From a bacterium (GTDB lineage Bacteria; Gemmatimonadota; Glassbacteria; GWA2-58-10), in NCBI GenBank assembly GCA_021372515.1, contig JAJFUG010000051.1, positions 1-62,741 on the forward strand: DNA of 62,741 bases. The letters run 5' to 3'. Below the pieces are notes generated by a model, which did no database searches, was not told the origin of the DNA, and worked only from the letters and a program-made list of their open reading frames with translations. How positions within the stretch are numbered: position 1 is the stretch's first letter; every line of letters begins with the position of its first letter. Position numbers and translations under genes: made by a program. Of this stretch, positions 1 through 62,741 are shown piece by piece.

Positions 1-228
1 TCTGGACAGGTAACTCTCTCTGGCTTGTTTTTCAGGGTCGGCATGAGGATATGCCGTATGAACCGCAGCGGTGTCTTCGGCTGTGGTGGCTGCGTTGTCT
101 TGCGCTGCGGCCTGGGCCGGCGCGGCGGTATTCGGCGCCGCGGCCTGCGGCTGCGCGGGCTTCGGGCCGACGGAGCAGGCGCAGAGAAGAGAGAGAACGA
201 GCAGAAAAGCAATCAACCGTCCGGGCAA
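1..228 (-). CDS. Lipoprotein, N-terminal part (gene runs off the left edge)
   Basis: Read on the minus strand from a TTG at 228, preceded by a GGAGG Shine-Dalgarno site six bases upstream and by a good sigma70-like promoter. The frame stays open for 76 codons to the window edge. Residues 5-15 are a hydrophobic stretch ending in the lipobox L-C-A-C (residues 15-18), so Cys18 should be lipidated. A linker rich in Ala, Pro and Gln follows (about 22-45), then a more polar segment. It is therefore an exported lipoprotein whose functional domain lies outside the window; function unknown. An ATG-initiated frame over the same bases (265-32) has no such signal and is rejected. Confidence 0.72.
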   Translation of the reverse strand, partial: MPGRLIAFLLVLSLLCACSVGPKPAQPQAAAPNTAAPAQAAAQDNAATTAEDTAAVHTAYPHADPEKQARESYLSR

Positions 229-260
229 GGCCAGCCTCCAAGGTTGGACACAGCGGCGTA

Positions 261-290
261 ATCATATTACATTACAGCGGGAGTTGTCAA
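261..290 (-). promoter_or_regulatory. Predicted sigma70-type promoter of the leftmost lipoprotein gene
   Basis: On the minus strand TTGACA (290-285), an 18-base spacer and TATGAT (266-261). Transcription would begin near 254, leaving a leader of about 26 bases that contains the GGAGG site. This supports the TTG start at 228. Confidence 0.55.
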
Positions 291-342
291 GAGAAGCCGG
301 GGGATAGCCGCTTCCCGCAGTCGTGATTCGTGGAGGAAAAAT

Positions 343-1185
343 TTGAGCTTTCTAAAGCACCTGCCCCTATTCGCCGCCTCGCTCGCGGCCGCGCTCGCCC
401 TGTTCGCGCTCCTGTTGCGCCTGGCCGAGGACAGTCTGACTTTCCACCCCTCGCGCGAGACGGAGGCCGTGCCCGGGGATTTCGGCCTGAGCGCCGAGGA
501 GATGCTCATTCCCTCGGGCGGCCAGGGCGACAGCCTGCACGGCTGGTATTTCCCGCCGGCTGACAGTGCCGCGCCGGTGCTGCTGGTGTTCCACGGCAAC
601 GCGGGCAACATCGCGCACCGCCTGGAGTGGGCCGCCCCGTTCGTCCGGGACGGCATGGGCGTTCTGCTTTTCGATTACCGGGGCTACGGGCGCTCGGGGG
701 GACAGCCCTCGGAGAAAGGTTTCCAAGAGGACGCCCTGACCGTGTGGACATGGCTGACTGCTGAAAAAGGCCTCGACCCGGGGCGGATCGTGCCGTTCGG
801 ACGCTCGCTGGGCGGAGCGCCCGCCGTGCACCTGGCGTCCTGCCGCCCGGTGCGGGCGCTGGTCCTGGAGGGGGCTTTCACCCGCGGGGCGGACATGGCG
901 AAAATGATCTTCGGGTTCCTGCCGGTGGGGTGGCTGATGAAATACCGCTGGGAGGTGGAGCGTCCCCTGGCCGGCCTCGACATTCCGGTGCTGCTGATCC
1001 ACGGGACAGAGGATACGGTTGTGCCGTTCGCTCTTGGGGAAAGACTCGCGCGCGCGGCACGGCAGGGGCGGCTCTGGAGGGTGCACGGGGGCGGGCACCT
1101 GGATGCCCACTACGTGCTGGGACGCGCCTACTACGAGCGTCTGGAGCTTTTCGTCCGCGAGAACGCCTCCGGCGCGGCGGACTGA
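343..1185 (+). CDS. Alpha/beta hydrolase, BEM46/YqkD-like, membrane-anchored
   Basis: A 280-residue serine hydrolase starting at TTG with GGAGG seven bases upstream. Residues 5-26 form one hydrophobic N-terminal anchor, so the catalytic domain probably lies outside the cytoplasmic membrane. The oxyanion motif HGNAGN is at 84-89, the nucleophile elbow G-R-S-L-G puts the serine at 155, and Asp224 (GTEDTVVP) and His252 (GGGHLD) complete the triad. This pattern is typical of BEM46/ABHD13-like lipases and esterases; the substrate is unknown. Its 3' end overlaps the convergent PadR gene by 55 bases. Confidence 0.85.
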   Translation: MSFLKHLPLFAASLAAALALFALLLRLAEDSLTFHPSRETEAVPGDFGLSAEEMLIPSGGQGDSLHGWYFPPADSAAPVLLVFHGNAGNIAHRLEWAAPFVRDGMGVLLFDYRGYGRSGGQPSEKGFQEDALTVWTWLTAEKGLDPGRIVPFGRSLGGAPAVHLASCRPVRALVLEGAFTRGADMAKMIFGFLPVGWLMKYRWEVERPLAGLDIPVLLIHGTEDTVVPFALGERLARAARQGRLWRVHGGGHLDAHYVLGRAYYERLELFVRENASGAAD

Positions 1186-1706
1186 ATATCCGGCAGGCTG
1201 TTTTTCAGCCAGAGCACCTCGGCTCCCAGTTGGTAAAGACGGTACTCGCGGATGAGACGGTCCAGAAGCGGTTCGCCCGCGGGCGGCTCGGCGGCCAGCT
1301 CGGCCTCGTAGCCCGCCTTGAGCGCGGCGTAGCGCGCCGACAGCACCTGCGCGGCCCGTCCCGCAGGAAGGCTGGAGATGAAATTGAGCCCGGTTTCCAG
1401 CGGCTGGAGGCTGTTGGAGGTGTCGGTCAGAAGGGCCTCCACCTGGCGCGCCAGCTCGGCGCGGCCGGCGCGGGTCAGACGGTAGATCGAGCGCTCCGGG
1501 TTGCCGTCCACCGCCTCGTCCCGGATGTGCTCCAGCCAGCCCTGGGCGACAAACTTTTTCAGGCCGTAGTAGATCGAGCCGAAATTCAGGTCGGCGCGCT
1601 CGCCCAGCTCATCGGTCAGGCGCTTGCGGATCTCGTAGCCGTGCATCTGGCCCTCGGCCAGAAGGCCGAGGATGATGGCGCGGGTCATGCGGCTGGAGTT
1701 TTTCAT
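1131..1706 (-). CDS. PadR-family transcriptional regulator
   Basis: A 191-residue protein with an N-terminal PadR winged helix: MTRAIILGLL, then HGYEIRKRL, then the recognition region FGSIYYGLKKFVAQGWLE at about 43-60. The C-terminal half is the helical Vir-C-like dimerisation region seen in longer PadR proteins. PadR proteins are usually repressors that respond to small hydrophobic compounds and often control efflux or detoxification genes. No target is obvious here because the neighbours are divergent or convergent. Its 3' end overlaps the hydrolase gene tail to tail. An AT-rich patch (1730-1745, containing TATATAAATTT) just upstream could be its own operator. Confidence 0.88.
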   Translation of the reverse strand: MKNSSRMTRAIILGLLAEGQMHGYEIRKRLTDELGERADLNFGSIYYGLKKFVAQGWLEHIRDEAVDGNPERSIYRLTRAGRAELARQVEALLTDTSNSLQPLETGLNFISSLPAGRAAQVLSARYAALKAGYEAELAAEPPAGEPLLDRLIREYRLYQLGAEVLWLKNSLPDIQSAAPEAFSRTKSSRRS

Positions 1707-1912
1707 CTTTCCCGCTTTCCTGGTCTTCAGGGTATATAAATTTGAGGGCCACGCCTCTTCATCATACTCATCCCACGCCTGAAAATCAACGTCCGCCCCT
1801 CAGCCGGAGCCTCAAACACTGGCTTATAGCCCCGAGGGGTCTTATTATTATTTGAGGCTACGGCGCTGTTTTTCCAGCCGTGGGCCGTTAACCGGTGACT
1901 CGAGGGGTGCGG

Positions 1913-3211
1913 ATGAACCAGCGGCAGCGGCCGAGCGAGGGCGAGGACGGGGCGATCAATTTCCTGTTCCTGCTGATGATCATCCTCAACATCCTGATCA
2001 TCACCGACCTGTTCCTGTCGATCCTGCAGTCACCCACCACCCTGATTTTCATCCGGGTGGCCCTGATGCTGATCGTGCTGGGGTTCCTGAGCGCCAACGG
2101 CCTGCGCCACCCCGAGATACGCGGCCGGGGCTGGGTGTCTCTGCTCAGCGGGTTCCTGCTCGTGTTCCTCGGCTCTCTGGTCGAGCTAATGTCGCTCCTG
2201 CCCTCAACGGCCAGCTATTTCGCCCGTCTCAGCCCCTCGGCGCTCAATTTCATGCAGAACATGTTCTTCGACCTGTTAGGCTATTTCTGCCTGGCCTACG
2301 GCTTTTTCCTCTGGATACCCTCGATCATCGAGGCCCGGCGGCGGGTGGAGCGCACCGCCTCCGAGCTGGAGGAGAAAGTGCGCGTGCGCACCCGTTCGCT
2401 CCAGGCGATCAACGAGCAGCTTTTCCGCAACAAGATCGAGCTGGAGGAGGCCGGCCGTCACAAGGACGAGTTCCTGGCCTCGGTCAGCCACGAACTCAAA
2501 ACCCCGCTCAACTCGATCCTCGGTTTCTGCCGCCTTCTGAGCGAGGGCCGCCAGGGCGAGTTGAACCCGCGCCAGGCCAAGAGCATCCAGATCATCGACA
2601 ACAACGGCCGCAACCTGCTGGACCAGATCAACAAGCTGCTCGACTTTTCGCGCATCGAGTTCGAGACCGTGCGGCTGGACCTGAAAGAGGTGTCGGTCAA
2701 TGCATTACTGCAAGAGTCACTGGCGGTAATGGAGCCGTTGGCCCGCCACAAGGGCCTGGCGCTCGAATGTGACAACTCGGCCGGCCCGGTGCGCCAGGTC
2801 ACCGACCCGACAGTGCTCAAGCAGTTGCTGCTGGGCATCCTGGACAACGCGGTCAAGTTCACCGACCAGGGCGCGGTGCGCCTGGAGACCGGGCAGAAGG
2901 TGGACGGGTGGTGGATACGGGTCAGCGACACCGGGATCGGCATCGCGGAAAAAGACCTGCCCTTCATCTTCGAGGCTTTCCGCCAGGGGGACGGGTCGCT
3001 GAGCCGACGTTACGGCGGCACCGGCCTGGGCTTGACAATCGCGCGCAAACTGACCACTTTTCTGCACGGGGATATCACTGTACAAAGCACTCCGGGCCAG
3101 GGCTCGGCTTTCACGATCCACCTGCCCTACGGAGCGCCCCCGGCCGCTGTCAGCGAGGAACTCTCTCCCGGCGGCTCCCGCCGGAACATACCGCTGCCAA
3201 AGGAGGACTGA
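1913..3211 (+). CDS. Membrane sensor histidine kinase, orphan
   Basis: The ATG at 1913 follows GAGGGG with good spacing and is preferred to an in-frame GTG at 1895. The product has about 432 residues. The N-terminal third carries about five hydrophobic segments (residues 15-135) with no recognisable extracellular sensor domain. A coiled coil (about 140-185) follows, then HisKA with the phospho-acceptor His193 in SHELKTPLNS. The HATPase domain has an N box (ILDNAVKFTD), G1 (SDTGIGI), F box and G2 (GGTGLGLTIA). There is no adjacent response regulator. The stop overlaps the next start (TGATG), so the kinase is translationally coupled to a TPR protein. Confidence 0.9.
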   Translation: MNQRQRPSEGEDGAINFLFLLMIILNILIITDLFLSILQSPTTLIFIRVALMLIVLGFLSANGLRHPEIRGRGWVSLLSGFLLVFLGSLVELMSLLPSTASYFARLSPSALNFMQNMFFDLLGYFCLAYGFFLWIPSIIEARRRVERTASELEEKVRVRTRSLQAINEQLFRNKIELEEAGRHKDEFLASVSHELKTPLNSILGFCRLLSEGRQGELNPRQAKSIQIIDNNGRNLLDQINKLLDFSRIEFETVRLDLKEVSVNALLQESLAVMEPLARHKGLALECDNSAGPVRQVTDPTVLKQLLLGILDNAVKFTDQGAVRLETGQKVDGWWIRVSDTGIGIAEKDLPFIFEAFRQGDGSLSRRYGGTGLGLTIARKLTTFLHGDITVQSTPGQGSAFTIHLPYGAPPAAVSEELSPGGSRRNIPLPKED

Positions 3212-4512
3212 TGGCTCCCCGCTGGGGAAAATTCAACACACACGGCTTCACCGTTTTCGCCCTCCTGTTCCTGTTCGTCCAGTCGTTCGGTACACTCGCG
3301 GCAGCCACACCCGATGAAACGGGTTATTTCAACCTGTTGCGCACCAAGTTCGACCTGGCCCGCGACAACTACGCCAAGGCCCTGCCCGAGGAGCTGCTGC
3401 TGTTCGAGCGCCTGTTCCCGCAGTCGGCCAAAGGCGACAGTGCAGTCTACATGCTGGGCGTGCTGTTCGACCAGAACAACCAGCCCGACAAGGCCCTGGT
3501 CTCTTTCCTGAAAATACTCTACCTCTACCCGGCCAGCCCGCGCACGCCGGAGGTGATCGCCCATATCCGGCGGCTGAGCACGGAGCAGAAACGCGGGATC
3601 ACCGCCCTGTTCTCGGACGAGAACCTCAAGCTGCTTAAAACACAGGCCCTGCGCCTGACCGAGGAGCCGGCGCGCACCGGCGGCGGCGAGCGCGGCTATT
3701 TCGACTTCCTCCAGCTCCTGGCCGATTCAAAGGTGGGCTCGCTGACCCGCTACACGATCGACGAGTGCGTGCAGTACCTCTACCACGCCGGCTACAACTA
3801 CGAGGCCGACCGGGTGTTGATATTCCGCGGCGACATGTTCCGCCTCCAGGACGATTTCAACAGCGCTATCCTGTCCTACGCCACGGCGGCGCTGGTCGCC
3901 CCGCTCGGCGCCAACCTCCCCCTGGCGCTGCTGCGCACCGGCGAGGTCTATTTCCGCGACCTGAAAGACAACGGCATGGCCCGGAACTGTTGGGGCGACC
4001 TGCTGGACAAGTACCCGGCCAGCCTGGAGGCCGGACGGGCCTCGATCTACCTGGCCGAGGTGGAGGAGTCGGAAAAGAACTACGGCCAGGCGATCACCCG
4101 CCTGGAGGAGACGGTCCTCAAATATCCGTTCGCCGAGATCAAGGCCGAGTGCTACGCCCGGGTCGGGAAAATCTACGTGCAGTACCTGGCCAACCCGGAC
4201 AAGGCCATCGCCTCGTACAACCGCACCGTGGATGAGTACCCGGCCGACCCGCGCGCGGCCGAGGCGCTGATCCGGATCGGCGACATCCAGGAAACCCGGA
4301 AGAACTACCGGGACGCGGTGGATGCCTACCGTCGCCTGGACGAGCTTTTCCCCGACTCGCCGGTGACCGCCGAGTACCTGTTCCGCGCCGCGGAGCTGAG
4401 CCAGGGCAAGCTGAAAGACGAAGGTCTGGCCGCCGAGCTGTACAAGAAAGTGGCTGCCAGTTTCCCGAGCACCGATTTCGGGAAAAAGGCCCGCAAGAAA
4501 ATCGACGAGTGA
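3211..4512 (+). CDS. Exported TPR-repeat protein coupled to the histidine kinase
   Basis: Starts at the ATG overlapping the kinase stop (TGATG), with AGGAGG just upstream. The product has 433 residues. Residues 1-32 look like a signal peptide (basic start, hydrophobic core, ending near L-A-A-A). The rest is a helical array of TPR-like repeats of the type found in BamD/YbgF/Tol-Pal-associated proteins; repeats are clearest from about 60-120 and 200-430 (e.g. YPASLEAGRASIYLAEVEE, DEYPADPRAAEALIRIGDI). It is likely a periplasmic scaffold. Coupling to a kinase suggests envelope sensing or assembly, but no specific function can be assigned. Confidence 0.82.
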   Translation: MAPRWGKFNTHGFTVFALLFLFVQSFGTLAAATPDETGYFNLLRTKFDLARDNYAKALPEELLLFERLFPQSAKGDSAVYMLGVLFDQNNQPDKALVSFLKILYLYPASPRTPEVIAHIRRLSTEQKRGITALFSDENLKLLKTQALRLTEEPARTGGGERGYFDFLQLLADSKVGSLTRYTIDECVQYLYHAGYNYEADRVLIFRGDMFRLQDDFNSAILSYATAALVAPLGANLPLALLRTGEVYFRDLKDNGMARNCWGDLLDKYPASLEAGRASIYLAEVEESEKNYGQAITRLEETVLKYPFAEIKAECYARVGKIYVQYLANPDKAIASYNRTVDEYPADPRAAEALIRIGDIQETRKNYRDAVDAYRRLDELFPDSPVTAEYLFRAAELSQGKLKDEGLAAELYKKVAASFPSTDFGKKARKKIDE

Positions 4513-4629
4513 CACCGGGGCAGGCCGTGCAGTCGACCCGAGCTTAATCCCGGACGGAGCAACGAATTTTTCTCCGCCCGGCTTGAATAGACCGCGCCGA
4601 CCGGCGTCTAACTGATCGATAGGTGTACG

Positions 4630-5235
4630 GTGAAGGATATCAGTATCCGGAGGCAGGAAAGTGAGGACGGCGCCTTGGTGGCCGAGGCCCTGGACGGCTC
4701 GCAGGAGGCGTTCCGGCGGCTGTACGACCGTTACCAGGCCAAGGTGCGCAGCCTGATCCTCTCGCTGGTCGGACGTCCGGAGGAGGCCGACGATATCGTG
4801 CAGCAGGTGTTCATCCGGGCGTTCCGTTCGCTGTCCGGTTTCGGCGGCCGCAGTTCGTTCTACACCTGGCTCTACCGGGTGGCGCTCAACACCACCACCG
4901 ATTTCCGCCGCAAGAAAGTCCGTCTGCGCAAGCGGGAATCGCTGGAGTTGGATGACGACAACCCGGACCGTCCGGCCCTCCAGGTGCCGACCCCGGCCGA
5001 GGAGGGGCCCGAGGAAAGCCTCTACCGCAAGGAGCTGGCCGGGATAATCAGCCAGGCCATGCAGTCACTTAGCGAGGAACACCGTCAGGTGCTCGTGCTG
5101 CGCGAGATGCAGGGCCTCAATTACCAGGAGATAGCCGACACGGTGGGAATAGAGCTGGGCACGGTGATGAGCCGTCTGTTCTACGCCCGCCGTCGCCTGG
5201 CCGAAGTACTCCAGCGTTCCGGGGCGCTGGACTGA
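4630..5235 (+). CDS. ECF-type RNA polymerase sigma factor (RpoE-like)
   Basis: A 201-residue protein from a GTG start. Region sigma2 spans about 25-95 (FRRLYDRYQAKVRSL, DDIVQQVFIRAFRSL, FYTWLYRVALNTTTDFRRKK). After a charged, proline-containing linker, sigma4 spans about 135-190 (LSEEHRQVLVLREMQG, then YQEIADTVGIELGTVMSRL as the helix-turn-helix). There is no sigma3, as expected for an ECF factor. The next gene has anti-sigma architecture, so this is the usual sigma/anti-sigma pair responding to an envelope signal. Confidence 0.94.
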   Translation: MKDISIRRQESEDGALVAEALDGSQEAFRRLYDRYQAKVRSLILSLVGRPEEADDIVQQVFIRAFRSLSGFGGRSSFYTWLYRVALNTTTDFRRKKVRLRKRESLELDDDNPDRPALQVPTPAEEGPEESLYRKELAGIISQAMQSLSEEHRQVLVLREMQGLNYQEIADTVGIELGTVMSRLFYARRRLAEVLQRSGALD

Positions 5236-5316
5236 AAGCCGGGGCCCCGGGGTCCGGTTTCAGGCAGCAGTTGCACTCCGGCGGTGTCTGTAATACGATT
5301 GTGAGGGGTAAAAGCC

Positions 5317-5772
5317 GTGAACGAGCCGCGTTTTGAACTGACCGATGAGCTGATCCAGCGCTACTGTGACGGGGAGCTGGAAGAGGGCCTGCGTGCCCGG
5401 GTGGAGGCCGCCCTGGCCGAACAGCCCGAGCAGGCCGCGAATCTGGAGCGCTACCTCCGCCTGGGGGGCCTGCTGCGGGATTACGCCGCGCAGGGCCGTC
5501 CGGATGAGCTTACAGTGCGGCGCAACTGGGAGGCGGTCAGCCGCGGGATTGCCACGCCCGCGAGGCCTTTCTACCGCCGCCGCCTGCCCTGGCTCTCGGC
5601 CGCGGCGGTGGCCGCCGCGGTGGCGGCCATGTTGCTCATGCCCTCGCGCCAGGCGGTCAGCGCCGAGGCAGAGGTCGAATCGATCGATTGCACCTATTCC
5701 AGTTTCATGGTCTTGAGCCCGGATTCCGATGACACCCATACCATTGTCTGGGTCAACGATTCCGGCAATTGA
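5317..5772 (+). CDS. Membrane anti-sigma factor-like protein
   Basis: A 151-residue protein from GTG, 81 bases after the sigma gene. The N-terminal 70 residues form an acidic helical domain of the anti-sigma type (ELTDELIQRYCDGELEEG, then an Ala/Glu-rich helix and LRLGGLLRDYA). One transmembrane segment lies at about 90-108, followed by a short extracytoplasmic tail of about 40 residues. The H-x3-C-x2-C zinc motif of ZAS-type anti-sigmas is absent, so it would be a zinc-independent member. Assignment rests on position and architecture more than on a strong motif. Confidence 0.72.
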   Translation: MNEPRFELTDELIQRYCDGELEEGLRARVEAALAEQPEQAANLERYLRLGGLLRDYAAQGRPDELTVRRNWEAVSRGIATPARPFYRRRLPWLSAAAVAAAVAAMLLMPSRQAVSAEAEVESIDCTYSSFMVLSPDSDDTHTIVWVNDSGN

Positions 5773-5805
5773 GCCTCCCCTCACCTACTCCAGGAGCGGT
5801 CCTAA

Positions 5806-6288
5806 ATGTTGAAAACCATGCCCAACGGTCTGCTGCGCCCGCTCTTGACGATTGCTGTCCTGCTCATGCTCATTCTGGCCCCCGCCGCTCCCCTGACCGC
5901 CCAGGAGCCGAACCGCTGCCGGATCACGGTCCTCGAAATCCTGGCCGACAAGTCGGGCCAAGGCCTGGACAACGAGCTGAAAGCCCTGAAAAAGGACCTC
6001 GACAAGCTGAACTACACCACCTACCGCCTGAGCAACTCCTACCAGCTCAGCACGGTCTTCTCCCAGCCGAGCGACCTGACCCTTCTGGGCGAGAACAAGC
6101 TCACCCTCACGGCCGAGGGTGTGGAGGACAACGGCAAGATCCGGCTGAAGGTGAAACTGTCCCCGCGCGACTCGAAGGAGAAATCCATCGAGATGGTGAC
6201 CCGGGTGGCCGACGGCGGGATGTTCCTGCTCGGGGGCCCGAGCCAGGGTGACGGTGTGCTGATCCTGGCGGTGACCGTGAAGATGTGA
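5806..6288 (+). CDS. Secreted protein of unknown function in the sigma-factor operon
   Basis: A 160-residue protein whose ATG follows AGGAGCGG. Residues 10-32 form a strong signal peptide ending in L-T-A-Q, so cleavage near residue 31 is likely. The mature part has one early cysteine, an acidic/basic helix around 45-65 (ELKALKKDLDKLNY) and predicted beta strands with repeated L-T-L and K-V-K-L-S patterns. I recognise no catalytic motif. It is the third gene after sigma and anti-sigma and is closed by a terminator, so it is probably regulated with them and may be the output or input protein of the circuit. Confidence 0.75.
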   Translation: MLKTMPNGLLRPLLTIAVLLMLILAPAAPLTAQEPNRCRITVLEILADKSGQGLDNELKALKKDLDKLNYTTYRLSNSYQLSTVFSQPSDLTLLGENKLTLTAEGVEDNGKIRLKVKLSPRDSKEKSIEMVTRVADGGMFLLGGPSQGDGVLILAVTVKM

Positions 6289-6316
6289 TTGCAGGCCTGC
6301 GCTGAAACAGATTCCG

Positions 6317-6347
6317 AAAAGGGGCATGGTGGTCCGTGCCCCTTTTT
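6317..6347 (+). terminator. Rho-independent terminator of the sigma/anti-sigma operon
   Basis: Perfect 10-base arms AAAAGGGGCA (6317-6326) and TGCCCCTTTT (6337-6346), 10-base loop, followed by T-rich sequence to 6357. Confidence 0.85.
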
Positions 6348-6485
6348 GCTTTTTTTGGAATGAATTATGGTCATTCCAACCCGGGGCGGGCAACCCGGTT
6401 TTGGTTGCACGGGCAATCGTTTTTCATGTAAATTAATTGTCTACATTTTTTTCTACAGTCAGAGAACAATCATCGAGGGAAGGTC

Positions 6486-6914
6486 TTGGCGCGAACGATG
6501 GCCACCCAGCAGAAAAAAAAGCGCACGGTCTACCTGTGCGGCCCGATCATGGATGCTTCCCCCGAGGAGAGCGTCACCTGGCGCGAGCGGTCCAAGGAGC
6601 TGTTCAGCCCGCGTTTCACCCTGCTCGACCCGCTGCGGCGCAATTTCAAGGACCGCGAGGTGGACAGCGCCAACGAGATAGTCAGTTTCGACCTGCAGGA
6701 CATAGCCGACAGCGACATCGTACTGGTAAACTACTGCAAGCCCTCGATGGGCACGGCGATGGAGGTGTTCTACGCCTCGCATGATCTGGGCCGCTTCGTC
6801 ATCGCTTTCAGCCCTTTCTCCTTCCAGGACTGCAATCCCTGGATGGTGCGTTTCTGCACCAAGATACTGAAAGACCTGGACACCGCGGTGGCTTACATAG
6901 AGGAGCATTTCTGA
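6486..6914 (+). CDS. Nucleoside 2-deoxyribosyltransferase-like (NDT/DUF4406) protein
   Basis: About 142 residues. The TTG at 6486 lies five to six bases after AGGGA and is preferred, though the ATG at 6498 (skipping four residues) is possible. It has the Rossmann-like NDT fold signature: VYLCGPIMD at the start of strand 1, a central DIADSDIVLVNYCKPS, and the catalytic-glutamate motif SMGTAMEVFYA (about 90-100). Family members cleave or transfer deoxyribose on nucleosides or nucleotides; some clear damaged or modified dNMPs. No nucleotide-salvage gene is adjacent, so the substrate is open. The Cys-rich C-terminal half (DCNPWMVRFCTK) is not standard. Confidence 0.75.
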   Translation: MARTMATQQKKKRTVYLCGPIMDASPEESVTWRERSKELFSPRFTLLDPLRRNFKDREVDSANEIVSFDLQDIADSDIVLVNYCKPSMGTAMEVFYASHDLGRFVIAFSPFSFQDCNPWMVRFCTKILKDLDTAVAYIEEHF

Positions 6915-7036
6915 GGCAGGACAAATGCGGGGGCCCCTTAGTTGTAACCGTGTCGCTGTCGGCGGTGTTATTACACTGAGAATGACGGCGCACGGGCCGG
7001 TCCCCGTGGACGGCAGACAACGGATAAACAGAGGCG

Positions 7037-8212
7037 ATGGTCTTGAGAACGAGAACAAACCGAAAAACAGCGTTGATCCTTCTGGCGGTGCTGGCCGCCC
7101 TGAGCGTTTTCGCCGCCTGCTCCAAGAAAGCGGAGGGGGAGACCGGTCCGGCCGACAAAGCTCCGCGCGCCGGACAGTTCGGCCGTCAGACCCTCGGGGA
7201 TGCAGCCGGGGTCCAGGAGGCCGTACCCGTGGAAGCGGCCACTCCCTGGCGCACCGAGTTGGCGAGCTACGTGTTCGGCAATGCCCATCTGGAGGCCCTG
7301 CGCGTGGTCGATATCGTGGCCCGGGTCGAGGCGCAACTGGTCAGCCTGAACGTGGAGGAGGGTGACATCGTGCGGCGTGACCAGGTGCTGGCCAGCCTGG
7401 ACCGCGACCAGCTCAAGCTGGCCCTGGACGAGGCCCGCGCCCAGCTGGACAACGCGCGCAGCACCTACGCCCGCGACACCCTGATGATGCAGAAGGAGCT
7501 GACCAGCCGTGAGGTGGTCGACAACAGCCGCTACCAGTACGAGACCGCCAGCACACGCTACGAGCGCGCCGAACTCAACCTGCGCTACGCCACGATCACC
7601 GCTCCTTTCAACGGCATGGTCACCAAGCGTTTTATCGAAGTGGGCAGTATGATCCGCACCAACATGATCCTGTTCAACATGGCCGACATGAGCAAGCTGC
7701 TGGCCCGGGTCTACGTGCCGGAAAAAGAGATGGCCCGGATCAACGTGGGCGACCACGTGGAGGTGGAGAGCGAGATGATCCCGGGCCGACGGTTCGCCGG
7801 CGAGGTGGAGATGATCTCGCCCGTGGTCGACCCGACCACCGGGACGATCAAGGTGACAGTCCACCTGACCGAGGGCTATGACGAGCTCAAGCCGGGGATG
7901 TTCTGCTCGGTGTTCATCCTCACCGAGACCCACCCGGACGTGATGGTGATCAGCCGCAAGGCCCTGCTGCCGGACAGCGACACGCCCGAGGTGTTCGTAG
8001 TGGATGACTCGCTGCACGTGCACCGCCGTCCGGTCGAAATCGGCATCCAGCAGGGCGACACCCTCGAGGTGCTCTCCGGCCTGACTCCGGGGGAAAAAGT
8101 GGTGCTGATCGGCCAGGAGAACCTGAGCGAGGGCACGCCGGTCAAGCTGTCCAGCGGGGCCGAGCAGCGCAGCCGTGACTTCCGCCCCTCCGAGCCTGCC
8201 GCGGGGCAGTGA
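7037..8212 (+). CDS. RND efflux periplasmic adaptor (membrane fusion lipoprotein)
   Basis: A 391-residue adaptor of the HlyD/AcrA type. The lipobox F-A-A-C (25-28) anchors it at Cys28. An unstructured linker leads to a first lipoyl half (ARVEAQLVSLNVEEGDIV), an alpha-hairpin (about 120-170, LDEARAQLDNARSTYARD), the second lipoyl half (TITAPFNGMVTKRFIEVG), a beta-barrel (about 210-290) and a C-terminal membrane-proximal domain. It should bridge the RND permease encoded 58 bases downstream to an outer-membrane channel. No TolC-type gene is in the window, so the pump must borrow one. Confidence 0.93.
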   Translation: MVLRTRTNRKTALILLAVLAALSVFAACSKKAEGETGPADKAPRAGQFGRQTLGDAAGVQEAVPVEAATPWRTELASYVFGNAHLEALRVVDIVARVEAQLVSLNVEEGDIVRRDQVLASLDRDQLKLALDEARAQLDNARSTYARDTLMMQKELTSREVVDNSRYQYETASTRYERAELNLRYATITAPFNGMVTKRFIEVGSMIRTNMILFNMADMSKLLARVYVPEKEMARINVGDHVEVESEMIPGRRFAGEVEMISPVVDPTTGTIKVTVHLTEGYDELKPGMFCSVFILTETHPDVMVISRKALLPDSDTPEVFVVDDSLHVHRRPVEIGIQQGDTLEVLSGLTPGEKVVLIGQENLSEGTPVKLSSGAEQRSRDFRPSEPAAGQ

Positions 8213-8270
8213 GCCGGGCGCGTTAATGGATTATTCAGCCTGTTCCAACCGGTAAAGGCCGGTTAACAAT

Positions 8271-11200
8271 ATGAAACTGTCCGAATTCGCCGTCAACCGG
8301 CCGGTCACCACCAGCATGATGATCCTGAGCATCGTGGTGCTCGGGCTGCTCAGCGTAAACCGCATCCCGCTCGTTTTCCTGCCGGATGTCAACCGTCCCA
8401 ACCTGCGTATCTACACCTCCTACCAGGGTTCCAACCCCGAGGAGATCGAGCGCCTGATCACCCGTCCGATCGAGGAGATCATGGGCACGGTCCCGGGCCT
8501 CAAGTCGATGATGTCGAACAGCTCGGCCAGCAACTCCTCGGTCCGGCTGGAGTTCGAGGAGGGCCACGACATGGACATGGTCTCCATGGAGGTGCGCGAC
8601 CGGATCGACCGCGTGATGCCCGACCTGCCGAATGACCTGCTCGACCCGCCCCGTATTTACCGCTGGCAGACCACCGACTGGCCGATCCTCAATTTCGGCC
8701 TGGTCTGGAAAGGCGACCCCAACCTGCTGGAGCAGGTGATCACCGAGGTGGTAGAAAAGCGCCTGCTCGCGGTGGAGGGTGTGGCCAACGTGGAGGTCAA
8801 CGGCCTCAAGCAGAAAGGCATCTGGATCGATCTGGACATGGACATGATGCGTGCGGCCCGGATCGACGCCCGCGAGCTCACCGGAGCGGTGCGCGACGGC
8901 AACACCAACGTTCCGGCCGGCAACGTGGTCAGCGGGGGACGGCGCTACAACCTGCGCGCCATCGGGCAGTTCCGCTCCATCGACGAGATCGCACAGCTGC
9001 CGCTCAACTCGCGCGGCCTGCGCCTGGAGCAGGTGGCCAACGTGCGCTACGATTTCCCGGAGATGCGCTGGTTCTCGCGCCTGAACGCCCAGGACGCCGT
9101 GTCGATGGCGATCCGCAAGACCTCCAACGCCAACATCATCGACGTAAACAAGCGGGTGATCGCCACCCTCGACCAGATCAAGACCGACCCGCGCTACGCC
9201 GCACTGGACTACCAGATCTACTGGGATCAGTCCGAGGCCATTGTCAGCAGCATCGACAGCCTGAAAAGCGCGGGCCTGATGGGGGCGGCCCTGGCCATCG
9301 CCGTGCTGCTGTTTTTCCTGGGCAACGTGCGCAACACGATGGTCATTTCCATCTCCATCCCGGTCTCGATCATCTGCACGTTTTTCTTCATGTACCTTTC
9401 GCGCATGGCGCCGTTCAACAGCGAGCTGACCCTGAACATCATCTCGATGATGGGGCTGATCTACGCGATCGGCATCGTGGTCGACCCGGCTATCGTGGTG
9501 CTGGAGAACATTTTCCGCATCCGAAGCGAAAAAAAGGACATCGGTCCGATCGAGGCGGCCATCCAGGGATCGAGCGAGATGGGCCTGGCTGTGATGGCCT
9601 CGATCCTGACCAACATCATCGTGTTTCTGCCGCTCATCTTCCTGGCCGGCGGGCGCGGGATGATGCGGTTCATGCGCGATTTCGGGGTTGTGTTCTGCGT
9701 GGTCTCGCTGGCCAGCCTGTTCGTGGCTTTCACCGTGGTGCCGCTGCTGTCGGCCCGGGTGGTGAAAAAGCTGGACCCGGGCAAAGAGCGCACGTTCCCC
9801 AGGCTGAACGGGTTTTTCTCCTGGCTGGTCACCCGCGCCCTGCATCACCGTATGCTTACCATCCTGGTGGTGGTGGGCATTCTGGCGGGCATTGTCAAGC
9901 TCTATGGGATGATCGATAAGGAGGGCCAGCAGTACAGCCCGGAGCGGCGCATGTTCATCGATGTCGAGGTGAGCCACAACTACACGATGGAACAGGCCTC
10001 CAAGGTGATGAAAGGCATCGAGGCCGACCTTCTGGCACGCAAGGACCAGCTGGAGATCGCCTCGGTGAGCAACAACCTGAGCATGGGACGGCGCAACGAC
10101 GGCAGTTTCCAGATTTATTTCAAGGATGCGACAAAGGGCAGCCGCACCACCGCCGAGCTGGAAAAAGCGGTCCAGTCGCTGCTGCCAGAGCGCCCCGGGT
10201 TCACCTACCGCTACGGCCACCGTGGCGGCAGCGACGGCGACGTGCTCGAGATAGACCTGAGCGGCGAGCGCATGGAACTGCTGCAGACTTACGCCGAGAA
10301 CGTGCGCCGCCTGCTGAGCGACATCCCGGGAGTGGACAACATCGACCTGAGCACCGAGCGCGGCGAGCAGGAGGTGCGGGTGATGGTGGACCGCGACCGT
10401 GCCGCCACCAGCGGCATCAGCACCCAGCAGGTGGCGATGACCCTGAGCTCCCAGCTCGGCAACCGCCCGGCCGGACGGTACAAGGCGGCCGAGCGCGAGA
10501 TCAACATCAACATGCGCCTGGACGAGAAAGACCGTCTCAACCTGGAGCGCCTGGAGACTCTGGAGCTTTACGGCCCCGGCGGCCAGATGCGCGACCTGAA
10601 AAACCTGGCCACCGTCGAGCTGGGGCGCGGACCGCGGAACATCGAAAAGAACGACCGCCTGTACACGGTCGAGGTCTATGTGCCGATACGTGGCGGCGGC
10701 GGGCTCTACAGCCTGAGCAACGAAGTCATGAAACGCATGGCCGGCCTGAAAATGGCCCCCGGCTACTACTGGAGCCTGGGCCGCAACTACCAGAGCATGG
10801 TGGAGACCGAGCAGGACTCGCGCTTTGCGATCATCCTCTCGCTGGTGATGATCTACATCCTGCTGGCCGCGCTGTTCGAGTCCTTCATCCATCCGTTCAC
10901 GATCCTGCTCTCGGTGCCGTTCGCCATGATCGGGGTGGCGCTGATCTTTGTCGCCACCAAAACCAACCTGGGAGGCATCTCCTACATCGGGATCATCATC
11001 GTCTGCGGCCTGGTGGTCAACAACGGCATCATCCTGGTCGACTACATCAACCAGTTGCGCAGCCAGGGCCTGGCGCGGCGGGACGCGATCATCCTGGCCG
11101 TGCAGAAACGCCTGCGCCCGATACTTATGACCGCCATGACCACGGTGCTGTCGCTGCTGCCGATGTGCGCCCCTCTGCTGGCGCCCGGCATCTTCGGGCC

Positions 11201-11378
11201 GGCCGAGGGCCGCGCCGCCATGTGGGGTCCGGTGGGCCTGGCGATCCTGGGCGGCATGACCACCTCCACTTTCCTCACCCTGGTCATCACCCCGACCCTT
11301 TATTCGTTGATCGACGACCTGGCGCAGGGCGGCAAATCGATCGCTGAAAGAGTTTTCAGCCGCAAGCACCCGGTCTGA
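8271..11378 (+). CDS. RND-family efflux permease (AcrB/HAE1-like)
   Basis: A full-length 1,035-residue permease with twelve transmembrane segments and two large periplasmic loops. TM1 holds the usual SEFAVNRPVTTSMM start, and TM4 carries YAIGIVVDPAIVVLEN. In AcrB this site has two proton-relay aspartates (D407, D408); here the second is proline (Asp405-Pro406), and the TM10 lysine position reads Asn (VVNNGIILVDYIN). The substrate class is therefore uncertain. Upstream, a hairpin (8247-8264) places AAAGG in its loop 12 bases before the ATG, which may tune translation. It forms an operon with the adaptor. Confidence 0.93.
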   Translation: MKLSEFAVNRPVTTSMMILSIVVLGLLSVNRIPLVFLPDVNRPNLRIYTSYQGSNPEEIERLITRPIEEIMGTVPGLKSMMSNSSASNSSVRLEFEEGHDMDMVSMEVRDRIDRVMPDLPNDLLDPPRIYRWQTTDWPILNFGLVWKGDPNLLEQVITEVVEKRLLAVEGVANVEVNGLKQKGIWIDLDMDMMRAARIDARELTGAVRDGNTNVPAGNVVSGGRRYNLRAIGQFRSIDEIAQLPLNSRGLRLEQVANVRYDFPEMRWFSRLNAQDAVSMAIRKTSNANIIDVNKRVIATLDQIKTDPRYAALDYQIYWDQSEAIVSSIDSLKSAGLMGAALAIAVLLFFLGNVRNTMVISISIPVSIICTFFFMYLSRMAPFNSELTLNIISMMGLIYAIGIVVDPAIVVLENIFRIRSEKKDIGPIEAAIQGSSEMGLAVMASILTNIIVFLPLIFLAGGRGMMRFMRDFGVVFCVVSLASLFVAFTVVPLLSARVVKKLDPGKERTFPRLNGFFSWLVTRALHHRMLTILVVVGILAGIVKLYGMIDKEGQQYSPERRMFIDVEVSHNYTMEQASKVMKGIEADLLARKDQLEIASVSNNLSMGRRNDGSFQIYFKDATKGSRTTAELEKAVQSLLPERPGFTYRYGHRGGSDGDVLEIDLSGERMELLQTYAENVRRLLSDIPGVDNIDLSTERGEQEVRVMVDRDRAATSGISTQQVAMTLSSQLGNRPAGRYKAAEREININMRLDEKDRLNLERLETLELYGPGGQMRDLKNLATVELGRGPRNIEKNDRLYTVEVYVPIRGGGGLYSLSNEVMKRMAGLKMAPGYYWSLGRNYQSMVETEQDSRFAIILSLVMIYILLAALFESFIHPFTILLSVPFAMIGVALIFVATKTNLGGISYIGIIIVCGLVVNNGIILVDYINQLRSQGLARRDAIILAVQKRLRPILMTAMTTVLSLLPMCAPLLAPGIFGPAEGRAAMWGPVGLAILGGMTTSTFLTLVITPTLYSLIDDLAQGGKSIAERVFSRKHPV

Positions 11379-11434
11379 CACCGCGCTGTCCGGCTCGCCG
11401 CCGGCAGCCAACCCTGAAGACGGGAGCCAGCCAC

Positions 11435-12169
11435 ATGGAAAGCGTCTCCATCCTGACCGCCTTCTCCGCCGGATTGTTCTCGTTCATCAGCCCCTGCGTG
11501 CTGCCGCTCATCCCAGCCTACATCTCGTTCATCACCGGCCTGAGCGTGGAGGAGCTGCAGGACAGCGTGGCCCGCCGGAAAAGGCTCCTGCGGGTGTTCC
11601 TCCAGACCCTGGTCTTCGTGCTCGGTTTCTCCACCGTGTTCATTCTTCTGGGGGCCGGGGCCTCGTTCATCAGCCGTATCCTGTTCACCAACCGGGTCTG
11701 GTTCAACCGGGTGGCCGGCGGCCTGATCATCATCCTGGGCCTGCACATGACCGGCGTGTTCCGGCTCGGGTTCCTGGAGTACGAGAAACGCATCCAGGTG
11801 CGGGAAAACCCGCTGGGCGCGCTGAGCGTGTTCCTGGTGGGAGCGGCGTTCGCTTTCGGCTGGACCCCCTGCATCGGCCCGATCCTGGGCGCAATCCTGG
11901 CCCTGGCCGCGCAGCAGGGCGGAGTGGGCCAGGGGATGACCCTGCTGGCGGTCTACTCGCTGGGCCTGGGCCTGCCCTTTATCGCCACCGGCCTGGCGAT
12001 CAACGGCTTCTTCGGTTTCTACCGCCGCCTGCGCCGCCACATGCGCACCGTGGAACTGGCCGCGGGGCTGTTCCTCATCGCCATCGGCGTCCTGATCGCA
12101 CTTGACATGTTCGCCATCCTCAGTCAATACTTAATACAGTGGTTCCCCGGGCTGATTAGGCTCGGTTGA
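11435..12169 (+). CDS. ccdA: Cytochrome c biogenesis / thiol-electron transporter CcdA
   Basis: A 244-residue, six-helix membrane protein of the CcdA/DsbD-beta family. It moves electrons from cytoplasmic thioredoxin across the membrane through two cysteines: Cys21 in SPCVLPLIP and Cys146 in WTPCIGPILG, each in the expected TM helix. It starts at ATG 57 bases after the RND gene. The following gene encodes a TlpA/ResA-like thioredoxin lipoprotein, its natural electron acceptor. Together they would keep periplasmic or apocytochrome thiols reduced, consistent with the multiheme cytochrome at 41.8 kb. Confidence 0.93.
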   Translation: MESVSILTAFSAGLFSFISPCVLPLIPAYISFITGLSVEELQDSVARRKRLLRVFLQTLVFVLGFSTVFILLGAGASFISRILFTNRVWFNRVAGGLIIILGLHMTGVFRLGFLEYEKRIQVRENPLGALSVFLVGAAFAFGWTPCIGPILGAILALAAQQGGVGQGMTLLAVYSLGLGLPFIATGLAINGFFGFYRRLRRHMRTVELAAGLFLIAIGVLIALDMFAILSQYLIQWFPGLIRLG

Positions 12170-12223
12170 CAGAGGACGAACAATTACTTTCAGATAACGC
12201 TCCCATAAGCAAAGGAGATCCGG

Positions 12224-12766
12224 ATGACATTCGCCAGAAAACTGGCCGTTGCGGCGCTGCTGGCGTCCCTGGCCCTGGCCTGCGGCGCCTCGGGCAGCAA
12301 GCAGGAGCAGCCCGCTGCGGCCCAGGCCGCCGGTCAGACCGCCGCCGCAGACCTCAAACCCGCCCCGGCTTTCAGCCTGGACAAGGTGGACGGCAGCGGG
12401 CCGCTGGCCCTGGCCGACTACAAGGGCAAGGTGGTGATAGTCGATTTCTGGGCCACCTGGTGCCCGCCCTGTGTGCGCGAGATACCGGATTTCATCGCTC
12501 TGTACGACGCCTACAAGGACAAGGGGTTCCAGATGATCGGCATTTCGGTGGACCGCGGCGGCCCGCAGGTGGTTAAGGATTTCATGGCCAAAAACGGTGT
12601 GAACTACCCGGTGGTCATGGCCACCATGGAGGCGGTCAACGCTTACGGGGTGTTCAACGGCATCCCGACCACGTTCGTGATCGACCGTCAGGGCAATATC
12701 GTGGATATGGTGATGGGCTTGCAGTCGAAGGAGTATTTCGAGGAGCAGATCAAGAAGCTGCTGTAG
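12224..12766 (+). CDS. TlpA/ResA-like thiol-disulfide lipoprotein
   Basis: 180 residues from an ATG with a strong AAAGGAGAT site. The signal ends in A-L-A-C with Cys20 lipidated. After an Ala/Gln linker the thioredoxin fold carries the redox site W-C-P-P-C (Cys80 and Cys83) in FWATWCPPCVREIP. The cis-proline region is NGIPTTFVID. It should accept electrons from CcdA and reduce periplasmic disulfides or apocytochrome c. The pair is co-directional, separated by 54 bases and closed by a strong terminator. Confidence 0.92.
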   Translation: MTFARKLAVAALLASLALACGASGSKQEQPAAAQAAGQTAAADLKPAPAFSLDKVDGSGPLALADYKGKVVIVDFWATWCPPCVREIPDFIALYDAYKDKGFQMIGISVDRGGPQVVKDFMAKNGVNYPVVMATMEAVNAYGVFNGIPTTFVIDRQGNIVDMVMGLQSKEYFEEQIKKLL

Positions 12767-12783
12767 AGCGATTGACATAATGA

Positions 12784-12822
12784 GCGAAGAGGCCGCCCGG
12801 CAAGGACGGCCTCTTCGCTTTT
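12784..12822 (+). terminator. Rho-independent terminator after the ccdA-tlpA pair
   Basis: Perfect 12-base stem GCGAAGAGGCCG (12784-12795) with CGGCCTCTTCGC (12807-12818), 11-base loop, then TTTT. Confidence 0.88.
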
Positions 12823-12847
12823 GTGGCTTTCCGCAACTTTTCTCGTC

Positions 12848-13420
12848 TCACTCCTCGCCCTCGCGGTAGTGGGCCAGGGGCAGCGTTTCGTGCACTTTCC
12901 AGCCGCCGCGCTTGACAATCACGCCCGGCGCGCCCACCACCGTGCAGTCCGAGGGCACGTCGCGGTTTATTATCACGGTCTCGGCCCCCACCTTCACGTT
13001 GTCCCCCACCCGGATCGGCCCCAGCAGCGTGGCCGAGGTGCCGATCAGCACGTGGTTGCCCACCGTGGGGTGGCGCTTACCGGTGAAATGCCCGGTGCCA
13101 CCCAGGGTCACTCCATGAAAAAGTACGCAGTGCTCCCCGATCTCGGCGGTCTCGCCGATCACCACCCCGGTGCCGTGGTCGATGAAGAACCAGTCGCCGA
13201 TCTTCGCTCCGGGATGGATCTCCACCCCGGCCCAGAACCGCCCCAGCACGGTGATGAAACGCGGCAGCACCGGGATGTGGCAGCGCAGCAGGCAGTGCGC
13301 GAAACGGTAGAGCAGGATGGCGTGGAACGGGGTGTGGCACAGTATCGTTTCGACCCAGTTCTTGGCCGCCGGGTCGTTCATCTTGATCGACTTGAAATCC
13401 CTGATTATGCTCCTGAACAT
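12848..13420 (-). CDS. cysE: Serine O-acetyltransferase
   Basis: A 190-residue enzyme making O-acetylserine from serine and acetyl-CoA, the first committed step of cysteine synthesis. An N-terminal helical segment (about 1-60, with FHAILLYRFAHCLL) precedes a left-handed beta-helix of hexapeptide repeats: GVEIHPGAKIGDWFFIDHG, GVVIGETAEIGEH and GVTLGGTG. Active-site histidines lie in the IDHGTGVVIGE and LFHGVTLGGT motifs. It is shorter than E. coli CysE and resembles the compact SrpH/EpsC-like class. No cysK lies nearby. Confidence 0.92.
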   Translation of the reverse strand: MFRSIIRDFKSIKMNDPAAKNWVETILCHTPFHAILLYRFAHCLLRCHIPVLPRFITVLGRFWAGVEIHPGAKIGDWFFIDHGTGVVIGETAEIGEHCVLFHGVTLGGTGHFTGKRHPTVGNHVLIGTSATLLGPIRVGDNVKVGAETVIINRDVPSDCTVVGAPGVIVKRGGWKVHETLPLAHYREGEE

Positions 13421-13478
13421 CCAGCGAATGTCCTTTTCAAAACATGGAAATTATCTGCCGGACGAAAAGTATACCTTC

Positions 13479-13507
13479 AATATTCCCGTGCATGACGCGA
13501 TTGTCAA
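13479..13507 (-). promoter_or_regulatory. Possible promoter of cysE
   Basis: Minus strand TTGACA (13507-13502), 17-base spacer, AATATT (13484-13479). The -10 element is weak (four of six). It lies about 60 bases upstream of the start codon in the only AT-rich stretch of this spacer. Confidence 0.35.
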
Positions 13508-13540
13508 GTCAGTGGGTGGCAAAAGCCCGCCCGGTGGGAC

Positions 13541-15319
13541 TCAGTAGCTTCCATTCGGGTACAGTTTTTCAACCACCGGACTGCTGTAGGTGGTCAGGCT
13601 GTCCAGGACGTATTCCGTTCCCCAACTTCCCGTTGTCACGTCGATGGTCTCGATCCGGACCGTGTTGAACAGGTGGTCGCCCAGGCGCATGCGCGAGGGA
13701 TAGTTGAGGTTGTCGTGGCGCAGGCGGTAGTCCACGGCCAGGTCCAGGGCGCTCCAGCCGTTGCGGCTGCCGTCGGATGCAGCCACGCCCGGGTCGGGCA
13801 TCTCGTTGGTGAACGGGATCAGAAGGCACCAGTGCGCGCTGCTGTCCGCCCCCTGCGGCACCAGCACCTCCAGGTTGACATCCCCGATCACGAAACTGGC
13901 CCGGGCTGGGTAGTCGATGCTGGTGAGCAAGCCCTGGAGCAGCCAGCTCATCGCTCCGCACTGGCCCCAGCCGTGCATCAGGATGCCGCGCCCGCCGGTG
14001 AGCCAGGCCCCGTTCTCGGGGCCCACCGCGGCCCGCGCCCAGCGGTTGAGCATCCCGAGGGCCTCGAGACGGTTGCCGGTGGCGGCCAGGAAATGCTCGT
14101 ACACGGGCAGGGCCAGGCGACGGTAGGCTTCCACCTCGCAGGGGTCGCCGCAGTTCACCACCGGGTGACGGTTGGCCGGGGTGTGGACGGTGAATTCGCG
14201 GCTTGGGGCGGCCGGGTGCGCCGGAGCGGGGACCGCCGCGCCCAGACACCGCAGGGCCAGCACCGCAGCCCAGGTGGGAAGCATCTCGGAGGCCGGCAGC
14301 AGCGGGGTCTGATCGGTCACCCCGAAACGCCCAAAGCCACCATCCGGGTTCTGGCAACCCGCGATCCAGGCCGCACAGTCGGTGGCCGGACGGCCGGCGC
14401 GGGAGCTGTCGCTGTCGGAAAGCGGCGTCCCCAGCCGGGCCAGGGCCTCCACCGCGCACCAGGTGTCGTGCATGCGCGAGTAGTGGTCGTAGTTGTTCCA
14501 GTTGTCCCCGTGGCCCAGCTCGAACCCACCGTCCGGCTCCTGGCCGTAGCGGCTGAGCAGGAACGCGCGCACCGCCGACTGGCGCTCCGGCGCGGCCCCC
14601 AGAAGGCCAAGAGCAGCCACGCCGTAATACGTGCCCGCCACCGAGGAAAAGTTGAAAAAGTCATCGCTCAGGGCGAACCCGCCGCGGCCGTCGCGGGTGC
14701 GCTGCTGGGCGCGCACCCATTCCACAGTGCGGGCGGAGTCGGGCACGGCCTGCCCCAGCTCCTTGAGCGCCCCGACAGCCCAGTATGTAGTGTAGAGGGC
14801 CTCCGGCGCGCCGCCCCAGGCATACTCGTAGGCGTCGTAGCCGCCGTTGGGCTTCAGGCGCGCCCGGATAAAACGAGCCGCGGCCGCGGGGTCAGAGGGG
14901 ATCGCACCCAGCAGGCTCAGCGCACGCACGGCCCAGAAAGTCGGCTCCAGGGCACTGATCGTGCCCCAGGGAAATTTCTTGCCCAGGTAGTAGTCCGCCG
15001 CCTCGATGAACCCGCCGTCCGGCTGCTGGCGCGCCCTCAGCCAGGCGATAAGCTCGTCCTTTCCCTCCAGGCCCTCCAGCGCGCCCAGCGCCTGCAGCGC
15101 TTCCAGGGCCATACCGGTGCGGCTGGTGAACGCGCTGTCGCCGGGGTAGCAGCCGAACCCACCCGTGCCCGCACGGCAGGCCAGGACCCAGGCCACTGTC
15201 GGGTGTAGACCGGCCGGGGCGGCCTCAGACTGCGCCGGGACTGCACTCCGGCCCGCGGGCTGGCCGCAGGACACTGCCAGGAGCAAAATCGCGCAAAGTG
15301 CGGCAAGCTTATTCGGCAT
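13541..15319 (-). CDS. Lipoprotein with prenyltransferase-type repeats fused to a transglutaminase-like domain
   Basis: The ATG at 15319 follows AAGGAG; it removes 22 unconserved residues present in a longer frame and exposes a lipobox at L-A-V-S-C (Cys about 18). The product has 592 residues. Residues about 45-370 hold at least six alpha/alpha-toroid repeats of the squalene-cyclase/prenyltransferase type (ALQALGALEG, QQPDGGF, FWAVRALSLLG, YWAVGALKELG, TYYGVAALGLLG). The C-terminal third contains GWGQCGAMSWLLQG, with a candidate catalytic Cys near 454, followed by IDYPARASF and SAHWCLLIP, the layout of transglutaminase-like peptidases. The fusion is unusual; the substrate is unknown. It probably acts on the outer cell surface or in the periplasm. 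Confidence 0.78.
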   Translation of the reverse strand: MPNKLAALCAILLLAVSCGQPAGRSAVPAQSEAAPAGLHPTVAWVLACRAGTGGFGCYPGDSAFTSRTGMALEALQALGALEGLEGKDELIAWLRARQQPDGGFIEAADYYLGKKFPWGTISALEPTFWAVRALSLLGAIPSDPAAAARFIRARLKPNGGYDAYEYAWGGAPEALYTTYWAVGALKELGQAVPDSARTVEWVRAQQRTRDGRGGFALSDDFFNFSSVAGTYYGVAALGLLGAAPERQSAVRAFLLSRYGQEPDGGFELGHGDNWNNYDHYSRMHDTWCAVEALARLGTPLSDSDSSRAGRPATDCAAWIAGCQNPDGGFGRFGVTDQTPLLPASEMLPTWAAVLALRCLGAAVPAPAHPAAPSREFTVHTPANRHPVVNCGDPCEVEAYRRLALPVYEHFLAATGNRLEALGMLNRWARAAVGPENGAWLTGGRGILMHGWGQCGAMSWLLQGLLTSIDYPARASFVIGDVNLEVLVPQGADSSAHWCLLIPFTNEMPDPGVAASDGSRNGWSALDLAVDYRLRHDNLNYPSRMRLGDHLFNTVRIETIDVTTGSWGTEYVLDSLTTYSSPVVEKLYPNGSY

Positions 15320-15374
15320 GGGCGGAGGCTCCTTAGGTTCGGCGGCGACAAACAAAACCTGGATGGTGCTTTGC

Positions 15375-15401
15375 GGGGCGGCCACGGGGGGCCGCCCCTA
15401 C
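15375..15401. repeat. GC-rich hairpin of the GTAGGGGC type
   Basis: Perfect arms GGGGCGGCC (15375-15383) and GGCCGCCCC (15390-15398), loop ACGGGG, followed by TAC. On the minus strand it reads GTAGGGGC at its start, like the palindromic elements at 31343, 33888 and 59266. Confidence 0.6.
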
Positions 15402-15445
15402 AAGTGTCATATCTTCTTTGTCTCGGTTTGAATTCCCCTTAGGAA

Positions 15446-16477
15446 TCAAACCATTTCCGGCGGCTCCAGGCGCGCCACTACCCTTCTCAGGACGGTGAAC
15501 GGGGCGAACTCCTGTCCCTCCAGCAGGTGCCGCAGGTCCGCCAGACCGTGCGGGGCGTAGCGCAGGAACTCGGTCTTGCCGTCGGTCAGGGCCAGCTTGG
15601 CGTAGGCCCCCAGGGCCTGCATTATGCGGTGGGCGGCGACAAACTGGAACTGCGCGCTGAACTCGGCTGCCAGGTCCGGGTCACGGCGCTCCAGGGCCGC
15701 GTGGTAGTATTCGATAAGCTCCAGGCGCAGGCTGTCGCCAAGCTGAACGTAGGGGTCGAACAGAAGGCTCGACACATCGTAGGAGGGCGGCCCGGGGCGC
15801 GCCCCCTGGAAATCGACCAGCCGCAGGCTCTCCCGGGGCCCAAGCATCACGTTGCGGCTCTGGAAATCGCGGTAGATGAGGACCTGTCCATTCATCCACT
15901 CCCCTGCCGCCGCGGCCAGGCGGGCCAGTTCGCCTTCCAGGGCCGGGTCGCTGTGCCCGCAAAGGCGTCCGGCGAACTGGGTCGCGAAGTACATCCCCTC
16001 CCAGCGGAACATGAACTCCGGGTCGTAGTCGCGGTTGAAAAGACGCTCCGGCTCCAGGCGGCGGAAACCGTCGACCTGCAGCACGAGCAGCGTGTCCAGC
16101 AGGCGGCGGTAGAGCGCGGCGGTCCAGGCCGAGCCGGCCCCATGTTCCTCCACCGACTGCTGAAGGAGGCGGTCGCCCAGATCCTCGATCAGGATGAGAC
16201 CGGCCTCGCGCGCGAACCTGTAGACCTCCGGCGCACCCGCCCCCAGACTGCGGAACAGCCCGGCCAGGTAGACCCAGGTCTCGTTCTCATCCACCCCGCG
16301 CTCGTCGTGCCGCGGCGGACCGGGGTTCACCATCAGCACCGCGGGCCGATCGAGCCCGCCCACACGGTAAAACCTCCGCGTGGAACCGTCACCGGCCAGA
16401 AGGCGGAACGTTACCTCCCCGGCCGCATCGAGGCTGCCGCAGGCGAATTCTTTCCACTGCGGAATATCCTTGTCCAT
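15446..16477 (-). CDS. AmgK-like aminoglycoside-phosphotransferase-fold sugar kinase
   Basis: A 343-residue APH-fold kinase closest in pattern to AmgK-type anomeric kinases of N-acetylmuramate/N-acetylglucosamine: GDGSTRRFYRVGG near residues 29-41, LILIEDLGDRLLQ around 95-108, and the catalytic block YRDFQSRNVML followed by LRLVDFQGARPGPPSYDVSSLL. The usual catalytic HRD is Y-R-D here, while the Asp and Asn are kept. AmgK is normally followed by a MurU nucleotidyltransferase; here the divergent neighbour is GlgC, also a sugar-1-phosphate nucleotidyltransferase, so an anomeric sugar kinase role is plausible but unproven. Confidence 0.8.
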   Translation of the reverse strand: MDKDIPQWKEFACGSLDAAGEVTFRLLAGDGSTRRFYRVGGLDRPAVLMVNPGPPRHDERGVDENETWVYLAGLFRSLGAGAPEVYRFAREAGLILIEDLGDRLLQQSVEEHGAGSAWTAALYRRLLDTLLVLQVDGFRRLEPERLFNRDYDPEFMFRWEGMYFATQFAGRLCGHSDPALEGELARLAAAAGEWMNGQVLIYRDFQSRNVMLGPRESLRLVDFQGARPGPPSYDVSSLLFDPYVQLGDSLRLELIEYYHAALERRDPDLAAEFSAQFQFVAAHRIMQALGAYAKLALTDGKTEFLRYAPHGLADLRHLLEGQEFAPFTVLRRVVARLEPPEMV

Positions 16478-16596
16478 CGCTCCATCCGGGTTGCCAAACG
16501 GTCACAGATGCACACTAACGTGTCGGGTCGGAGCGAATAATAGCCGCGCGGGCCGGATAAAGCAAGCCCGCGGGAAGGCCGCCTGCGGGCCGCGCG

Positions 16597-16630
16597 CTGT
16601 CCTTGACTGGACAGAGGCGTCGAGTAAATT
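16597..16630 (+). promoter_or_regulatory. Predicted glgC promoter with a palindrome around its -35 box
   Basis: TTGACT (16603-16608), 16-base spacer, TAAATT (16625-16630). The -35 hexamer is the loop of a perfect inverted repeat, CTGTCC (16597-16602) and GGACAG (16609-16614), which could be an operator half-site pair. The gene start is 67 bases downstream of the -10. Confidence 0.5.
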
Positions 16631-16696
16631 TAAACAATAACACCCACCGCAGTCTGCTCGCCGCATGGATGGATCAAAAACGAAGGGAGCCGCTGT

Positions 16697-17989
16697 ATGG
16701 TCTGGAACCGTGACACCCTGGCGGTTATACTCGGAGGAGGACGCGGCACGAGGCTCGCCCCGCTGACCCTGGCCCGCGCCAAGCCGGCGATCAACCTGGC
16801 AGGCAAATTCCGCCTGATCGACATCCCGGTTTCCAACTGCATCAATTCCAATGTGATGAAAATATTCGTCGCCACGCAGTTTCTCTCCACCGGCCTGCAC
16901 CGGCACCTTTTCTCCACCTACCGTTTCGACCGTTTCTCCGAGGGTTTCGTCGAGCCGCTCTCGGCCGAGCAGACCCCGACCAATGCCCAGTGGTTCCAGG
17001 GCACCGCGGATGCGATCCGCCAGAGCCTGCATTATATAGTCGAGTGGAACATCAAGTACGTGCTGATCCTGTCCGGGGACCACCTGTACTCCATGGACTA
17101 CCGCCGCATCCTGCAGTTCCACGCCGACCGGAACGCCGAGGTCACGGTGAGCACGATCCCGCTGCCCGAGCAGGATGTCAGCCGGATGGGGATCATGCAA
17201 CTGGATGAGAACGCCCGGATCGTCAATTTCGTGGAAAAGCCCAAGGACCCGGCCGTGCAGCGCCAGATGCAATCCAGCGAGCAGACCATCGCCAGTTTCG
17301 GCATCGACCCGTCGGGGCGCCGCCACCTGGGCTCGATGGGCATCTACGTGTTCAACAAGAGCACCCTGCTCGAGATGCTGAACAACTACTCGCACACCGA
17401 TTTCGGGCGCGAGGTGATCCCCGAGGCGGTCCGTTCCAAGCGCACGTTCGCCTACGTGTACGACGGGTACTGGGAGGACATCGGGACCATCGAGGCCTAT
17501 TACCACACTAACCTGAGGCTGACTGACCCGCTGCCGCCGTTCGATTTCTACCGCGAGGAATGGCCGATCTACACCCATCCGCGCTACCTGCCCGGAGTGA
17601 AAATCAACGGCGGGCAGGTCGAGCGGGCGATCCTGTGCGAGGGCAGCGTGGTCGACCGCGCCGAGATTCATCACAGCATCGTGGGCATCCGCCAGATGAT
17701 CAACGAGGGCACGCATATCCGCGACAGCCTGATCCTGGGGGCCGACTACTACGACCGTGAAGACTCACTGGAAGCCGAGAAAGGCGCGCCCTGCGATATC
17801 CCGCTGGGTATCGGCCGCAAGGTGACCATTGAGCGGGCGATCATCGACAAGAACACCCACATCGGCGACGGGGCGAAGATACGCTCGTGGGAGGGACGGC
17901 CGGATGAGGACGGGGACGGGTTCTACGTGCGCTCGGGGGTGGTCATAATCCCGCGCGGCGGGGTGGTGCAGCCGGGACGGGAAATCTGA
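16697..17989 (+). CDS. glgC: Glucose-1-phosphate adenylyltransferase (ADP-glucose pyrophosphorylase)
   Basis: A 430-residue enzyme making ADP-glucose from ATP and glucose-1-phosphate, the committed step of bacterial glycogen synthesis. The nucleotide-binding signature is AVILGGGRGTRLAPLT (9-24), followed by KPAINLAGKFRLIDIPVSNC, GTADAIRQ and SGDHLYSMDY. The product-binding region is NFVEKPKD, and the C-terminal left-handed beta-helix typical of GlgC (about 300-420) ends in VIIPRGGVVQPG. Length matches the family. No glgA, glgB or glgP is adjacent, so glycogen genes are dispersed in this genome. Confidence 0.96.
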   Translation: MVWNRDTLAVILGGGRGTRLAPLTLARAKPAINLAGKFRLIDIPVSNCINSNVMKIFVATQFLSTGLHRHLFSTYRFDRFSEGFVEPLSAEQTPTNAQWFQGTADAIRQSLHYIVEWNIKYVLILSGDHLYSMDYRRILQFHADRNAEVTVSTIPLPEQDVSRMGIMQLDENARIVNFVEKPKDPAVQRQMQSSEQTIASFGIDPSGRRHLGSMGIYVFNKSTLLEMLNNYSHTDFGREVIPEAVRSKRTFAYVYDGYWEDIGTIEAYYHTNLRLTDPLPPFDFYREEWPIYTHPRYLPGVKINGGQVERAILCEGSVVDRAEIHHSIVGIRQMINEGTHIRDSLILGADYYDREDSLEAEKGAPCDIPLGIGRKVTIERAIIDKNTHIGDGAKIRSWEGRPDEDGDGFYVRSGVVIIPRGGVVQPGREI

Positions 17990-18102
17990 GCGCGGACCGG
18001 TCCGGCTGACCGGCTGCTCCAGGGAGGGTCTATCCTCCGGATATTCGGCCTTTCAGATTGACTGAAACGCACTCTTGTCAGGCTGGCAGAAGGAGGTTCA
18101 GC

Positions 18103-18675
18103 ATGCCAGAACATGAGTATACCCGTCATTCCGGCCTGCTCGACAGCCGCCGGACCCTTCTGCTGGTGGTGGACGTTCAGGAGCGACTTATGCCGGTGAT
18201 CGACAACACCGAGCGGGTGACGCTCAATATCCGCCGCCTGGTCCAGGGCGCCGGCGTGCTGGGCCTTCCTGTGCTGGCCACCGAGCAGTACCCCAAGGGC
18301 CTCGGCCTCACTGTGGCGTCAGTGCGCGAGCTGCTGGATAATTCCTGTCTGCGCGAGAAGCTCACATTCTCCTGCCTGGGCGAGCCGGCGATCCTGGGTT
18401 TCCTGAAAACAGCGGCACGCGGCACAGTGCTGGTCTGCGGGGCGGAGGCGCACGTGTGCGTGAGCCAGACCGTGCACGACCTTCTGGCCGCCGGCTTCCG
18501 GGTTCACGTGGCCGCGGATGCCGTCTCCTCGCGCGACCCGGAGAACCGGAGGCTGGCCCTGGAGCGCATGGCCCGCGCCGGGGCCACGATCACGAGCACC
18601 GAGGCGGCCCTGTTCGAGCTGCTGGAGCGCGCCGGCACGGAGCAGTTCCGGGCGGTGTCGAAATTGGTGAAGTGA
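18103..18675 (+). CDS. Isochorismatase-family cysteine hydrolase
   Basis: 190 residues from the ATG after AGGAGG (18091-18096); an earlier in-frame TTG at 18058 is rejected. The catalytic triad of the family is visible: Asp24 (LLVVDVQERL), Lys86 (LREKLTFSCL) and Cys119 (GAEAHVCVSQT), with the cis-peptide region just before the Cys. The family covers isochorismatase, nicotinamidase and many uncharacterised YcaC/hydrolase proteins. The short form and the ATEQYPKGLG motif match the YcaC/ISOC1-like subgroup. Substrate unknown; no siderophore or NAD genes are nearby. Confidence 0.9.
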   Translation: MPEHEYTRHSGLLDSRRTLLLVVDVQERLMPVIDNTERVTLNIRRLVQGAGVLGLPVLATEQYPKGLGLTVASVRELLDNSCLREKLTFSCLGEPAILGFLKTAARGTVLVCGAEAHVCVSQTVHDLLAAGFRVHVAADAVSSRDPENRRLALERMARAGATITSTEAALFELLERAGTEQFRAVSKLVK

Positions 18676-18683
18676 GAGCGGGA

Positions 18684-18985
18684 TTTTTACCGTAGGGCGA
18701 CCGCCGGGGCGCCCGGGGGCCGTATGTTTGAGCCTCGCCTGGGAAGCGAAGTAGCGGCACCGGGCACACCGAGGCTTGCTCCGGCTACCCAGGCCCGGTG
18801 GGCAATCAGCGCCAGCGTCGCCCCGCAGCGCGGGCAGCGTGCAGGAGTCCCGTGCACACCGTGGGTGCTAAGACAGCCGATGCCTGCGCGAGTTTACGGC
18901 CCCCCAATGGCTTCTGGTTCTCTTGGCCGTAACCAAGAGAACATTGAAGTCTTTCGGTCACGGCGCGCCGTGACCCTACGAAAAA
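18684..18985. repeat. Palindrome-rich intergenic element between the isochorismatase and tatD genes
   Basis: This 377-base gap (18676-19052) holds no credible gene. It is bounded by TTTTT-AC-CGTAGGG (18684-18697) and CCCTACG-AAAAA (18974-18985), which are inverted. Inside are paired arms: AGCCTC/GAGGCT, GCCTGGG (18737-18743) with CCCAGGC (18788-18794), GTTCTCTTGG (18917-18926) with CCAAGAGAAC (18933-18942), and a perfect 20-base palindrome at 18956-18975. It looks like a structured repetitive element. An 88-codon open frame across it (18724-18990) is judged to be translated palindrome sequence. Confidence 0.6.
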
Positions 18986-19052
18986 CCTGACTGGCCCTCT
19001 GGAGTGTACTGCGACTCCCGGTTTGAGAGAGGACTTGGAAAGCACCGCGAGA

Positions 19053-19835
19053 ATGAGCCTGGAATACATCGACACGCACGCCCACCTGAACGACCCGGCC
19101 TTTGATCCCGACCTGGAAGCCGTGCTGGAGCGCGCCCGCGCCGCCGGGGTGACCCGCATAGTCAACGTGGGCGCGGATGACAAAACAAGCGTCAAGTCCC
19201 TGGAGCAGGCGGCGCGGCACGGCTGCCTCCGCGTCACCGTGGGCCTGCACCCGCACGAGGCCTCGCGCTTCACCGGCAGCATGCTTGGTCTTTTCGACTC
19301 CCTGGCCGCGGACAGCCGCGTGGTGGCGATAGGCGAAACCGGCCTCGACTACCACTACATGCACAGCCCGCGCGAGGCCCAGCTCAAGAGCCTGGAGGCC
19401 CAGCTCGACCTGGCCGACAGCCTGAGCCTGCCCGTGGTGCTGCACTGCCGCGAGGCCTACCCCGAAATGGCCTCGCTCCTGGAGGAGCGCGCCGCGCGCG
19501 GCCACCACGCCCCCTGGATGGTGCACTGCTACGCCGGCACGCTGGAGGAGCTGGAGCGGTTCATCGCGCTGGACTGCTGGTTCTCGCTGGGGGGGATGGT
19601 TACTTTCAGGAACTACTCCAACCAGGCCGTGGTGCGGCGTATACCGTTGGACAGACTGCTCTTGGAGACCGACGCCCCCTACCTGGCGCCGATACCGCAC
19701 CGGGGGAGCCGCTGTGAGCCCTGGATGCTGCCCATTTCCGCGGAGCGAATCGCGCAGATACGGGGGGAGACTGTCGAAACCGTAGCCGCCGCCTGCCTGG
19801 AAAACAGCACGGCCCTGTTCGAGTTCACCGCCTGA
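19053..19835 (+). CDS. tatD: TatD-family metal-dependent hydrolase (3'-5' DNase)
   Basis: 260 residues from the ATG at 19053 (upstream TTG codons at 19023 and 19035 have poorer context). TIM-barrel metallo-hydrolase with every TatD metal motif in order: DTHAHLND near the N-terminus, GETGLDYHY, LPVVLHCREA, MVHCYAG and LLLETDAPYLAP. TatD proteins are Mg-dependent 3'-5' exonucleases or endonucleases used in DNA repair and quality control. No tat or metG genes are next to it. A strong terminator overlaps its stop codon. Confidence 0.93.
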   Translation: MSLEYIDTHAHLNDPAFDPDLEAVLERARAAGVTRIVNVGADDKTSVKSLEQAARHGCLRVTVGLHPHEASRFTGSMLGLFDSLAADSRVVAIGETGLDYHYMHSPREAQLKSLEAQLDLADSLSLPVVLHCREAYPEMASLLEERAARGHHAPWMVHCYAGTLEELERFIALDCWFSLGGMVTFRNYSNQAVVRRIPLDRLLLETDAPYLAPIPHRGSRCEPWMLPISAERIAQIRGETVETVAAACLENSTALFEFTA

Positions 19836-19867
19836 GGTGAAACAGCTCGGACAGGGCCGCATTTTAT
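19810..19867 (+). terminator. Terminator overlapping the tatD stop codon
   Basis: Long interrupted stem: GGCCCTGT (19811-19818) with ACAGGGCC (19851-19858), CGAG with CTCG, and TTCACC with GGTGAA closing a loop that contains the TGA. ATTTTATT follows. Confidence 0.75.
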
Positions 19868-19886
19868 TGATAATAAGCCACGGCTT

Positions 19887-20327
19887 TCAGTCGTAAATCT
19901 TTTCCTCGTATTCCTCGATCACGGCCTTGGGCTCACATTCCGGCAGGCGGAACGTGATCGGCCCCTCGACCCGTCGGCCCAGGGCCAGGGCGCCGCTGGC
20001 CCGGCTGCCGGCGGCAATCGCCCCGCTGGCCCGTCCCAGGCTGAGCGCCACCGCACCGGAGGCCGCGGCAAGGCCCACCGAGATCGCCCCGGCGGCGAGG
20101 ACTCCCAAACTGACCGCTCCGGTGGCAATCACTCCCACCGCCAGCTTGCCCACCGCCACCACGCCGTAGGCCCGTTCCCCGACCGCGACCACCCCGCGGG
20201 CGGTCTTCGACGAAATGTGGAGCAGCGGCAAGCCGAAAACTTTCTTCCGGCTCACAAAATCGGCTTCCAGGTTTTCCAGCATCCAGCTGACTCCCTTACG
20301 GGCAGAACGGATCGATTTGACCATCAT
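19887..20327 (-). CDS. Small protein with Gly/Ala repeat solenoid
   Basis: 146 residues. A basic N-terminal helix (1-25) is followed by VFGLPLLHISS, then about 85 residues of near-periodic repeats in which glycine recurs every 5-6 residues (VVAVGERAYG, VVAVGKLAVG, VIATGAVSLG, VLAAGAISVG, LALGRRVEG). The tail is acidic. Regular G-x-x-A-x-G spacing suggests a narrow left-handed beta-solenoid or a glycine-zipper membrane array. Proteins starting FGLPLxHI with such repeats occur in diverse bacteria as uncharacterised proteins. No function can be assigned. Confidence 0.7.
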   Translation of the reverse strand: MMVKSIRSARKGVSWMLENLEADFVSRKKVFGLPLLHISSKTARGVVAVGERAYGVVAVGKLAVGVIATGAVSLGVLAAGAISVGLAAASGAVALSLGRASGAIAAGSRASGALALGRRVEGPITFRLPECEPKAVIEEYEEKIYD

Positions 20328-20372
20328 GGCACACTCCAGGCTGAGCCGGCGCCGTCAGGGCTCACGGCGCTT

Positions 20373-21584
20373 TCAGTGATAAACCCCCGCCTCGCGGGCA
20401 GTGTCATAACAGGCCACTATTCTGGCCGGGTCGCTGCCGGGCTGAAGGTTGTGGATCGGGTTGAACACATACCCACCGCCGGGGGCGAAAATCCCGACCC
20501 GACGGCGAACATCCGCGGTCAAGTCCTCCAGGGAGCTGAAAAGAAGTCCGTGCTGGGTGTCCACGCCGCCGCCCCAGAAAGTCAAGCGGTCGCCGAACGT
20601 GCTCTTGAGCCACTGCGGGTCCATCCCATCCGCGCTGGTCTGGACCGGGTTCAGGATATCCACCCCGCACTCGATGAGCGGTTGGATCAGGCCCGGGATC
20701 GAGCCGCAGCAATGGAAGAACACACGCAGATTCGTATTCCGGTGAATCCAGTCGAACACCCGCTTGTAGCGCGGGGCGAACACCCGGCGGAACAGATCTT
20801 CGCTGATCCACTGCGAGTGCTGGGTGCCCAGGTCATCGCTGAAAATGATCGACTCGACATACCGCGCGCCCACCTCACAGAACTGGCTGATCACAGCGAT
20901 GTTGCTCTCGACCGCCTTGTCCAGAAGCTCGCCCACCCGCTCCGGCTGCTCGACCAGGGCGCAGAGCCAGTTCTCCAGGCCGCCCAGGTTCAGCCCGAAC
21001 AGGCCATAGCCCAGGGCTGGCCCCAGGATCGCATAGTCCGTGTTCTCGTACAGGCCGCGGGCGGTGGTCTCGTAGTAGCGGAGCTGCTCCTGGCTGAGCG
21101 AGGACGGTAGGCTGAAATCCTCCAGCGCGGGCAGCTCGCCGGGGGCCTCGGGCAGCGGGTCGAAATAGAAGCCATCCGCCGGCTTGACCGCCACGCGCCG
21201 TCCCCGCTCGTTCAGAATGTATATATTGTCGCTCGCATCGGTCTCGGTATTCAGACAACTCGACACCTGGAACTCGGGCCAGCCCTCGAGCCGCCAACTC
21301 CTGACTCCCCGGTAGTTCCAGACATCCCAGCCCCAGCCGGCATCATGGTGCGGCAGAGGGACCACATCCACCCCCAGGCGGCGCAGCACCGGCTCCTCGA
21401 TCGCGGCCAGCATCTGGGCGACATCGATCACCCGGACCGCGCCCCCGGTGATCCCGAGATACTTTTTCAGCTCGTGATAGGCCAGGGCGGCGATCCCGGT
21501 GGAGGTCATGCCCCCAAGGTCAATCGGCATACGGTCCGGCTCACGGTGGGCCAGCGCGGTGCGCACTCTCTCTCTTGAATTCAT
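20373..21584 (-). CDS. Uroporphyrinogen-decarboxylase-family protein (probable corrinoid methyltransferase-like)
   Basis: A 403-residue TIM-barrel protein of the URO-D superfamily: MNSRERVRTALAHREPDRMP is the typical start. Central SDDLGTQHSQWISEDLF and a late VFFHCCGSIPGLIQPLIECG (metal-type His/Cys site) are the features of MtaA/CmuA-like methyltransferases rather than of HemE, which is shorter and lacks this Cys motif. Such proteins move methyl groups to or from corrinoid or coenzyme carriers or demethylate small organics. No corrinoid protein is next door. It is transcribed with the cupin gene 20 bases upstream. Confidence 0.85.
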   Translation of the reverse strand: MNSRERVRTALAHREPDRMPIDLGGMTSTGIAALAYHELKKYLGITGGAVRVIDVAQMLAAIEEPVLRRLGVDVVPLPHHDAGWGWDVWNYRGVRSWRLEGWPEFQVSSCLNTETDASDNIYILNERGRRVAVKPADGFYFDPLPEAPGELPALEDFSLPSSLSQEQLRYYETTARGLYENTDYAILGPALGYGLFGLNLGGLENWLCALVEQPERVGELLDKAVESNIAVISQFCEVGARYVESIIFSDDLGTQHSQWISEDLFRRVFAPRYKRVFDWIHRNTNLRVFFHCCGSIPGLIQPLIECGVDILNPVQTSADGMDPQWLKSTFGDRLTFWGGGVDTQHGLLFSSLEDLTADVRRRVGIFAPGGGYVFNPIHNLQPGSDPARIVACYDTAREAGVYH

Positions 21585-21604
21585 CGGCTCTCTTTTCTTT
21601 GTCC

Positions 21605-21943
21605 TCAGACCTGCCCGTGGGCGTAGATCACTTTGACCGGCTCATCCGAGGTCCGCCGCGTGGCGTGCGGTGTGCCCTTGGGGATGTAGGCCGCCGAGCC
21701 GGGGCCCACCGGATAGAATTTGTCGCCGATACGAATCTCGCCCACCCCGGAGACCACATACACGGCCTCCTGGTCGTCATGCACCTGGATCTCGCCGAAA
21801 GTGTCGCTGGTGTAGAGCGCCACTCCGATACTGAAACCGGCGGTGGCCCCGCTGAAGGCGTTCACCAGGTCCTTGCTCCAGCGGTCGGGATGGTAGGTTG
21901 CCATGATGCCGGTCTCGTGCACCGGCTTGAGGTCGTGGTCCAA
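21605..21943 (-). CDS. Small cupin-domain protein
   Basis: 112 residues from a TTG start with GGAGGGG seven bases upstream. One cupin barrel: motif 1 is spread over VHDDQEAVYVVSGVGEIRIG, and motif 2 is PVGPGSAAYIPKGTPHATRR. The metal-ligand positions read H-D-D-Q-E and a late H, compatible with metal binding. Cupins of this size act as sugar isomerases, dioxygenases or ligand sensors. Upstream is a strong promoter, and the URO-D-like gene follows 20 bases downstream, so the two probably serve one small-molecule pathway. Confidence 0.88.
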   Translation of the reverse strand: MDHDLKPVHETGIMATYHPDRWSKDLVNAFSGATAGFSIGVALYTSDTFGEIQVHDDQEAVYVVSGVGEIRIGDKFYPVGPGSAAYIPKGTPHATRRTSDEPVKVIYAHGQV

Positions 21944-21994
21944 AGCGCTGCCCCTCCGTCTTGATTTTGAGCCGTCAGTCAGGTAGTTTCAGGT

Positions 21995-22023
21995 AATATA
22001 GAATCCGGACTGTCGACGGTCAA
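21995..22023 (-). promoter_or_regulatory. Predicted sigma70-type promoter of the cupin/URO-D operon
   Basis: Minus strand TTGACC (22023-22018), exact 17-base spacer, TATATT (22000-21995). The cupin TTG start is about 45 bases downstream of the expected start site. Confidence 0.6.
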
Positions 22024-22139
22024 TACCACCTTTGGCAACATCCGCCGCGGGGGGCTGTTGAACGGGGGTGGGATGATAATTACACTCAATTGCAGTTAAC
22101 GGCCGGGGACACGGCCGCAAAACATAGAGGAGGTTGCCG

Positions 22140-22343
22140 ATGAACGGTCAGAGCCGTGACGAAGAGCAGAACCGTCTGCACCAGTGCGAATACGACCTGG
22201 AGAACAACTCCGGCGCCGGCCAGGACACGGGGGCCTACTCCAGCCCCTATATCTGCGCGGTCTGTGGGGCCGGCGCTCGCGACGCCTCGAATCTTTGCGC
22301 CCCGGAGCGCGGCGACAGCCGTGGGCGTGGGCTGGAGGACTGA
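22140..22343 (+). CDS. Small Cys-rich CxxCG...CAPE protein, copy 1
   Basis: 67 residues from an ATG seven bases after AGAGGAGG, one of the best ribosome sites in the window. The first half is acidic and polar; the core is Y-I-C-A-V-C-G (about 39-45), then eight residues, then L-C-A-P-E. This gives a possible three-cysteine metal site (CxxC plus a single Cys); one more Cys lies near residue 16. A paralogue with the same core is encoded 210 bases downstream. I know of similar short C-x-x-C-G...CAPE proteins in diverse bacteria but no function. Treat it as a putative metal-binding peptide. Confidence 0.72.
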   Translation: MNGQSRDEEQNRLHQCEYDLENNSGAGQDTGAYSSPYICAVCGAGARDASNLCAPERGDSRGRGLED

Positions 22344-22355
22344 AAGGCGCAAACA

Positions 22356-22516
22356 GGGGGCCGGCGCCCCGCGCCGTAGGGCGCGGGGGCGGCGGCCGCG
22401 CGCGGACGGAGACGGGCCGTATCGCGCAGGTCGAGTCAGTGCGGATGGACTGCCTTTCACCCAGGCTCCAGCCTCCCCGCGCGCGGCCGCCGGGGGCTTC
22501 GCCCCCGCCGGCCCCC
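22356..22516. repeat. 161-base multi-helix palindromic element between the two Cys-rich genes
   Basis: Four perfect helices nest here. The closing stem is GGGGGCCGGCG (22356-22366) with CGCCGGCCCCC (22506-22516). Hairpin A is CCCCGCGCC (22367-22375) with GGCGCGGGG (22380-22388). The long stem is GGCGGCCGCGCGCGG (22391-22405) with CCGCGCGCGGCCGCC (22477-22491), around a 71-base apex. Hairpin B is GGGGGC-TTC-GCCCCC (22492-22506), sharing one base with the closing stem. Together they form a multi-branch junction. No credible gene lies inside. It could be a mobile palindromic element, an attenuator, or a structured RNA linked to the small genes. Confidence 0.72.
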
Positions 22517-22553
22517 CCTGGCCGTGGCCTCAACCTTTTTACGGAGTCATATC

Positions 22554-22712
22554 ATGCGGCAGATAGTCAACATCAGCCACCGGGAGCACCCCTGCGACCC
22601 GGTCCCTGAGAGCGAAACAACACCCTCCGGCACACTTTACCAGTGCTGCCGCTGCGGCGCACAAGCTGCCTCGGAACAGTGCCTCTGCGCCCCGGAGGAA
22701 ACGTCAAAGTAA
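22554..22712 (+). CDS. Small Cys-rich CxxCG...CAPE protein, copy 2
   Basis: 52 residues; the ATG follows GGAG by seven bases. The core Y-Q-C-C-R-C-G-A-Q-A-A-S-E-Q-C-L-C-A-P-E matches copy 1 (CxxCG, then CAPE) with two extra cysteines. The N-terminal half (SHREHPCDPVPES) differs from copy 1, so only the metal-site-like core is conserved. An in-frame ATG at 22524 lacks a ribosome site. The DUF2461 gene follows 33 bases downstream. Confidence 0.72.
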   Translation: MRQIVNISHREHPCDPVPESETTPSGTLYQCCRCGAQAASEQCLCAPEETSK

Positions 22713-22745
22713 ACCGAGCACATATATCGATGAAAGGCACGCGGA

Positions 22746-23486
22746 TTGGTCAAAAAGAACTTTCCACCCTTCCAAGGCTTAAGCCGTGACTCGTTCGAGT
22801 TCATGGCCGAGCTGGGAGCAAACAACAACCGTCAGTGGTTCGAGCAGAACCGCGAGCGCTGGGAGTCGGTGCGGGACCAGCTCTGCTCGGTCTGTGTTGC
22901 GCTGACTCCCTTTGTCACACACCTGGACCCGGGGCTCGAAACCGAGCCCAAGAGCGGGCGCTGCCTGGGACGGATCAACCGGGACACGCGTTTCAGTGCG
23001 GACAAGCACCCCTACCGCGACTATGTCGACATCCTGTTCTTCCCCTCGGCGCACCGACGCACTACCGCGCCGGGGCTGGCCGTGGGCCTCACCTCCGAGT
23101 TCTGCTATATCGGCACCTGGCGCGGGGCGCAGATGGAGGATTGGCGCGCGCGGTTTCTGGCGAATGTCACCGCCCTGCCAGACATCTTCGAGCGTTACGC
23201 CCAAAGCCAGGACAATTTCAAGGCGTTCTGGCTCGAAGGCCAGAGTTTCACCCGGTCGCGGGCCAAGGGCCTTCCCCCATTGGCCGACCAGTGGACACGG
23301 CGCAAGTTCTACTACATGGGTCTGACTGTGCCGGCCGCCGAGGTGGCCTCTGCCGGAGATTCGATCCTGGAGACAGTGGAACGCACTTTCGCCCGTCTCT
23401 ACCCGTTGTACCTGTTCAACACCTCAGAGCGCCTGGCGGCTGACCTGGAGGCGTTCAAGCAAAAATTCCCGGAGGTGAGGCTCTGA
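22746..23486 (+). CDS. DUF2461 / TIGR02453 family protein
   Basis: 246 residues from TTG. It opens with the family signature FPPFQGLSRDSFEFMAELGANNNRQWFEQNRERWE and continues with GRCLGRINRDTRFSADKHPYRDYVDILF, the most conserved block. Length matches the family (about 220-250). DUF2461 proteins are widespread in bacteria and fungi and have no established biochemical role. The C-terminal part contains the RFYYMGLTVP-like segment (RKFYYMGLTVPAAE). A bidirectional terminator lies just beyond the stop. Confidence 0.9.
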   Translation: MVKKNFPPFQGLSRDSFEFMAELGANNNRQWFEQNRERWESVRDQLCSVCVALTPFVTHLDPGLETEPKSGRCLGRINRDTRFSADKHPYRDYVDILFFPSAHRRTTAPGLAVGLTSEFCYIGTWRGAQMEDWRARFLANVTALPDIFERYAQSQDNFKAFWLEGQSFTRSRAKGLPPLADQWTRRKFYYMGLTVPAAEVASAGDSILETVERTFARLYPLYLFNTSERLAADLEAFKQKFPEVRL

Positions 23487-23498
23487 ACTGGCCTGCAA

Positions 23499-23535
23499 AA
23501 ATAGCCGGCCCGGAGAGTTTCCGGGCCGGCTATTT
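23499..23535. terminator. Bidirectional terminator between convergent genes
   Basis: Perfect 15-base stem AAATAGCCGGCCCGG (23499-23513) with CCGGGCCGGCTATTT (23521-23535), 7-base loop, A and T runs on either side. It serves the DUF2461 gene on plus and the SSS symporter on minus. Confidence 0.85.
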
Positions 23536-23559
23536 CGTGTCTGGCTTGGGCTTGCGTCC

Positions 23560-25143
23560 TCAGTCCCGGCTGAAAAGCTTGTCCAGGAACGGACGGTCCT
23601 GCGGGGTGGTGAACAGACTGACCACAACAATCAGCAGCAAGTTCAAGGGGAAAACCACGATAATCGGGTCGATCACCGACATCGGGAAATCGGCCAGCAC
23701 CGGCTGCCCGAAAAGCATCTGGCACACGCCCAGCGGCTTGGCCTCGCTGCCGTGGATGAACAGAGCGTAAAGCAGGCTGCCCAGCGAACCGAAAATCAGG
23801 CTGACTTTGGCCGCCGCTGGAGTCACCCTCCGCCAGTACAATCCCAGCGCATACAACGGCAGGAAACTCGCGGCGCACAGCCCGAAGAAAATCGCCGTGC
23901 CGCGCGCGATGATACTTTCAGGCAGCACGCTGCCCAGCCACATCACGATCACAATCCCGATCGAGATCGAGATGCGTGTCAGCTTGACCGTGTTGTCCTT
24001 CACCGTCTTGCGAGTTAGCTGCTGGTAAATGTCCCGGCTCATCGCCGTGCCCATGGCGTGTAACTGCCCGGACAGGGTGCTCATTGCCGCAGCCAGCAGA
24101 ATCAGCATGAAAATCGCGCCGAACCACTGCGGAAGAGCGCTGGAGATGAACAGCGGGATGATCTTGTCCACGTTGCCGCCGGCCGCCTCCTCCGCCAGCA
24201 CTCCCTGAGTGCGGAAGAAATAGACATTGGAGAGCGCCCCGACCACATAGGCCACACCGGGGATCATCAGGATGAACAGGCCACCCACCGGGACGGCGCG
24301 GTTCAGCTCGCGCTGGCTCTTGACGGTCATGAACCGCACGACAAGCTGCGGCTGGGCCAGTACGCCGATCCCCACGCCCAGGATGATCGTGGTGACCAGA
24401 ATATACCACCATTGCGAGAACGCCTTGGGCATCGCGGTCCAGCCCACATGGCCCATGGCGGCCAGTTTCTCCGGCACCTTGCCCGCCAGGTCGGTCAGGG
24501 CCTGGTGCGCCCCGCTGAACCCACCCAGGATGCTGTAGGTGTAGATGCCCAGGAACGCCATGCCGAAAAACATGATCGTCCCCTGCAGGGCATCCGTGTA
24601 CAGCACGCCCTTTAACCCGCCCGCGATCACATAGGCCGCCACGATCAGGGTGAAAATGAACAGCCCGACCATGTAGGGCAGCCCCATGTAGATCTCGATG
24701 TAGCGCGCCCCTCCGATCAACACCACTCCGGCGTACAGCGGCATGGCCAGAAAAATAAGCACTCCGCCGTAGACCTGGATGAACTTGCTGCCGTAGCGCT
24801 TGCCGATGAATTCCGGGAATGTGTGGGCATCCAGATGGTAGCCCATCATACGGGTCCGGTTGCCGAAAAAGACAAATGCGATGAAGATTCCAACGAAGAT
24901 ATTGAGGAACACCAGCCACAGAAGGCCCATGCCGAAACGCCCGGCCATGCCGCCGAACCCCACGATGGCCGAGGTGGAGATGAACGTGGCCCCGTAGGAC
25001 ATCGACATGATGAACGGGTGCGTGCTGCGCCCGGCCAGAAGGTAATCCGTGGCGCTGTTGGTCTTGCGGTAACCCAGGAAACCCAGGTAGCCCACTACCA
25101 GCAGATATACGATAACCACAAAGATGAGGAAGAAAAATGACAT
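23560..25143 (-). CDS. Sodium:solute symporter (SSS family), copy 1
   Basis: A 527-residue SSSF transporter with about thirteen membrane helices (LeuT-type fold). Family signatures are YLLAGRSTHPFIMSMSYGATFISTSAIVGFGG near residues 33-65 and GGLKGVLYTDALQGTIMF around 175-190. The conserved Ser/Thr residues for sodium binding fall in the TLSGQLHAMGTAMSRDIYQQL segment. It is strongly similar along its length to the next symporter. The substrate cannot be read from the sequence; the neighbourhood (PaaK, IorAB) suggests an aromatic or organic acid. It is the last gene of a long minus-strand run. Confidence 0.92.
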   Translation of the reverse strand: MSFFFLIFVVIVYLLVVGYLGFLGYRKTNSATDYLLAGRSTHPFIMSMSYGATFISTSAIVGFGGMAGRFGMGLLWLVFLNIFVGIFIAFVFFGNRTRMMGYHLDAHTFPEFIGKRYGSKFIQVYGGVLIFLAMPLYAGVVLIGGARYIEIYMGLPYMVGLFIFTLIVAAYVIAGGLKGVLYTDALQGTIMFFGMAFLGIYTYSILGGFSGAHQALTDLAGKVPEKLAAMGHVGWTAMPKAFSQWWYILVTTIILGVGIGVLAQPQLVVRFMTVKSQRELNRAVPVGGLFILMIPGVAYVVGALSNVYFFRTQGVLAEEAAGGNVDKIIPLFISSALPQWFGAIFMLILLAAAMSTLSGQLHAMGTAMSRDIYQQLTRKTVKDNTVKLTRISISIGIVIVMWLGSVLPESIIARGTAIFFGLCAASFLPLYALGLYWRRVTPAAAKVSLIFGSLGSLLYALFIHGSEAKPLGVCQMLFGQPVLADFPMSVIDPIIVVFPLNLLLIVVVSLFTTPQDRPFLDKLFSRD

Positions 25144-25275
25144 TTGACCGCACTCCCGGAATACCGTTCGTTCAGTGCTTCAGCAGTGGGCGGCCGGGCG
25201 GGCCGGCCGCCGGTTGGACTATTCAGACTCTCTGTCCCTTTCCAAAAAAGAAGGGGCGACAACCGATCCTGCTTC

Positions 25276-26844
25276 CTACCGCCGGAAAAGTCTCTCCACC
25301 TGCTGCGGGTCCATCTGACGGGTGAACAGGCTCACCAGCACCGTGACCAGAAGGCTTATCGGCAGAACGATTACAATCGGGTCCACCACGGCCAGGGACG
25401 GCACCAGGTTCGGCTTGCCGAACAGGGCCTGGCAGGCGCCCAGGGCCGCCGATTCCTTGGCGTGGATGAACAGGATGTAGAACACGCTGCCCAGGAAACC
25501 CACCACCAGACCGCTCTTGGCTCCCGCCGGAGTGGCTTTCTTCCAGTAGAGCCCCAGGGCGTACATCGGCAGGAAACTGGAGGCGCAGAGCCCGAAGAAA
25601 ATCGCCGTACCCGGGGCGATGATGCTGTCCGGGAGCACCTCGCCCAGAATCACTATGGTGATTATCCCCAGCAGAACCCCCAGACGCGCGATTATCAGAG
25701 TGTTGTCCTTTTTCGTCTTCGGGGTGAGTTGCTGGAAAATGTCGCGGCTGATCGCCGTGCCCATGGTGTGGAACTGGCTGGAGAGCGTGCTCATGGCCGC
25801 GGAAAGCAAGGTGAGCAGGAACAGCACCCCGAACCACTTGGGCAGGGCCTCCGAGATGAACAGCGGGATTATCGCATCGGCGTTGCCGCCCGCCGCGGCG
25901 ATGGAAATCATCCCCTGGGTGCGGAAAAAGAACACGTTGGACAGGCTGCCCACGATGAAAGCCACGCCGGTCATCATGAAAATGAAAATCCCGCCGGCGA
26001 ACACGGCCCGGTTCAGCTCGCGCTTGCTCTTGACTGTCATGAACCGCACCACAAGCTGCGGCTGGGCCAGCACCCCGATCCCAACACCCAGGACCAGCGT
26101 GCTCACCAGGTTCCACCACCAGGTGGACAGGAACCTGGGCATGGCGGTCCAGCCCATGTGCCCGGCGGCGGCCAGTTTCTCGGGGACTTTGTCCGCCAGG
26201 TCGGTCAGGGCCTGGTGCGCGCTGGTGAACCCGCCCAGGGAGATGTAGGTGAAGATGAACAGGATGCTCATCCCCACGAACATGATCGTGCCCTGGGCGG
26301 CATCCGTGTACATCACGCCCTTTAGCCCTCCGGCGATCACGTAGGCGGCGATTATCACCGCGCAGATCGCCAGGGCGGCGTCATAGGGGACGCCCATGTA
26401 GATCTCGATGAACTTGACCCCGCCGATCATCACCACTCCGGCGTACAGCGGCATGGCGATGAAAATGACCGCGCCGCTGAACACCTGGATGAACCGGCTG
26501 CCGTAGCGCTTGCCCATGAACTCGGGGAACGTGTGGGCATCCAGATGGTAGCCCATCACCCGGGTGCGGTTGCCGAACACCACGAAAGCGATGAAAATCC
26601 CCACCAGGATGTTGCAGAACGTGAGCCACAGCAGCCCCATGCCGAACACTCCGGCCGCGCCGCCGAAACCGACTATGGCCGAGGTGGAGATGAACGTGGC
26701 CCCGTAGGAGATGGCCATGACATAGGGATGGATCTGACGGCCGGCGACCAGGTAATCACTGGCGTTCGTGGTCTTGCGATAGCCCAGGAATCCCAGGTAA
26801 CCGACGAGCATGAGATAGAAAACGACAGCGATGATTGTCCACAT
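25276..26844 (-). CDS. Sodium:solute symporter (SSS family), copy 2
   Basis: About 522 residues from the ATG at 26844 (MWTIIAVVFYLML); a longer frame from 26919 adds 25 soluble residues that no SSS protein needs. It carries the same signatures as copy 1 (YLVAGRQIHPYVMAISYG, GGLKGVMYTDAAQGTIMF, TLSSQFHTMGTAISRDIFQQL). The two are tandem duplicates. A small accessory protein of the SSS type is encoded immediately upstream, so copy 2 is probably the principal transporter of the set. Confidence 0.92.
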   Translation of the reverse strand: MWTIIAVVFYLMLVGYLGFLGYRKTTNASDYLVAGRQIHPYVMAISYGATFISTSAIVGFGGAAGVFGMGLLWLTFCNILVGIFIAFVVFGNRTRVMGYHLDAHTFPEFMGKRYGSRFIQVFSGAVIFIAMPLYAGVVMIGGVKFIEIYMGVPYDAALAICAVIIAAYVIAGGLKGVMYTDAAQGTIMFVGMSILFIFTYISLGGFTSAHQALTDLADKVPEKLAAAGHMGWTAMPRFLSTWWWNLVSTLVLGVGIGVLAQPQLVVRFMTVKSKRELNRAVFAGGIFIFMMTGVAFIVGSLSNVFFFRTQGMISIAAAGGNADAIIPLFISEALPKWFGVLFLLTLLSAAMSTLSSQFHTMGTAISRDIFQQLTPKTKKDNTLIIARLGVLLGIITIVILGEVLPDSIIAPGTAIFFGLCASSFLPMYALGLYWKKATPAGAKSGLVVGFLGSVFYILFIHAKESAALGACQALFGKPNLVPSLAVVDPIVIVLPISLLVTVLVSLFTRQMDPQQVERLFRR

Positions 26845-26931
26845 CTGCCTGCGCTCCCATTTGTCGGTGGTGAAAAGCTCGGAGCCGCCCGCCCGCGGGC
26901 AGACGGCATCAACCGGCAAGTTGGCTCATGC

Positions 26932-27102
26932 TCAAAGGGTGTCGCTTATCTTATCCTCTTCCTTGGCCCATTTGGCCGTCTCATCGCTTGATGCTCCCCC
27001 GTCCGAATTCCACTTGGCCCAGCCGTACAACACGCACAGAAGACTGCTCAGGATGCACAGAAGATATGCCGCCACGATCCAGGGATCAGCCAGTCCGAAC
27101 AT
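26932..27102 (-). CDS. Symporter small accessory protein
   Basis: 56 residues from an ATG preceded by AAGGAGG. It begins M-F-G-L-A-D-P-W-I-V, has one transmembrane helix (about 9-29, AAYLLCILSSLLCVLYG), then a hydrophilic, charged tail. This layout (short FGLxDPW start, single helix with cysteines, upstream of an SSS permease) matches the small accessory subunits that accompany SSS symporters. It is encoded 87 bases upstream of symporter copy 2 and downstream of the porin gene, in one operon. Confidence 0.85.
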   Translation of the reverse strand: MFGLADPWIVAAYLLCILSSLLCVLYGWAKWNSDGGASSDETAKWAKEEDKISDTL

Positions 27103-27147
27103 GGTATACCTCCTTGTGCGGCGCGCACCGGCGCCGCCTCAGGGATT

Positions 27148-28599
27148 TTAGAAAACAACCTCGAGCTGGGAGCGGATGCCGTAGCCCATATCTTCATAGC
27201 CGCGGGCCTTCATCCATTTGCCGGGAAAGATGGCGGCGAATATGAACTGATAGCTGAAGTTCTTGTAGACCGGCACGGTGACGATGTTGTCATACTCCCA
27301 GCCGAAAGTCTTGCTGCTGACATTGACCGGGTTGCCTTGCATGTCCTTGCCCGGTACGGGCTCGGTCATGCGCAGGTAGATCGGGCTGAACACATAGGTC
27401 GCCTTGCCCGGCAGCATGAACACGGCCTGGGCCTTGGCATAGGTGGTGTTCTCCAGGCCCGGGGCCAGGTTCTCGGCCATGCCCTTGGAATAGAGGCCGT
27501 AGAAATGGCTGGCGTTGTGGTTCATGTGGATGAAGCGGTATTCGTAGGCCCAGGCGTAGGGGTAGAACGGGCCGACACCCACGTAGCCCTCGAACTTGTT
27601 GGGCGTCGAGGGGTCATCCCCGCTGCCGATCCCGTACTCGAACGACAGGCGCAGCTTCTTGTCCAGCAACGGGGGCGCGGCGGCGTTGACCATGAAACAC
27701 CAGCCGGTCCAGTCGATATCGGGCTGGGTCGAGTTGGCGCCGAATTTCTTCGCCCCGTTCTGGTAGTCAAACTCACTTTTCAGGGTCCAGCCGGCCGGCA
27801 GGGCCAGGTCGGCGGTCAGGCCCAGGTTCACGTGGCTGAGCAGGTCCAGGTTGTAGCTGTTGTCGCGGAAATAGGCCAGGAACGCCCCCAGCTTCGATTT
27901 CTGGACCGGCAGGCTTACGTCGCCGAAAAACATGTCGGCGTCATCGCAGTCGTTCACCTTCAGGTCGCTGTTGTAATTCTCGCGGATGCCCTCGAAAAAT
28001 TTCATCGAGCCGGCGCGGAAAGAGGGCTTGTCCGGACCCAGGTCGGTGTAGAACTGGTAGCCGAACACGCTGGCGATGTTGGTGTTGGTGTAGATGCCGT
28101 TACCCAGCATGAAGCCCTGGCGGCCGAATTTCAGCTTCATCTTGGTGTTGGGGATCTTCACATCCAGCCAGGCCTGGCGCAGGTGCGGTTCCCAGGCCTC
28201 ATCCGTGTTCAGGCGCACCGGTATCTTGGTCCCGTCCGGCAGGGTGAAATCGGTCTGCATCACTTCCTCGCCGGTCTGGATCGTGTTGTACTTGAACTCC
28301 TGGCCCAGGAAGATCAGCTTGTTGAGCTCGAAAAACACCTTGACGTTCTCGTTGGGGGTGATGCCGAAAGTCAGAGAGAGGTCGCCGTAATAATTGTGCC
28401 GGTTCAGGCTGCCTTTTTCGGATTGATCCCCGTCGCTGATGAAATCCAGATCGTAGTAGCGACCACGGTACTGCATGTGGCCCCCGACCTCCAGGATGTG
28501 CCCGGCCTCATCCTTCATGTTCCAGGCATGAAGCTCGGGCAGTGCCAGGGCCAAAGCTGAAAGAACTGCGACTGCGAGTACCGAGCGGGTCTGATGCAT
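27148..28599 (-). CDS. Outer-membrane porin-like beta-barrel protein
   Basis: 483 residues with a signal peptide (hydrophobic 6-20, cleavage after L-H-A near 25). The mature part alternates aromatic and charged residues in strand-length segments (HMQYRGRYYDLDF, LKFGRQGFMLGNG, YAWAYEYRFIHMNH, FSYQFIFAAIFPG), and the C-terminus ends in ...LEVVF with a terminal Phe, the BAM signal. The pattern suits a 16- or 18-strand alginate/phosphate-porin-like barrel. Located between an ACT protein and two symporters, it likely provides the outer-membrane entry for the same substrate. Confidence 0.85.
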   Translation of the reverse strand: MHQTRSVLAVAVLSALALALPELHAWNMKDEAGHILEVGGHMQYRGRYYDLDFISDGDQSEKGSLNRHNYYGDLSLTFGITPNENVKVFFELNKLIFLGQEFKYNTIQTGEEVMQTDFTLPDGTKIPVRLNTDEAWEPHLRQAWLDVKIPNTKMKLKFGRQGFMLGNGIYTNTNIASVFGYQFYTDLGPDKPSFRAGSMKFFEGIRENYNSDLKVNDCDDADMFFGDVSLPVQKSKLGAFLAYFRDNSYNLDLLSHVNLGLTADLALPAGWTLKSEFDYQNGAKKFGANSTQPDIDWTGWCFMVNAAAPPLLDKKLRLSFEYGIGSGDDPSTPNKFEGYVGVGPFYPYAWAYEYRFIHMNHNASHFYGLYSKGMAENLAPGLENTTYAKAQAVFMLPGKATYVFSPIYLRMTEPVPGKDMQGNPVNVSSKTFGWEYDNIVTVPVYKNFSYQFIFAAIFPGKWMKARGYEDMGYGIRSQLEVVF

Positions 28600-28662
28600 G
28601 CGTACCTCTCCCTGCGTTGGGGGTTTATGTGATGGGCCGCTGCCGGCCCGGGGGGTTCTTGC

Positions 28663-29094
28663 TTAGAGCTTGTAGACCTCGTTGCCGGTCAGAAGGCTCA
28701 CGCCTTTCTGCTGCAGGATGCCGATCGCCCGGTCGACCTCCTCGAAACGGAAAATGACCACCGCGCCCTCGGTGCGTTTCTCCACAAAGGCGTAGAGGTA
28801 CTCCACGTTCAGGTTGGCCTCCCGGAAAATCTTTAGCACCCCGGCCAGGCCGCCGGGGCTGTCGGGCACCTCGACCGCGATCACATCGGTGTAGCGGGTG
28901 GTGAAACCGGCCTCGCGCAGGGCCTCGTAGGCCTCCTCGGGACGGTTGACGATCAGGCGCAGGATGCCGAAATCACTGGTGTCGGCCAGCGAGAGAGCGC
29001 GGATGTTGATCTTGCGCGAGCCGAGGATGTCCGCCACCTCATCCAGACGGCCGGTGCGGTTTTCGAGAAAAACACTGACCTGTTTGACACGCAT
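28663..29094 (-). CDS. Tandem ACT-domain protein
   Basis: 143 residues, two ACT domains: the first begins VKQVSVFLENRTGRLDEVADILGSRKINIRAL, and the second VIAVEVPDSPGGLAGVLKIFREANLNVEYLYAF. There is no catalytic domain. Free-standing double-ACT proteins are commonly encoded next to phenylacetate-CoA ligase and IorAB and are thought to sense an amino acid (often an aromatic one) and modulate that pathway. Here it sits two genes downstream of paaK on the same strand. Confidence 0.92.
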   Translation of the reverse strand: MRVKQVSVFLENRTGRLDEVADILGSRKINIRALSLADTSDFGILRLIVNRPEEAYEALREAGFTTRYTDVIAVEVPDSPGGLAGVLKIFREANLNVEYLYAFVEKRTEGAVVIFRFEEVDRAIGILQQKGVSLLTGNEVYKL

Positions 29095-29120
29095 AGGAAT
29101 GTCCTTTCGACAATTGGGTT

Positions 29121-29927
29121 TCAGGGCTTTTCCTTGAGAAGGGCCAGCATGCGCCGGGCGTTGCCGTGCTCGATCCGCTCAAGCGCCTCCGGGGCCAGGC
29201 CCAGGGAGCGCAGGCGCTCCAGCTCCACCGGCTGGTCGCACCAGGGGCTGTCCGAGCCGTACATCACGAACTCCCGGCCGTGTGCGGCCAGCATCCGCCT
29301 GAACTGGTCATCCGGCATCCAGCCCAGGGAAAAAGAAGTGTCCATCCAGACTTCCCGGCCGATCAGCCAGCGCTCGGAGGCGTCCCACAACCGGAACCCC
29401 CCCATGTGGGTGGCGAAAATGCGGATGCCGGGCAGCTTGTCCAGCAGGAACGCGATACTCTGCGGGGTGCAGCGCGCCGGCGGATCGAACGAGATGTCCT
29501 CGCCGCAGTGGAACGCCACCAAGAGGCCCGCATCGCGCATGGCCGCGAAAAACGGGAGCAGCGCCGGGTCATCCGGCGCGAACCCCTGGTACTCGGGGTG
29601 CAGTTTCACCCCCGGCAGGCCCAGAGCGACCAGCTCATCCAGCTCCTCGCGCCAGGTGCGGCTGGCCGGGTGCAGCCCGCCCAGCATCTCGAGGCGCGGG
29701 TCCTTCACCGCGGCGGAGAAGCGGTTGACCGAGCTGACTTTCTCCGGGTTGGTGGCCACGGGCAGCACCAGGGCCAGCTCGATGCCTGTCCGTTCCATCG
29801 AGTCGAGGAGCCCCTGACGGGTGCCGTCCAGAAAGGCCCTCTGGCCGCTGGTGCCCTCCAGCTTGGAGACCGCCGCGGCCGCCACCTTGTCCGGAAAGAA
29901 ATGGGCGTGCGAATCTATCACTGCCAC
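29121..29927 (-). CDS. Amidohydrolase-2 family TIM-barrel protein
   Basis: 268 residues with metal-ligand motifs in the expected order: DSHAHFFPD at the N-terminus, GVKLHPEYQGF, VAFHCGEDI, FATHMGGF and YGSDSPWCD (catalytic Asp) near residue 228, then EHGNARRML, the usual end of the family. It resembles ACMSD/2-amino-3-carboxymuconate-semialdehyde decarboxylase-like and other non-hydrolytic decarboxylases. It lies between paaK and the ACT gene with 20-27 base gaps, so an aryl-acid role is plausible. The exact reaction is unknown. Confidence 0.9.
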   Translation of the reverse strand: MAVIDSHAHFFPDKVAAAAVSKLEGTSGQRAFLDGTRQGLLDSMERTGIELALVLPVATNPEKVSSVNRFSAAVKDPRLEMLGGLHPASRTWREELDELVALGLPGVKLHPEYQGFAPDDPALLPFFAAMRDAGLLVAFHCGEDISFDPPARCTPQSIAFLLDKLPGIRIFATHMGGFRLWDASERWLIGREVWMDTSFSLGWMPDDQFRRMLAAHGREFVMYGSDSPWCDQPVELERLRSLGLAPEALERIEHGNARRMLALLKEKP

Positions 29928-29946
29928 TTGAACCTCCCTCCTTACC

Positions 29947-31248
29947 TTACGGCTTCGGCCGCTCGTCGATCACCCGCTTGGCCTTGCCCTCGCTGCGGGC
30001 GATAGTGCGCGGCTCCACCAGCTTGACCCGGATCGACACTCCAAGAACCGATTCGAGTTCGGACTTGACCTTGCGGCTCAGGCCCTCGAGCTGCCTTATC
30101 TCGTCCGAGAAGAAACGCTCGTCCACCTCCACCTGCACTTCCAGCGTGTCGAGCGAGCCCTCGCGCCGCACGATAAGCTGGTAGTGCGGCTGGGCCTCCT
30201 CGATGCCCACCAGCACGCTCTCGACCTGCGAGGGGAACACATTCACCCCGCGGATGATGAGCATGTCGTCCGTGCGGCCGCTGATCCGGGCCATGCGCAC
30301 GTGGGTCCGCCCGCAGGCGCATTTCTCGGGGTGCAGGCTGGTGATGTCGCGGGTGCGGTAGCGGATCAGCGGGAAAGCCTCCTTGGTCACCGTGGTGAAC
30401 ACCAGCTCACCTTTCTGTCCGTAGGGCAGCGGCTCTCCGCTCACCGGGTCGATGACCTCGGGGATGAAATGATCGTCGAACACGTGCAGGCCGTTTTTCT
30501 GCAGGCACTCCATCGACACGCCGGGGCCGATGATCTCGCTCAGGCCGTAGATGTCCAGGGCGTCAATGCTGAGGTTCTTCTCGATGGAGGCCCGTATCTC
30601 ATCGCTCCAGGGCTCGGCCCCGAACACCCCCACCTTGAGCGGGAGCGTGCGGATGTCGATCCCCATCTCGGCCGCCACCTCGGCGATGTAGAGCGAGTAG
30701 GAGGGCGTGCAGCACAGGCCGGTGGAGCCGAAATCCTGCAGGATCATGATCTGGCGCTTGGTGTTGCCGCCCGAGATCGGGATCACCGCCGCGCCGATCC
30801 GCTCGGCCCCGTAGTGCGCGCCCAACCCGCCGGTGAACATCCCGTAGCCGTAGGCGTTCTGGATGATGTCGCCGCGGCCCAGGCCGGCGCAGGTAAAACT
30901 GCGGGCCATCACCTCGGCCCACAGGTCGATGTCGTTCTTGGTGTAGCCGACCACGGTGGGCTTGCCGGTGGTCCCGCTGGAGGAGTGGATGCGCACCACG
31001 TCATCCAACGGCACGTTGAACAGGCCGAACGGATAGTTGTCCCGCAGGTCCTGCTTGTTGGTGAACGGCAGGTGGCGCAGATCATCGACCGAGCGGATGT
31101 CCTCCGGCTTGATGCCCTTGGACTCGAAGGCGCGGCGGTAGAAAGGCACGCGCTCGTAGACCCGGCGGCAGCAGTCCGCCAGGCGCTCCCCCTGGAGCTG
31201 GCGGCGCTCCTCGAGAGGCATGGTTTCGTATTTCTCGTTCCAGATCAA
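29947..31248 (-). CDS. paaK: Phenylacetate-CoA ligase (AMP-forming)
   Basis: 433 residues from a TTG at 31248 with GGAG seven bases upstream. This gives the family N-terminus [18 protein letters not shown]; an earlier GTG at 31302 has no ribosome site. The adenylate-forming ATP motif is [17 protein letters not shown]. Later motifs are [19 protein letters not shown] and [10 protein letters not shown], and the C-terminal subdomain holds [15 protein letters not shown]. It activates phenylacetate or another arylacetate to the CoA thioester. In iorAB-linked clusters it processes aryl-acyl products. Confidence 0.94.
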
Positions 31249-31342
31249 CGCGGGGCTCCATCGGTTGCGGTTTATCTGCGCAGGCCGGGGTTGCGCACTC
31301 ACTACCGGGCGCGCGCGTCCCCGACAGGGAATGTCAGTAAAC

Positions 31343-31362
31343 GGGCAGGGTCGCCCCTGCTA
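31343..31362. repeat. GC-rich hairpin upstream of paaK
   Basis: GCAGGG (31346-31351) and CCCTGC (31355-31360) around a short loop; the minus strand reads GCAGGGGCGACCC, related to the GTAGGGGC family elsewhere in the window. The boundary is approximate. Confidence 0.35.
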
Positions 31363-31391
31363 TGCACGGAATAACGGTGCGATGCACCTCG

Positions 31392-31422
31392 AAAAGCGGC
31401 CGGAGCACGGCGCTCCGGCCGC
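31392..31422 (-). terminator. Rho-independent terminator of iorAB
   Basis: On minus, after the iorB stop: perfect 11-base stem GCGGCCGGAGC with GCTCCGGCCGC (31396-31406 and 31412-31422) and TTTT at 31395-31392. It partly separates iorAB from paaK transcription. Confidence 0.82.
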
Positions 31423-31429
31423 CCTGAAT

Positions 31430-32026
31430 TCAACGGAGGCTGTCTGCGGCGTCGCGGCCCAGCGCGAAGGCGCGACGGTTGAGCTCGATGAATTTCTCTT
31501 TGACCTGCGCTTCGAGCGCTTTCTCCCAAAGCTCGGCGGGAAACTCGAGCAGGCGGCTCAGGGCCCCGAGCAGCACCACGTTCATGCTGCGAAGATCCCC
31601 GGCCTGGAGCGCCCGCGCCACACCATCCACCACCAGCACCCGCCGGCCGTTGGAATACAGAAGGTCGATCGCGTTCTCGGTGTAGGGAATCTTGCCCGTG
31701 GCCACCGAGACCGGGTCGAGACGGAAATCGTTGACCACTATCGCCCCGTCCGGAGCCAGGTAGCCACTCCAGCGCAGGGCTTCCAGCTTCTCCAGCGCCA
31801 CCAGGACATCCACCTGTCCCTGGGGGATGATCGGCGAGAGGACTTTCTCGCCGTAGCGCACGTGGCTGTTGACCGTCCCGCCACGCTGGCTCATCCCGTG
31901 GATTTCGCTCTTCTTCACATCCAGCCCGGCCAGCAGGGCGGCCTGGCTGACCACCTCGGAGGCGAGCAGGATCCCCTGGCCGCCCACTCCGACTATCAGC
32001 ACGTTGGTTGTCTTGTTCCGGTTCAT
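31430..32026 (-). CDS. iorB: Indolepyruvate ferredoxin oxidoreductase, beta subunit
   Basis: 198 residues from the ATG at 32026, which overlaps the iorA stop by four bases (ATGA). It has the pyruvate/2-oxoacid:ferredoxin oxidoreductase gamma-type fold, with the start LIVGVGGQGILLASEVVSQAAL, then EIHGMSQRGGTVNSHVRYG. It pairs with IorA to oxidise indolepyruvate and other aryl-pyruvates with CoA and ferredoxin. A longer frame adds 18 residues read from the iorA end and is rejected. Confidence 0.93.
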   Translation of the reverse strand: MNRNKTTNVLIVGVGGQGILLASEVVSQAALLAGLDVKKSEIHGMSQRGGTVNSHVRYGEKVLSPIIPQGQVDVLVALEKLEALRWSGYLAPDGAIVVNDFRLDPVSVATGKIPYTENAIDLLYSNGRRVLVVDGVARALQAGDLRSMNVVLLGALSRLLEFPAELWEKALEAQVKEKFIELNRRAFALGRDAADSLR

Positions 32027-33810
32027 AACGAGAGCGCTCCACACGGACAGGCCGTGGTGCACAGGCCGCAGCCGGTGCAAAAGGCCGAGTTTATTCTGGG
32101 TTTGCCGGTCGCCGCGTCCTTCTCGATGGCCGGGCAGCCGATACGGAAACAGGCCCCGCAGGCGGTGCAGGTGTCGCTGTCGTAATTGACCGTGGGCCTG
32201 TGCTTGCCGCGCACCTCGGGCAGAAGCACGCAGGGCCGCTGGGCGATCACCACGGCTGGCCCGGAGTGCAGAAGAGCCATCTCCACCGCCTGCTTGAACT
32301 TGTCCACGTCGTAGGGGTCCACAGTGACCGCGAACTCCACTCCCAGGGCCCGGACAAGGGCACGGTAGTCCACCGCCGGGGCCGGACCACCGTCAAGAGT
32401 GCGGCCGCTGCCGGGGTTCTCGTTGTGCCCGGTCATGGCCGTGGTGCGGTTGTCGAGGATGATTGTCACCGTGTGGCCGCCGTTGTAGACCACGTTCAGC
32501 AGCGGGGTGATCCCCGAGTGCAGGAACGTGCTGTCGCCGATCACCGCCACCACGCGCTCCTTGGCCTCGGGGCCCAGGGCGCGTTCCAGGCCGTAGCCCA
32601 TGCCGATCGAGGCTCCCATGCACAGGCAGGTGTCCATCGAGGCCAGCGGCGGCAGCGCGCCCAGGGTGTAGCAGCCGATATCGCCGGTCACGGTCAGGCG
32701 CATTTTCTTGAGGGTCATGAACACCGCGCGGTGTGAGCAGCCCGGGCAGAGGACCGGCGGCCGCGGGGCCAGCTCCGGCAGTGCGGCGGCGGCGGCCTGC
32801 GGCTGCGGCGCGGCCACGCCGAACATGGCGGCCACGGTCTCGGGGCTCAACTCGCCGATGGGCGGCCGCGGAGCGGGCACTGTGGCCAGAGCCACGCCCA
32901 GGGCGCGGACCTCTGTCTCCAGGTACGGGTCCAGCTCCTCGACCACGTAGCAGCGCTCCACCGAGGCGGCGAACTTGCGGATCAGCGCGGCCGGCAGCGG
33001 GAAAGTGAATCCCAGCTTGAGCACGCTGGCCTCGGGCAGGGTCTCGCGCACGTAATTGTACACATTGCCCGCGCAGATCACGCCCAGCTCGGCGCTGCGG
33101 CCCTCGATCCGGTTGGCCGGGTGGGTCTCCACCTCGGCGCGCAGGAGGTTCAGTTTCTCCTCCAGCTTCACCCGCATGGTGCGGGCATTGGCCGGGATCA
33201 TCACGTTCTTGACGAAATCCTTCGTGTAGGACGGGGCGGCAGGCTCGCGCCGCGGGCCGCGGGAGGAGATCGACTTGCTGTGGCAGACCCGGGTGGTCAT
33301 GCGAAACAGCACCGGCAGCTCCAGGCGCTCGCTCAGGTCCCAGGCCCCGGCCAGGAACTCGGTCACCTCGCGGCTGTCCGCCGGCTCGAACATCGGCGCC
33401 TTGCCGAAACGGGCGTAGTTGCGGTTGTCCTGCTCGTTCTGCGAGGAATGCATCGAGGGGTCATCGGCCGTGATTATGACCATGCCGCCCTTGACTCCGG
33501 TGTAGGCCAGGGTCATGAACGGGTCGGCGGCCACGTTCAGGCCGACATGTTTCATGGTCACCAGGGTCCGCACCCCGCCCAGGGAGGCCCCGGCTGCCAC
33601 CTCCAAAGCCACTTTCTCGTTGGGCGCCCACTCGCAGCGCACCTCGGGGTACCCGACCAGGGTCTCCAGAATCTCGGTGCTGGGTGTGCCCGGATACCCC
33701 GTGGCGAACAGCACTCCGGCCTCCCAGGCGGCCTGGGCCACCGCCTCGTTGCCACTGAGGAGCGCTTTTTCGCGCAGGGGTAGCAATTCATCACGCACTT
33801 TTGTCGCCAT
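32023..33810 (-). CDS. iorA: Indolepyruvate ferredoxin oxidoreductase, alpha subunit
   Basis: 595 residues with an N-terminal 2-oxoacid-binding domain (ATGYPGTPSTEILETL), the PFOR-like middle, and a thiamine-diphosphate domain (VIGDSTFLHSGITPLLNVVYNGGH, then DNRTTAMTGHNENPG). The C-terminus has two [4Fe-4S] clusters: C-x2-C-x2-C-x4-C in CTACGACFRIGCP and again in CTGCGLCTTACPCG. It oxidatively decarboxylates indole-, phenyl- or hydroxyphenyl-pyruvate to aryl-acetyl-CoA, reducing ferredoxin. It starts at ATG 33810 and drives a probable operon with iorB. Confidence 0.95.
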   Translation of the reverse strand: MATKVRDELLPLREKALLSGNEAVAQAAWEAGVLFATGYPGTPSTEILETLVGYPEVRCEWAPNEKVALEVAAGASLGGVRTLVTMKHVGLNVAADPFMTLAYTGVKGGMVIITADDPSMHSSQNEQDNRNYARFGKAPMFEPADSREVTEFLAGAWDLSERLELPVLFRMTTRVCHSKSISSRGPRREPAAPSYTKDFVKNVMIPANARTMRVKLEEKLNLLRAEVETHPANRIEGRSAELGVICAGNVYNYVRETLPEASVLKLGFTFPLPAALIRKFAASVERCYVVEELDPYLETEVRALGVALATVPAPRPPIGELSPETVAAMFGVAAPQPQAAAAALPELAPRPPVLCPGCSHRAVFMTLKKMRLTVTGDIGCYTLGALPPLASMDTCLCMGASIGMGYGLERALGPEAKERVVAVIGDSTFLHSGITPLLNVVYNGGHTVTIILDNRTTAMTGHNENPGSGRTLDGGPAPAVDYRALVRALGVEFAVTVDPYDVDKFKQAVEMALLHSGPAVVIAQRPCVLLPEVRGKHRPTVNYDSDTCTACGACFRIGCPAIEKDAATGKPRINSAFCTGCGLCTTACPCGALSL

Positions 33811-33887
33811 GCCTTTTACCAGCCTGTTCTGATATTGAGATGGTTCCGCCCGGCGCGGGCGCAGATTGAGTCACACTGCGGCGCACA

Positions 33888-33908
33888 CTACGCCCCTTCT
33901 GGGCGTAG
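33888..33908. repeat. Hairpin in the iorA leader
   Basis: Perfect arms CTACGCCC (33888-33895) and GGGCGTAG (33901-33908), loop CTTCT. It lies within the predicted 200-base leader of iorA (start codon at 33810), in the 400-base gene-free gap 33811-34211. The rest of that gap holds the two divergent promoters and no open frame I would support. Confidence 0.55.
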
Positions 33909-34019
33909 CACGCCGTCAAGCGTGTACCCACGGCAAACGCCGGGTCATGGAGAGAGTTACAGATGTCTGCGGCGCGGCGGAGTTTGAATCCGGCGCGACC
34001 AAAGTTTCGGTAATCCGGA

Positions 34020-34048
34020 ATTTTATACCTCCACTGGCCCTCTGTCAA
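34020..34048 (-). promoter_or_regulatory. Predicted iorAB promoter
   Basis: Minus strand TTGACA (34048-34043), exact 17-base spacer, TAAAAT (34025-34020). The leader to the iorA ATG would be about 200 bases. Confidence 0.6.
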
Positions 34049-34122
34049 TGAACTTATGCGTATTGTTACGGATATGTTAAGACAGCGGCCTCCAATATGG
34101 AAAAAAGACCGGAGTAAAAGAA

Positions 34123-34151
34123 TTGACAAGCGCCCGGAGGCGTGTTAATAA
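34123..34151 (+). promoter_or_regulatory. Predicted trpB2 promoter
   Basis: TTGACA (34123-34128), 17-base spacer, TAATAA (34146-34151). It diverges from the iorAB promoter with 74 bases between the two -35 boxes, room for a shared regulator. Confidence 0.5.
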
Positions 34152-34211
34152 AATATCTCCCGATTTTTCACAAAGATGAATTGTACCATCAAACTGAACC
34201 AGGAAGGACAG

Positions 34212-35570
34212 ATGGGAAATCGGAGCATCACACTTTCAGAAAAAGAAATGGTGCAAAGCTGGTACAATGTGGCAGCCGATCTGCCCACACCGGTCGCGCC
34301 GCCTCTCAACGCCGCCACGGGCAAGCCCGCCGGGCCGGAAGACCTCGCCCCCATCTTCCCGATGGCCCTGATCATGCAGGAGGTCTCCACCGAGCGCTGG
34401 ATCGACATCCCCGACCCGGTCAACCAGGTGCTCAAGCTCTGGCGTCCCACCCCCCTGGTGCGCGCCTACAACCTGGAAAAGGCCCTCGGCACCCCGGCCC
34501 GTATTTACTACAAGAACGAGAGCGTCAGCCCGGCCGGCAGCCACAAGCCCAACACCGCCGTGGCCCAGGCTTACTATAACAAAGAGGCCGGCATCCGCCG
34601 TATCTCCACCGAGACCGGCGCCGGCCAGTGGGGCAGCGCCCTGGCTTTCGCCTGCAACAACATGGGCCTCGAGTGCACGGTCTACATGGTGAAAGTCAGC
34701 TACGAGCAGAAACCGTTCCGCAAGAGCATGATGCATATGTGGAACGCCGAGGTCTACCCCAGCCCGACCGACCGGACCAACTCGGGCCGCGCGTTCCGCA
34801 AGCGGTTCCCCGGCACCACCGGCAGCCTGGGCATGGCGATCAGCGAGGCAGTGGAGGACGCCGCCACCCACGATGACACCAACTACTCCTTGGGCAGTGT
34901 GCTGAACCACGTGATGCTGCACCAGACCGTGATCGGCCTGGAGGCCAAGAAACAGTTCGAGCTGGCCGGCGATTTTCCGGACGTGCTGGTGGCCTGCGCC
35001 GGCGGCGGCAGCAATTTCGCCGGTTTCACCCTGCCGTTCATCCCGGACAAGCTCAAGGGCAAGAAAATCAAGATCGTGGCCGCCGAGCCGGCCGCCTGCC
35101 CCACCCTGACCAAGGGCCCGTTCCGCTACGATTTCGGCGACACGGGCAAGATGACCCCGCTGCTCAAGATGCACACTCTGGGCCATGTGTTCGTTCCGCC
35201 CGGAATCCATGCCGGCGGGCTGCGCTATCACGGGATGAGCCCGATTGTCAGCCATCTGAAGGAGCTGGGGCTGATCGAGGCCCGCGCCCTGCACCAGATC
35301 GAGTGCTTCGAGGCCGGCATCCTGTTCGCCCGCACCGAGGGCATCATCCCGGCCCCCGAGACCACGCACGCCATCCGCGGCGCCGTGATCGAGGCCCTGC
35401 TCTGCAAGGAAACGGGCGAGGAGAAGTGCATCGCTTTCAATTTCAGCGGCCACGGACACCTGGACCTGGCCTCCTACGACAAGTACTTCGATCACCAGTT
35501 GGACGATTTCGAATATCCGGATTCCAAGATCGAAGAGGCGCTCAAGGAACTGCCGGTGATTCAGGGCTGA
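34212..35570 (+). CDS. trpB2: Tryptophan synthase beta-like protein, TrpB2 class
   Basis: 452 residues from the ATG after AGGAAGG (an in-frame ATG at 34176 lacks a site). PLP lysine lies in [14 protein letters not shown]; the phosphate-binding loop is [10 protein letters not shown], and [15 protein letters not shown] precedes it. The long N-terminal region before the core and the [15 protein letters not shown] segment mark the TrpB2 class, not TrpB1 that works with TrpA. TrpB2 condenses serine with indole, or deaminates serine, alone. Its divergent partners iorAB and the PaaK/ACT cluster form a recurrent aromatic-amino-acid neighbourhood. A strong terminator follows. Confidence 0.94.
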
Positions 35571-35629
35571 GGCCGGAGGGTCCAGGCAGGCCCGCGCCGA
35601 TTGCAGGAATGAGGAATGCCGAGAAAGCC

Positions 35630-35656
35630 GGGGCCGGATAATTCCGGCCCCTTTTT
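35630..35656 (+). terminator. Terminator after trpB2
   Basis: Perfect 9-base stem GGGGCCGGA (35630-35638) with TCCGGCCCC (35643-35651), loop TAAT, then TTTTT. Confidence 0.88.
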
Positions 35657-35698
35657 ATCTCCACATCCGTTCAATCCAGCCCGGGGAGGCGTTGAGTT

Positions 35699-37153
35699 AT
35701 GAACAGCCGTGCCTTGCGTCTTGGCGCCGTGATCTTTCTCAACCTGCTTCTCCTGGCCCCGCTTGCCGGCTCCGGCGCAGCCCGGGCCGGGGTTCGCCGC
35801 CCGGTGGACGGGGTCCTGCGGGTGAGCCCGGTCAACCCGCGCTATTTCACGGATAACAGCGGACGGGCGGTCTACCTGACCGGCAGCCACACCTGGAGCA
35901 ATTTCTGCGAGATATGGGAGGGCCGGCCGGTCATTTTCGATTACAACGGCTATCTGGACTGGCTCGACCGCCACAACCACAACTTCTTCCGTCTCTTTGT
36001 CTGGGAGCACGCCACCTGGACCACCTGGGGGCCGGACAGCGCCCGCACCCGTTTCGGCCCGCCGCTGCTCTATCCGCGAACGGGCCCGGGCCTGGCCCTG
36101 GACAGCCTGCCCAAATTCGACATATCCCGTTTCAACGAGGCTTTCTTCCAGCGCCAGCGCGAGCGCGTCCAGATGGCACAGAACCGGGGCATCTACGTGC
36201 AGGTGATGCTGTTCGAGGGTTTCAGCAACCAGCGCAAGGGCGAGGGTTTCCGCAAGCCGGGCTATGGCAACCCCTGGGGCAGCCACCCGTTCAACAAGGC
36301 GAACAATATCAACGCGGTGGACGGAGACGCCAACGGCGACGGCGAAGGCGAGGAGATTTTCACCCTGCATGTCCCGGCGGTCACAGAACTGCAGAAAGCC
36401 TATGTCCGGCGGGTGATCGACAACCTGAACGACCTGGACAACTACATCTATGAAATCTGCAACGAGACCGACTCCACCGGGGTCGAGTGGCAGTACGCCA
36501 TCATCGATCTGATCCACCAGTACGAGAAAACCAAGCCCAAGCAGCATCCGGTGGTGATGACCGTGCCCTGGCCCGGCGGGAAAAACAGCACCCTGTTCGA
36601 CAGCCCGGCCGAGGCGATCGCACCCAACCCGGACGGTGGCAGGAACCTCTACCGCGGGACCTATCCCCCGGCGGAGGGGAAAAAGGTGATCTTCGCCGAC
36701 ACGGACCACCTCTGGGGCCACGGCGGCAACGCGGACTGGGCCTGGAAAGCCTTCACCAGCGGCTACAACCCGATGTTCATGGACCCGTTCGTGCCCCTGC
36801 CGCAGTTCCCGCGCGACAACAATTACCCGGACTATCCCGACTGGGAGCCGCTGCGCGTGGCCCTGGGGCAAACCCTGATGTTCGCCGAGCGCATGGACCT
36901 CGTCGCCATGACCCCGCACCCGGAACTGGCCTCCAGCGGGTTCTGCCTGGCCTCGGAGCGCGAGCGCCTGATCTATCTGGGCGAGGGCGGCGCGCTGAGC
37001 ACCGACCTGTCCGCCATGCCCGGAGAGCTGACCGCCGAATGGTTCAGCCCGGCCTTTGGCGCGGTCACCGACATCTGGCGGGTCCAGGGCGGCGGGAAGC
37101 TTGAGCTGCGGGCGCCCTACGAGGGCCCGGCTGTGCTGTACATCCACCATTGA
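35699..37153 (+). CDS. Secreted DUF4038-like glycoside hydrolase, copy 1
   Basis: 484 residues with a signal peptide (hydrophobic 10-25, G-A-A-R-A near 30). The mature protein starts DGVLRVSPVNPRYFTDNSG and has TIM-barrel-type motifs: YLTGSHTWSNFCEIW, YLDWLDRHNHNFFRLFVWEHATW and YIYEICNET. The last is where clan GH-A enzymes keep the acid/base Glu (NE). DTDHLWG later may carry the nucleophile region. The C-terminal GGGKLELRAPYEG looks like the beta-sandwich found after DUF4038 domains. It should hydrolyse a plant or microbial glycan in the periplasm or outside; specificity unknown. The next gene is a tandem paralogue. Confidence 0.8.
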   Translation: MNSRALRLGAVIFLNLLLLAPLAGSGAARAGVRRPVDGVLRVSPVNPRYFTDNSGRAVYLTGSHTWSNFCEIWEGRPVIFDYNGYLDWLDRHNHNFFRLFVWEHATWTTWGPDSARTRFGPPLLYPRTGPGLALDSLPKFDISRFNEAFFQRQRERVQMAQNRGIYVQVMLFEGFSNQRKGEGFRKPGYGNPWGSHPFNKANNINAVDGDANGDGEGEEIFTLHVPAVTELQKAYVRRVIDNLNDLDNYIYEICNETDSTGVEWQYAIIDLIHQYEKTKPKQHPVVMTVPWPGGKNSTLFDSPAEAIAPNPDGGRNLYRGTYPPAEGKKVIFADTDHLWGHGGNADWAWKAFTSGYNPMFMDPFVPLPQFPRDNNYPDYPDWEPLRVALGQTLMFAERMDLVAMTPHPELASSGFCLASERERLIYLGEGGALSTDLSAMPGELTAEWFSPAFGAVTDIWRVQGGGKLELRAPYEGPAVLYIHH

Positions 37154-37172
37154 GAGGAGCGGGAGGTGAGCG

Positions 37173-38612
37173 ATGAAAATCTTCAGCCTGAGCCGGACCG
37201 TCACATTCGGCCTTCTGCTGGCGGCCCTGGCCGCCTCGGCTGGCCGCGCCGCCAACCCGCCGGTGGATGGAGTCCTGCGGGTCAGCCCGGTGAACCCGCG
37301 CTATTTCACGGATAACAGCGGGCGCGCGGTCTACCTGACCGGCAGCCACACCTGGAGCAATTTCTGCGAGATATGGAACGGCGCCCCGGTGGTGTTCGAT
37401 TACGAGGCCTACCTCGACTGGCTGGAGCGCTACAACCACAATTTCTTCCGTCTCTGGACCTGGGAGAACGCCACCTGGTCGAGTTCCGAAAGCGACACCC
37501 TCCGCGACCGCTACGGCCCGCCGCTCCTCTATCCGCGCACCGGTCCCGGCCTGGCCCTGGACAGCCTGCCCAGGTTCGACGTGAGCCGGTTCAACGAGGC
37601 CTTTTTCAGCCGGCTGCGCGAACGGGTCGAGCTGGCCCAGCGGCGCGGGTTCTACGTACAGGTGATGCTGTTCCAGGGCTGGAGCATCCAGCACAAGAGC
37701 GAGCAACCACTCAAACCCGGCCAGGGCAATCCCTGGAAGGGGCACCCGTTCAACCGGAATAACAATATCAACGGCATTGACGGCGACCTGGACCATGACG
37801 GACAGGGGCAGGAGGCCTACACCCTGCGCGTGCCCGGGATCAACGAGCTGCAGAAAGCCTACATCCGGCGGGTGATCGACACCCTGAACGACCTGGACAA
37901 CTACATCTACGAAATCTGCAACGAGAGCGACACTACCGGCGTGGCCTGGCACTACGCCATGATCGATTACATCCATCAATACGAGAAAGCCAAGCCCAAG
38001 CAGCACCCGGTGGTGACGACCGTGCCCTGGCCTTTCGGCGACAACCGCACTCTGTACGGCAGCCCAGCCGAGGCGGTGGCCCCCAACTGTGCGGGCGAAC
38101 AGAAACTCTACAAGGAAGTTTTTCCCCCTGCGGACGGACGGAAGGTAGTGTTCCTCGACACGGACCACCTCTGGGGCATCGGCGGCAACGCCGACTGGGC
38201 CTGGAAAGCGTTCATTAGCGGCTGCAACCCGATGTTCATGGACCCGCTGATGACGCTGACACACATCCCGCCGCTGGACATGTTCCCGCCCGACTCGGTC
38301 TGGGAGCCGCTGCGGGTGGCCCTGGGCCAGACCCGCATGTTCGCGGAGAGGATGGACCTGATCGCCATGGCCCCGCACCCGGAGCTGGCCTCCAGCGGGT
38401 TCTGCCTGGCCTCGGAGCGAGAGCGGCTGGTCTACGTGGGCGGCGGCGGCGCGGTGAGCGCCGACCTGTCCGCCATGCCCGGCGAGCTGACTGTGGAGTG
38501 GTTCAGCCCGTCCTTAGGCGCGGTCACCGACATCTGGCAAGTCCGGGGCGGCGGGAAACTGGAACTGCGGGCGCCTTACGAGGGCCCGGCCGTGCTGTAC
38601 ATACACCGCTGA
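37173..38612 (+). CDS. Secreted DUF4038-like glycoside hydrolase, copy 2
   Basis: 479 residues, 19 bases after copy 1 and very similar through the whole length (same start block, the same YEICNE motif, and the same GFCLASERERL and GGKLELRAPYEG C-terminal parts). Differences cluster around the presumed substrate cleft (NGAPVVFDYEAYLDWLER, QGWSIQHKSEQPLKPG versus EGFSNQRKGEGFRKPG), suggesting a changed specificity rather than a dead copy. Signal peptide at residues 1-24. All motif residues seen in copy 1 are kept. Confidence 0.8.
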   Translation: MKIFSLSRTVTFGLLLAALAASAGRAANPPVDGVLRVSPVNPRYFTDNSGRAVYLTGSHTWSNFCEIWNGAPVVFDYEAYLDWLERYNHNFFRLWTWENATWSSSESDTLRDRYGPPLLYPRTGPGLALDSLPRFDVSRFNEAFFSRLRERVELAQRRGFYVQVMLFQGWSIQHKSEQPLKPGQGNPWKGHPFNRNNNINGIDGDLDHDGQGQEAYTLRVPGINELQKAYIRRVIDTLNDLDNYIYEICNESDTTGVAWHYAMIDYIHQYEKAKPKQHPVVTTVPWPFGDNRTLYGSPAEAVAPNCAGEQKLYKEVFPPADGRKVVFLDTDHLWGIGGNADWAWKAFISGCNPMFMDPLMTLTHIPPLDMFPPDSVWEPLRVALGQTRMFAERMDLIAMAPHPELASSGFCLASERERLVYVGGGGAVSADLSAMPGELTVEWFSPSLGAVTDIWQVRGGGKLELRAPYEGPAVLYIHR

Positions 38613-38656
38613 GCGCGGCACGGGGAACAAAGAGCGTGCGCGGCCAGTATTTATTG

Positions 38657-38682
38657 TCAGCCGGGCCGCACGGCCCGGCTGA
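38657..38682. repeat. 26-base near-perfect palindrome after the glycosidase pair
   Basis: Arms TCAGCCGGGCCG (38657-38668) and CGGCCCGGCTGA (38671-38682) around a two-base loop. The core CCGGGCCG-CA-CGGCCCGG is the exact reverse complement of a palindrome at 55682-55699. It may act as terminator or REP-like element; no T run follows. Confidence 0.65.
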
Positions 38683-38784
38683 ATTGTAATCGGGAAAAGT
38701 TGTCTTTTGGCGCCCGAGAGTTTAATTTGAGCGTAACGGCTGCGCGGGGCAGCCTGACACTTATCTCAGGACGGACCGAACCGT

Positions 38785-40380
38785 ATGCGTTTCAAACCCA
38801 CTGTCGCGCACTATCTCGTTGTCGGACTTAGCGTTCTGCTGCTGAGCGGGGGCTGTTTCAGCCTGAGCATCCCGTTCCTGACCAAGGGCGGGCCGTCCGA
38901 CGATTTAAAGCCTACCGAGCGCGAGTTCCCGCGCGACAACGTGTTTATCGGTTATGACGGGGACGGCAAGCCGATCGTGGAGCTGCGGCTGGTCAAGCAG
39001 GAGGTGAGCAAGGACGGCCTCGTGATCACCACCCGCCTGTTCCCGACCGAGAATTTCAAGGTCCGCAACATTTTCCGCGGCCTGCGCAGCATCAACTACT
39101 ACCCCATCGAGCGTCGGTTCCACCGTCTGGAACTCAAGTACGGCAAGCGCAAGCTCAAGGCCAAGGTCAAGACCAACCTCGAGGTGCGCGACCAGAAGCC
39201 GCTGGATGCCCTGTTCGAGAAATCCGGAGTGTTCCATCTCCTGCCCGACACGATCGACATGGCCGAGTTGAAATTCCAGGATGTAAAGCGCTGGGGCAGG
39301 ATGAGCGAGCAGAACCTGGCGGAGTGGTACGAGGACAAGGAAAACTACCTGGAGGAGTTGGACCGCCGTCAGCGCCGCTCCGACCTGGTCGAGAGCTACC
39401 GCCGCCGCATGAAGCGCGACTACACCCAGACTTTCAGCCAGTACGACTCGCTGTATGTCACCACGAACAACACCTATGTCTACCTGGAGAAGGATGTCAA
39501 TTCCGATATCCTGTTCGTGATGAACACGGGTGACCGGATCGATTACGGCGTTTCAGACGGGCTTTGGGTGGAGGTCCCGCTGGAGGGGGAGCAGATCAAG
39601 ACCTACACCCCGATGCTGGAGGCCCGCCGTCAGAAAGCCCTGGTCCGCTGGCGTCAGCAGCGTCAGGCCGCGCGTAGCGGCCGTCGCACCCCCACCGCGG
39701 CGCCCTCCGGACCGGGCGGCGCCGGCGGCGCCGAGACGGAACAGGATACGACATTCAAGAACACGGCCTATGTCCTGGACGTGATGGTCCAGCCCAGCTA
39801 CCGGCAGGCCGTGGCCTGGGAGACAGAGACGATGCAGACGCCGGCGGATGTCCCGCTGTTCGCCCAGGTGCTGCAGGACCGCGAGAAAGAACGCCTCGCC
39901 CGGCTGGATTCCATCGCCAAGGCGTACACCGACTCGCTGACCCGGATCAAGGCGCGGGAGGATTCACTGGCGCGGGCGCAGTTTGTCAAGGACAGCACTG
40001 CCACCGCGGTCCGTGACAGTCTGGCCGCAGCGAAAAAAGTCCCCGCCGTGGCAGGCGACAGTCTGGGCGCGGCCGGCAAGGCCGCCGCGACCCCGCAGCA
40101 GGCCAAGGCCGGCGCCGACAGCAGCGCCGCAGCCAAGCCGGTCCCGGCCAAGCCGGCCGTGGCGCACCCCGATTCAGCCCATCACCCGGCCGCAGATTCG
40201 GTCCGCTCCGGTGCGCCGCCACCGTCCCCAGCCGCGCAGTCTGCGCACAAGGACACGAGCGCCGTGAAACCGAAAGCGGACAGCACCTCGGCCCCGCCTC
40301 CAGCCGTCGCGGGGCCTGCCGCAGCGTTGCCCGCGGCCGCCGACACCAGCGCCGCCCCCCCGCCGTCAAGCTCGCCCTGA
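38785..40380 (+). CDS. Lipoprotein with long Ala/Pro/Lys-rich tail, unknown function
   Basis: 531 residues. The signal ends in the lipobox L-S-G-G-C (Cys about 24). Residues 50-300 form a folded domain with an arginine-rich region (RLELKYGKRKLKAKVKTNL), a YDSLYVTTNNTYVYLEKD strand block and DSDILFVMNTGDRI. From about 305 to the end the sequence turns into alanine/proline/lysine/serine low-complexity repeats, interrupted by a conserved helix (QVLQDREKERLARLDSIAKAY). The tail resembles cell-wall-spanning or periplasmic linkers. I recognise no family. It precedes a small membrane protein by 84 bases. Confidence 0.72.
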   Translation: MRFKPTVAHYLVVGLSVLLLSGGCFSLSIPFLTKGGPSDDLKPTEREFPRDNVFIGYDGDGKPIVELRLVKQEVSKDGLVITTRLFPTENFKVRNIFRGLRSINYYPIERRFHRLELKYGKRKLKAKVKTNLEVRDQKPLDALFEKSGVFHLLPDTIDMAELKFQDVKRWGRMSEQNLAEWYEDKENYLEELDRRQRRSDLVESYRRRMKRDYTQTFSQYDSLYVTTNNTYVYLEKDVNSDILFVMNTGDRIDYGVSDGLWVEVPLEGEQIKTYTPMLEARRQKALVRWRQQRQAARSGRRTPTAAPSGPGGAGGAETEQDTTFKNTAYVLDVMVQPSYRQAVAWETETMQTPADVPLFAQVLQDREKERLARLDSIAKAYTDSLTRIKAREDSLARAQFVKDSTATAVRDSLAAAKKVPAVAGDSLGAAGKAAATPQQAKAGADSSAAAKPVPAKPAVAHPDSAHHPAADSVRSGAPPPSPAAQSAHKDTSAVKPKADSTSAPPPAVAGPAAALPAAADTSAAPPPSSSP

Positions 40381-40464
40381 TCCGGCGGCAACGGCAGGCA
40401 TTTCTGTTCCCGGGCTTCGAGTCCGGCTGGCAAGCGTTCTGGAATCAAGGGGAGCGTTCAACGG

Positions 40465-40740
40465 ATGCACTGGGTGGACAGCCACATCATGCAGCTTTCG
40501 TACTACATCGATTTCCTGAGCGAGTCCCTGCCGGTCGTACTGACCGTGGCCGTGATCTTCACTTTTTTCATCGTCCAGAGCTTCAGCCGCAAGCTCGACC
40601 GTATGTCTTTCTTTCTCGACCGGATAGACAACCATCTGAGCGAGATCGCCTACCTGCTGAAACGCCAGGAAAAGAACGAGGACCCGGGCCAGTCCGGCCA
40701 TCCGGACAAACCATCCGGGAACTATGACAAACGGGAATGA
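40465..40740 (+). CDS. Small single-pass membrane protein
   Basis: 91 residues: a short N-terminus (MHWVDSHIMQLSYYIDFLS), one transmembrane helix at about 23-43 (PVVLTVAVIFTFFIVQSFS), then a basic coiled-coil-like helix (RKLDRMSFFLDRIDNHLSEIAYLLKR) and a disordered tail. No family recognised. It follows the Ala/Pro-rich lipoprotein on the same strand and may be its membrane partner. Confidence 0.68.
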   Translation: MHWVDSHIMQLSYYIDFLSESLPVVLTVAVIFTFFIVQSFSRKLDRMSFFLDRIDNHLSEIAYLLKRQEKNEDPGQSGHPDKPSGNYDKRE

Positions 40741-40752
40741 TTCCCCGACGCC

Positions 40753-40905
40753 TCAGTGGTTTCGGCTGTGGTAGATCGTGGCCACCACGCCGCCGAACAG
40801 AAGCAGTACCAGGGAATAGGGAGGGAAAAATGGGATGCTGAGCACGCCGATGTAGAATGACAGCCAGCCGATGCTTTCCAGACTCAGTCTACTTTTTCCT
40901 GCCAT
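40753..40905 (-). CDS. 50-residue two-helix membrane protein
   Basis: A short gene with an ATG at 40905 overlapping by 17 bases the end of the upstream TPR gene on minus. The product starts MAGKSRLSLESIG and has two hydrophobic segments (about 13-27 and 30-44), followed by a short polar end (TIYHSRNH). Stop at 40753. GGTGGA upstream gives a weak ribosome site, consistent with translational coupling. No family known. The next plus-strand gene ends 13 bases away. Confidence 0.55.
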   Translation of the reverse strand: MAGKSRLSLESIGWLSFYIGVLSIPFFPPYSLVLLLFGGVVATIYHSRNH

Positions 40906-41413
40906 GGTCCACCGAATTTCTCTTCTTACAATCCGATATTTTACGTTTCAAAGCGGCGGCAGCCGGAATGGAATTGTCACGCTTGTTCTGACGGTCGAGC
41001 CATACGCCCGCTGTTTCGCACTCGCCCAGCTTCAGGTAGCTTTCCGCCAGAAGGAAACACAGGCTATCGCGCGCCGGGGTGACCGTGTAGACCTGCTCCA
41101 GGTGGTCCACCGCCAGGTGGAAACGCCCCGCCTCCCTTTCCAGGCAGCCGAGCCGGTAACGCGCCTCGATGCAGCTCTTGTCCAGGGTCAGGGCTTTCTC
41201 GAACAGAGCGCGCGCGTGGTCAAGCTCTTGGTCCTGAAAGAACACCAGACCCTGCGCGACCAGGCGCTTCGCCTCCTCGACGCGCACCAGCGAGCTGTCG
41301 AAACCCTTGTAATCCTGGCGGGTCTGTTCGCTCAGCGGGTCCGGACGGGCGGCAAGCAGCGACCAGCCCAGAACGAGCAGGGTTGCGGCGGGCCCGAAAG
41401 GGTTCCTCTTCAA
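40889..41413 (-). CDS. TPR-repeat exported protein
   Basis: 174 residues from a TTG at 41413 with GGGAG six bases upstream; it opens a signal-like segment (KRNPFGPAATLLVLGWSLLAARP). An earlier frame from 41494 adds a Cys-rich stretch without a signal and is rejected. Two to three TPRs: VEEAKRLVAQGLVFFQDQELDHARALFEKAL, then CIEARYRLGCLEREAGRFHLAVDHLEQV, then ESYLKLGECETAGVW. It is probably a periplasmic scaffold. The small membrane protein overlapping its end is likely co-translated. Confidence 0.72.
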   Translation of the reverse strand: MKRNPFGPAATLLVLGWSLLAARPDPLSEQTRQDYKGFDSSLVRVEEAKRLVAQGLVFFQDQELDHARALFEKALTLDKSCIEARYRLGCLEREAGRFHLAVDHLEQVYTVTPARDSLCFLLAESYLKLGECETAGVWLDRQNKRDNSIPAAAALKRKISDCKKRNSVDHGRKK

Positions 41414-41773
41414 GGGTTTCTCCCGGTGAATATCGTCGGCCGTGACCATCCTGGAACAGGAAGCGCGCTGATCAACACATGCTTCGGCAGGCAATCTGCA
41501 ATTAAAATAAGCAAAAATCCCCGCGGCTCCAAGTTATTCCTGAGCCGTGGAGGAATCCTCCGGACCTGAGCGCCGGAAATGGAATCGGAGTCATGCCGGA
41601 AGACAGCCTGCAACACCTGCGCTCCGTGGTGGGTCGATGCAGCGGGTGACCAGCGCCGCAAGGCGGTCCACGCTGCGGGCCGGGAGGCAGAAAGGGCCGC
41701 ACTTGCCCGCCGGAGGAAGAATAGTTAGACTATTACCCTGCTAAATTCGGAGCATGAACTTAAAAACGAAGCC
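41414..41773. other. 360-base gap between divergent genes
   Basis: I see no credible gene. It holds a short palindrome GGAGGA-A-TCCTCC (41549-41561) and an AT-rich patch near 41724-41745 (TAGTTAGACTATTA) that may contain promoter elements for the cytochrome gene. Short frames in it (e.g. 41547-41744) lack ribosome sites and composition support. Confidence 0.4.
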
Positions 41774-42970
41774 ATGGGAAAGCTGATGCGACGGGAAATC
41801 TGGGCGTTTGTGATTCTGGCGGGGCTGCTGTTGCTGCTGTTCCGCCTGCCGGGAGGCGAGTGGCGCTCCTGGCGGGAGCGGCTGTTCAGCACGGCACAGG
41901 ACAGCACTGCGGCTGTGGGGAAAGAGCTGCACCCGGACGGCGATTACGCCAAAGTGGCCGGGGCTTTGCAGGGCTATGTCGACTGGCTGCGCGATTCCGA
42001 GGTTTCCAGCCGTCTGGAGCGGATCGCCGACTCGCTGCACGCGGTGATGGGCGATCTCGAGAAGCGCCGCGCCGCCGTCGAGGAGGCTGGCTCCCTGGCC
42101 GGCATCCGTGAGACCGAATCGTACGATGAGGATTTCTGGCGGGCCGCCCGCGCCATGCAGCAGCTGGAGCAGGCCGCCGGCAGCGCCCTGGTGGAGGTGG
42201 ACTCGATCCGCACCCTGCTGGTGCTGGAGGGTAAGCGCAAGGCGCCCTCGGTCAGCCGGGCGGCCGAGATCCGCTGGAACGAGCCGGAGCGGGTCGGGGT
42301 GCGCGAGGCCTGCTTGAGCTGCCACCAGGAGCTGGACGGCTCGGAGCGGGTGCTGCTGATGCCGGGCCGCGACAACGCGAAGTACCCCGAGTCGATGCTG
42401 CACCACCCGCCGCAACAGTTCGGCTGCACGGTCTGCCACCGCGGCGCACCCCAGGCGCTGGATTTCGAGCGCGCCCACGGAGTGGACTACCTCGGCCGCT
42501 CGTTCCGTCCGGGGCAACTGGCCCTGCGCTCCTGCGGGATGTGCCACGACCGCGCCTCGGCCAGCGGCAGCCTTTCACGAACCGCCGAGTGGCCCGAGGA
42601 CTGCGTGAACTGCCACGCCGGCCAGAGCCTGGCCCACCTGAGCCCCGACTCGCTCGTGAGCCGGACGGCCAAGGACCCGGTGGCCGCCGAGCGGAGCATG
42701 CGCACCTGGCTGGTGCGCCACTGGGCGCAGAAGACCGGCCATATCCCCGAGCGTGAGGCTTTCGAGCGGGTCTACTCGCGGATCGTCTCGGGGGACGGGC
42801 ATCACGGCCGGGAGCGGGACGCGGCGGGCAAGGACTCGGTGCGGGGCGTGGAAAAGGGCGCCCTGCTCACTTGTCCCGCCTGCGGACGGCGTTTCCGGGC
42901 CGCGGGGGACATGACGGATTACTATTGCCCGCTGGACGGGACCCGGCTGGAAAGGCTGGACAAGAACTGA
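41774..42970 (+). CDS. Membrane-anchored tetraheme cytochrome c with C-terminal zinc ribbon
   Basis: 398 residues. One N-terminal anchor (10-26) is followed by a coiled-coil-rich segment (60-150), then four CxxCH heme-binding motifs: CLSCH, CTVCH, CGMCH and CVNCH. Histidines for second axial ligands are plentiful. The final 45 residues carry LTCPACGRRF...YYCPLDGTRL, a CxxC plus single-Cys zinc-ribbon or rubredoxin-like knuckle, unusual after a cytochrome domain. It is a periplasmic electron carrier or sensor. The stop overlaps the next start (TGATG), coupling it to an HNH-like gene. Confidence 0.85.
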   Translation: MGKLMRREIWAFVILAGLLLLLFRLPGGEWRSWRERLFSTAQDSTAAVGKELHPDGDYAKVAGALQGYVDWLRDSEVSSRLERIADSLHAVMGDLEKRRAAVEEAGSLAGIRETESYDEDFWRAARAMQQLEQAAGSALVEVDSIRTLLVLEGKRKAPSVSRAAEIRWNEPERVGVREACLSCHQELDGSERVLLMPGRDNAKYPESMLHHPPQQFGCTVCHRGAPQALDFERAHGVDYLGRSFRPGQLALRSCGMCHDRASASGSLSRTAEWPEDCVNCHAGQSLAHLSPDSLVSRTAKDPVAAERSMRTWLVRHWAQKTGHIPEREAFERVYSRIVSGDGHHGRERDAAGKDSVRGVEKGALLTCPACGRRFRAAGDMTDYYCPLDGTRLERLDKN

Positions 42971-43356
42971 TGCGCTGCGCAGGCTGCCAGGCCGAGCTGG
43001 AGGAGACCGCTGTCCGGCCGGAACGCACCGCGGGCGACTGCCACCCGCTCTGCCTGGATTGCCTGCGCAGTCTGGCCCGCAGAGTGCGGCCCACGCAACG
43101 CAGCCTCACGCGCACGCTGTACGCCGCCGGGCGCTCTATCAGCCGCTGCGAGGCGTGCGGCGCCGAGGGCGGGACCGAGTTCCATTTCCTGGTCCCTCTG
43201 GTACGCGGCGGCACAGCAGAAAGCCGCAACCTGCTCGTCCTCTGCCCCGGCTGCCACCTCAAGGTGCACCAGGGGGCCCGTCCGGTCCTGCGCCTTAGGA
43301 TCGAGGGCAATAATCCGGAGGGAGACTGTCTCGATGAGCGAGACCCCCATGGATGA
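42970..43356 (+). CDS. HNH-like endonuclease-fold protein
   Basis: 128 residues from the ATG overlapping the cytochrome stop. The N-terminal 35 residues form a zinc knuckle (MRCAGCQAELEE, then CHPLCLDCLRSL). Residues about 60-105 match an HNH core: CEACGAEGG, then TEFHFLVPLVRGG, then SRNLLVLCPGCHLKVHQG. It keeps the first His, the Asn, the CxxCH zinc site and the last His. HNH folds cleave DNA or only bind zinc. Its link to a cytochrome is unexplained. Its end overlaps the following gene by 23 bases. Confidence 0.8.
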   Translation: MRCAGCQAELEETAVRPERTAGDCHPLCLDCLRSLARRVRPTQRSLTRTLYAAGRSISRCEACGAEGGTEFHFLVPLVRGGTAESRNLLVLCPGCHLKVHQGARPVLRLRIEGNNPEGDCLDERDPHG

Positions 43357-43675
43357 CCGCGCGCTGCGCAATGATATCCTGGCCCGGCTCTACGCGGCCT
43401 GGCAGGCGGAGGGCCTCTATCGCGGGGTGCTCTCGCGCAAGGCCCTGGCCACCGAGTTGCGCCTGGAAAACCAGACCCTGGAGCGCAACCTGGAGTACCT
43501 TCTGGAGCGCGGCCTGGTCCGCATGCACAAGATCGAGGACCTGGTTTCGATCACCCCGGACGGGATCGACCGGGTGGAGACCGGCGGAGCACCGGGTGGC
43601 CCGGAGCGGATCGAGGCCCTGCTGGCCCGTCTGGAGAAGCTCCTCGGGCGCATCCTGGAGCGGCTCGAAAGCTGA
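43334..43675 (+). CDS. Winged-helix DNA-binding-like protein
   Basis: 113 residues. A helix-turn-helix core (ILARLYAAWQAEGLYRGVLSRKALATELRLENQTLERNLEYLLERGLV) followed by a wing (RMHKIEDLVSITPDGIDRVE) matches a MarR/ArsR-like winged helix. The C-terminus is a leucine-rich amphipathic helix (LLARLEKLLGRILERL) likely for dimerisation. It overlaps the HNH gene by 23 bases, so the three genes (cytochrome, HNH, winged helix) form one translationally linked unit. Target and signal unknown. Confidence 0.8.
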   Translation: MSETPMDDRALRNDILARLYAAWQAEGLYRGVLSRKALATELRLENQTLERNLEYLLERGLVRMHKIEDLVSITPDGIDRVETGGAPGGPERIEALLARLEKLLGRILERLES

Positions 43676-43716
43676 GTCCGGCTGTCCCCGGCAGCCTGAC
43701 GGAAAAGCCCAAAAGC

Positions 43717-43745
43717 TTGACATAAACCCGCAATCGTTTTATTTT
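43717..43745 (+). promoter_or_regulatory. Predicted asd promoter
   Basis: TTGACA (43717-43722), exact 17-base spacer, TATTTT (43740-43745). The leader to the Asd ATG would be about 130 bases. Confidence 0.55.
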
Positions 43746-43881
43746 TCCGCCTTTAATCGACCCCCTTCGTTTCCTCCGGTTTTCTTACCCCCGGTGATAA
43801 TCGCCCAGTGCGGTGTCTCCCGGTAACGGGGGCCGGAGTTTATTCGGTGTTCCATTCTTTACCAGGAGCAGTTGAGGTGTC

Positions 43882-44937
43882 ATGATGGAAAAGATCAAGG
43901 TCGGAGTTCTGGGCGCCACCGGGACGGTGGGCCAGCGGTTTATCACCCTGCTCGAGGGGCACCCCTGGTTCGAGCTGAGCGAGGTCGCCGCCAGCGACCG
44001 AAGCGCCGGCAAGACTTACGAGGAAGCGGTTGCCGGGCGCTGGAAAGTCGGCCCGGACATCCCGGAGCGGGTGAAAAAGATGACAGTCAAGGCTGTCGAG
44101 CCCGGCCTGGAGTGCAAGATAGTGTTCTCGGCGATGGACGCCTCGGTGGCCGGCCCGATCGAGGAGGCTTTCGCCGCTGCGGGTTACTACGTGTTCAGCA
44201 ACAGCCGCAACCACCGGATGGACCCGGACGTGCCCCTGCTGCTGCCCGAGATCAACCACGACCACGCCCGCGTGCTGGAGCACCAGCGCAAAAACCGCGG
44301 CTGGAAGGGTTTCATAGTCACCAACTCCAACTGCTCGACCATGGGTCTGGTGATCCCGCTCAAGCCGCTGGATGTGCATTTCGGGCTGGAGGCGGTAAAT
44401 GTTGTCACCATGCAGGCGATCTCCGGGGCGGGCTATCCCGGGGTGAGCGCCCTGGACATCATCGACAATGTGGTCCCTTACATCGGGGGCGAGGAGCCCA
44501 AGATGGAGGCCGAGCCGTTGAAGATGCTGGGCAGCCTGAAAGGAAACCAGTTCGTGGACGCCACGTTCAAGGTGAGCGCCCAGTGCAACCGCGTGTTCGT
44601 GCTGGACGGCCACCTGGAGTGCGTGAACGTGAAGCTGAAAGAGAAGCCCTCGCTGGAGGCGTTCACCGCGGCGCTGGCCAATTTCCGCGGCCGCCCGCAG
44701 GAACTGAAGCTGCCCTCGGCGCCCGATCCGCTGATTATCGTGCGCACCGAGCAGGACCGCCCGCAGCCACGCATGGACCGCGACCACGGCAAGGGCATGG
44801 CGGTTACGGTGGGGCGCATCCGCCCCTGCAGCATCTTCGACTTCAAGTTCCTGGTCCTGAGCCACAACACGGTGCGCGGCGCGGCCGGGGCCTCGATCCT
44901 CAACGCCGAGTTCCTGAAGGCCGAGGGGTATTGCTGA
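43882..44937 (+). CDS. asd: Aspartate-semialdehyde dehydrogenase
   Basis: 351 residues. It converts aspartyl-phosphate to aspartate semialdehyde with NADPH for lysine, threonine, methionine and diaminopimelate. Motifs: nucleotide-binding VGVLGATGTVGQRFITLL (7-24), catalytic Cys in NSNCSTMGLVIPL, and the later QAISGAGYPG. The LEDH-type longer form fits the archaeal/yeast-like Asd class (ISGAGYPGV, EEPKMEAE), not the E. coli class. Start ATG 43882 has GAGG upstream. No lysC is adjacent. Confidence 0.95.
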   Translation: MMEKIKVGVLGATGTVGQRFITLLEGHPWFELSEVAASDRSAGKTYEEAVAGRWKVGPDIPERVKKMTVKAVEPGLECKIVFSAMDASVAGPIEEAFAAAGYYVFSNSRNHRMDPDVPLLLPEINHDHARVLEHQRKNRGWKGFIVTNSNCSTMGLVIPLKPLDVHFGLEAVNVVTMQAISGAGYPGVSALDIIDNVVPYIGGEEPKMEAEPLKMLGSLKGNQFVDATFKVSAQCNRVFVLDGHLECVNVKLKEKPSLEAFTAALANFRGRPQELKLPSAPDPLIIVRTEQDRPQPRMDRDHGKGMAVTVGRIRPCSIFDFKFLVLSHNTVRGAAGASILNAEFLKAEGYC

Positions 44938-44956
44938 GATTTTCTGACAGTTGAAT

Positions 44957-45005
44957 AAAAAGCGAAGGGCCGCTCCCGAGGAAAACGGGGGCGGCCCTTC
45001 GGCTT
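44957..45005. terminator. Bidirectional terminator between asd and the MATE gene
   Basis: 10-base stem GAAGGGCCGC (44964-44973) with GCGGCCCTTC (44991-45000), further TCCCG/CGGGG pairing inside, AAAAA on one side and GGCTTT on the other. Confidence 0.82.
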
Positions 45006-45039
45006 TCTGTTTCCGATTTCACTCGGTTGCCGATCTCCC

Positions 45040-46482
45040 TCACCACAGGTGCCCCTCGTCCAGGTGGGCGCGGTCGGCGGTGCGCCAGTAGCCCAGGCGG
45101 AAACGGGTCACGTAGATAGCGCAGGCCAGGAGCATGTAGAACAACAGGTAAGTCCAGAGCGCGGTCACGTTGGCGCCGAAAGCTTTCAGGATCAGAAACA
45201 CTCCGCCCATGAACACCCCGGCGTCGATCAGCACGGCGGTAAAATAGAAAAAGCGCGTATCTCCCGCCCCGCGCAGCGCCTGCCGAAACAGGAAATACAT
45301 GGCGATGCATAGATTCCAGACGGCCAGGTAGCGCAGCACCACCCGCCCGTGCACCAGGATCGTCTCGAACGGCACACTGGGGCCCTGGCCCAGGCGCGGG
45401 CGGAAAACGGTCAGCATCTGGTCGGGGATCAGCAGGTAGAGCGTACCGCTGACCAACGCCATCGTGAGCAGGATCTTCAGGCCCAGGTAGATGAAATGCT
45501 CCGCCTCCTTGAACCGTCCCCGCCCGATCTCCTGAGCGAACAGCACCACCGCCCCGGCGGCCAGTCCCTGGACGTAGAGGTTCAGCAGGTCGTTGACCGA
45601 CCAGGCGATGTTGTTGGCGGCCAGGGTCTCGGTGGGCATGCGGCCCATCAGCATGAAAAACAGGCTGACCGAGAGCAGGAACCCCAGGTCCTGCAACCCG
45701 CAGGGCGCACCGGTGCGGACCAGGTGCAGCACGAAACCGGGCTTGAAAGACCAGGTGCGGCGGGTCTCGAAGCCCTCCTGGTAGCGCTTGCCCAGGAACA
45801 GGGAGAACATGATCACGGGCGGGATCACCGAGGCGATGGCCGTGGCCAGGGCCGCCCCCAGGATTCCCAGGCGCGGAAAGCCGAAATGGCCGAAGATCAT
45901 TACCCAGTCGAGCACGATGTTGACTATGTTGCCGATAATGTTGGCGGTCATAGTGATCCGGCTCATGCCCCGTCCGGTGAAGAACGAGGCGGTCACGTTG
46001 TTCAGGATCGTGAACAGCGAGGCGCTGATCAGCACCGTGTAGTAGGTCCGCTCCAGGGCCGCCACCTCGGGGTTGTGGCCGAACCACTCGAACGCGTGCC
46101 GTCCCAGCGGCGCCAGGCAACAGATAAGGATAACGTAAGCCCCGATTGCGTAATAGATACCTTGCCAGACCGTGCTGGCGCACATGCGCTTGTTGCCCGC
46201 CCCGTGGTAATGCGCCACGAACAGGTTGATGAAAGTCGAGATGGAATAGAAAAACGTGGTCGTGGTCCAGCAGAGGATGGCCGCCGGCCAGACCGCCGCG
46301 ATCTCGTTGATCCCGTACCAGGACAGGAAAATCCGGTCCACGAACATCATCACCAGAACCGAGCCCTGGTTGAAGATCAACGGCAGGCTGATCCGCAGCA
46401 GACGGCGCCAGGGCGCGGCGGACGGGTCGTCCTCCTCATCCCTGAACCCGGCGAACACGGTCGAAATTATGCGCTTAACCAT
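45040..46482 (-). CDS. MATE-family multidrug/toxin efflux transporter
   Basis: About 480 residues from ATG 46482 (MVKRIISTVF); an upstream in-frame ATG at 46530 adds 16 soluble residues without clear support. Twelve helices in two six-helix bundles. The N-terminal bundle starts with RRLLRISLPLIFNQGSVLVMMFVDRIFLSWYG, typical for MATE, and the second begins near VLRYLAVWNLCIAMYFLFRQALRGAGDTRFF. It exports cationic compounds using sodium or protons. Substrate unknown. The C-terminus ends in a polar segment at the stop near the shared terminator. Confidence 0.9.
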   Translation of the reverse strand: MVKRIISTVFAGFRDEEDDPSAAPWRRLLRISLPLIFNQGSVLVMMFVDRIFLSWYGINEIAAVWPAAILCWTTTTFFYSISTFINLFVAHYHGAGNKRMCASTVWQGIYYAIGAYVILICCLAPLGRHAFEWFGHNPEVAALERTYYTVLISASLFTILNNVTASFFTGRGMSRITMTANIIGNIVNIVLDWVMIFGHFGFPRLGILGAALATAIASVIPPVIMFSLFLGKRYQEGFETRRTWSFKPGFVLHLVRTGAPCGLQDLGFLLSVSLFFMLMGRMPTETLAANNIAWSVNDLLNLYVQGLAAGAVVLFAQEIGRGRFKEAEHFIYLGLKILLTMALVSGTLYLLIPDQMLTVFRPRLGQGPSVPFETILVHGRVVLRYLAVWNLCIAMYFLFRQALRGAGDTRFFYFTAVLIDAGVFMGGVFLILKAFGANVTALWTYLLFYMLLACAIYVTRFRLGYWRTADRAHLDEGHLW

Positions 46483-46596
46483 TTTCTCTCGAAAATCCTC
46501 TCCACACAATAAAAATGCCCCCTCCGCCAAGACTGCGCGGACCGGGCTTTTCGACCTGGAGTGCGGTGCTCTTGGCGGCGCCGCTCACGCTTCGGG

Positions 46597-47073
46597 TCAG
46601 GGCTTGAAATTTATCTGCGGGTCAGGCAGAGGCAACACCTCAAAATCCACCCCGGCCTCCTCGAACAGCCCGGGGAAATTCCGGTCCGAATACTGGGTGG
46701 AGGAGACTACCCGCCGTATACCGGCATTGATTATCATCTTGGCGCAGATAAAACAGGGCGAATGCGTGCAATACATGGTCGAGTCCCCGATCGAGACCCC
46801 GTGCAGCCCGGCCTGGATGATCGCGTTCTGCTCGGCGTGGATCGCCCGGCAGACCTCGTGACGGGTGCCGGACTCGATCTGCTGCTCATCGCGCAGGCAG
46901 CCCAGCTCGCGGCAGTCACGCAGGCCGCGCGCGGCCCCGTTGTAGCCGGTGGACAGCACGCGGCGGTCGCGGACCAGGACCGCGCCCACGTGACGGCGCA
47001 GGCAGGTGGAGCGCTCGCTCACCAGCATCGCCATCTTCATGAAATAGTCATCCCAGCTCGGGCGCTCGCTCAT
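46597..47073 (-). CDS. dCMP deaminase (ComEB-like)
   Basis: 158 residues: the family start RPSWDDYFMKMAMLVSERSTC, the catalytic HAEQNAI (zinc His and proton-shuttling Glu) and SPCFICAKMI (zinc cysteines). It converts dCMP to dUMP for thymidylate synthesis. The length suits the ComEB/dCMP deaminase class. The ATG overlaps the stop of the upstream kinase gene by four bases (ATGA), so the two are coupled. Confidence 0.95.
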   Translation of the reverse strand: MSERPSWDDYFMKMAMLVSERSTCLRRHVGAVLVRDRRVLSTGYNGAARGLRDCRELGCLRDEQQIESGTRHEVCRAIHAEQNAIIQAGLHGVSIGDSTMYCTHSPCFICAKMIINAGIRRVVSSTQYSDRNFPGLFEEAGVDFEVLPLPDPQINFKP

Positions 47074-47606
47074 CCCAGCAGCTCCTCGATCTTGCGGTGC
47101 AGCTCTTCCAGGCTGCCGTCGTTCAGCACCACCCGGTCGGCCATCCTGAAACAGGCCTCCAACTGCTGCTGGTGCGGGTCGCCGCTCAGTTCGGCCTGCT
47201 CCTGGCGCAGGAACTGCTCGTAGGTCCTGGCGTCATCCGGCCGCGCCCGGCTCTTCACGCGCTGCCAGCGGACCTCCACCGGGGCGTCCACCCCCACGAG
47301 CAGGAAATCGGGCCGCTTGCGCAGGGCCTCGATCTCGGAGGGGTTGCGCAGCGAGACCACCACCGCGTCCGGCACAGCCGCAAGCGCCCGCAGGGCCAGC
47401 TCACCCAGCACGCCCGGCCCGCGCTCGAGCCGCAGCTCGTTGCCCACCATGGTCAGGTTCTCACGGGTCAACTCCAGGCCGCGCCTGGCCAGCTCGGCGC
47501 GCAGCAGGTCGGAGAGGCTGAAATAGACAAATCCCTTGCTCTCGACCAGGTAGCGGGCCAGTTCATCCTTGCCCGCCGCGTTGCGCGAGGTCAGACCGAT
47601 CAGCAC
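47070..47606 (-). CDS. P-loop (UPF0200-like) nucleotide kinase coupled to dCMP deaminase
   Basis: 178 residues from the GTG at 47606, seven bases after AGGAGGGAGG; an earlier TTG lacks a site. The P-loop is in GLTSRNAAGKDELARYL. ELTRENLTMVGNELRLERGPGVLGELALRAL, SLRNPSEIEALRKRPDFLLVGVDAPVEVRWQRV and the end DRVVLNDGSLEELHRKI follow the archaeal UPF0200/dephospho-CoA-kinase-like pattern. It probably phosphorylates a nucleotide; coupling to dCMP deaminase suggests pyrimidine deoxynucleotide metabolism. Not recognised as Tmk or Cmk. Confidence 0.78.
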   Translation of the reverse strand: MLIGLTSRNAAGKDELARYLVESKGFVYFSLSDLLRAELARRGLELTRENLTMVGNELRLERGPGVLGELALRALAAVPDAVVVSLRNPSEIEALRKRPDFLLVGVDAPVEVRWQRVKSRARPDDARTYEQFLRQEQAELSGDPHQQQLEACFRMADRVVLNDGSLEELHRKIEELLG

Positions 47607-47634
47607 TGCGGGGCCTCCCTCCTTTTCCGTCAAA

Positions 47635-47663
47635 AAACATGTCCGGCCTGCAAAAGGCCGGAC
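47635..47663 (-). terminator. Terminator after accD
   Basis: Minus strand stem GTCCGGCC with GGCCGGAC (47656-47663 and 47641-47648), loop TTTTGCA, then ATG and TTTTTT (47638-47633). It separates accD from the kinase/deaminase pair. Confidence 0.82.
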
Positions 47664-47708
47664 AGAGTCGAAGCGTCACGGGTATCCCGGGCAAAGAGCC
47701 CGGACCTT

Positions 47709-48548
47709 TCAGCTCTGCATCAGGCGCAGCAGGGCGGCCACCCGGGAGCGCATCTCGCGCCGGTGCACCACCATGTCCAGCATGCCGTGCTCGAGAATGA
47801 ACTCGGCGCGCTGGAACCCCTCGGGCAGATCCTGGCGGATGGTCTGCTTGATCACCCGCGGCCCGGCGAACCCGATCAGCGCTCCCGGCTCACCGATGTT
47901 GACATCCCCGAGCATCGAGAAACTGGCGGTCACTCCGCCCGTGGTCGGGTTGGCCAGGATGGAGACGAACGGTAGGCCCTCCTCGTGCAGGCGGCCGAGC
48001 CAGGCGCTGGTTTTGGCCATCTGCATCAGCGAGAAAATGCCCTCCATCATGCGCGCCCCGCCACTGCGCGAGACCACGATCAGAGCCGTGTGCTGCTCGA
48101 TCGCTCTGCGCGTGGCGCGGGCGATCTTTTCCCCCACCACCGAGCCCATGCTCCCGCCGATGAACGAGAAATCCATCACGGCCAACTGCAGACGCCGTCC
48201 CTCCAGCTCACCCTCTCCGGTCAGCACCGCCTCGTTGTGGCCGCTGGAGGCGACAGCCTTTTCCAGACGGTCACTGTACCGGGAGCGGTCGACAAACCCA
48301 AGCGGGTCCTGGCTTTTCATCCCGGAGTCGTACTCCCGGAACGTGCCGGGGTCGAGCAGGAGGGCCACATAGGCCTCGGGAGCGAGGCCGTAATGGAAAT
48401 CGCAGCGCGGGCAAACATTCAGGTTCTTGTCCAGTTCCTGCTTGTAAAGAATCTCCCCGCAACTTTCACATTTGATCCAGAGGTCATCGGGTATGACTTT
48501 TTTCGGCTGGGCTTTGAGACCGCTCTTTTCCTTCCTGAACCAGGCCAC
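47709..48548 (-). CDS. accD: Acetyl-CoA carboxylase carboxyltransferase, beta subunit
   Basis: 279 residues from a GTG with GGAGG seven bases upstream; a longer frame (from 48635) is not needed. The N-terminal zinc ribbon (IKCESCGEILYKQELDKNLNVCPRCDFHYGL) is diagnostic for AccD. The carboxyltransferase core has LAVMDFSFIGGSMGSVVGEKIARA, VSRSGGARMMEG and ILANPTTGGVTASF. It moves carboxyl from biotin to acetyl-CoA for malonyl-CoA. accA is not adjacent. A terminator follows its stop. Confidence 0.95.
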   Translation of the reverse strand: MAWFRKEKSGLKAQPKKVIPDDLWIKCESCGEILYKQELDKNLNVCPRCDFHYGLAPEAYVALLLDPGTFREYDSGMKSQDPLGFVDRSRYSDRLEKAVASSGHNEAVLTGEGELEGRRLQLAVMDFSFIGGSMGSVVGEKIARATRRAIEQHTALIVVSRSGGARMMEGIFSLMQMAKTSAWLGRLHEEGLPFVSILANPTTGGVTASFSMLGDVNIGEPGALIGFAGPRVIKQTIRQDLPEGFQRAEFILEHGMLDMVVHRREMRSRVAALLRLMQS

Positions 48549-48737
48549 AGTCTCACCTCCGGTTTGTTGTCGGTGCAGACCCTGCGCGCGGCCGGCACGG
48601 TGAAACGTAAGGCCGGAGCGCACAGGTATGAACAAATAATTTAAGTCCGGATAAGAGATTTAGTCAAGTGCAATGCCGGAAGGCCGGAAACGGCAAGGGC
48701 GGAGACACAGTCCGGGGACTGCCTGGAAAAGGCTGGA

Positions 48738-49217
48738 TCAGAGGTCACGCCGCATGATCACGGCGTCCTCGGTGGGCTTGGAGTAGTAGCGCTTGCGCAG
48801 GCCGATCCGCGTGAAGCCGTGGTGCTCGTACAGGGTGATCGCGCGCTCGTTGGAGGCGCGCACCTCCAGGAACATCGCGATCACGCCGCGCCTGCGGCAG
48901 ACTGCCAGGTTACGCTCAAGAAGGCGCGCCCCCACGCCCTGTCCCTGGAACTCCGGATGCACGGCCAGGTTGCCCAGCTCGGAGGACTCGATCACCACCC
49001 AGAGGCAACTGTAGCCGATCACCCGTCCGCCCTGCAGGGCCACCAGGCAGAGGGCGTCCGGCAGGTCGATCAGGCGCAGGAAATCCACCTCGTGCCAGGT
49101 CTCGCTGAAACAAAGCTGCTCGATCTCCAGGATCTGGCTCAGGTGGCGCCGGGCCATCTTGACCAGGCGCAACGGTGACGGCGAGGGGCCTTGGAGCGGT
49201 GAGGGCGTGTCGTTCAT
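48738..49217 (-). CDS. rimI: Ribosomal protein S18-alanine N-acetyltransferase (RimI-like GNAT)
   Basis: 159 residues from the ATG that overlaps the tsaB stop (ATGA). GNAT fold: the start PLRLVKMARRHLSQILEIEQLCFSETW, the acetyl-CoA loop VHPEFQGQGVGARLL, then LEVRASNERAITLYEHHGFTRIGLRKRYYSKPTEDAVIM, the RimI hallmark. The tsaE-tsaB-rimI order is the classic tRNA t6A plus S18 acetylation cluster. A long frame running on through tsaB in another reading frame is a shadow. Confidence 0.93.
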   Translation of the reverse strand: MNDTPSPLQGPSPSPLRLVKMARRHLSQILEIEQLCFSETWHEVDFLRLIDLPDALCLVALQGGRVIGYSCLWVVIESSELGNLAVHPEFQGQGVGARLLERNLAVCRRRGVIAMFLEVRASNERAITLYEHHGFTRIGLRKRYYSKPTEDAVIMRRDL

Positions 49218-49933
49218 TTTCCGAGCCGGAGCTGAACCTGTCCGCTGCGCAGATAAGTCGGTTCGAAAGTGAAAATGTCCTGCACCCGTCGCCGCTGCGG
49301 CGCAGCCAGGACCAGCTCGCCCAGGAACGCGGCCTCGGGCAGGTTCAGGCGGGCGGCGGGACGGGAAAGGCTGAGGCCCTTGACACACAGGAGGCCCTCC
49401 CAGGCCGCCTCCGCTCCGGCCCCGGCGCAGATCAGGCGCCCGCCGGGCAGATCCAGATCCTCCAGGGCCGCGGCCAGCGCCTCGCCGCTCAGGGCGCAGG
49501 GGGCGAGCAGATCCCGGCCCTCGGCCGGACTGTCCGCCCAGAGGTAGACCGCGGCGTAGAACTCGCCCTGGCCCGCATCCAGCAGCGCCAGAGTCGGCAG
49601 GCCCTCCATGTGCGCGCCCCAGGCCAGGCACTCCAAGGTCCCCACGGCGTACAGGGGCTTGCCCAGCGACCAGGCCAGGGTCTTGGCCGTGGCCGCCGCG
49701 ATCCTGAGGCCCGTGAACGAGCCGGGCCCCGCGGCCAGGGCCAGGCCCTCCACCTGCGGCAGAGTCAGGCCCGCCCCCTCCAGCAGGTTCTGGATCAGGG
49801 AGAACAGCCGTTCGGTGTGGGAGGCCGGGCTGGAGCTGGTCCGGGTGGCGACAAGCCCCTGCGGGCCCGCCAGGGCCAGCGAGCCCACCGGCGTGGAGGT
49901 GTCGAGACAGAGCAGCAACGGGGATTCACTCAT
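49214..49933 (-). CDS. tsaB: tRNA t6A biosynthesis protein TsaB
   Basis: 239 residues of the ASKHA fold: LLLCLDTSTPVGSLALAG at the start, then SHTERLFSLIQNLL and GLALAAGPGSFTGLRIAAATAKTLAW. It is the platform partner of TsaD and TsaE for threonylcarbamoyladenosine in tRNA. The start overlaps the tsaE end by four bases. The C-terminal half is GC-rich and variable, as usual for the family. tsaD is not in this window. Confidence 0.95.
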   Translation of the reverse strand: MSESPLLLCLDTSTPVGSLALAGPQGLVATRTSSSPASHTERLFSLIQNLLEGAGLTLPQVEGLALAAGPGSFTGLRIAAATAKTLAWSLGKPLYAVGTLECLAWGAHMEGLPTLALLDAGQGEFYAAVYLWADSPAEGRDLLAPCALSGEALAAALEDLDLPGGRLICAGAGAEAAWEGLLCVKGLSLSRPAARLNLPEAAFLGELVLAAPQRRRVQDIFTFEPTYLRSGQVQLRLGK

Positions 49934-50436
49934 TGCTTATCCTTCCCATCCAGCCAGGCATCCAGGCCGCGCTCCAGGCCGGGCCAAAGCTCGCCGAAAC
50001 AGCGCAGGCGAACGCTGCGCCGCGTCGGGTCCAGCCAGCCGAGCTCCAGTTCCAGGCGGCGCCGGGGCAGAATGCCGCGCGCCCGCTCGGACCACTCCAT
50101 GCAGACTATCTCGGAGCCTGAGAGCACCTCCGGCAGGCCGATCCCCTCCAGATCCTCGGCGCTGTCCAGACGGTAGCAGTCCACGTGGACCAGTGGCCGG
50201 CAGCCGTCCTCGTAGCGGTTGATCAGCGTGTAGGTGGGGCTGGTGATCGGCTCGCCCACTCCCAGAGCCTTTCCCACCGCCTGGATCAGCGTGGTCTTGC
50301 CGCTGCCCAGCCCGCCGAACAGCGCCAGGGCGCCGGGGGAATCCATCGCTGCGGCCAGGACTGTCCCGAGCCGGACAGTCTCGGCCAGGTTTTCCAGAAT
50401 AAAAGCGCGCTCGAAGCGCGCAGGGCTCTCGCTCAT
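49930..50436 (-). CDS. tsaE: tRNA t6A biosynthesis ATPase TsaE
   Basis: 168 residues from ATG 50436 (MSESPARFERAFIL); a longer frame from 50505 has no site. Small P-loop ATPase: ALFGGLGSGKTTLIQAVGKALG (Walker A), then the TsaE motif SPTYTLINRYEDG, HVDCYRL, and CMEWSERARGILP. It stimulates the TsaB/TsaD/TsaC pathway. It is first of the tsaE-tsaB-rimI cluster, and all junctions overlap by four bases. Confidence 0.95.
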   Translation of the reverse strand: MSESPARFERAFILENLAETVRLGTVLAAAMDSPGALALFGGLGSGKTTLIQAVGKALGVGEPITSPTYTLINRYEDGCRPLVHVDCYRLDSAEDLEGIGLPEVLSGSEIVCMEWSERARGILPRRRLELELGWLDPTRRSVRLRCFGELWPGLERGLDAWLDGKDKQ

Positions 50437-50520
50437 GGTATCCGGGGTTGAAAGGTGCAAGTTTTTCGGACGCTTGAAACTAATCCCCGCGGCCCAGCCG
50501 CGCAAGACAGCCGTAAAGGC

Positions 50521-50555
50521 GACGGCCCCCCGGCAACGTGCACCGGCGGGCCGTC
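50521..50555 (-). terminator. Probable terminator hairpin after the 50.6-51.2 kb gene
   Basis: Arms GACGGCCC (50521-50528) and GGGCCGTC (50548-50555), GC-rich loop. The T run on minus is short, so termination is plausible, not certain. Confidence 0.5.
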
Positions 50556-50585
50556 AATCTATTCCGCATCAATCTATTGCGCTGC

Positions 50586-51191
50586 CTATTTCCTGCCACT
50601 GTCCAGCTGGTACTGCGCCTTGGCGGCGTTGAGCCGCTCGATCACCTTGATCCAGTTGCCGAAACGCAGGCTGTCGAAATAGGAGAATATCAGGTCCTGG
50701 CTCTGCAGATCGATGCTGCGGTCGAACAGGTAGATCGCGGACACGGGCGGCTGACGGATGTAGGCCACCTTGTCCATGAACTTGGGAGAGATCGGAATGA
50801 TCTGCAAAGGCTTGTATTCCATGCCGTGGCAATAGATCACCAACTCGTGCGGCTCGTAACGCACCTCCTGGCCCATGGCGCGGAAATTCACCAGGAACGG
50901 GATAGGCCCCTTGGAGTTGGTCGGGTCCATCGCCGGCCCGTTGCCGGGATTTTCCTTGATCAGGTTGCGAAAATATTCTTTCAGCTCGAGCGTGGCGTAG
51001 GTGATTATGCTCTCATCCATCACGGTGACCGAAACTTCCAGATCATCCGTGCGGGTGGTGGTGGTGATGTCGGTCTTGATCAATACCCCGTCATAATCCT
51101 CCGGCACATCCTCCCAGCCCTGGGCAAACAGGCTCAGGCAAAAAGACAGACTCAGGACGATCAGGCTGGTGCTCAGTTTACCGGGTTTCAT
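50586..51191 (-). CDS. Secreted protein of unknown function
   Basis: 201 residues from ATG 51191 after GAGGAG. Signal peptide 1-23 (LIVLSLSFCLSLFAQG). The mature protein has no cysteine-rich motif; features are EDYDGVLIKTDITTTTRTDDLEVSVTVMDES, an asparagine/proline-rich KENPGNGPAMDPTNSKG, then GQEVRYEPHELVIYCHGMEY and AYIRQPPVSAIYLFDRS. The pattern suggests a beta-rich periplasmic domain. It lies between tsaE and uvrA; no family recognised. Confidence 0.72.
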   Translation of the reverse strand: MKPGKLSTSLIVLSLSFCLSLFAQGWEDVPEDYDGVLIKTDITTTTRTDDLEVSVTVMDESIITYATLELKEYFRNLIKENPGNGPAMDPTNSKGPIPFLVNFRAMGQEVRYEPHELVIYCHGMEYKPLQIIPISPKFMDKVAYIRQPPVSAIYLFDRSIDLQSQDLIFSYFDSLRFGNWIKVIERLNAAKAQYQLDSGRK

Positions 51192-51326
51192 GGCGGCTCC
51201 TCGCTGCGGACCGGCGTGGAATGTATAGTTCACTTTTATTCCAAGTAAGTTGGACGGCTTGAAGAGTGCCTTTATTCACCAAGCAAGCACTCGATATTGT
51301 TCACCGGAAGATTGTTTCTGTCAAGG

Positions 51327-54140
51327 TTAATCTCCTGGCTCGAATGCCGGCGCAATCCGGCTGCCGAGTATACCCCGCAGCACCGCGCCGGTGCGACTTC
51401 TTTCACAGGCGGCCACCTGACGCGGATTCCCCTGGACCAGCAGCTCTCCGCCCTCGCCGCCGCCCTCCGGACCCAGGTCGACGATCCAGTCGGCCCGGAG
51501 CATGACCTCGGGGTTGTGCTCGATCAGCACCAGGCTGTGGCCGGAGTCGACCAGGCGGTCGAGCACGCGCAGAAGGCGCTGGGTGTCCTGGTGGTGCAGC
51601 CCGGTGGTGGGCTCATCCAGGATGTACATCCTTCCGCGGCCCCGCGAGGCCGAGGCCGGCTCGCAGAGCTGACGGGCGATCTTGAGCCGCTGGCTCTCCC
51701 CGCCGGAGAGGGTGGTGGCGCTCTGGCCAAGGCGCAAGTAGCCCAGCCCCACCGATTGCAGCACCCAGAGCGGCTTTCCTATCCCGGTCTCCGCGCCGAA
51801 AAACTCTATCGCCTCGTTGACTGTCATTTCGAGCACCCGGTCGAGCGTGGCCCCGTTGTACTTGACCCGCAGCACCCGCGGGCTGAACCGCTTACCGCCG
51901 CAAGTCTCGCAGGGCACGAAAATGTCGGCCATGAACTGCATCTCGATCCGCTCGTAGCCCGCGCCGCCGCAGGTTTCGCAGCGTCCACCCGCGGTGTTGA
52001 ACGAAAAGTCGCCCGCAGTGAGGCCCAGGCTCTGCGCCTGCTTCGTGCCGGCGAACAGCTTGCGGATCTCGTCATAGGCCTTCACATAGGTCACCGGGTT
52101 GGAGCGCGGTGTCCGCCCGATGGGACTCTGGTCCACCAGGGTCACTCCCGACAGGTAGTGCGGCTGTTCCAGGCAATCCAGGAACAGAGGGGCGGCAGTC
52201 TGCGCGCTCCGGTCCAGAGCGGCATCCAGGGCCGGGTAGAGGAGCCCGGTCACGAGCGAGCTTTTCCCGCTGCCGCTCACCCCGGTCACACAGGTGAAAC
52301 AGCCCACCGGGAACGAGACATCGATGCCGCGCAGGTTGTTGAGCCGCGCCCCGCGCAGGGTGATAAAGCGTTTTGTGGGCCGCGCCCGTCGCACGGCGGA
52401 CGCCTCCGGAGCGGCCAGCCAGCGTCCGGTGGGGGTGTCGGCCCCGGCCAGGCCCGCGGCGGGGCCGTTGTACAGCACAGTCCCCCCCTGCTCACCCGCG
52501 CCCGGCCCCAGCTCGACCAAATGAGCGGCGGCCTCGATCACGCTGCGGTCGTGCTCCACCACCAGAAGGCTGTTGCCCGCGGCCACCAGCTCGCGCAGCA
52601 CGCTGATGAGCCTCTCGGTGTCGCGCGGGTGCAGCCCGATAGTGGGCTCATCCAGCACGTACAGGGTGTCGGTCAGGCCGCTGCCCAGCAGGCGCGTGAG
52701 CATGATCCGCTGGTACTCGCCCCCGGAGAGGGTGCGGGTCATGCGGCCCAGGCTCAGGTAGCCCAGACCGACCCGGCGCATGAAATCCAGCCGCTGGACG
52801 ATCTCGCGCACCAGCTCGCCCGCGGCGGCCAGCCGGTTGGACGGCAGCCGGGCGGGAAGGCTTGCGATAAATCGTCCCAGGCAGTCCACATCCTCGGCCA
52901 GCAGCTCGCCGAAAGTGCGGCCCTCCACGCGCACGCAGCCGGCCTCCGGGCGCAGCCGCGAGCCGCCGCAGGCGGGGCAGAGCCGCTCGCTCTGGTAGGA
53001 GCGCAGGAAAAAGCGGATGTACTGCTTGTATTTCTTGGCCTCCAGCTTGCGCAGGAACGGCAGCACGCCCTCGAACCAGCCCTCGCCCTCCAGCAGCGCC
53101 TTTCTCTGCGTCTCGGGCAGGCTGTCCCAGCGCGCGTGCATGTCGATCACGCTCTCCAGGCAGAAAGTGCGCAGGGCCTCGCGGCGGCCCTCGTAGCGTG
53201 GCTTGGCCCAGGGGTCGAGCGCGCCCTCGGTTAGGGAGCGCGAGCGGTCGGGCACAATCAGGCCGAGGTCGTAGTCCAGCAGGTTGCCGAAACCCCGGCA
53301 GAGCGGGCAGGCGCCATAGGGGTTGTTGAACGAGAACAGGTTATGGGTCGGCTCGGGGAAGTTGCGGTCGCAGGCGGCGCAGTGGTAGTGTGCGCTGAAC
53401 CGCAGCGGCTCGGCCTGCCCCTCAACGATCACCGCGGCCCGTCCCTCGCCGTGATGGTACGCCTGGCGCAGGGCCTCGTCCAGACGGCCGCGGGAGGCGG
53501 CCTCCAGGCGCAGACGGTCCACCGCCACGAGCAGCGGCTCCTCCGGGGCCAGGCCCTCCAGGGCCGACTGCTCATCCAGGCGCAGATATTCCAGGCCGTC
53601 CCCGCGCCAGGCGTGGATGAAACCCAGGGCCAGAAGGCTCTCGCGCAGAGCGGCGGGGTTCACCTGCGCCGAGCGCGGCGGGGCGAACGCCACCGTGGCC
53701 GCCCCGCCCGGGTGCCCGGCCAGAATGCGGTCCGAGACCGCATCCGGCGTGTCCGGGACCACCGCGTTCCCGCAGCCGGGGCAGTAAGTTATCCCGGCGC
53801 GCGAGAACAGCAGGCGCATATAATCCAGGATCTCGGTGATAGTGCCGACCGTGGAACGGGAGGTATTGACCGGGTTGCGCTGCTCCACGGCCACCGCCGG
53901 GCTGAGGCCCTCAATGCGGTCGAAATCAGGCCGCGGAATGCGTTCCATGAATTGCAGGACATAGGTGGGCAGGGTTTCGAGGAAACGGCGGCGGCTCTCC
54001 TGGTACAGGGTGTCGAACACGAGCGAGCTCTTGCCCGAGCCCGAGACCCCGGTCACCACGACCAGGCTGCCGCGCGGCAGCTCCAGGTCGATATTCTTCA
54101 GGTTGTTCTGGCGTGCGCCCGTGACTGTGATGCGGTCCAA
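51327..54140 (-). CDS. uvrA: Excinuclease ABC subunit A (UvrA-type)
   Basis: 937 residues, full length for UvrA. Two ABC ATPase halves each with GVSGSGKSSL, signature helices near LSGGEYQRIMLTRLLGSG and LSGGESQRLKIARQL, and zinc modules CPGCGNAV, CAACDRNF plus CPLCRG, CPACGG and CETCGG. The N-terminal portion RFLETLPTYVLQFMERIPRPDFDRIEGLSPAVAVEQRNPVNTSRSTVGT differs from the E. coli form (e.g. PTYVLQF), as in a class seen in Planctomycetes-like and other bacteria. It probably recognises DNA damage, but could be a UvrA paralogue. Start TTG 54140; weak site. Confidence 0.9.
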   Translation of the reverse strand: MDRITVTGARQNNLKNIDLELPRGSLVVVTGVSGSGKSSLVFDTLYQESRRRFLETLPTYVLQFMERIPRPDFDRIEGLSPAVAVEQRNPVNTSRSTVGTITEILDYMRLLFSRAGITYCPGCGNAVVPDTPDAVSDRILAGHPGGAATVAFAPPRSAQVNPAALRESLLALGFIHAWRGDGLEYLRLDEQSALEGLAPEEPLLVAVDRLRLEAASRGRLDEALRQAYHHGEGRAAVIVEGQAEPLRFSAHYHCAACDRNFPEPTHNLFSFNNPYGACPLCRGFGNLLDYDLGLIVPDRSRSLTEGALDPWAKPRYEGRREALRTFCLESVIDMHARWDSLPETQRKALLEGEGWFEGVLPFLRKLEAKKYKQYIRFFLRSYQSERLCPACGGSRLRPEAGCVRVEGRTFGELLAEDVDCLGRFIASLPARLPSNRLAAAGELVREIVQRLDFMRRVGLGYLSLGRMTRTLSGGEYQRIMLTRLLGSGLTDTLYVLDEPTIGLHPRDTERLISVLRELVAAGNSLLVVEHDRSVIEAAAHLVELGPGAGEQGGTVLYNGPAAGLAGADTPTGRWLAAPEASAVRRARPTKRFITLRGARLNNLRGIDVSFPVGCFTCVTGVSGSGKSSLVTGLLYPALDAALDRSAQTAAPLFLDCLEQPHYLSGVTLVDQSPIGRTPRSNPVTYVKAYDEIRKLFAGTKQAQSLGLTAGDFSFNTAGGRCETCGGAGYERIEMQFMADIFVPCETCGGKRFSPRVLRVKYNGATLDRVLEMTVNEAIEFFGAETGIGKPLWVLQSVGLGYLRLGQSATTLSGGESQRLKIARQLCEPASASRGRGRMYILDEPTTGLHHQDTQRLLRVLDRLVDSGHSLVLIEHNPEVMLRADWIVDLGPEGGGEGGELLVQGNPRQVAACERSRTGAVLRGILGSRIAPAFEPGD

Positions 54141-54194
54141 GTTGTCCGTCCGTGCCGGTTCGTAGTGAGGCGGTTTGCGGCCCCGCCTGAGAGG

Positions 54195-54998
54195 CTAACG
54201 GGACGGGCTGAGCAGGATCAGCGCTTCCTCGATCCGCCGCAGGTCCACGGTGGTGTTCTTGCAGGGTCCCTCGGGACGGCAGTTGGGCACGGCGAAAGTG
54301 GGGATCACCGGGGCGACATCCTGCAGCCCGGCCACCAGGTCGCGCTCGCAGGCCACGGCGATGATGCGGCTCGGGCGGTGGTCGTGGATCAGCTTGCGCG
54401 CTTTCTCGCCCCCGGGCACGGTGTGCACCAGGGCGCCGTAGCGCTCGGCCAGGGCCTGGATGCCGCGGCGGCTGTCCACGGTCAGACAGTGGGGTAGAAG
54501 CACCAGCAGCGGCCCGGAGCCGGTGTTGATCCGCGCCCCGCGCACCAGGGCGTTGCTCAGGTTGACAAACGAGTTGCCCATCCGGTCGCGGCTGATCCCG
54601 AAACGCCGCCCGAGGCGGAACACGAGCGGCAGCAGCAGGTGGAAACTGCGCTGCACCGGCTCCACGCGCCAGTGCAGACGGCGCCCGGTCAGAAGCGGCA
54701 GGGCCAGGGCGCAGAACCAGAGCACCACCGCCGCGCCCGCGGCCAGCAGAGCCACCAGCACGACACTCGCCAGCAGGTGGTGCCAACCCTCCAGACGCGG
54801 GGCGATCATGTAGTAGATCAGCCCGCCGCAGAGCAGCACGAACAGCAATGATAGGAAAGCGAAGCCGATGAAGACCCGCTGGTCCTCATTCAGGGCCCAC
54901 TGGCTCTCCACCGCGCCGTCCCAGTCCGACCACTCGTTGCCCAGCTTGCGGTCGGCCGCCGGCCGGGCCTCGGGGATGTCCTTGGTCTCATCTGCCAT
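54195..54998 (-). CDS. DUF116-family membrane protein
   Basis: 267 residues from ATG 54998. The acidic N-terminus (50 residues) precedes two transmembrane helices (about 43-64 and 72-100), then the DUF116 domain: LLVLLPHCLTVDSRRGIQALAERYGALVHTVPGGEKARKLIHDHRPSRIIAVACERDLVAGLQDVAPVIPTFAVPNCRPEGPCKNTTVD. Cys residues in ACERD and in PNCRPEGPCKNT are the family hallmark. DUF116 proteins have unknown function; they often lie near lipoate, cobalt or Fe-S enzymes. It overlaps no neighbour and ends 54 bases before uvrA's start. Confidence 0.9.
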   Translation of the reverse strand: MADETKDIPEARPAADRKLGNEWSDWDGAVESQWALNEDQRVFIGFAFLSLLFVLLCGGLIYYMIAPRLEGWHHLLASVVLVALLAAGAAVVLWFCALALPLLTGRRLHWRVEPVQRSFHLLLPLVFRLGRRFGISRDRMGNSFVNLSNALVRGARINTGSGPLLVLLPHCLTVDSRRGIQALAERYGALVHTVPGGEKARKLIHDHRPSRIIAVACERDLVAGLQDVAPVIPTFAVPNCRPEGPCKNTTVDLRRIEEALILLSPSR

Positions 54999-55138
54999 AG
55001 TCGATGCACCTGCAAACTCCCGGCCTGTAAGCCTCTGCCACCGGCCGGGAACGGGTTCCAGACACATACGGCCGGGGAATCCCCCGGCCGTATGTGGACA
55101 GGCGTGTCAGGGCGCGGCTCCCTTGTGCGACAGCGGAA

Positions 55139-55342
55139 TCAGGAGGCGGCGGAATTGAGCTCGCTCAAGAGCAATTCCAGGTCCAGCGCGTGCATCCGGG
55201 CGCCCATGAACAGCGGCTCGCCCGAAAAGCTGGGGCATTGGAAACAGTCCTTGCCGAAATGTTTCTCGATCACCACGCGCGCGGCTGGGCTCGACATCGC
55301 GGCGTCCCTGATCGTCGTATATTCGTCGAATTGCGTTTTCAT
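55139..55342 (-). CDS. Small DUF1858-like protein
   Basis: 67 residues (MKTQFDEYTTIRD...). It has one Cys pair in KDCFQCPSFSGEPL, then MHALDLELLLSELN. The CxxC followed by a GEPL-type turn and an acidic helix (LDLELLLSELN) match DUF1858/ScdA-N-like domains that precede hybrid-cluster or Fe-S repair proteins. In-frame starts ATG 55360 and TTG 55369 are also possible. It lies between DUF116 and NfuA-like, so an Fe-S or redox role is likely by context. Confidence 0.72.
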   Translation of the reverse strand: MKTQFDEYTTIRDAAMSSPAARVVIEKHFGKDCFQCPSFSGEPLFMGARMHALDLELLLSELNSAAS

Positions 55343-55439
55343 CCGGGGCAGTCCCACCATCCGGGTCAAAGAGGATTCGAAATACCGGCGCAGAGTGATA
55401 CGATTCCGCCACCGGGAAACGTCATAGCGGCGCTTGGGC

Positions 55440-55661
55440 TCAGACCGCCTCCACGCCCTTGATCTGCGGGATTTTCTCTTTCAGGACCCGCTCGACGCCC
55501 ATCTGAAGGGTCATGGCCGCGCCGGGGCAGCCGGAGCAGGCGCCCTTGAGACGCACCTTGACAATATTGTCCTCGGTCAGGTCCACAAACTCGATATCCC
55601 CGCCGTCGGCCTGCAGGTACACGCGCAGACCATTGATTACCGCCTCGATCTGGTCTTTCAT
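55440..55661 (-). CDS. NifU C-terminal-domain protein (NfuA-like Fe-S carrier)
   Basis: 73 residues, the complete NifU-like domain: VINGLRVYLQADGGDIEFVDL, then VKVRLKGACSGCPGAAMTLQMGVERVLKEKIPQIKGVEAV. The CSGCPGA motif supplies two cysteines that bind a [4Fe-4S] cluster between two monomers. It delivers clusters to apo-enzymes such as IorA. It starts ATG 55661 and stands alone on minus between the DUF1858-like and TPR genes. Confidence 0.95.
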   Translation of the reverse strand: MKDQIEAVINGLRVYLQADGGDIEFVDLTEDNIVKVRLKGACSGCPGAAMTLQMGVERVLKEKIPQIKGVEAV

Positions 55662-55681
55662 CGCTCAAGCCTCCCTGGAGT

Positions 55682-55699
55682 CCGGGCCGTGCGGCCCGG
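55682..55699. repeat. 18-base palindrome matching 38657-38682
   Basis: CCGGGCCG-TG-CGGCCCGG, the exact reverse complement of the core of the palindrome after the glycosidases. It lies between the NfuA-like gene and the TPR gene. Confidence 0.6.
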
Positions 55700-55730
55700 C
55701 CGTTGCATGCTTTCCGTCCCCGTTGCGGGG

Positions 55731-56519
55731 TCAGATTTCGTGAAGCCGGCTCTCACCATAAGCCATTTTCCGGATTTTTTCCAGCTTTTCCTTGTAGTAC
55801 TCTATGTTGGGCGGGTTCTGCTCCACCGCCTTGCGGATGAAAGTGAGCGCCCGCAGGTATTCCTTGCGCTTGAAATAGACCTCGGCCAGGGTGTCGAGGT
55901 ATTCCGGGTTGTCCTTGTCCAGTTCCAGGGAGCGGCGGCTGAGCGCCTCCGCCTGGTTGAGGTTCGTGTTCAGCTCGGCGTAGGTCCAGGCCAGGTTGTT
56001 GTAGGCCGGGGCGTTGGTCGAGTCCTGGGCGATCACCTGGCTGTAAGCCAGGATCGCGTCGTCGTAATAGCCCTTCTCCAGATACAGGTTGCCGAGCATG
56101 AAACTGAGTTCCGTGTCGGCGGGGTCTTTCTCGACGGCTTTCTCCAAATGCTCCAGGGCCTGGTCCAGCTTGCCGCGGGACAAAAGCAGCTGGCCCAGCA
56201 TCAGGTGGTAGTTGAGCAGGAAATCCACCCCGGTCCAGACCACCGCCCCCAGCAGAAGGCCCAGTATCACCCGACGCAGGGTGAACCGCCGCCTGAGCGG
56301 CGGCCGCACAACAGGGGCCTGGTCCAGGCGCGAGCTGCGAAGCCCCGCCTCCCAGCGGTTCAGGCTCAGGGCGAACCCGTCCAGAAACCGCTCCGCCGCC
56401 CGGGCGCAATAGTCGCACCGCCCGGCCGAGTCCAGGCATTGCCCGCAGTAGGACCGTCCGCAATCGACACACACGCCGGTCGCCGGCGTGAGATAGTGCA
56501 CACAGCAATGTTGTTCCAT
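55731..56519 (-). CDS. Zinc-finger/TPR single-pass membrane protein
   Basis: 262 residues from ATG 56519 (a longer frame from 56687 is not conserved). It begins with a B-box-like zinc finger (MEQHCCVHYLTPATGVCVDCGRSYCGQCLDSAGRCDYCARAAERF, eight Cys/His). A basic linker leads to one transmembrane segment (about 85-105, VILGLLLGAVVWTGVDFLL), then TPRs (YHLMLGQLLLSRGKLDQALEHLEKAVEKDPADTELSF, and NAPAYNNLAWTYAELN). The finger is cytoplasmic and the TPR domain exported. It is divergent from pilT. Confidence 0.82.
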   Translation of the reverse strand: MEQHCCVHYLTPATGVCVDCGRSYCGQCLDSAGRCDYCARAAERFLDGFALSLNRWEAGLRSSRLDQAPVVRPPLRRRFTLRRVILGLLLGAVVWTGVDFLLNYHLMLGQLLLSRGKLDQALEHLEKAVEKDPADTELSFMLGNLYLEKGYYDDAILAYSQVIAQDSTNAPAYNNLAWTYAELNTNLNQAEALSRRSLELDKDNPEYLDTLAEVYFKRKEYLRALTFIRKAVEQNPPNIEYYKEKLEKIRKMAYGESRLHEI

Positions 56520-56659
56520 CCACTGGCCTTTCCAGATTAACGCACAATCAATATATCTTGTTGCGCAACCCCACGCCAACAGATTTTCGTGTCCCGGTCC
56601 GCGGCGCTCCCGAACCCTGCAGGGTGGCCTCCGCCCGCGGAACCCCGGCCGGATTGAAC

Positions 56660-56688
56660 TTGACAAAAACCGTGGCGGGGTGTACAAT
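56660..56688 (+). promoter_or_regulatory. Predicted pilT-cluster promoter
   Basis: TTGACA (56660-56665), exact 17-base spacer, TACAAT (56683-56688): one of the best sigma70-like promoters here. The pilT ATG is about 190 bases downstream, so there is a long leader. Confidence 0.65.
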
Positions 56689-56877
56689 CAATCAGTCTGC
56701 CATAAGTTCGGATTTGCTTTGATTTCAACGGGTTGCAGATAATGCTGCGGCCTGTTGCGAGTTGTTGTTACACCGTTCAAGCCGGTTCACCCGCAGGCGC
56801 AGCGCCGTGGAGGCAGTCGCGGGCTTGCGCTTGTCACATTCAGTTCTGCCGTTTCATTCCAAGGACCTGGAGAGCGC

Positions 56878-57927
56878 ATGGACATCGCGGAACTTCTTCT
56901 TTTCGCCCACAAACAGGGGGCCTCCGACCTGCACCTCAGCTCCGGCGAACCGCCTCGGATTAGGGTCCACGGCGAGATGCTACCGGTAAAGGTCCCGCCG
57001 CTGGACAAAAAGGAAGTCCACGCGATGATCTACGACATCCTGAACGACCGCCAGCGCAAGAGCTTCGAGGAGAGCCACGACATGGACTTCTCGTTCGAGC
57101 TGGGCGACGTGGCGCGGTTCAGGGTCAACGCTTTCGTGCAGCACCGCGGCGAGGCGGCCGTGTTCCGTACGATCCCCACCGAGGTGCTCAGTTTCGACAA
57201 GCTGGGCCTGCCGGCCAACCTGCGCAACCTGTCCAAGCTGGAAAAGGGCATAGTCCTTGTCACCGGCCCCACCGGCAGCGGCAAGAGCACCACCCTGGCC
57301 GCGATCATCGACCTGATCAACGACACCCGCCACGGCCATATCCTGACCATCGAGGACCCGATCGAGTTCGTGCACCGCTCGAAGAACTGCCTGGTCAGCC
57401 AGCGCGAGATAGGGCCCCACACGCACTCGTTCGCCAACGCCCTGCGCAGCGCCCTGCGCGAGGACCCCGACATTATCCTGGTGGGCGAAATGCGCGACCT
57501 GGAAACGATCCAGCTCGCCCTGACCGCGGCCGAAACCGGCCACCTGGTGTTCGGCACGCTGCACACCTCCAGCGCGCCCAAGACCGTGGACCGCATTGTG
57601 GACGTGTTCCCGGCCGAGGAGCAGTCCCAGATACGGGCCATGTTCGCCGAAAGCTGCCGGGCGGTGATCAGCCAGGCCCTGCTGCGCAAGAAAGGCGGCA
57701 AGGGGCGTGTGGCCGCGCTCGAGATAATGATCGGCACACCGGCGGTGCGCAACCTGATCCGCGAGGGCAAGATCGCCCAGCTGCCCTCGGCGCTCCAGAC
57801 CGGCCAGAAATGGGGCATGCAGACCTTGGACCAGCACCTCAAGGACCTGGTGTTCAAGGGCGTGGTGGACAAGGAAACCGCGCTACCATTCGCCTCCGAC
57901 CCGGAGCTGTTCGAGCGCAGTTTCTAA
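56878..57927 (+). CDS. pilT: Type IV pilus twitching-motility ATPase PilT
   Basis: 349 residues from ATG after GGAGAG. PAS-like N-terminal domain (GASDLHLSSGEPPRIRVHGEM), then the ATPase: Walker A GPTGSGKSTTLAAIIDLI, ASP box TIEDPIEFVHRS, Walker B DPDIILVGEMRDLETI, His box TGHLVFGTLHTSSA, and the PilT mark AVRNLIREGK. It powers pilus retraction. A repeat element, not an intergenic promoter, separates it from the next PilT. Confidence 0.97.
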   Translation: MDIAELLLFAHKQGASDLHLSSGEPPRIRVHGEMLPVKVPPLDKKEVHAMIYDILNDRQRKSFEESHDMDFSFELGDVARFRVNAFVQHRGEAAVFRTIPTEVLSFDKLGLPANLRNLSKLEKGIVLVTGPTGSGKSTTLAAIIDLINDTRHGHILTIEDPIEFVHRSKNCLVSQREIGPHTHSFANALRSALREDPDIILVGEMRDLETIQLALTAAETGHLVFGTLHTSSAPKTVDRIVDVFPAEEQSQIRAMFAESCRAVISQALLRKKGGKGRVAALEIMIGTPAVRNLIREGKIAQLPSALQTGQKWGMQTLDQHLKDLVFKGVVDKETALPFASDPELFERSF

Positions 57928-57935
57928 AAATAGTT

Positions 57936-58070
57936 ATCCACGAAGGGACACGAAGGTTCACGAAGAAAGGCCCAAGAGGACAGCTCATAGCGAAACAGCC
58001 CCGGCTGCACTGAGCCGGCCCGGCTTCTCAATCGTTTTTACTTAGTGTCCCTGCGTGTCTCTTCGTGGAT
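57936..58070. repeat. 135-base element with 17-base inverted ends
   Basis: Left end ATCCACGAAGGGACACG (57936-57952), right end CGTGTCTCTTCGTGGAT (58054-58070); 16 of 17 bases pair. Internal CACGAAG repeats occur at the left. This is a MITE-like layout, with no gene inside. Confidence 0.65.
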
Positions 58071-58107
58071 TTAATATCTTTGCTTTTGCCTTGTTTTGGA
58101 GGTGCGG

Positions 58108-59220
58108 ATGGAATTCATGGACCTGCTCAAATATATGGTCGCGCAGGACGCCTCGGACATCTACATAACCGCGGGCTGCCCGCCGATGTTCCGCATTCAG
58201 GGTGTCACCGGCCCCTGGGGCGAGGTGAAGCTGCGGCCCGAGGACACCGCGCGCATGGCCGCCGGGATCATGAGCGAGAAGCAGAAAAAGGACTTCCTCG
58301 AAACGTTCGAGATGAACCTGGCCCTGGCCTTCGAGGGCATGGGACGCTTCCGGGTGAACATATTCAAGCAGCGTGGCAGTGTGGGCATGGTGATCCGCCA
58401 GATCAAGACCCGTATCGCCACCCTGGAGGAGTTGCAGCTGCCGCCCCGCCTGGCCGAGATAATCATGTCCAAGCGCGGGCTGATCCTGGTGGTCGGGGCC
58501 ACGGGAAGCGGCAAGAGCACCTCGCTCGCCGCGATGATTGACCACCGCAACCGCAACAGCCCCGGGCATATAATCACCATCGAGGACCCGGTGGAATTCG
58601 TCCACGACCACAAGATGAGCGTGGTCACCCAGCGCGAGGTGGGCCTCGACACGCACAGTTTCAAGGCCGCGCTCAAGAACACGTTGCGCCAGGCCCCGGA
58701 TGTGATCCTGATCGGCGAGATACGCGACACCGAGACCATGGAGCACGCCATCGAGTTCGCCGAGACCGGGCACCTCTGCCTGGGCACCCTGCACGCCAAC
58801 AACTCCAACCAGGCCCTGGAGCGGGTGATGAATTTCTTCCCCCAGGAGCGGCACCGGCAGATCTACATGCAGCTTTCGCTCAACCTGCGGGCCATAATCA
58901 GCCAGCGGCTTGTGAAAACCGCCGAGGGAAAGCGCGCCGCCGCGGTGGAGATATTGCTCGACACCCCGCGCATCAAGGATTTGATCCTCAAGGGCGATGT
59001 GGGTCTGCTCAAGGATGTGATGGACAAGGGCCGTCAGGAGGGCATGCAGACTTTCGACCAGGCGCTACTCGACCTGTGGAAAGCCGGCCGGATCAGTCTG
59101 GATGACGCCCTGGCCAACGCCGACAGCGCCAATGATCTGCGGCTCAAGATCAAGATGGAGAAGCTGGGCGACGGCGGAGAGATGGAGGAGGACAAGAGCG
59201 GGCCGAAGCTGAGCATATAA
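58108..59220 (+). CDS. PilT-paralogue retraction ATPase (PilU-like)
   Basis: 370 residues from ATG after GGAGG (an earlier in-frame TTG at 58096 contains the site). N-terminal ASDIYITAGCPPMFRIQGV, then ATPase motifs: GATGSGKSTSLAAMIDHR, TIEDPVEFVHDHKMS, APDVILIGEIRDTETM, TGHLCLGTLHANNS. The C-terminal region has RIKDLILKGDVGLLKDVM and a 45-residue charged tail longer than PilT's. It resembles PilU or a second PilT. It forms a pair with PilT. Confidence 0.92.
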   Translation: MEFMDLLKYMVAQDASDIYITAGCPPMFRIQGVTGPWGEVKLRPEDTARMAAGIMSEKQKKDFLETFEMNLALAFEGMGRFRVNIFKQRGSVGMVIRQIKTRIATLEELQLPPRLAEIIMSKRGLILVVGATGSGKSTSLAAMIDHRNRNSPGHIITIEDPVEFVHDHKMSVVTQREVGLDTHSFKAALKNTLRQAPDVILIGEIRDTETMEHAIEFAETGHLCLGTLHANNSNQALERVMNFFPQERHRQIYMQLSLNLRAIISQRLVKTAEGKRAAAVEILLDTPRIKDLILKGDVGLLKDVMDKGRQEGMQTFDQALLDLWKAGRISLDDALANADSANDLRLKIKMEKLGDGGEMEEDKSGPKLSI

Positions 59221-59265
59221 GTGTCAAGCGGAGCCGATTGATCCGCATAATCGGCATAGTCTTTC

Positions 59266-59371
59266 GTAGGGGCGAGGCATGCCTCGCCAGAAAAGGCTTT
59301 TTGGGCACGCTGCGGCGTGCCCCTACTCTAAAGCTGGCTTTGTGGAGCAGGGGCGAACCTCGTGTTCGCCC
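59266..59371. repeat. Composite palindromic element left of the AT-rich gene
   Basis: GTAGGGGC (59266-59273) pairs with GCCCCTAC (59319-59326). They enclose two hairpins: the perfect palindrome GGCGAGGCATGCCTCGCC (59271-59288) and GGGCACGC/GCGTGCCC (59303-59322). Then GGGCGAAC/GTTCGCCC (59351-59371) stands as a third hairpin. The outer pair cannot fully form with both inner ones (shared bases), so alternative folds are possible. No gene inside. Confidence 0.65.
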
Positions 59372-59402
59372 GTCATACCGCACATTTAATAGAATAATTA
59401 CG

Positions 59403-59879
59403 ATGAATCTCTGGGAAACAATATCAGAGCGGTTGCTTACACGAATATTGGATTGGGTATTTGGTTCCCTCTGTGTGGCTCTCTTGGCATTGCATATTGG
59501 ATTTAAGGATAAAATTGCGCTCATGCTGTCACAAGGGCGCTGGTTAATGGTGGCAGAAGCATTTTTATTTGGAATATTGGTTTTGGGATACCTGTTTTAC
59601 AAATACTGGAGAAACTTTAGGGATAAGCCAAAAATAAAAGAATATATTTTCATCACTGACCCTCCGCTTTATGTTTACAAAAAAGACAAAAACAATCGTT
59701 CTTTGCATTGTTACAAATGCCTTTTTAAAGTTGGCCATAACCAATCAAGGATGGGCAGAATACTGGGAAGAGGTTTGACCTGCCCAAACTGCAATGAAAC
59801 GTTTCTTGAGGACGCAGGATACCCTGGTATTGTGTGTAATATTATATACGAGTTATTTAATGAAGAATTTAAGTATTAA
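59403..59879 (+). CDS. AT-rich membrane zinc-ribbon protein, foreign-looking
   Basis: 158 residues from ATG 59403; no ribosome site is visible and the upstream frame (from 59238) is repeat sequence. Two hydrophobic segments (about 18-35 and 46-66, the second VAEAFLFGILVLGYLFYKYW), then a basic linker, and a zinc ribbon CYKCLF...LTCPNCNETF (CxxC...CxxC). Base composition is far more AT than neighbours, with codons such as AAA, ATA and TTT that neighbours avoid. It interrupts the pilT-pilU/pilC run and is flanked by palindromic elements on both sides. Probably a horizontally acquired single gene; function unknown. Confidence 0.7.
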   Translation: MNLWETISERLLTRILDWVFGSLCVALLALHIGFKDKIALMLSQGRWLMVAEAFLFGILVLGYLFYKYWRNFRDKPKIKEYIFITDPPLYVYKKDKNNRSLHCYKCLFKVGHNQSRMGRILGRGLTCPNCNETFLEDAGYPGIVCNIIYELFNEEFKY

Positions 59880-59883
59880 AATA

Positions 59884-60039
59884 TAAATCCCCCCTATTTC
59901 CCCCTTTGTTAAGGGGGACTAAAACCTCGCCGGACAGGTGTTCACCGCATTTTCCTCCTTTGCGAGGGTGGGAATATGCCCACAAGCGGCCGTCCGACCG
60001 AACCTCCCCCTTTTTCAAAGGGGGATCGAGGGGGATTTA
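59884..60039. repeat. 156-base palindromic element right of the AT-rich gene
   Basis: Bounded by the perfect inverted ends TAAATCCCCC (59884-59893) and GGGGGATTTA (60030-60039). Inside lie two hairpins, CCCCCTT/AAGGGGG (59900-59917) and CCCCCTTT/AAAGGGGG (60006-60024). This CCCCCTTTTTCAAAGGGGG type of element is dispersed in many genomes. Confidence 0.7.
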
Positions 60040-60134
60040 ATAGAAATTACAGCCACCTCTGAAATATAACTTAACGCATTCCCGCCCAACCCACTCCCCC
60101 GCCAGGGACAGGCCCATCACGGAGGGACAGTCCC

Positions 60135-61334
60135 ATGCCGGTCTACAACTGGAAAGCCCGCACGGTCAAGGGCGAGAGCCACTCCGGCGAGCTGACCGCG
60201 GCCAGCCCGCAGGAGGTGATCGGCTACCTGCGGCGGCGGCGGCTGATCGTGGTGGCGGTGGAGCCCAAGCCGCGCGAGATCAAGCTCAAGCTGGGCGGCC
60301 ACATCAAGACCCGCGACATCGTGCTCTTCTCGCGCCAGTTCTCCACCATGATCAACAGCGGCCTGCCCCTGGTCCAATGCCTGGGCATCCTGGCCCAGCA
60401 GACCGACAACGTGCGGCTGCGCAACACGATCAACTCGGTGCGGGTGGACGTGGAGGCGGGCAACACCCTGGCCGACAGCCTGCAGAAATTCCCGCGCCTG
60501 TTCTCGAACCTGTATGTCTCGATGGTCCGGGCCGGCGAGACCGGCGGTATCCTGGACACGATCATGCTGCGCCTGAGCGACTATCTGGAGAAGAACGACT
60601 CCATCATCCGCAAGATCAAGGGTGCGATGATCTACCCGGCCGTGGTGTTCACCGCGGCCATCGGCTGCGTCTCGGTGCTGCTCATCTTCGTGATCCCCAT
60701 TTTTGCCAAGATGTTCAAGGACCTGAACCTCCCGCTGCCCCTTCCCACCCAGATCGTGGTGGGGCTGAGCGATTTCCTGGTAGGCTTCTGGTGGCTGCTG
60801 CTGGGAGGCATAATCGGCGGGGTGGTGGCGCTCAAGCGCTTCAAGGCCACCGACCGGGGCGAGTACGTGATCGACGCCCTGCTGCTCAAGGTGCCGGTGC
60901 TAGGCGACCTGCTGCGCAAGAGCGCGGTGGCGCGGTTCACCCGCACCCTGGGGACCCTCATATCCAGCGGCGTCTCGATCCTGCACGGCCTGGAGGTGAC
61001 CGCCCGCACCAGCGGCAACCGGGTGGTGCAGGACGCCGTGATGGGCAGCCGGTCCAGCATCGCCAGCGGCGAGACAATCACCAAGCCGCTCAAGGAGGCC
61101 GACATCTTCCCGCCCATGGTGATCCAGATGATCAACGTGGGCGAGCAGACCGGCGGCCTGGACAACATGCTGGTCAAGATCGCGGATTTCTACGATGAGG
61201 AGGTGGACACCGCGGTGGAGTCGCTGACCGCGGCCCTGGAGCCGGTGATGATCGTGTTCCTGGGCCTCATCGTGGGCGGGATGGTGGTCTCGATGTACCT
61301 GCCGATCTTCGACCTCATCACCAAGATGCACTGA
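60135..61334 (+). CDS. pilC: Type IV pilus inner-membrane platform protein PilC
   Basis: 399 residues (GspF/PilC family). An N-terminal cytoplasmic beta-domain (MPVYNWKARTVKGESHSGELTA) leads into two homologous helical halves: LFSRQFSTMINSGLPLVQCLGILA, IIRKIKGAMIYPAVVF, then ARFTRTLGTLISSGVSILHGLEVTA, and MVIQMINVGEQTGGLDNML. Three transmembrane segments, with the family C-terminus ALEPVMIVFLGLIVGGMVVSMYLPIFDL. It is the rotor platform for PilB and PilT. Confidence 0.97.
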   Translation: MPVYNWKARTVKGESHSGELTAASPQEVIGYLRRRRLIVVAVEPKPREIKLKLGGHIKTRDIVLFSRQFSTMINSGLPLVQCLGILAQQTDNVRLRNTINSVRVDVEAGNTLADSLQKFPRLFSNLYVSMVRAGETGGILDTIMLRLSDYLEKNDSIIRKIKGAMIYPAVVFTAAIGCVSVLLIFVIPIFAKMFKDLNLPLPLPTQIVVGLSDFLVGFWWLLLGGIIGGVVALKRFKATDRGEYVIDALLLKVPVLGDLLRKSAVARFTRTLGTLISSGVSILHGLEVTARTSGNRVVQDAVMGSRSSIASGETITKPLKEADIFPPMVIQMINVGEQTGGLDNMLVKIADFYDEEVDTAVESLTAALEPVMIVFLGLIVGGMVVSMYLPIFDLITKMH

Positions 61335-61358
61335 AACCGCGCCCACGGAGTGCCCGGC

Positions 61359-62741
61359 ATGACAAGGCTGACCGCGTTGCTTCGCACCGCCTGGAAGCGG
61401 CCTGCGTTCTCCTACGTGCAGTTCATCAAGTGGTGGATGCTGCTGAGAGCGGCCCTGGTGACCACCACCCTGGCCGTGGTGTTTTTTTTCAGCCCCGCGG
61501 GCGGGACATCCAGTGCGGGCGGCAGCATTCTCGCTCCGGCTGTCACTGGGCTGACCCTGCTCGTCTCCTGGCTCTTCTACCGCTCCGTGCGACGGGATGA
61601 CCCGCCCGAGATCGGCCTCTACCTGCAGTATTTCCTCGACATTTTCCTGATCAGCCTGCTCAACCTGATCGCCAAGCCGGCGGATGTAAGCTTTGTCCCG
61701 CTCTACCTGCTCACGATCACCCTTGCCGGGATACTGAGCCTGAGAACAGGGGCGCTGTTCGCCGCCAGCGCCGCGGCGCTGTTCTACCTGCCCGTGGGGC
61801 TGGGCGCGCTGAGCCTGGGGTTCACGTTCAGCCGCCAGTTCGAGGTGAACGTGTTCTACCTGAACGACAAGCGTATCTGGCTGAACGTGGGCCTGCAGGT
61901 GTTCCTGTTCTACATGATCGCCCTGGTGACCAGCCACCTGGGACGGCGCCTCCGCCGCACCGGGGGCGAGCTGGAGGACCTGCGCCGCGTGCTGCGCCAG
62001 CAGCGGGTGGACACGAGCGAGATACTGCGCAACATCGACACCGGCCTGATCACGGTCAACCCGGGGGGCACGGTGGTCTACGCCAACCCGGCGGCCTGCC
62101 GCATGCTGGCCCTGGAGCCCAGGCGCGCGCTGGGACGGAACTCCGGGGAGCTTTTCAGGTCGGTCTGCCCGGAGCTGAACGCCATGATCGAGCAGGCCGC
62201 CGGCAGCCGCGAGCGGCGGCTGATCCGCCTGGTGCGGTTCGAGACCGCGCGTGGCCCGCTGACCGTGGCGGTCAACCCCTCGCCCATGTTCGAGCAAGGG
62301 GGACGTCTGCGCGGGGTGTCGCTGATTCTGCAGGATGTGAGCCCCGAGCTGCGCGCCAGCGAGCTGGAGCAGCGCGCGGGCAAGCTGGAGGCCGTGGCCG
62401 AGCTTTCCGCCGCCCTGGCCCACGAGATCAAGAACCCCCTGGCCTCGATCCGCAGCGCGGTGGAGATGCTGCGCGAGCCCGCGCCGTCGCGGCACGACGG
62501 GGCCGAGAAGAAGCTGATGGACTGCGTGATCCGCGAAAGTGACCGTCTGAGCGACCTTCTGCGCCAGTTCCTGCAGTTCGCCTCGGGCAGCCTCGGCCCC
62601 CTGGAGGCGGTGCGCCTGGGCGAGGCTGCGGCCACGGCCCTGGAAGCCGCCCTACCCCACCCGGACTGGCGCGCCGGGATCGAGGTGGAGCTTCAACCCG
62701 AAGCCGCCGAAATGTGCGTGCGGGCCAACGCGGCCTCACTC
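61359..62741 (+). CDS. pilS: PilS-like sensor histidine kinase, N-terminal part (runs off the right edge)
   Basis: Starts at ATG 61359 with GGAG nine bases upstream, 24 bases after pilC; the frame stays open for 461 codons. About six transmembrane helices (residues 27-205, e.g. AALVTTTLAVVFFFSPAG), a coiled coil, a PAS domain (about 225-330, ILRNIDTGLITVNPGG), then HisKA with His355 in ALAHEIKNPLASIRSAVEML. The ATPase domain is lost at the window end. In type IV pilus clusters PilS/PilR with sigma54 regulate pilin. Alternative: NtrB-like. Confidence 0.85.
   Translation, partial: MTRLTALLRTAWKRPAFSYVQFIKWWMLLRAALVTTTLAVVFFFSPAGGTSSAGGSILAPAVTGLTLLVSWLFYRSVRRDDPPEIGLYLQYFLDIFLISLLNLIAKPADVSFVPLYLLTITLAGILSLRTGALFAASAAALFYLPVGLGALSLGFTFSRQFEVNVFYLNDKRIWLNVGLQVFLFYMIALVTSHLGRRLRRTGGELEDLRRVLRQQRVDTSEILRNIDTGLITVNPGGTVVYANPAACRMLALEPRRALGRNSGELFRSVCPELNAMIEQAAGSRERRLIRLVRFETARGPLTVAVNPSPMFEQGGRLRGVSLILQDVSPELRASELEQRAGKLEAVAELSAALAHEIKNPLASIRSAVEMLREPAPSRHDGAEKKLMDCVIRESDRLSDLLRQFLQFASGSLGPLEAVRLGEAAATALEAALPHPDWRAGIEVELQPEAAEMCVRANAASL

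Follow-up and report, generated by a model that had tools for sequence, protein, structure and literature searches.

A probably mobile, cloverleaf-folding DNA repeat between two paralogous cysteine-rich small genes of a Glassbacteria genome

The window, by which we mean the whole stretch of 62,741 nucleotides analyzed here, contains two genes for cysteine-rich micro-proteins, P1 and P2, which enclose a strongly structured spacer. This arrangement raises the question of whether the spacer belongs with the small genes, as a regulatory RNA or as part of a duplicated unit, or is an element of a different kind. The locus comprises the following features, with the closing stem, hairpins, and middle arm given as parts of the element:

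22140..22343, + strand: P1, 67-codon gene for a four-cysteine micro-protein (C16, C39xxC42, and C53), outside the element
22355..22518, + strand: cloverleaf repeat element in canonical orientation, 164 bp, 82% GC versus 64% GC for the window
22356..22366, + strand: 5' arm of the closing stem, GGGGGCCGGCG, which forms 11 bp with 22506-22516 and does not vary among the five copies
22367..22388, + strand: first hairpin, 9 bp (22367-22375/22380-22388), loop GTAG
22390..22405, + strand: 5' strand of the middle arm, pairing over 16 bp with 22477-22492
22406..22476, + strand: insert at the middle-arm tip, variable among copies
22477..22492, + strand: middle arm, 3' strand
22493..22505, + strand: third hairpin, GGGGC-TTC-GCCCC
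22506..22516, + strand: closing stem, 3' arm CGCCGGCCCCC
22554..22712, + strand: P2, 52-codon gene for a four-cysteine micro-protein, outside the element

The element starts 11 nt past the P1 stop codon, and its helices jointly close a four-way junction made of the closing stem and three arms, which confirms the branched structure proposed in a sequence-only reading of this locus. The minimum free energy of 22340-22545 is -128.4 kcal/mol (z -3.8), a stability equaled by none of 200 dinucleotide shuffles, and the element by itself reaches a z of -5.2. With respect to helix lengths, the earlier values of 11 and 9 bp were correct, while the helix given as 15 bp has 16 bp and the one given as 6 bp has 5 to 6 bp (22492-22497/22501-22506) according to the helix to which the shared end bases are assigned, since the last base of the 16-bp inner helix is also part of the 6-bp hairpin.

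We furthermore scanned the genome with a structure-only descriptor that specified topology alone, with minimum lengths of 8 bp for the closing stem, 5 bp for each of two hairpins, and 7 bp for the middle stem. In 446 kb, the copies of the element topped the scan with scores of 36 to 46, the window element scoring 40, compared with 29 for the best shuffled control. With looser loops, 843 kb, and doubled controls, the best control scored 34, and two AT-richer matches unrelated in sequence to the element scored 35 to 36; the fold-only scan covered about 0.84 of the 4.87 Mb of this genome. A structured stretch, L088:2408-2576 in contig C111, has 44% GC, a four-way score of 36, and a sequence unrelated to the element.

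BLAST, a covariance model, and a search with the end sequences agree on five copies in this genome, in contigs C51 (the window), C73, C55, C111, and C72. The copies are 84 to 164 bp long, the compact C72 copy being the one of 84 bp, and are palindromic throughout. The 11-mer GGGGGCCGGCG occurs 19 times genome-wide, and these occurrences include all ten element arms, which form five inverted pairs 60 to 140 bp apart. In a common orientation, the order is GGGGGCCGGCG, a hairpin CCGCG..CGCGG, a middle arm GGCCGGCCGCGCG..., a hairpin GGGCGC..GCGCCC, and CGCCGGCCCCC. At the end of the middle arm, the four long copies have mutually unrelated inserts of roughly 50 to 70 nt, whereas C72 has a 3-nt loop. 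When orientation is registered by arm type, C51, C73, and C55 lie one way and C111 and C72 the other; a naive alignment makes the hairpin bases of the latter two seem swapped, but the arm-type register shows that both are simply inverted. Early covariation counts had mixed both strands of the copies, and the compensatory change apparent in them, partly an orientation artifact, is not used as evidence here.

The element is dispersed to unrelated intergenic sites in both orientations. Going by gene names that, beyond the window, were read off translations, the C73 copy has an OsmC-like and a glycosidase-like gene as neighbors, the C55 copy a metallophosphatase-like and a hydrolase-like gene, and the C111 copy a dockerin-type and a LysE-type gene; the C72 copy is flanked by unassigned genes. 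No small gene of the P1/P2 type lies beside the C73, C55, C111, or C72 copy, and this dispersal beside unrelated genes argues against a link between element and small gene.

Presence and absence of the element differ between genera at four orthologous intergenic sites. At the C51 site, the sister genus represented by genome G001 keeps the gene pair with a P1-P2 spacer of 102 bp and no cloverleaf, a second observation against such a link. Both observations are among the outcomes that the sequence-only reading had itself named as refuting. At the C73 and C55 sites, the element is absent from the corresponding regions of G004 (L181 and L184, respectively), in each of which both flanking genes are conserved. 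The reverse case is an element in G001:C256 that is absent from the orthologous L116 region of G003. Insertion is the simpler reading of this pattern, although absence at an orthologous site could instead be due to loss.

The two small genes, proposed as paralogs of 67 and 52 codons, were confirmed as such, and Shine-Dalgarno sequences are plausible for both, with AGGAGG located 5' of P1 at about 22128-22133. The core CxxCG...CAPE is indeed common to the pair, but it is not all that they share, since one N-terminal cysteine and YxCxxCGxxA...LCAP are invariant across five sequences. Both orthologs in G001 are adjacent and in the same order as in the window (L018:1759-1944 and 1495-1656, minus strand). 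Identity is 44% between the P1 orthologs and 47% between the P2 orthologs (E 2e-7) versus about 29 to 33% between P1 and P2, which indicates that the P1/P2 duplication predates the genus split. Because the G001 orthologs pair P1 with P1 and P2 with P2, the gene duplication is also older than the element, and the suggestion that the element duplicated with the small gene is not supported. More generally, a single unit of element and small gene, whether the two were duplicated jointly or the element regulates P2, is very improbable: it is favored by the adjacency in the window and nothing else, while G001 has the gene pair without the element, G003 has a P1 ortholog with neither P2 nor the element (divergent from the same URO-D-like gene that is found near P1 in the window), and the four other copies adjoin no such gene.

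As for the products of these genes, the four conserved cysteines suggest that P1 and P2 probably encode zinc-binding peptides. Neither gene has a match in Pfam or NCBIfam, and convincing homologs are confined to the family among the 298 phylum genomes searched; outside it, P1/P2-like matches are weak, with E values of 1e-4 to 0.007, and the example from G056 sits in an unconvincing frame. A fold search with the predicted P1 structure, itself of low confidence (pLDDT 63), found nothing, and zinc-finger matches among solved structures are due to the CxxC motif and repeated fingers, so that they are a hint of zinc binding at most. In the surroundings, a protein with alternating hydrophobic/Gly repeats is kept near the small gene pair (window 19887-20327, minus strand, G000; L018:2171-2665, G001), and two transporter-like tandem paralogs, alike over their whole length, lie at 23560-25143 and 25276-26919 of the window (minus strand).

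Similar cloverleaves occur in sister genera. A fold-generalized model found G001:C256, G003:C23, G004:C7, and G005:C186, and the structure-only descriptor independently found G003:C11 and G003:C6; these copy numbers are lower bounds, and all family genomes are drafts. The sister-genus elements (z -5.3 to -10.8) have the topology of the window element and a similar GGG.CGGCG closing stem, with arms that are spelled differently. The closing stems GGGGGGCCGGCG, GGGGGGGCGGCG, GGGCGGGCGGCG, GGGGGCGGGCGGCG, GGCCGGCCGGCG, GGGCGGGCGGCAC, and GGGCGGCGGCG are alike, and GCGCAT..ATGCGC is present in several arms. Exactly three arms are found in all 11 elements from the own genome and the sister genera, and in the orientation drawn, 8 of the 11 have no unpaired base at the junction. 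The cloverleaf fold is retained while arm sequences differ among copies and genera. The copies of G003 have GCCGGTGC and GCGCGCA arms in common, which suggests that the element spread within that genome.

Since the sister elements were selected by fold, their pairing does not independently prove that elements of different genera are homologous; support for this homology comes from the closing-stem motif in common and from restriction to the family. The last model was trained with G004:C7 included, and G001:C256, G003:C23, and G005:C186 lay outside the training set. Elements outside the training set were thereby found in 3/5 sister genomes versus 0/23 genomes from elsewhere in the phylum at E<=0.02 (Fisher p 0.003), and the best E in these 23 controls, which belong to other families and were searched in the same way, was 0.23. 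This matched control was used because a run of model R3 on 249 genomes, with strict filters, had missed known family members. A sequence-led model, R1, detected the element in the own genome only among 249 phylum genomes. Two candidates located within open reading frames, G005:C81 and G002:C274, were kept out of the element family. Within the start of a sulfatase-like reading frame of G005, over the signal-peptide region, L066:1501-1588 forms a strong cloverleaf, and the GCGCTTACAGCGC of its third hairpin also occurs in G004:C7. Palindromic repeat dimers of lower GC content, of the ACACACCCCG... and CCCCCTT...AAGGGGG types, fit the four-way descriptor in G003 and G004 (L162:13819-13967, L119:12346-12494, L129:239-384, and L177:19802-19924).

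On these data, the spacer is probably a low-copy, non-autonomous, dispersed mobile DNA repeat of a REP/MITE-like kind that folds into a cloverleaf. That it might be a mobile structured element had already been offered in the sequence-only reading, and the five dispersed copies and the absence at orthologous sites make this the best interpretation. The element would spread by transposition in trans, most plausibly through an enzyme that recognizes its single strand in folded form, in the way that REP and IS200/IS605 ends are recognized by HUH (Y1) transposases. The window copy would have settled between two older paralogous small genes, and any effect there may be incidental, such as a partial insulation of P2 from P1 transcription. 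Several points count against a mobile repeat: only five copies are known in the own genome, neither a target-site duplication nor a mobilizing gene nor movement at the level of isolates was seen, loss might explain the absence at orthologous sites, the sister-genus elements were selected by fold, and it is another repeat that is found near the Y1-type genes of C159 and C164.

Alternatively, the spacer might act as a structured RNA or mRNA element, such as a stabilizer, a bidirectional terminator, or an attenuator, on adjoining transcripts including that of P2. The fold is very stable, and 4/5 copies in the own genome lie about 5 to 30 nt from a stop codon, as a terminator or stabilizer would; nevertheless, the copies take both orientations relative to transcription, a U-tract directly 3' of the element is absent, and orthologous genes do without the element. 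Moreover, G003:C6 and G005:C186 are located 5' of genes or within a divergent promoter region, and no scanned element reached the gathering score of any family in Rfam 15 (G003:C6 and G005:C81 left out). Across the 11 elements, G-U pairs are few, fold stability is about equal on either strand, and strand preference is absent, and the elements are located in 3', 5', and divergent regions in both orientations. As both strands fold and orientations and regions vary, a DNA repeat fits better than a transcript element, and we regard a role as RNA as unlikely. The narrower proposal of an RNA regulating the second small gene is likewise not supported, given the unrelated neighbors, the two orientations, the equal folding of both strands, and the orthologous gene pair that lacks the element.

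A binding site for a structure-specific protein, for instance, a nucleoid, replication, or recombination factor, would account for a four-way junction that is kept, usually without unpaired bases, though arms differ between genera. The sporadic occurrence at orthologous loci, the small number of copies, and the lack of a positional pattern testable on draft contigs make such a site rather improbable.

Returning to the mobile repeat, we compared it with known classes. Like REP, BIME, and REPIN sequences (GTAG- and CGTC-tagged families, PMC3733652; REPINs, PMC3116915), the element is short, intergenic, GC-rich, palindromic, dispersed, and non-coding, and consists of inverted units that are paired as dimers, with spacers that vary from 20 to 100 bp and a genus-specific sequence. 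Its occurrence in both orientations is likewise a REP property. Unlike in these sequences, the closing stem is long and there is a third arm, resulting in a flush four-way junction, and the copy number is low. According to PMC3733652, REP families are marked by a GTAG or CGTC tag, and their dimers have spacers of variable length. Neither tag is found at the ends of any of the five copies, which are G5-6/C5-7, and the sole GTAG is the first-hairpin loop of the window copy. The own genome has two Y1-type genes with features of REP-associated transposases, in C159 and C164, of which the latter reaches 47 bits with the NCBIfam RAYT model, short of the cut-off of 80; both adjoin or contain a GTAGGGGC repeat that is distinct from the cloverleaf element, and no RAYT gene flanked by the cloverleaf element was found in this genome. 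The element thus appears to work like a REP or MITE but, as the tag and RAYT tests failed, stands outside the tagged REP families.

With MITEs and enterobacterial RU/ERIC-type small mobile sequences (PMC10969869, PMC2759123), the element shares non-autonomy, a size of 80 to 170 bp, intergenic location, and terminal inverted repeats, perfect inverted ends of 11 to 12 bp being present in 5/5 copies. It differs from them in that the inverted repeat structure spans the whole element. By inspection, there is no direct repeat at the copy ends that would represent a target-site duplication. All other occurrences of the end sequence in the own genome, whose draft assembly comprises 222 contigs, stand alone and lack the arms of the element; a parent insertion sequence with the same ends was not found there, and no mobilizing gene was identified for the element. 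Folded single strands are known as substrates of recombinases or replicases from integron attC sites and from T- or cruciform-shaped terminal DNA. The element resembles these as a branched palindrome in single-stranded form, but it is away from replicon ends and without cassettes.

In wider searches, 84,980 species genomes were scanned with a pattern for the element's third-hairpin side, which gave 7 matches, none of them a cloverleaf; viral contigs gave no match, and the gene-spacer-gene block was unmatched in plasmids. None of the titles and abstracts listed by literature searches describes a cloverleaf repeat of this kind. A tentative and rather doubtful extension of our interpretation is a class of mobile repeats defined by fold and not by sequence, in which each genus has its own arm sequences but pairing and the closed junction persist. 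Such a class would imply a mobilizing or binding enzyme that reads the shape of the junction, and, as palindromic repeats are usually recognized via sequence families and tags, ordinary repeat finders would not detect a repeat that keeps its fold only. Should the cloverleaf be the recognized feature, it would provide a concrete substrate for finding the enzyme. The locus also advises caution in that a strongly structured intergenic spacer can be an inserted repeat and not a regulatory RNA.

The GTAGGGGC repeat is itself a classical GTAG-tagged repeat of two hairpins, GTAGGGGC...GCCCCTAC, found at L064:1375-1440 and 1683-1746 and at L065:1463-1515. It occurs both next to and within the two Y1/RAYT-like genes, and in L065 it is in frame within the coding sequence.
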